A stretch of DNA of 12,794 bases from a bacterium (GTDB lineage: Bacteria; UBA9089; JASEGY01). The stretch's first letter is position 1. Each line of letters begins with the position of its first letter. Made by a program: the position numbers and the translations under genes. This document shows positions 1-12,794 of this stretch, piece by piece. Location of the stretch: contig JASEGY010000056.1 in the NCBI GenBank assembly GCA_030019105.1, positions 1 to 12,794 on the forward strand, in the 5' to 3' direction. Below the pieces are notes generated by a model that was not told where the DNA came from, ran no database searches, and was given only the letters and a program-made list of their open reading frames with translations.

Positions 1-56
1 TGAACCCTGAACTTTGAACCCTTTGGCTCTTACCCTTAGATTTGAAGAAGATACTT
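1..56. repeat. Degenerate heptamer array (TGAACCC/TGAACTT) plus conserved tail
   Basis: Positions 1-21 are three 7-bp units (TGAACCC, TGAACTT, TGAACCC) and may continue beyond the window. Positions 32-56 then match 2339-2364 with one indel and two substitutions; the core ATTTGAAGARGATACTT is shared. That second copy also follows a heptamer array. The element ends where the serC stop codon begins. Confidence 0.6.
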
Positions 57-1141
57 TATTGGTTAGTTTTAACAAACTCTTTCATGAAATCCACCAGTCT
101 TGCCACTCCTTCCAGGGGGAAGGCATTGTAAATAGAGGCCCTGATGCCGCCTACGGACCTATGTCCCTTTAGGCCGTGAAGTCCTGCAGCCGTGGCTTCC
201 TGGACAAATTTCTTCTCAAGGTCTTCATCCGGAAGCCTGAAGGTTACATTCATCAGAGAGCGGCTGTCGGCATCTACCGTGCTGCGGTAGAATCCGGAGG
301 ACTCGTTAATGGCCTGGTAAAGCAGGCCTCCTTTTTTCTTGTTGATTTCTTCGACCTTTTCGACGCCCCCCTGCCTTTTAACCCATTCTAAGACAAGTTT
401 AACCGCATAAACAGCAAATACAGGCGGGGTATTGTAGAGGGAATTGTCTTCAATATGGGTTTTATACCTGAGCATGGTTGGCACAGTCTCCGGGCATCTC
501 TCCGCCAGGTCCTTTTTGATGATAACCACGGTCACTCCTGCCGGGCCAAGATTTTTTTGGGCGCCGGCATAGATAAGGCCAAATTTTTTCACATCCACTC
601 GCCGGCTAAGGATGTCAGAAGACATGTCAGCGATCAGAGGGATGCCGTTGGTCTCAGGGAAGCTGGCCCATTGTGTTCCAAAAATGGTGTTATTGGAAGT
701 CAGATGCACATACGCCGCGTCCTTAGAGAGCTTAATCTCTTCCGGCTTTGGTATCCGCCGGAATTTCTCGTCCTCAGTAGTGGCCGCAATAACAGGCTGT
801 CCGAGAAGCTTTGCTTCCTTCAATGCCTTTTCTGACCAGGAGCCGGTAATGATGTAGTCGGCCTTCCCTCCTGAATTGAGAAGATTCATCGGGATCATGG
901 CAAACTGAAGGCTGGCCCCACCACCCAAAAAGAGAATTTCATAATCTTCCGGGATGACCATAAGTTCTCTAAAAAGTGATTTGGTTGTGCTTAAAATCTC
1001 TTCAAATTCCTTAGAGCGGTGGCTTATCTCCAATACAGACATCCCGATAGAATTGTAATCCACCACATTTTTCTGTAATTCTTCGAGGACCTCCAGCGGT
1101 AAGGTGGCCGGTCCTGGATTAAAATTAAACTTTCTTGCCAT
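56..1141 (-). CDS. serC: Phosphoserine aminotransferase SerC
   Basis: A 361-residue PLP enzyme that converts 3-phosphohydroxypyruvate and glutamate to phosphoserine (serine synthesis) and also acts in the pyridoxal phosphate pathway; cytosolic. The N-terminus NFNPGPATLP is typical of the family. GGGAS (residues 73-77) fits the cofactor phosphate-binding turn, Trp102 and Asp172 fit the PLP ring contacts, and Lys196 in AGAQKNLGPAG is the expected Schiff-base lysine. The C-terminal HRSVGGIRAS (327-336) is the conserved substrate-binding stretch. Length is normal for the family. GAGGAGG lies 8 nt before the ATG, which supports this start. It follows the coiled-coil gene by 44 bp on the same strand and could be cotranscribed. 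Its stop codon abuts a repeat element (1-56). Function is confident; use in B6 synthesis is inferred from the family. Confidence 0.97.
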   Translation of the reverse strand: MARKFNFNPGPATLPLEVLEELQKNVVDYNSIGMSVLEISHRSKEFEEILSTTKSLFRELMVIPEDYEILFLGGGASLQFAMIPMNLLNSGGKADYIITGSWSEKALKEAKLLGQPVIAATTEDEKFRRIPKPEEIKLSKDAAYVHLTSNNTIFGTQWASFPETNGIPLIADMSSDILSRRVDVKKFGLIYAGAQKNLGPAGVTVVIIKKDLAERCPETVPTMLRYKTHIEDNSLYNTPPVFAVYAVKLVLEWVKRQGGVEKVEEINKKKGGLLYQAINESSGFYRSTVDADSRSLMNVTFRLPDEDLEKKFVQEATAAGLHGLKGHRSVGGIRASIYNAFPLEGVARLVDFMKEFVKTNQ

Positions 1142-1185
1142 TATATTTGCCTCCTCGTATATTTATTTAGAGCCTATCCCAAAAC

Positions 1186-2010
1186 CTACTTTTTTGAATG
1201 TAGCCCAGGCGTCTCGCCTGTGGTCATATTCACAGCCGGGACGGCTGTGCTACTTTTATCTAATTTAGCCGCTTCTTCTTCTTCTTCTCTTTCAAAAGAA
1301 TAAGACGTTCCCAGCACAAGTATTGATAATCCAATCAATACCCCAAGCCCAGCACCAGGCACGCCCGGCTCTTTCTCCAATTTCTGGACTATTGCACGAA
1401 AGTCTTTTGCTTCATCTAAGGGAAACCTCTTTGCAGCCAACATCATATCGATATACTTTCTAAGTCTGTTAACTTCTTCACGTGTAAGAGGATTGGATTT
1501 TTCCCCAGCCCAGTTTACCATAATTCCAAGGATATTCTGGTAAACCTGACTTTGGTGACCATAAAGCCGAGTTTGCTGGTCAGGTAAAATAAGCTTTGCT
1601 TCAGAGAGAACAGCAACAACAGTTTCATTAACTTTCGAGATAATACCTACAACTTCAGTAAAAACATCCATCCGCTTGTTAAAAACATCCATCCGCTTGT
1701 TTATCCTTGATATTTCACCTGTTAACTTCCGATCACCCTCTGATATTTCTTCTGTTAACTTCCGATCCATCTCTGATATTTCTTCTGTTAACTTCCGATC
1801 CATCTCTGATATTTCTCCTGATAACTTCCGATCACCCTCTAATATTTCTCCTGTCAACTTTCGATCCATCTCGATTATTTGTTTTTCCTGGGCAGCAAAT
1901 TTCCCGCGCAACCACCATGGAAGAACGATTACAACCCCTACCGCACTAATTACCCCCCCTAATGTACTAATTATTATGCCTATTAATTGGATCCATTCTA
2001 TTAGATTCAT
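1186..2010 (-). CDS. Membrane-anchored coiled-coil protein with 11-residue repeats
   Basis: I do not recognise a named family. The 274-residue protein starts with a hydrophobic segment (about 7-30) followed by PWWLRGK, so it is probably anchored in the inner membrane. Residues 47-101 are five 11-residue units of the type E-M/G-DRKLT-E/G-EIS, a hendecad coiled-coil pattern, then a duplicated MDVFNKR heptad (about 107-116). A helical middle region (120-212) follows, then a second hydrophobic segment (217-238), an acidic run (FEREEEEEA), and a tail from about residue 253 encoded by a palindromic repeat. AGGGAGGG lies about 6 nt upstream of the ATG. The architecture suggests an oligomerising membrane protein or a partner of a cytoplasmic complex, but no enzymatic motif is visible and I assign no function. 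The repeat-derived tail may be a recent extension. Confidence 0.75.
   Translation of the reverse strand: MNLIEWIQLIGIIISTLGGVISAVGVVIVLPWWLRGKFAAQEKQIIEMDRKLTGEILEGDRKLSGEISEMDRKLTEEISEMDRKLTEEISEGDRKLTGEISRINKRMDVFNKRMDVFTEVVGIISKVNETVVAVLSEAKLILPDQQTRLYGHQSQVYQNILGIMVNWAGEKSNPLTREEVNRLRKYIDMMLAAKRFPLDEAKDFRAIVQKLEKEPGVPGAGLGVLIGLSILVLGTSYSFEREEEEEAAKLDKSSTAVPAVNMTTGETPGLHSKK
1200..1253. repeat. Double-hairpin repeat forming the C-terminus of the coiled-coil gene
   Basis: Two adjacent hairpins are bounded by GTAGC and GCTAC. One is CAGGCG-TCT-CGCCTG (6-bp arms). The other is CACAGCCG-GGA-CGGCTGTG (8-bp arms). They encode about residues 253-270 of the 274-residue protein (STAVPAVNMTTGETPGL). 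This architecture resembles dispersed intergenic repeats of bacteria; here it lies inside the reading frame and supplies nearly the end of the protein. Confidence 0.7.
1709..1873. repeat. Five tandem 33-bp repeats encoding hendecads
   Basis: Five head-to-tail 33-bp units (1709-1741, 1742-1774, 1775-1807, 1808-1840, 1841-1873). Units 2 and 3 are identical in sequence and the others differ by a few bases. Each encodes one 11-residue coiled-coil unit of the membrane protein. An adjacent 21-bp direct duplication (about 1663-1704) encodes the repeated MDVFNKR. Such arrays readily change copy number. Confidence 0.9.
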
Positions 2011-2039
2011 CCTGTTCCCTCCCTTTCTTTATTAAACGG

Positions 2040-2306
2040 TTACTCCCTGAATACTGCGTCCAGGTCTACTGTCAGCCCTGGCAATGTCATTACTTCAAGA
2101 CTGCCCTTCCCCTCATAAATCGCCGGAAGGCCGTATTTGCCGTCTTCCCCCAGCAAACGCACTGTCAACAGCTTATCTATGGGATGGATAATCCAATATT
2201 CTTTAACCCCCTTCTTTTCGTAGAGGGCAAGCTTCTGGATCTGATCCTTAGAGGCGGTGAAGGGAGAGAGAATCTCCACGATAAAGTCAGGCGCCCCCCG
2301 CCCCCC
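2040..2306 (-). pseudogene. 5'-truncated Uma2-family (DUF820) nuclease relic
   Basis: The reading frame keeps the C-terminal half of a Uma2-type PD-(D/E)XK protein: GAPDFIVEILSPFT, then a lysine in DQIQKLALYEKKGVKEYWII, and a beta-rich end. Family members are usually about 180-200 residues; only about 89 codons remain. Upstream the frame hits TAA at 2309-2307 and the sequence changes to a perfect 7-bp array, so the N-terminal half and native start are gone. A GTG at 2279 could in principle start a 79-residue peptide, but it lies inside a conserved strand and has no clear ribosome site. The most likely state is a non-functional remnant broken at the repeat. Confidence 0.75.
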
Positions 2307-2334
2307 TTACAACTTACAACTTACAACTTACAAC
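2307..2334. repeat. Perfect heptamer array, TTACAAC x4
   Basis: Four exact copies of TTACAAC lie exactly at the break of the Uma2 relic. They are followed by a 26-nt segment (2339-2364) that matches 32-56 of this window. No gene lies between here and the permease stop at 2482. Confidence 0.9.
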
Positions 2335-2338
2335 AGAT

Positions 2339-2364
2339 ACCCATTAAATTTGAAGAGGATACTT
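2339..2364. repeat. Second copy of the heptamer-associated tail
   Basis: This matches 32-56 with one extra base and two substitutions (core ATTTGAAGARGATACTT). Both copies sit immediately beyond a heptamer array of different unit sequence, so array and tail may form one composite element. Confidence 0.6.
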
Positions 2365-2422
2365 GAGAGGATATGTTAAGCTGTTGCTGATACCTGACGC
2401 TTACAACTCTAAGTGATGCTAA

Positions 2423-2451
2423 GTTTAACACAAGAATGCCGATTCTGTCAA
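2423..2451 (-). promoter_or_regulatory. Possible promoter facing the Uma2 relic
   Basis: On the minus strand a consensus -35 (TTGACA, 2451-2446) and a weak -10 (TTAAAC, 2428-2423) are separated by 17 nt. It points into the truncated Uma2 relic and the coiled-coil gene. The -10 is poor, so this could be chance. Confidence 0.25.
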
Positions 2452-2481
2452 GAATAAATATGAATGTCCCCAGAAGTAGGG

Positions 2482-3222
2482 TCATCTGTTCGATCTTCTG
2501 ATGGTTATTACTCCCCAGTAGAAACAGACGACGAAAACGGCCAGCATAATACCGAGGGAAATTATCTCCACCCCCTGCCCCAGAAAACTTGCCCGCAACG
2601 CCTTGCTGGCATGGGTTAGTGGCAAGAAATAGAGCACAGCCTTGATAAAATAAGGTAGTCTGTCCACCGGGAAGAATGTACCGCAAAAGAAAGCCATCGG
2701 CATGATGAAGAAGTTGGAAAAGGTGGCGGTGTCCTCGTGTGATTTTGCCCGGAAACCGGCAATGACACCAAAGGAAGCAAAGATCAGGCAGTTTAGCAGC
2801 CAGACTGGAAAAAAGACAGGACTTTTAGGAAATCCTGCCCCAAAGATAGCCCCGGCAACTAAAATCAAACTTGAGGCAAAGAGTCCGCGAACTACTCCGG
2901 ACAAGACTTCACCAAGCATTATATCCGTGGCTGTAACCGGGCTTACCTGGAACTCGTCAAATGTCTTAAAATGGAGCCTGCCAACCGCAATAGTGGTAGC
3001 AATCCAGGAATACGAATTGGTCATCGAACTCATGGCGCAGATACCTGGTACGACAAAGGCAAGATAAGATACCCCTTCAATACTGATCCCACGACCAAGT
3101 CCCAGGCCAAAGGCAACTAAGTACAATAGAGGTGTGACCATAGTTGAGAAGAGGTAGCCAATACGCAGGAGCCGACGCTTGAAAATAAGCATCTCGCGCA
3201 GAAAGATAGGATAGAAGTTCAT
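2482..3222 (-). CDS. ABC-2 type transporter permease (DrrB/NodJ-like)
   Basis: A 246-residue integral membrane protein of the ABC-2 export family, with about six hydrophobic segments (near 18-43, 51-73, 108-131, 135-157, 168-186 and 224-241). FFCGTFFPVDRLP and the following LPLTHASKALR are typical of the DrrB/NodJ C-terminal half. Its ATG overlaps the ATPase stop by 4 nt (ATGA), so the two are translationally coupled and should form one exporter, with two permeases and two ATPases. The substrate cannot be read from the sequence. Because it is co-translated with chelatase subunits, a tetrapyrrole, metal or related substrate is possible, but DrrAB relatives export many lipids, drugs and glycans. 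It is the last intact gene of the overlapping set. Confidence 0.92.
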   Translation of the reverse strand: MNFYPIFLREMLIFKRRLLRIGYLFSTMVTPLLYLVAFGLGLGRGISIEGVSYLAFVVPGICAMSSMTNSYSWIATTIAVGRLHFKTFDEFQVSPVTATDIMLGEVLSGVVRGLFASSLILVAGAIFGAGFPKSPVFFPVWLLNCLIFASFGVIAGFRAKSHEDTATFSNFFIMPMAFFCGTFFPVDRLPYFIKAVLYFLPLTHASKALRASFLGQGVEIISLGIMLAVFVVCFYWGVITIRRSNR

Positions 3223-4052
3223 CTCTCAATCCTCTCACCGGTAAGCTTAATAAAGACATCCTCTAAATTTGACTCCCGAATAACGACATCATCGCCCCTT
3301 GTTTGCGCAAACCTGTAGGCCTCCTCGCGACCTTCAAATAACCTGTAATTAGTCACCCCATCATCAAGGGATTCGACCACGAAGCGGCCTATTTGGGCCT
3401 TGAGTTCGGGAGGTGTGCCCAGGACAATCAACTTGCCGTGACTGAGTATCCCTACCCGATGGCACAGGAGCTCGGCCTCTTCGATGTAATGAGTAGTCAA
3501 TAAGACAGTTACACCCTGTTGTTTCAGATTGCGGATAAGGTCCCATATCTGACGCCGTACCTGGGGATCAAGTCCGACTGTAGGCTCGTCTAAAAAAAGC
3601 ACTCCGGGCCGGTGCATAATTGATCGGGCTACAAGAAGCCGCCGCTGCATCCCCCCGGAATAGGTCTTAACTAAGCTGTCTGCCCGCTCAGATAATCCTG
3701 TCCACTTAAGCAGATATTCTATTCTTTCCTCTATCCCCTTCATCTGATGAAGCAGTCCGTGCAGACGGAGATTCTCTCTGCCGGTAAGCTCACGGTCCAG
3801 ATTCAATTCTTGCGGGGCTACGCCAATCAGCCGTTTGACCTTAGTGGCTTCCCTGACCACATCCAGTCCGTTGATCTCTGCCCGGCCGGAAGTTGGCAAG
3901 GTCAAGGTATTGAGCATACGGACAGTGGTGGTCTTACCTGCCCCATTCGGGCCAAGCAGACCAAATATCTCACCCTTTACGATGTGCAGATTGAGCTTCT
4001 CAACAGCCTTTATCTGCCCAAAATACTTGGTTAAATTTTCTGTTATAATCAT
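3219..4052 (-). CDS. ABC transporter ATP-binding protein (DrrA-like)
   Basis: A 277-residue nucleotide-binding subunit that powers the adjacent ABC-2 permease. It has a complete ATPase core: Walker [10 protein letters not shown] (34-42), the Q-loop region (APQELNLD), signature YSGGMQRR, Walker [13 protein letters not shown] and the switch histidine in TTHYIEEAE. The C-terminal extension after the core (ending [17 protein letters not shown]) is typical of DrrA-like and other ABC-2 exporter ATPases. The ATG overlaps the VWA gene stop by 4 nt (ATGA at 4052-4049) and its own stop overlaps the permease start by 4 nt. All catalytic motifs look intact. The substrate is unknown; class assignment is confident. 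Confidence 0.95.
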
Positions 4053-4939
4053 ATAGCTTCCTTAACCAGGGTAGAAATAGCCTCAGCCTTTATATCCTCT
4101 AAGGAGTAATATCTCCCACCTAAGCCTTGAGAAAGCTCCTGCAATCTTCCCAGGCGGACAAATCCTGTTTCGGTATCTATGACGATTGACTTTACTCCGG
4201 CTGACTTTATCTTAGCCGCAATCTCTCTGGCCTCTTCAAAGGGCTTAGCCTCCTTCCGGATACTTACATTTGCCTTGCCATCTGTAACTAACACCATTAG
4301 CGTGGCCAGACGTTCATCCTTTCTTAATTCTCGCCGGATAATGTCCAGCCCTAATTGCAAGCCCGAAGAAAGGGGTGTCTTGCCTCCTGTGGGTAACTCC
4401 TCAAGTCTCGCGGAAGCTAATTCTACGCTGTTGGTGGGCGGGAGCAGAACTTCCGCTTTGTTTCCCTTGAAGGCCAGCATGCCTACCCGGTCCCTTTTCT
4501 GGTAGGAGTCGATAAGTAAGGAAAAAATAGCCCCTTTGGCGGCGGTCATCCGTTGTGAAGCCCCCATAGAACCTGATGAGTCTACTACAAACAGTACCAG
4601 ATTGCCGATTTTCTTCTCCCTTACCTTCTCCCGGATATCTTGCCGCTCGATAACCATCTTCCGACCCCTGACCCCTGACCCCTGACCCCTGTCTAATTGG
4701 TGCGGCGCTGCTGCCCGGAAGGTGGCATCAAAGGCAATATCGCTTACCTTTCCCCCTGGTAAGCTGCTTTTTGTATATCTTCCCCTCTTATCCCTGGAAA
4801 CAGTTTTACTCCTTCTTCCGGCGCCATCCTTCATCTCTTTTTCTTTTGGCAGCCGGAAATCTTTTACCTCAAAAGGCGCTCCTGTCTCAAAATGGGTCTC
4901 GGTGCTTGAATCCGGCTGCTCCTGCTGCCCGTCAGTCAT
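4049..4939 (-). CDS. chlD: VWA-domain chelatase subunit (ChlD/BchD C-terminal type)
   Basis: Read from ATG 4939 this is a 296-residue VWA protein. The MIDAS is complete: D120-x-S122-x-S124 in DSSGS, T188 in GGKTPL and D220 in VTDG. This matches the C-terminal, integrin-I-like half of ChlD/BchD and of the fused cobaltochelatase subunit found beside cobN. The AAA+ half is missing because it is in the preceding gene. Residues about 83-94 ([12 protein letters not shown]) are encoded by a 7-bp tandem array. The start is uncertain: ATG 4939 overlaps the chlI stop by 8 nt, and AAGGAGG touches the ATG with no spacer, a poor distance for ordinary initiation. The frame is open upstream inside chlI, so the product could instead be made by a +1 frameshift from chlI as a ~668-residue protein. 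The stop overlaps the ABC ATPase start. Confidence 0.88.
4663..4690. repeat. Perfect heptamer array inside chlD, GACCCCT x4
   Basis: Four exact 7-bp units within the VWA gene, translated as part of a Gly/Arg/Ser-rich linker just before the VWA domain. Because 7 is not a multiple of 3, gain or loss of one unit would shift the frame; a change of three units would not. Confidence 0.9.
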
Positions 4940-4947
4940 CCTCCTTA
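4930..4947 (-). promoter_or_regulatory. chlI/chlD junction: candidate +1 recoding or reinitiation site
   Basis: On the minus strand the junction reads AAGGAGG then ATGACTGAC. The zero-frame stop is TGA followed by C, a weak termination context. A strong Shine-Dalgarno-like AGGAGG ends 5 nt before it, much like the prfB +1 frameshift site (6 nt there). The VWA frame is +1 relative to chlI. The P-site codon GAC does not re-pair well with ACU, which weakens simple slippage. The overlapping ATG offers reinitiation as the alternative. Confidence 0.5.
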
Positions 4948-6056
4948 CTGTCTTGATCCTTATCTTCACCCTGGGGCGAAGGACTCTGATTGGACTCAGA
5001 TTGTTGAGGCGGACTTTTTTGCTTTTTATGCTCCTGGATAGTCTGCTCAAGCTGCTCTTGCTCCATCTTTCTGTCCTGGAAAGGCTTCTTTCGCATTCGA
5101 TGAGGCAGGACAAGCTCTGCTGCTTCCCGGACATCCTCTTCTGTCACCTCAGTCCGTTCATGATAGGCGGCAATTGTCCGCGATGTCTTCATCATAAAGA
5201 TATCCGCCCGATGTCCATCTACCTGCATATCTACCGCTATTTTGGCAATCAGCTCCAGCATGCCGTCAGACAATACTACCTTGTGAAGCAGTCCCTCGGC
5301 ATCAACTATCAATTTGCTTAAAGTCTTCTCTTCCTCATCCCACTTAGCCACGAATTGGGCTGAAGCTTCCTCAAAGCCCTGCCGTCTTTTGATGATCTCC
5401 ACCCTGGCCCTGGGGTCGTCTATTCCCTCAATATTTACACAAAGGCCGAATCTATCGAGTAATTGAGGCCGAAGCTCCCCCTCTTCAGGATTCATGGTGC
5501 CGATCAGAATAAAGTGGGCCGGATGGGAAAAGGAGACACCTTCTCTCTCAATGGTATTGACACCCATGGCCGCCGAATCAAGGAGGACATCAACGATGTG
5601 ATCATCCAGCAGGTTTACTTCATCTACATAGAGTATCGCCCGATGGGCATCAGCCAGAACCCCTGGCTCAAACTTCTTCTCGCCGGTCTTTAAGGCATGC
5701 TCAATGTCGAGCGTTCCAACTACCCTGTCCTCGGTTGCTCCGACGGGCAGGTTGACCACTCGCATCTTCCTCCTGATTACAGGCAGGGATTCACCCTGGG
5801 CCTTTCGATGGCGACATTCATGGCACATCAACTCCTCGCGTTGCGGGTGACAGCTAAAGGGACAGCCGGAAACCACCTCAATCTCCGGCAGAAGGTTGGC
5901 CAGCGCCCTGGCCGCAGTTGATTTAGCCGTGCCTTTTTCTCCCCGAATAAGCACGCCGGACAGCCCAGGATTGATGGCGTTCAACACCAGGGCCTTCTTC
6001 ATCCTTTCCTGGCCAACAATAGCGGTAAATGGAAATATTATACTTCGACAGCTCAT
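4932..6056 (-). CDS. chlI: AAA+ chelatase subunit (ChlI/BchI type)
   Basis: A 374-residue AAA+ ATPase that drives metal insertion by the large chelatase subunit. Walker A is GEKGTAKS (39-46), Walker [11 protein letters not shown] (141-150), and the sensor-1 and arginine-finger region [19 protein letters not shown] (186-204). Four cysteines (C65, C69, C78, C81) make a CX3C...CX2C pair that may bind a metal. Past the normal end of ChlI it carries a Lys/Gln/Ser/Pro then Asp/Glu-rich tail (about 336-374), which is the linker normally found between the AAA+ and VWA halves of the medium subunit. GGAGGT lies 9 nt before the ATG. With cobN nearby and no chlorophyll genes, cobalt rather than magnesium is the likely metal. 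It runs into the VWA gene by an 8-nt overlap. Confidence 0.93.
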
Positions 6057-6117
6057 TCTTTATTTACCTCCAGAAGAATATTGGTGTTCATCCGCTACTA
6101 CTTTGATTATGAAAATC

Positions 6118-6206
6118 TAATAGCACACGGATAACACGGATACTACGGATTACCACGGATAAAATCAGTATAAATCCGTTAAATCCGTGTCATCCGTGTG
6201 CTATTA
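6118..6206. repeat. Near-perfect 24-bp inverted repeat element (~89 bp)
   Basis: Left arm 6118-6141 and right arm 6183-6206 are inverted copies with a single mismatch. Both ends read TAATAGCACACGGAT inward. The interior repeats ACGGAT/ATCCGT several more times, so the whole can fold into a long cruciform or RNA hairpin. The ends include TA dinucleotides, compatible with a small TA-targeted MITE. It lies 62 bp upstream of chlI. No reading frame is inside. In the rest of 6057-6354 I see only the 32-nt repeat at 6293 and a triple GGCTCA motif (6343-6368), and no clear promoter. Confidence 0.85.
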
Positions 6207-6292
6207 AAAAGAGTAGCTATTTCCACTGATTTGGATAAACTTTTTGCTACATCAAAAATGTGCTTTTTATAAGTCTTGATTATTTGACCCGA

Positions 6293-6324
6293 GGCTATAA
6301 ACATTCCGCCCCGCTGGGGCTAAA
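6293..6324 (+). repeat. Dispersed 32-nt repeat, copy 1
   Basis: Starts GGCTATAAACAT and ends TGGGGCTAAA, with a GC-rich centre (CGCCCCGC). It matches the reverse complement of 11570-11601 at 28 of 32 positions. It lies beside the truncated 3' end of the AlbA_2 gene. Confidence 0.75.
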
Positions 6325-6354
6325 AAGCTAACCGTCATTTTTGGCTCATTTGGC

Positions 6355-7209
6355 TCATTTTTGGCTCACCAAGAAAATAATGGGTATCCCTTTTACCCAT
6401 TCCAATGACATTAAAAATATTTCCCCTTGCCCAGTCATCACAAACTTGACATTGATATTCTTGCGGATGAAATCCATAGCTTCTTCCACCTGCTCAATGA
6501 TTGTGCCTTCGATCATCCTATCATCAATAACTATGGTTTCTTCTTTGAATCGGCCGCAGTGTATTACTGCTTGTGAGAGAAAGCGCTGTGGATCTTTGCG
6601 AAAGAGAAGGGTTGCCGCCCAGGTTGGTTGGCCTTCTTTTATCAGTTCCAGCTTTTCGAGAACCTGCAAGGGTTCTTCATCATTTCCAATCTTTCTTCTG
6701 CCAGTTTCATTGGCCTTTTTGATGTATCTTTTAACCTTTTCAAAATCTATATCTTCAATGGTTGCATCCCTTGCTGGAAGTTTATCCCAGCTCATTCCTG
6801 TAGAATGAAAATGCATCTGGGCAATTTCCTGCATGGGCATAATCCGGTTACTGCTTCCCACTCTTCTAAAACATCTACCCCTTACAGATACAGGTTTAAT
6901 TGGGAATTCTTTAATCCTGATAATGACGAGACTCTTTCCATCGATTTCGTTAAGTTCAATTTCAGGAATGACACGAGGCTCGGTGGCTTGAGAAATCTGG
7001 TTCGCCCAATCTTTCAGGGTTTCTTTTCCAATCTGAGCACCTTTTACTTTACCTTTATCAGAAACACCGATGAGGATAGTCCCCCCTTTTGTATTGGCCA
7101 AAGCCACAGCAGTCTCTATTGATTCCTTGTCAAAATTTTCTTTAAACTCCAGAGTTTCGGTTTCCCCTGAAGCTAATAACTCTTTCAGTTCTTTCTCCAT
7201 CAGACTCAT
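6355..7209 (-). CDS. AlbA_2 (Schlafen-like) domain protein, C-terminally truncated
   Basis: 284 residues. Residues about 16-130 match the AlbA_2 domain of bacterial RecG-like/Schlafen-related regulators: ETLEFKENFD, ALANTKGGTILIGVSDKG, and the FRRVGSSNRIM strand that usually ends the domain. A helical linker and the start of the second half follow (EEPLQVLEKLELIKEGQPTWAATLLF...FIRKNINVKFVMTG). Family members normally continue for 100-200 residues with a GHKL-ATPase-like part and winged helix. Here the similarity stops near residue 264 and an unrelated tail (SLEWVKGIPIIFLVSQK) ends in a repeat-rich gap. The domain usually binds nucleic acid, so a regulatory or defence-related role is possible, but it may be decaying. 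AGGGGG lies 8 nt before the ATG. It separates cobN from chlI and has its own promoter, which suggests later insertion. Confidence 0.75.
   Translation of the reverse strand: MSLMEKELKELLASGETETLEFKENFDKESIETAVALANTKGGTILIGVSDKGKVKGAQIGKETLKDWANQISQATEPRVIPEIELNEIDGKSLVIIRIKEFPIKPVSVRGRCFRRVGSSNRIMPMQEIAQMHFHSTGMSWDKLPARDATIEDIDFEKVKRYIKKANETGRRKIGNDEEPLQVLEKLELIKEGQPTWAATLLFRKDPQRFLSQAVIHCGRFKEETIVIDDRMIEGTIIEQVEEAMDFIRKNINVKFVMTGQGEIFLMSLEWVKGIPIIFLVSQK
6379..6401. repeat. 8-bp perfect inverted repeat in the truncated AlbA_2 tail
   Basis: AATGGGTA and TACCCATT flank a 7-nt loop. It falls in the aberrant C-terminal tail of the AlbA_2 gene, close to where family similarity ends, and may mark the end of an inserted or rearranged segment. 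Confidence 0.5.
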
Positions 7210-7258
7210 CTTATCATCCCCCTGGTCGGTAATTGCACACTACACTTACTACCTTTTA

Positions 7259-7287
7259 ATATTAATGCAAATTTGAGAGAAAGTCAA
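7259..7287 (-). promoter_or_regulatory. Sigma70-type promoter for the AlbA_2 gene
   Basis: On the minus strand TTGACT (7287-7282), a 17-nt spacer and TAATAT (7264-7259) lie 50 bp upstream of the AlbA_2 start. The -35 and spacing are good and the -10 is moderate. It implies the gene is transcribed independently of cobN. Confidence 0.55.
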
Positions 7288-7344
7288 GTTTTAAAGTGGT
7301 CGCCTACATAGGCTCAACTTATCGAGCGAAGCGGGATTTTCTTG

Positions 7345-7361
7345 AAGAAATCTGGTTTCTT
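7345..7361. repeat. Short palindrome overlapping the cobN stop
   Basis: AAGAAA-TCTGG-TTTCTT (6-bp arms, 5-nt loop) overlaps the cobN stop codon. On the cobN strand no U-run follows, so it is not a convincing intrinsic terminator. It may be another dispersed repeat or a 3'-end stabiliser. Confidence 0.4.
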
Positions 7362-10300
7362 AGATCGTATCTCTGTTAAGTTCCCTCTTTATCTCCTGCA
7401 TCTTGGCCCCCCAGTCAGCCACATCTTCGGCGGTGAGGATATCTATCGAGCCGCCCTGGAAGTCACCGATTATATCGCCCATCTTTTCTTCAATCCAGCC
7501 CTCGATCTCGATGTAGGCATTTTTCAGCCCTTCCAGGACCTCCGGATCGGCATCCCATAGACCCCGCTGCTGTGCCTCAAGCAGCCGGCGGCCGATCTCC
7601 TCTAAAGCCCAGGGGTTGTTCTCCTCAAAGAATTTCTTGTTCTCCTCATTCAGGACAAAGGTGCTGGTAATGTCATCAAAAATCCAGTCATCTACCTCCT
7701 GCGTGGTGGCCTCCCAGCCGTAGACCCGGCCGATGCGTTTGGAGATGTCTCCGGCTCCTTTGTAGCCGTGCTGTTTTTGGCCCTCGATCCATTTGGGATT
7801 AAGCAGCTTTGTTCGCACCACCCGCCTGACTTCATCGGCCATGTCCCTGACCTCGACATGCTCCGGCTCGCGGGTATCGCCGTAGTAGGTCTTGACTTCT
7901 TTGCCGGAGATATGCCTGGCAGCCGCAGTCATCCCGCCGTGGGCGCCAAAGTAACAGCAGCAGCCAAACAGGTCGTGTTCGTCAGAAACCACCTTGTTGT
8001 AGGTTATATCTACCGTCTTTAAATTGTCAGCCAATTGACGGTGCTTCTCTTCGCCAAATATCCCCTTGCCGTAGGCATATCCATTCCAATAGACGAATAC
8101 ATCCGAGAGGTCGGCCTCATCCTTCCAGGCCGAGGCATAGACGGCCAATTGCGTTCCTGCCTGGTAGGTGCCGGGTTTTGAGGCAAAGACCCGCAAGGTA
8201 GCATCCCGCCACAATTGCGGATTGCGCACCCACTCCGTGGGTACACGGGATTGCGGATCTTCAGATTGTTGACTAATCTGAGCAAGTGTATGCTTACGGA
8301 CAAAATTCATCTCCTCCGGCTCAGGCAGGGAGGCCACGGCCTGGATGGTCTCATCCAGCAGCTCAATACAATTAGGGAAGTTGTCCCGGGTTATGCCGGA
8401 AACACGAATAGTAACATCAATCCTGGGCCGGCCTAATTCCTCTAAGGGAATCACCTCAAAGCCCTTTACCCGGCCATTTGGCTGCCAGACAGGCTTGACG
8501 CCCAGTAGATAGAATATCTGGGCCATCCCTTCACCGTCAGACCACATGATGTCAGTGCATTGCCAGTAGATAGCCACATTCTCCGGCAGTTTGCCTTCTT
8601 CTTGCCTGTGCTTTTCAATCACGGCCCCGGCCAATTTCCGGCCTACCTTCCAGGCGGCCTTGGTAGGGATCCGGTGCGGATCAAGGGAGTAGAAATTCCT
8701 GCCTGTGGGTAAGATGTCGTCCCGCCCCCGGTTAATCAGGCCCGAAGGGCCAGGGGGAATGTAACCGCCATCAAAGCCGTGGAGAAGCGCTTCAATCTCC
8801 TGCGACTCATCAATTCGCCTGTTCAAATCAGTCAGCCTTTCCTGGATTACCCCCAGACTGTCTATGTACTCTGCCTTCTTCAACCCCTCACCAAGAACTT
8901 CCTTAGCCATGTTGCCCGGGTCTTTTCCACGCTTAAGCATCCGGCGGATAAATTCCTTGCAGAGGGTATCGATCTCTTCTAATAACTCACCGTAACTTTG
9001 CTTGTGATGCGGGCAAACCTTGCCGCCATCCGCCAGCATCTCAGCCAGATTCATGCCCATCATCCCGGCGACAATCTTTCTTAAAGAGACTTCCTCACCC
9101 GCATCGTAACGCAGGATGGAGTTAATGAAATCCACCCGCTTCTCACCTTCCGGCAACCGGCCAAAGATGTGCATCCCATCCTGGATTTGGGTATTTCTCG
9201 TCAGGGACAATGCCCCGTGAGCAGCCCGGGCTATCTCATCAAAGGGGATGGATTTAACCTCATCCTCACTAAGCTCATTGAGAGCCGCTTTTTTAAATCC
9301 GCAATCCGCAATCCCGGCTACCCACGAAGTGGGTGCGCAATCAACCTTTATCTCTTTGTCCAGATTGGTCTTCTGAATTGCATCCATAATCAGGTGCTGC
9401 AAGGCATGCGCCCGTCCGGGGTCAACATCCTTCAACTGCTCATATTCACCCAGGAACTGCCCCAATTCCTCAAGTTCCTCGTAAAGCCCGCCCTGGGTCA
9501 TTACTGTTTGCATGTGGTCAACCAGGATGGCATAGCTGCGACGCTTAGCAATAGTGCCCTCCGGGGGGTTGTCCGCATTGTAGATGTAAAGGTGCGGGAT
9601 GTCCCCAATGCCAATGTCCGGATAGCAGTCACCAGACAGGGCGGTGCCTTTGCCGGGCAAGAATTCCAGGTTGCCGTGCGTGCCGACATGGACAATCACA
9701 TCCACCTCAAAGTCACGCTCTAAATAGCGGTAGGTAGCCATGTACTGATGCGGCGGCGGGATGTCCGGGTCGTGGAGTATCTTACAGACCTGGCCGTCAC
9801 ATCTTGCTCCGGCACAGCCGCGCTTGGGCTGGATACAGACAACGGCGTTACCATACTGCACTCCAGTGACTAATATCTTGCCGTCATAGACCATGGCCGG
9901 CGGCACACCGTTTACCTCTTCACCCGGAGGCTGACCCCAGGCATTATTCATCCGATCCTTGACCTCAGGCGAAAGGGTGTCAAACCACTCCTCGTATTCT
10001 TCTTTGGTTACCTGCTTCAGGACACCGCCTTTATTGACTATCTCATCCACGGTAGTCCAGCGAAACTCGCTGATGGCCTTGCGGTCCATAATCGTTTCGA
10101 TCAATTCCTTGCCATCGGCCGGCGGCTCGACGCTGTAGCCGGCCTCTCTCATCCGGCGCATTATCCGGGCTACACTCTCTAAGGTGTCCAGATTAGCGCC
10201 GCCGCCTACCGTGGTCTCCACTGAGGCACAGGGGTTGCTGTGCAGGATAAAGGCCACCTTGCGCTCCCGGACCGGTTTCTGTCGCAGCCTCACCCAGTTG

Positions 10301-11352
10301 GCCACCCGCCGGGCAACCTTCCGGCACCGCTCCCGGATCGGCATCCGCTGTTGCAAGTCGCCTTCTTCCTTGCTTCCCCCGCCAATGATGATTGGCTCAA
10401 TCACGCCTTCAAACTCCGGCATGGCAATCGACCAGCCAATACCAGCCCCCAGTCCATCCTTATCATTCTTCCATTCCTCAATAGTTCTGGAGTAAGAGGT
10501 CACCGGTGAGAAGACCGGCACATCAAATCTCTTCAGGATATCCACGCCACCGGAAGCTACCTCCTTGTCGCTGAGACCCTTTCCCCTGGCATTGTCCAGG
10601 AAGAAGTTTTGGAGCTTGATGAGGGCATCAATCCGCGGAGTTCCATCCTGGCCCAAGAAATACTCACAGACCACCTCTCTACTCCCCTTGCATCCCCGCT
10701 CTTCATCCTTAACCGAGTAGGAAAAGGCCGGGATGACATTCAAACCCAATGCCTCTAACTCACGAATCAGGGCATCTTCGACCTCTAGGTTGTCATTCAC
10801 CCAGTAATGGCGGGAGAGAAGGAGAGCAACATAAGTCTTATAAGACTTATAAGTCATATACCACTCCAGATATTTCTCAACAGTGCTAAAAATCCCCGGC
10901 GCATCAGGATGATACAGGCCTTCCCAGGGAACCGGCTTCGGCTCTGCTGCCTCCACATCAAGCCCGCCTGCCTCACGGGCGATGTAGCGCAGCATATTGG
11001 TGAAGTTCTCCTCGCCGTTGATAACTAAGTAGGAGTAGACATTAGCTACCACCTCCGGCTTGACGGTTGAGAGCATCCAGTAGGATGGGTCGTGCCCGAC
11101 GCAGACAATGGGCGTCTTTTTGCCCAGCTCCCGCAGCCTCTCTTCGATCGTTTCCCAGAACCCCTCGGTTGAGCGGTAAAGAAAGATAATGTCAGCACCG
11201 GCCGCCTCCTCAAGCACTGAGTCAAGCCTTTCCGGCTCATCCTCTAACCTTTTCGAGGAATAAGCCTTAACCTCCACAAGGTCTGTTGCCTTCCTGCTTG
11301 CGCGAACAAGCATGTTAAGGTAACTTTGCCACATAATTGAAACAATCTTCAT
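7360..11352 (-). CDS. cobN: Cobaltochelatase large subunit CobN
   Basis: A 1330-residue large subunit that binds the corrin ring and inserts cobalt with ATPase partners. Diagnostic blocks are HDPDIPPPHQY, HVGTHGNLEFLPGKG (H555, H559), YNADNPPEGTIAKRRSYA, then GAHGGMTAAARHISG (H1138), VRTKLLNPKWIEGQKQHGYKGAGDI and NPWALEEIGRRLLEAQQRGLW. Length is in the CobN range. The ATG at 11352 (MKIVSIMWQ) is chosen because AAGGAG sits 8 nt upstream and it begins at the conserved N-terminus; an ATG at 11430 would add 26 unrelated residues and place the ribosome site inside the gene. Features that differ from Pseudomonas CobN are a CX4CX4C motif (C513, C518, C523) and a Cys triplet (C1131-C1133). Two palindromic repeats are inserted in frame at about residues 671-683 and 1032-1045. 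Its partners are probably chlI and chlD downstream. Confidence 0.97.
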   Translation of the reverse strand: MKIVSIMWQSYLNMLVRASRKATDLVEVKAYSSKRLEDEPERLDSVLEEAAGADIIFLYRSTEGFWETIEERLRELGKKTPIVCVGHDPSYWMLSTVKPEVVANVYSYLVINGEENFTNMLRYIAREAGGLDVEAAEPKPVPWEGLYHPDAPGIFSTVEKYLEWYMTYKSYKTYVALLLSRHYWVNDNLEVEDALIRELEALGLNVIPAFSYSVKDEERGCKGSREVVCEYFLGQDGTPRIDALIKLQNFFLDNARGKGLSDKEVASGGVDILKRFDVPVFSPVTSYSRTIEEWKNDKDGLGAGIGWSIAMPEFEGVIEPIIIGGGSKEEGDLQQRMPIRERCRKVARRVANWVRLRQKPVRERKVAFILHSNPCASVETTVGGGANLDTLESVARIMRRMREAGYSVEPPADGKELIETIMDRKAISEFRWTTVDEIVNKGGVLKQVTKEEYEEWFDTLSPEVKDRMNNAWGQPPGEEVNGVPPAMVYDGKILVTGVQYGNAVVCIQPKRGCAGARCDGQVCKILHDPDIPPPHQYMATYRYLERDFEVDVIVHVGTHGNLEFLPGKGTALSGDCYPDIGIGDIPHLYIYNADNPPEGTIAKRRSYAILVDHMQTVMTQGGLYEELEELGQFLGEYEQLKDVDPGRAHALQHLIMDAIQKTNLDKEIKVDCAPTSWVAGIADCGFKKAALNELSEDEVKSIPFDEIARAAHGALSLTRNTQIQDGMHIFGRLPEGEKRVDFINSILRYDAGEEVSLRKIVAGMMGMNLAEMLADGGKVCPHHKQSYGELLEEIDTLCKEFIRRMLKRGKDPGNMAKEVLGEGLKKAEYIDSLGVIQERLTDLNRRIDESQEIEALLHGFDGGYIPPGPSGLINRGRDDILPTGRNFYSLDPHRIPTKAAWKVGRKLAGAVIEKHRQEEGKLPENVAIYWQCTDIMWSDGEGMAQIFYLLGVKPVWQPNGRVKGFEVIPLEELGRPRIDVTIRVSGITRDNFPNCIELLDETIQAVASLPEPEEMNFVRKHTLAQISQQSEDPQSRVPTEWVRNPQLWRDATLRVFASKPGTYQAGTQLAVYASAWKDEADLSDVFVYWNGYAYGKGIFGEEKHRQLADNLKTVDITYNKVVSDEHDLFGCCCYFGAHGGMTAAARHISGKEVKTYYGDTREPEHVEVRDMADEVRRVVRTKLLNPKWIEGQKQHGYKGAGDISKRIGRVYGWEATTQEVDDWIFDDITSTFVLNEENKKFFEENNPWALEEIGRRLLEAQQRGLWDADPEVLEGLKNAYIEIEGWIEEKMGDIIGDFQGGSIDILTAEDVADWGAKMQEIKRELNRDTI
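8220..8258 (+). repeat. 39-nt palindromic element inside cobN, copy A
   Basis: The centre is ACCCACTCCGTGGGT, a hairpin with 6-bp arms, flanked by GATTGCGC and GGGATTGCGGAT. It is identical at 36 of 39 positions to the reverse complement of 9304-9342. In cobN it encodes roughly residues 1032-1045 (DPQSRVPTEWVRNP), just before the conserved LRVFASKPGTY region, in a stretch that looks longer than usual. Confidence 0.85.
9297..9342 (-). repeat. 39-nt palindromic element inside cobN, copy B, with heptamer extension
   Basis: The core 9304-9342 is the inverted copy of 8220-8258 (36 of 39). One side extends as ATCCGCA ATCCGCA ATCCCGG, a 7-bp period. It encodes about residues 671-686 of CobN (APTSWVAGIADCGF). 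The cobN frame stays open through both copies although they lie in opposite orientations. Confidence 0.85.
10831..10850. repeat. Perfect 20-bp palindrome inside cobN
   Basis: ATAAGTCTTATAAGACTTAT equals its own reverse complement. With the following bases it forms three 9-bp units, giving the repetitive peptide MTYKSYKTY in CobN at about residues 166-174. Confidence 0.8.
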
Positions 11353-11368
11353 TCTGCGTCTCCTTTCC

Positions 11369-11510
11369 ATTAACTCGAGAGTTAAAAGTTCTCGTGTGTC
11401 TTCGAGGCTAACCCATTTAAAATAGGCCACTTACCTTTAATGACGGGCAGTTCTGCAAAAGTCAACAGTACCAATGGCTTACGGAGAACTTTTAACTGTC
11501 GAGTCATTAA
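11369..11510. repeat. Inverted-repeat-bounded element upstream of cobN (~142 bp)
   Basis: The left arm (11370-11395) contains GAGTTAAAAGTTCTC and the right arm (11481-11510) contains GAGAACTTTTAACTG, so the two are inverted copies with a small indel and a few mismatches. About 85 bp lie between them and contain no convincing gene. The element ends only about 3 nt upstream of the cobN Shine-Dalgarno sequence, so it must form most of the cobN 5' leader. Confidence 0.7.
11436..11465 (-). promoter_or_regulatory. Candidate cobN promoter within the inverted-repeat element
   Basis: On the minus strand TTGACT (11465-11460) and ATTAAA (11441-11436) are 18 nt apart, about 84 bp before the cobN ATG. 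The -10 is only moderate. If real, cobN is transcribed from inside the repeat element. I looked for a B12-box or cobalamin riboswitch in 11353-11637 and saw none. Confidence 0.3.
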
Positions 11511-11569
11511 GATATGGCCTCTTTTTGAACCGGTGCCCATAAATTTAGCCAGGGCAGTAGGGTTATATC

Positions 11570-11601
11570 TTTAGCCCCAACAGGGCGATATGTTTATAGC
11601 C
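11570..11601 (-). repeat. Dispersed 32-nt repeat, copy 2
   Basis: The reverse complement of this stretch matches 6293-6324 at 28 of 32 positions. It lies between the cobN leader and the toxin-antitoxin promoter. A looser related stretch (TTTAGCCAGGGC...) begins about 25 nt to its left and may be a decayed second copy. Confidence 0.75.
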
Positions 11602-11638
11602 AGTCAGCAACCTCACTCTTTTAACTAAAAAGAAACCT

Positions 11639-11667
11639 TTGACAATAGCTGTCAGTTATGTTATTAT
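11639..11667 (+). promoter_or_regulatory. Strong promoter and operator-like repeat for the PIN toxin-antitoxin pair
   Basis: Consensus -35 TTGACA (11639-11644), a 17-nt spacer and -10 TATTAT (11662-11667), about 57 bp before the antitoxin ATG. TGACA-ATAGC-TGTCA (11640-11654) overlaps the -35. Its position suits an operator for autorepression by the antitoxin or the complex, as is usual for these modules. Confidence 0.7.
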
Positions 11668-11723
11668 TTTATTAGGTTTGTTTGGCTCTATCTCTCCAAT
11701 TAGAATTGAAAGGAGGCTATACC

Positions 11724-11936
11724 ATGGTTATTGCAAAAGAGCAAATTACAAAAAAGTCACTACTTCTAAACCCCCAAAAGATAGCAAAACTACGAGATTT
11801 TTTTAAGGCTAACAGCGATTCTCAAGCTGTTCGACAAGCTATTGACGAAACATTAGCCTATAAAGACGCCCTAAGGGCTGCCCGGCTAATTCAAAGCCGT
11901 AATACATTTGCCCGAAATGGAAGGAAGGACGCTTAA
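11724..11936 (+). CDS. Small antitoxin partner of the PIN toxin
   Basis: A 70-residue protein read from ATG 11724, with AAAGGAGG 7 nt upstream; an upstream start would add 14 residues and lacks such a site. An N-terminal strand (TKKSLLLNP) is followed by helices containing NSDSQAVRQAIDETL and a basic C-terminus. This matches the layout of short ribbon-helix-helix-like antitoxins paired with PIN toxins, with the N-terminal half binding operator DNA and the C-terminal part binding the toxin. Its stop codon (TAA) is directly followed by the toxin start TTG, so the two are co-translated. Family assignment rests on this position and layout rather than on a named profile; the ribbon-helix-helix call is moderate. 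Confidence 0.8.
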   Translation: MVIAKEQITKKSLLLNPQKIAKLRDFFKANSDSQAVRQAIDETLAYKDALRAARLIQSRNTFARNGRKDA

Positions 11937-12377
11937 TTGGCTAAACCTCAGATATTTGATACTTCTGTTTTAATCCCCTGGTTAAGGAATAAAAGTTATG
12001 ACAATCTTGTGACAGCTTCTTTTGAATCCCACCGTTTTCTGCTTTGCACGGTTGTCTGGATGGAACTTTATGCCGGCACGAGAAGCAAAACCGACAAAAG
12101 GGATTTAGACCGAATACTGCAATCACTCTCAGGTATTGGACGAATAGTTTCGCCTTGTCAAGAAGATTTCTATTTGGCAGGCCAGATTATAGCCTATTAT
12201 GCTCGAAAGTATGGCGCTATTCAGCCAAGAGATCATGCAAATGACATATTAGTTACCCTATGTGCTTGGAGAGCAAAAGTAGAACTAATTACGGAAAACA
12301 GAGAGCATATGGAAACTTGGCAAAATATATTGAAACGATCAAATAAAAGACTTGATTTGAAAATTGTAGCCCGGTAG
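11937..12377 (+). CDS. vapC: VapC-type PIN-domain toxin (ribonuclease)
   Basis: 146 residues. The PIN acidic residues are present: D8 in FDTSVL, E43 in WMELYAG, D103 in HANDIL, and a polar TEN (119-121) at the usual fourth position. This fits a metal-dependent endoribonuclease that cleaves tRNA or rRNA when free of antitoxin. The start is TTG at 11937, directly after the antitoxin stop; no ATG lies upstream of the conserved D8, and GGAAGGAAGG upstream serves as the ribosome site. A TTG start after a coupled stop may keep toxin yield below that of antitoxin. The catalytic set looks intact, so the module is probably functional. Base composition is visibly more AT-rich than cobN. Confidence 0.92.
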   Translation: MAKPQIFDTSVLIPWLRNKSYDNLVTASFESHRFLLCTVVWMELYAGTRSKTDKRDLDRILQSLSGIGRIVSPCQEDFYLAGQIIAYYARKYGAIQPRDHANDILVTLCAWRAKVELITENREHMETWQNILKRSNKRLDLKIVAR

Positions 12378-12427
12378 ATTTAAGATGATAGCGGTCTTAG
12401 CCTTGCAATTTTCCCCATAATTTGAAC

Positions 12428-12456
12428 TTGACTTAGTCGCTAACTTAGTTTACAAT
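12428..12456 (+). promoter_or_regulatory. Promoter with direct repeats for the Phd/YefM antitoxin
   Basis: TTGACT (12428-12433), a 17-nt spacer and TACAAT (12451-12456), about 20 bp before the antitoxin ATG. Direct repeats ACTTAGT (12431-12437 and 12443-12449), 12 nt apart, overlap the promoter and may be operator half-sites. Confidence 0.65.
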
Positions 12457-12476
12457 TGGTCCCGGAGGTGAAACAA

Positions 12477-12713
12477 ATGTTAGCAAAGGTTAATATTCAT
12501 GAAGCAAAAACTCACTTCTCTCAGCTTTTAACTCGCGTAGGTAATGGAGAAGAAATTGTTATTGCCAGAGCCGGCAAACCTATTGCTCGTCTTATTCCCA
12601 TTACAAAAAGAGGTAATCAACGCATTCCTGGAAGTGCAAAAGGAAAAATTGTTATTGCAGAAGACTTTGATGCCCCTTTGCCTGATTCCATTCTGGAGAC
12701 ATTTGAACAATGA
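12477..12713 (+). CDS. Phd/YefM-family antitoxin
   Basis: 78 residues read from ATG 12477, with GGAGGTG upstream at a normal distance. The sequence has the full Phd/YefM signature: VNIHEAKTHFSQLLTRV, GEEIVIARAGKPIARLIPI, then a flexible acidic C-terminus ending FDAPLPDSILETFEQ, the usual toxin-binding tail of PIN-associated members. It should repress its own promoter through the ACTTAGT repeats. The stop overlaps an ATG (ATGA) that opens a PIN toxin frame, but that frame breaks after 11 codons. The antitoxin therefore appears orphaned here, unless the toxin is expressed by some form of recoding. Confidence 0.93.
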   Translation: MLAKVNIHEAKTHFSQLLTRVGNGEEIVIARAGKPIARLIPITKRGNQRIPGSAKGKIVIAEDFDAPLPDSILETFEQ

Positions 12714-12745
12714 GGGCATTATTAGATACCCATACCTTCTTATAA
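12710..12745 (+). pseudogene. Broken PIN toxin start, partner of the Phd antitoxin
   Basis: The frame starts MRALLDTHTFL, the exact N-terminal signature of VapC toxins paired with Phd-type antitoxins (first catalytic Asp at residue 6), and then meets TAA at 12743-12745 where family members usually have Trp-Trp. The following sequence is an imperfect inverted repeat ending GATTGCGGA at the window edge, so either an element has inserted or the codon has mutated. The same frame stays open after the stop and reads LSAR at a distance typical for the family, so a simple nonsense mutation is not excluded. Confidence 0.7.
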
Positions 12746-12752
12746 TATTACC

Positions 12753-12794
12753 CCGCAACATTTGCGTTGTCCGCGAGAATGTTACGATTGCGGA
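12753..12794. repeat. Imperfect inverted repeat ending in TTGCGGA
   Basis: CCGCAACATT (12753-12762) pairs with AATGTT and TTGCGG (12778-12783, 12788-12793), leaving a 4-nt bulge. The last bases (GATTGCGGA) match the flank of the cobN palindromic element, so another copy could begin here and run out of the window. Confidence 0.45.

Follow-up and report, generated by a model that had tools for sequence, protein, structure and literature searches.

How might a cell obtain a fused AAA+/VWA chelatase subunit from a gene whose two halves lie in different reading frames? The window, by which we mean the whole 12,794-nt stretch of bacterial DNA analysed here, raises this question on its minus strand, where a single cobaltochelatase model, TIGR02442 (putative cobaltochelatase, 641 positions), is covered jointly by two frames. 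The chlI-like zero frame (4932-6056, minus strand) encodes 374 aa, comprising an AAA+ domain, a lid and an acidic Q/S/P-rich linker tail, and ends at a TGA stop; it matches model positions 1-359 (E = 7.6e-163) as well as PF01078 and PF17863. The VWA frame, read from an overlapping ATG (4049-4939, minus strand), is +1 relative to chlI, encodes 296 aa and matches model positions 373-641 (E = 5.1e-90) and PF13519. Upstream, in the same direction, lies cobN (7360-11430, minus strand; NF004646, 2060 bits), which encodes the large chelatase subunit.

Read on the minus strand, the 3′ end of the chlI frame is ...GAC AGT AAG GAG GAT GAC TGA C..., giving a junction of the form AAGGAGG-ATGAC-TGA-C. AAGGAGG (4940-4946, minus strand) is complementary to the 3′ region of the genome's own 16S gene (locus L129; GGATCACCTCCTTT). 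Its AGGAGG core (4940-4945) ends 5 nt before the TGA (4932-4934, followed by C at 4931) and adjoins, with no spacer, the ATG of the VWA frame (4937-4939). The final zero-frame sense codon, GAC (4935-4937), is the candidate P-site codon of a +1 shift; with UGA in the A site, the spacing from AGGAGG to this codon is 2 nt. The chlI stop and the VWA start overlap by 8 nt (ATGACTGA). The VWA frame itself runs without interruption from 5143, which lies 209 nt 5′ of where the zero-frame stop begins, as far as its stop at 4049; positions 4932-5143 are open in both frames. The preliminary description had pointed to this +1 overlap at AAGGAGG, to the position of AGGAGG relative to the stop and the ATG, and to predicted products of 374 aa from termination and about 668 aa from a +1 shift, all of which we confirm: a shift at GAC_TGA_C is predicted to yield 374 + 294 = 668 aa, and the open frames of fused relatives are 657 and 660 aa long. 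Readthrough of the UGA in the zero frame was rejected, as it gains only 14 codons before the next stop. In the three +1 loci scored, the VWA frame has no start other than the ATG within 30 nt of the stop. The VWA-frame linker also contains about four copies of a 7-bp repeat, GACCCCT (4663-4691), in which a one-copy change would break the frame.

The window genome is a draft, about 95% complete and in 1053 contigs. The preliminary description had named a second full-length chlD as a point to check; none was found in this ~95% complete genome (the next-best TIGR02442 match scores 36.1 bits), nor was a separate small-subunit gene. The gene is present in seven of the 19 phylum genomes examined, with one match each at E ≤ 1e-40. 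Given one match per genome, the four genomes with the +1 layout would, in the absence of a shift, be left without any AAA+/VWA chain, as far as found. These four of the seven gene-bearing genomes, in which the layout occurs with AGGAGGATGAYTGA, are the window genome (family f1), G017 (f8), G005 (f5) and G013 (f8), and thus come from three families. G006 instead has a -1 junction with an A10 run, and G014 and G003 have a fused ORF. The VWA frame of G017 is cut by a contig end, so that this locus was scored as AAA-only in the segment count described below, and its junction was read directly; the contig ends near the stretch corresponding to the GACCCCT repeat (RGQGSG). The expectation that orthologues would keep AGGAGG-N5-UGA-C and the +1 register held in part: AGGAGG-N5-UGA and the register are kept in all four genomes, as is the ATG, and the base after UGA is C in three (C, T and C in G017, G005 and G013). 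The last sense codon is GAT in the three relatives. For comparison, of 149 long ORFs in the genome sample, 58 end in UGA.

A frame break in so fragmented a draft could stem from faulty assembly or sequencing, or from gene decay. Both window frames retain their domains, however, and the same kind of junction occurs in four genomes of three families. Third codon positions among the four +1 genes are 57-61% identical, while the ChlI proteins of the relatives are 85-88% identical to that of the window. Since the junction is shared despite this third-position divergence, it is not a sequencing error; we rule out assembly error or a pseudogene, to which we would assign next to no probability. Across the junction, 13 of 15 nucleotides are invariant, whereas the linker before it has 21 invariant nucleotides of 60 (Fisher p = 0.0004, with three gapped codon columns dropped), and AGGAGG, the ATG and the (K/Q)EDD peptide are not separable as the cause of this invariance. 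Among codons with a conserved residue, 14 of 89 four-fold and 46 of 98 twofold codons are invariant in the four +1 genes. The twofold figure makes invariant GAG and GAT codons unremarkable by themselves, so that the signal lies in the block as a whole. These comparisons draw on four sequences related by descent. The pattern AGGAGGATGNNTGA occurs 14 times in the 19 phylum genomes (three times for a reversed control pattern), but two long frames meet at just four of these 14 matches, namely the chlI/VWA junctions, so that a phylum-wide coupling element is not supported.

The fused 660-aa frame of G014, a close relative, is 85% identical in the AAA part, and its linker lacks AGGAGG, the ATG and KEDD, indicating that the motif accompanies the split. 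In the protein tree, the four +1 genes and G014 group together (support 86/98), with the inner order unresolved. The nucleotide tree of the AAA part rejects a clade of the four +1 genes (p-AU 0.007), whereas the VWA and joined protein trees, in which only three +1 genes are included, do not (p = 0.26 and 0.27). This close group has therefore probably switched between a fused and a +1 state, though the conclusion is not firm.

If the AAGGAGG served only to initiate translation of the VWA frame, it would be unusually placed. In 301 kb of the window genome (window included), AAGGAGG occurs 73 times; in 11 cases an ATG that begins a frame of at least 100 aa lies no more than 20 nt downstream, at 5-8 nt in eight of them and at spacing 0 in one, the chlI/VWA junction. 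Lying 0 nt from the ATG and 2 nt from the P codon, the Shine-Dalgarno (SD) sequence is badly set for initiation and nearly set for a shift. With looser motifs, GGAGG stands at spacing 0 to the ATG of a frame of at least 100 aa twice in the 301-kb sample (at the chlI/VWA site and at one putative start), and AGGAGG lies 2-3 nt from such an ATG four times (putative starts). AGGAGG also abuts the ATG of a 451-aa frame, again a putative start, in another genome (G012, L224). At the next junction in the putative operon, from VWA to an ABC ATPase, AAGGA lies about 6 nt before the ATG. Downstream of the +1 loci we detected no RNA structure beyond chance (z -1.1 to +1.5), while some -1 loci reach z -4.4.

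To place the junction among related genes, we surveyed 112 loci, 105 of them outside the phylum. From the GTDB genomes, the best 80 of at least 573 confirmed loci were used; in an additional sample of 386 genomes, 32 had a match at E ≤ 1e-110, and 18 loci were new. The AAGGAGG/ATG/UGA +1 layout is absent from the 105 loci outside the phylum, which were drawn partly from the best 80 of at least 573, and the -1 poly-A type is common among them. The 112 loci comprise 34 with a fused frame only, 32 with a fused frame and a standalone ChlI, 24 with a -1 split, four with a +1 split alone, one with a +1 split and a standalone AAA frame, one with a 0 split, and 16 with AAA frames only, most of which are cut by a contig end and thus not resolvable. 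Counted by segment (n = 153), 66 AAA segments are fused, 57 AAA-only, 24 split in -1, five split in +1 and one split in 0. Setting aside L208, which repeats the L059 junction, and L103, which looks like two separate archaeal genes, leaves 22 of the 24 -1 splits; every one of these has an A-run of 7-10 no more than 40 nt from the stop. The five +1 splits are three members of the phylum's +1 clade (L009, L011 and L012), L082, which resembles a two-gene archaeal pair, and L106, which lacks the motif. AGGAGG falls within the last 30 nt of 5 of 77 non-fused AAA frames, at -11 in the four +1-clade genes and at -23 in L021.

Several features of the survey loci merit separate mention. L021 (G048) is a distant relative (44% identical) whose AAA frame ends in AAAAAAATGA and has its AGGAGG at -23 relative to the stop. 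A frame of 400 codons, which does not score as VWA, overlaps it by ATGA. The linkers of four fused chlD genes (L092, L209 and L212, the last two from the same genus, and L015 of G003) contain an A8-A9 run followed by an early stop in the -1 frame, 1 codon on in the first three and 6 codons on in L015. By analogy with dnaX, such a run might allow a -1 shift to give a small subunit from a fused gene. A-runs of at least 7 nt occur in 7 of 34 fused chlD genes without a neighbouring chlI in the fetched stretch and in 5 of 32 with one, which is no clear difference; the former count leaves out L156 and L158, copies of L013 and L015, and becomes 8 of 36 rows with them.

The survey also bears on whether transcriptional slippage, or a shift at A-runs higher up in the linker, could join the frames as in other chlD genes. 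A-runs are present in the 22 -1 loci, and both the window (A6, about 86 nt before the stop) and G013 (A7, about 77 nt before the stop) have one within the stretch that is open in +1. Against this, in the three +1 loci scored, A-runs no more than 40 nt from the stop reach a length of only 2-4. Since the VWA frame is +1, slippage would require the loss of an A, and since the upstream run is only A4 in G005, the A-run is not conserved. We judge this explanation to be very improbable on the basis of the register and the non-conserved runs. We tentatively propose, with a confidence just below an even chance, that the locus is a frameshifted chlD gene, encoding the cobaltochelatase medium subunit, in a +1, SD/UGA-dependent form whose fused product arises by a shift. 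Ribosomes that have passed the AAA+ part would meet the UGA while AAGGAGG pairs with 16S rRNA 2 nt from the P-site Asp codon. Termination at the UGA would release the 374-aa small subunit, in the ChlI/CobS role, and slippage over or skipping of one nucleotide at GAY_UGA_Y would give the 668-aa AAA+/linker/VWA medium subunit, in the ChlD/CobT role; together these would serve the CobN enzyme. The layout, its conservation and the lack of any other chlD found are observed, whereas the shift itself, its site and efficiency, and the product roles are what we infer from them. The fused state of the close relative G014 and the -1 A10 junction of G006 in the same phylum argue for a shift. Re-pairing from GAC to ACU (or from GAU to AUU) is poor, the SD spacing is 2 rather than 3, and the junction has GAY where prfB has CTT, all of which argue against it.

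The strongest competing explanation, which we regard as a serious possibility although it too falls somewhat short of an even chance, is that ribosomes stop at the UGA, back up to the overlapping AUG and make only a separate 296-aa VWA protein, the clade having given up the fused medium subunit in favour of separate AAA+ and VWA chains. The ATG 5 nt before the stop is conserved in all four +1 genes (L009, L011, L012 and G017), whereas in the 22 -1 poly-A loci no start of the VWA frame lies 30 nt or less from the stop; this is the pattern that coupling predicts. The non-slippery nature of the GAY codon favours re-initiation as well, as do published results: according to passages of PMC6728339, 13 of 14 tested overlapping stop/start pairs were coupled, with a variable need for an SD, and a passage of PMC5009743 states that an SD just upstream of a stop may retain the 30S subunit for a restart. 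However, AAGGAGG directly abuts the ATG, as in only 1 of the 11 AAGGAGG/ATG pairs in the 301-kb sample. In addition, a separate VWA-only partner of this kind was recognised nowhere outside the clade among the 112 loci, although the 16 AAA-only loci, many cut by a contig end, could hide one. The three +1 genes scored retain 45-48 aa of linker tail on ChlI, but the tails of standalone ChlI proteins likewise differ widely in length, from 13 to 63 aa (one 339-aa artefact excluded). Tail length is weak evidence: of 46 untruncated AAA-only segments, the motif could be located in no more than 20, and in G005 it could not be located. In our view a shift has a small edge over re-initiation alone, mainly on account of where the SD lies and the lack of a fused subunit; this ranking is a matter of judgement rather than computation.

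We regard as rather unlikely a more specific version of the shift, namely a second mechanism, arisen independently of the poly-A -1 form, by which one gene yields two chelatase subunits. In it, the SD and UGA would drive a +1 shift at an Asp codon that does not re-pair, strain induced by the SD would by itself move the ribosome, and the overlapping AUG would give a third, free VWA product. Were the SD/UGA-driven reading true, the ratio of subunits would follow the level of RF2, as in prfB, since the stop is UGA.

In the window, cobN and chlI are separated by a Schlafen/AlbA_2 domain gene (PF04326; 6355-7209). The gap from the end of the cobN open frame to the beginning of that of chlI is 19 nt in G013 and 577 nt in G005. 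Downstream is an ABC-2 transporter pair (2482-4052), each gene overlapping the preceding one by ATGA, which is possibly in one operon with the chelatase. A minus-strand ORF at 1186-2010, for which we found no Pfam match, contains an imperfect 33-bp repeat in about five copies (1708-1880; DRKLTEEISEM units).

One small phylum thus holds the chelatase gene in a fused form, a form broken in -1 at poly-A and a form broken in +1 at an SD/UGA, with a fused form amid the +1 forms. This compact natural series can be used to ask whether recoding gives way to re-initiation and vice versa, and whether ribosomes can be driven into +1 by an AUG-abutting SD when no slippery codon is present. For annotation pipelines it is also a warning that a chlI/VWA pair of this sort may represent a single gene.

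Three known systems, together with dnaX, offer points of comparison. In dnaX, the short product comes from a frameshift. As there, one gene here would give long and short products with a common N-terminus, but the short chelatase product would come from termination. The prfB gene of the window genome itself carries a +1 site, GAGGTTGTCTTTGAC, and CTT_TGA sites are found in prfB of 17 of the 19 phylum genomes (L107-L125; 16 by a script looking for CT-codons first, plus L121; L124 and L125, the loci of G002 and G007, gave no such site). The SD-like motif upstream of the prfB site is weak in some genomes (for example L108 and L110). The preliminary description had likened the chelatase junction to prfB, and the likeness extends to an SD-like sequence just upstream, a UGA zero-frame stop and the +1 register. 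It does not extend to the spacing, which is 3 nt in prfB and 2 nt here, or to the P codon, which is the re-pairing CTT in prfB and GAY here; moreover, an in-frame ATG overlaps the chelatase site, and the gene codes for no release factor. A spacing of 3 nt from the P codon is also given for +1 shifts in a passage of PMC5009743, which presents Ty3 as a case of a +1 shift without realistic re-pairing and discusses yeast antizyme, GCG_UGA_C, beside it; both are eukaryotic.

With the coupled overlapping pairs described in the cited passages of PMC6728339, the junction has in common that stop and start overlap, that the SD lies inside the upstream gene and that a conserved downstream start is found within about 10 nt of the stop. 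It differs in that the SD abuts the ATG, a spacing of 0 that is not workable, and in that the products are halves of one polypeptide in relatives. Where a +1 transition falls at AT_G, Antonov et al. (PMC3711429) read it as pointing to overlapping genes; they also report that one cluster can show both coupling and frameshifting.

That chlD can be frameshifted, as the preliminary description had stated, is established in print (Antonov 2013, PMC3711429; Kuznetsov 2022, PMC9227772, both as far as the cited passages go). There, -1 junctions with an A-run of the G006 kind shift in reporters (PMC3711429), and -1 chlD frameshifts are said to be observed more often than +1 (PMC9227772). Among the titles and abstracts searched, none describes an SD/UGA form of chlD, which does not imply that no such paper exists. 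Antonov 2020 (MBE) is reportedly the paper behind the frequency statement of Kuznetsov 2022. The reporter-tested cases in the cited part of PMC3711429 are -1 with an A-run, whereas the junction here is +1, has no A_AAA_AAR slippery run, and carries a strong SD, a UGA and a start codon in the overlap; with a longest A-run of 2-4 near the stop, compared with 7-10 in the 22 -1 loci, it is not a member of the -1 poly-A type. What it shares with the published genes is a single chlD-type gene beside cobN, a break in the linker that places the AAA+ and VWA halves in two overlapping frames, conservation of the frame transition in relatives (four of seven gene-bearing phylum genomes), and two subunits proposed to come from one mRNA, with no separate small-subunit gene found. 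Judged by its sequence organisation, the gene appears to belong with the published frameshifted chlD genes, as a +1 variant.
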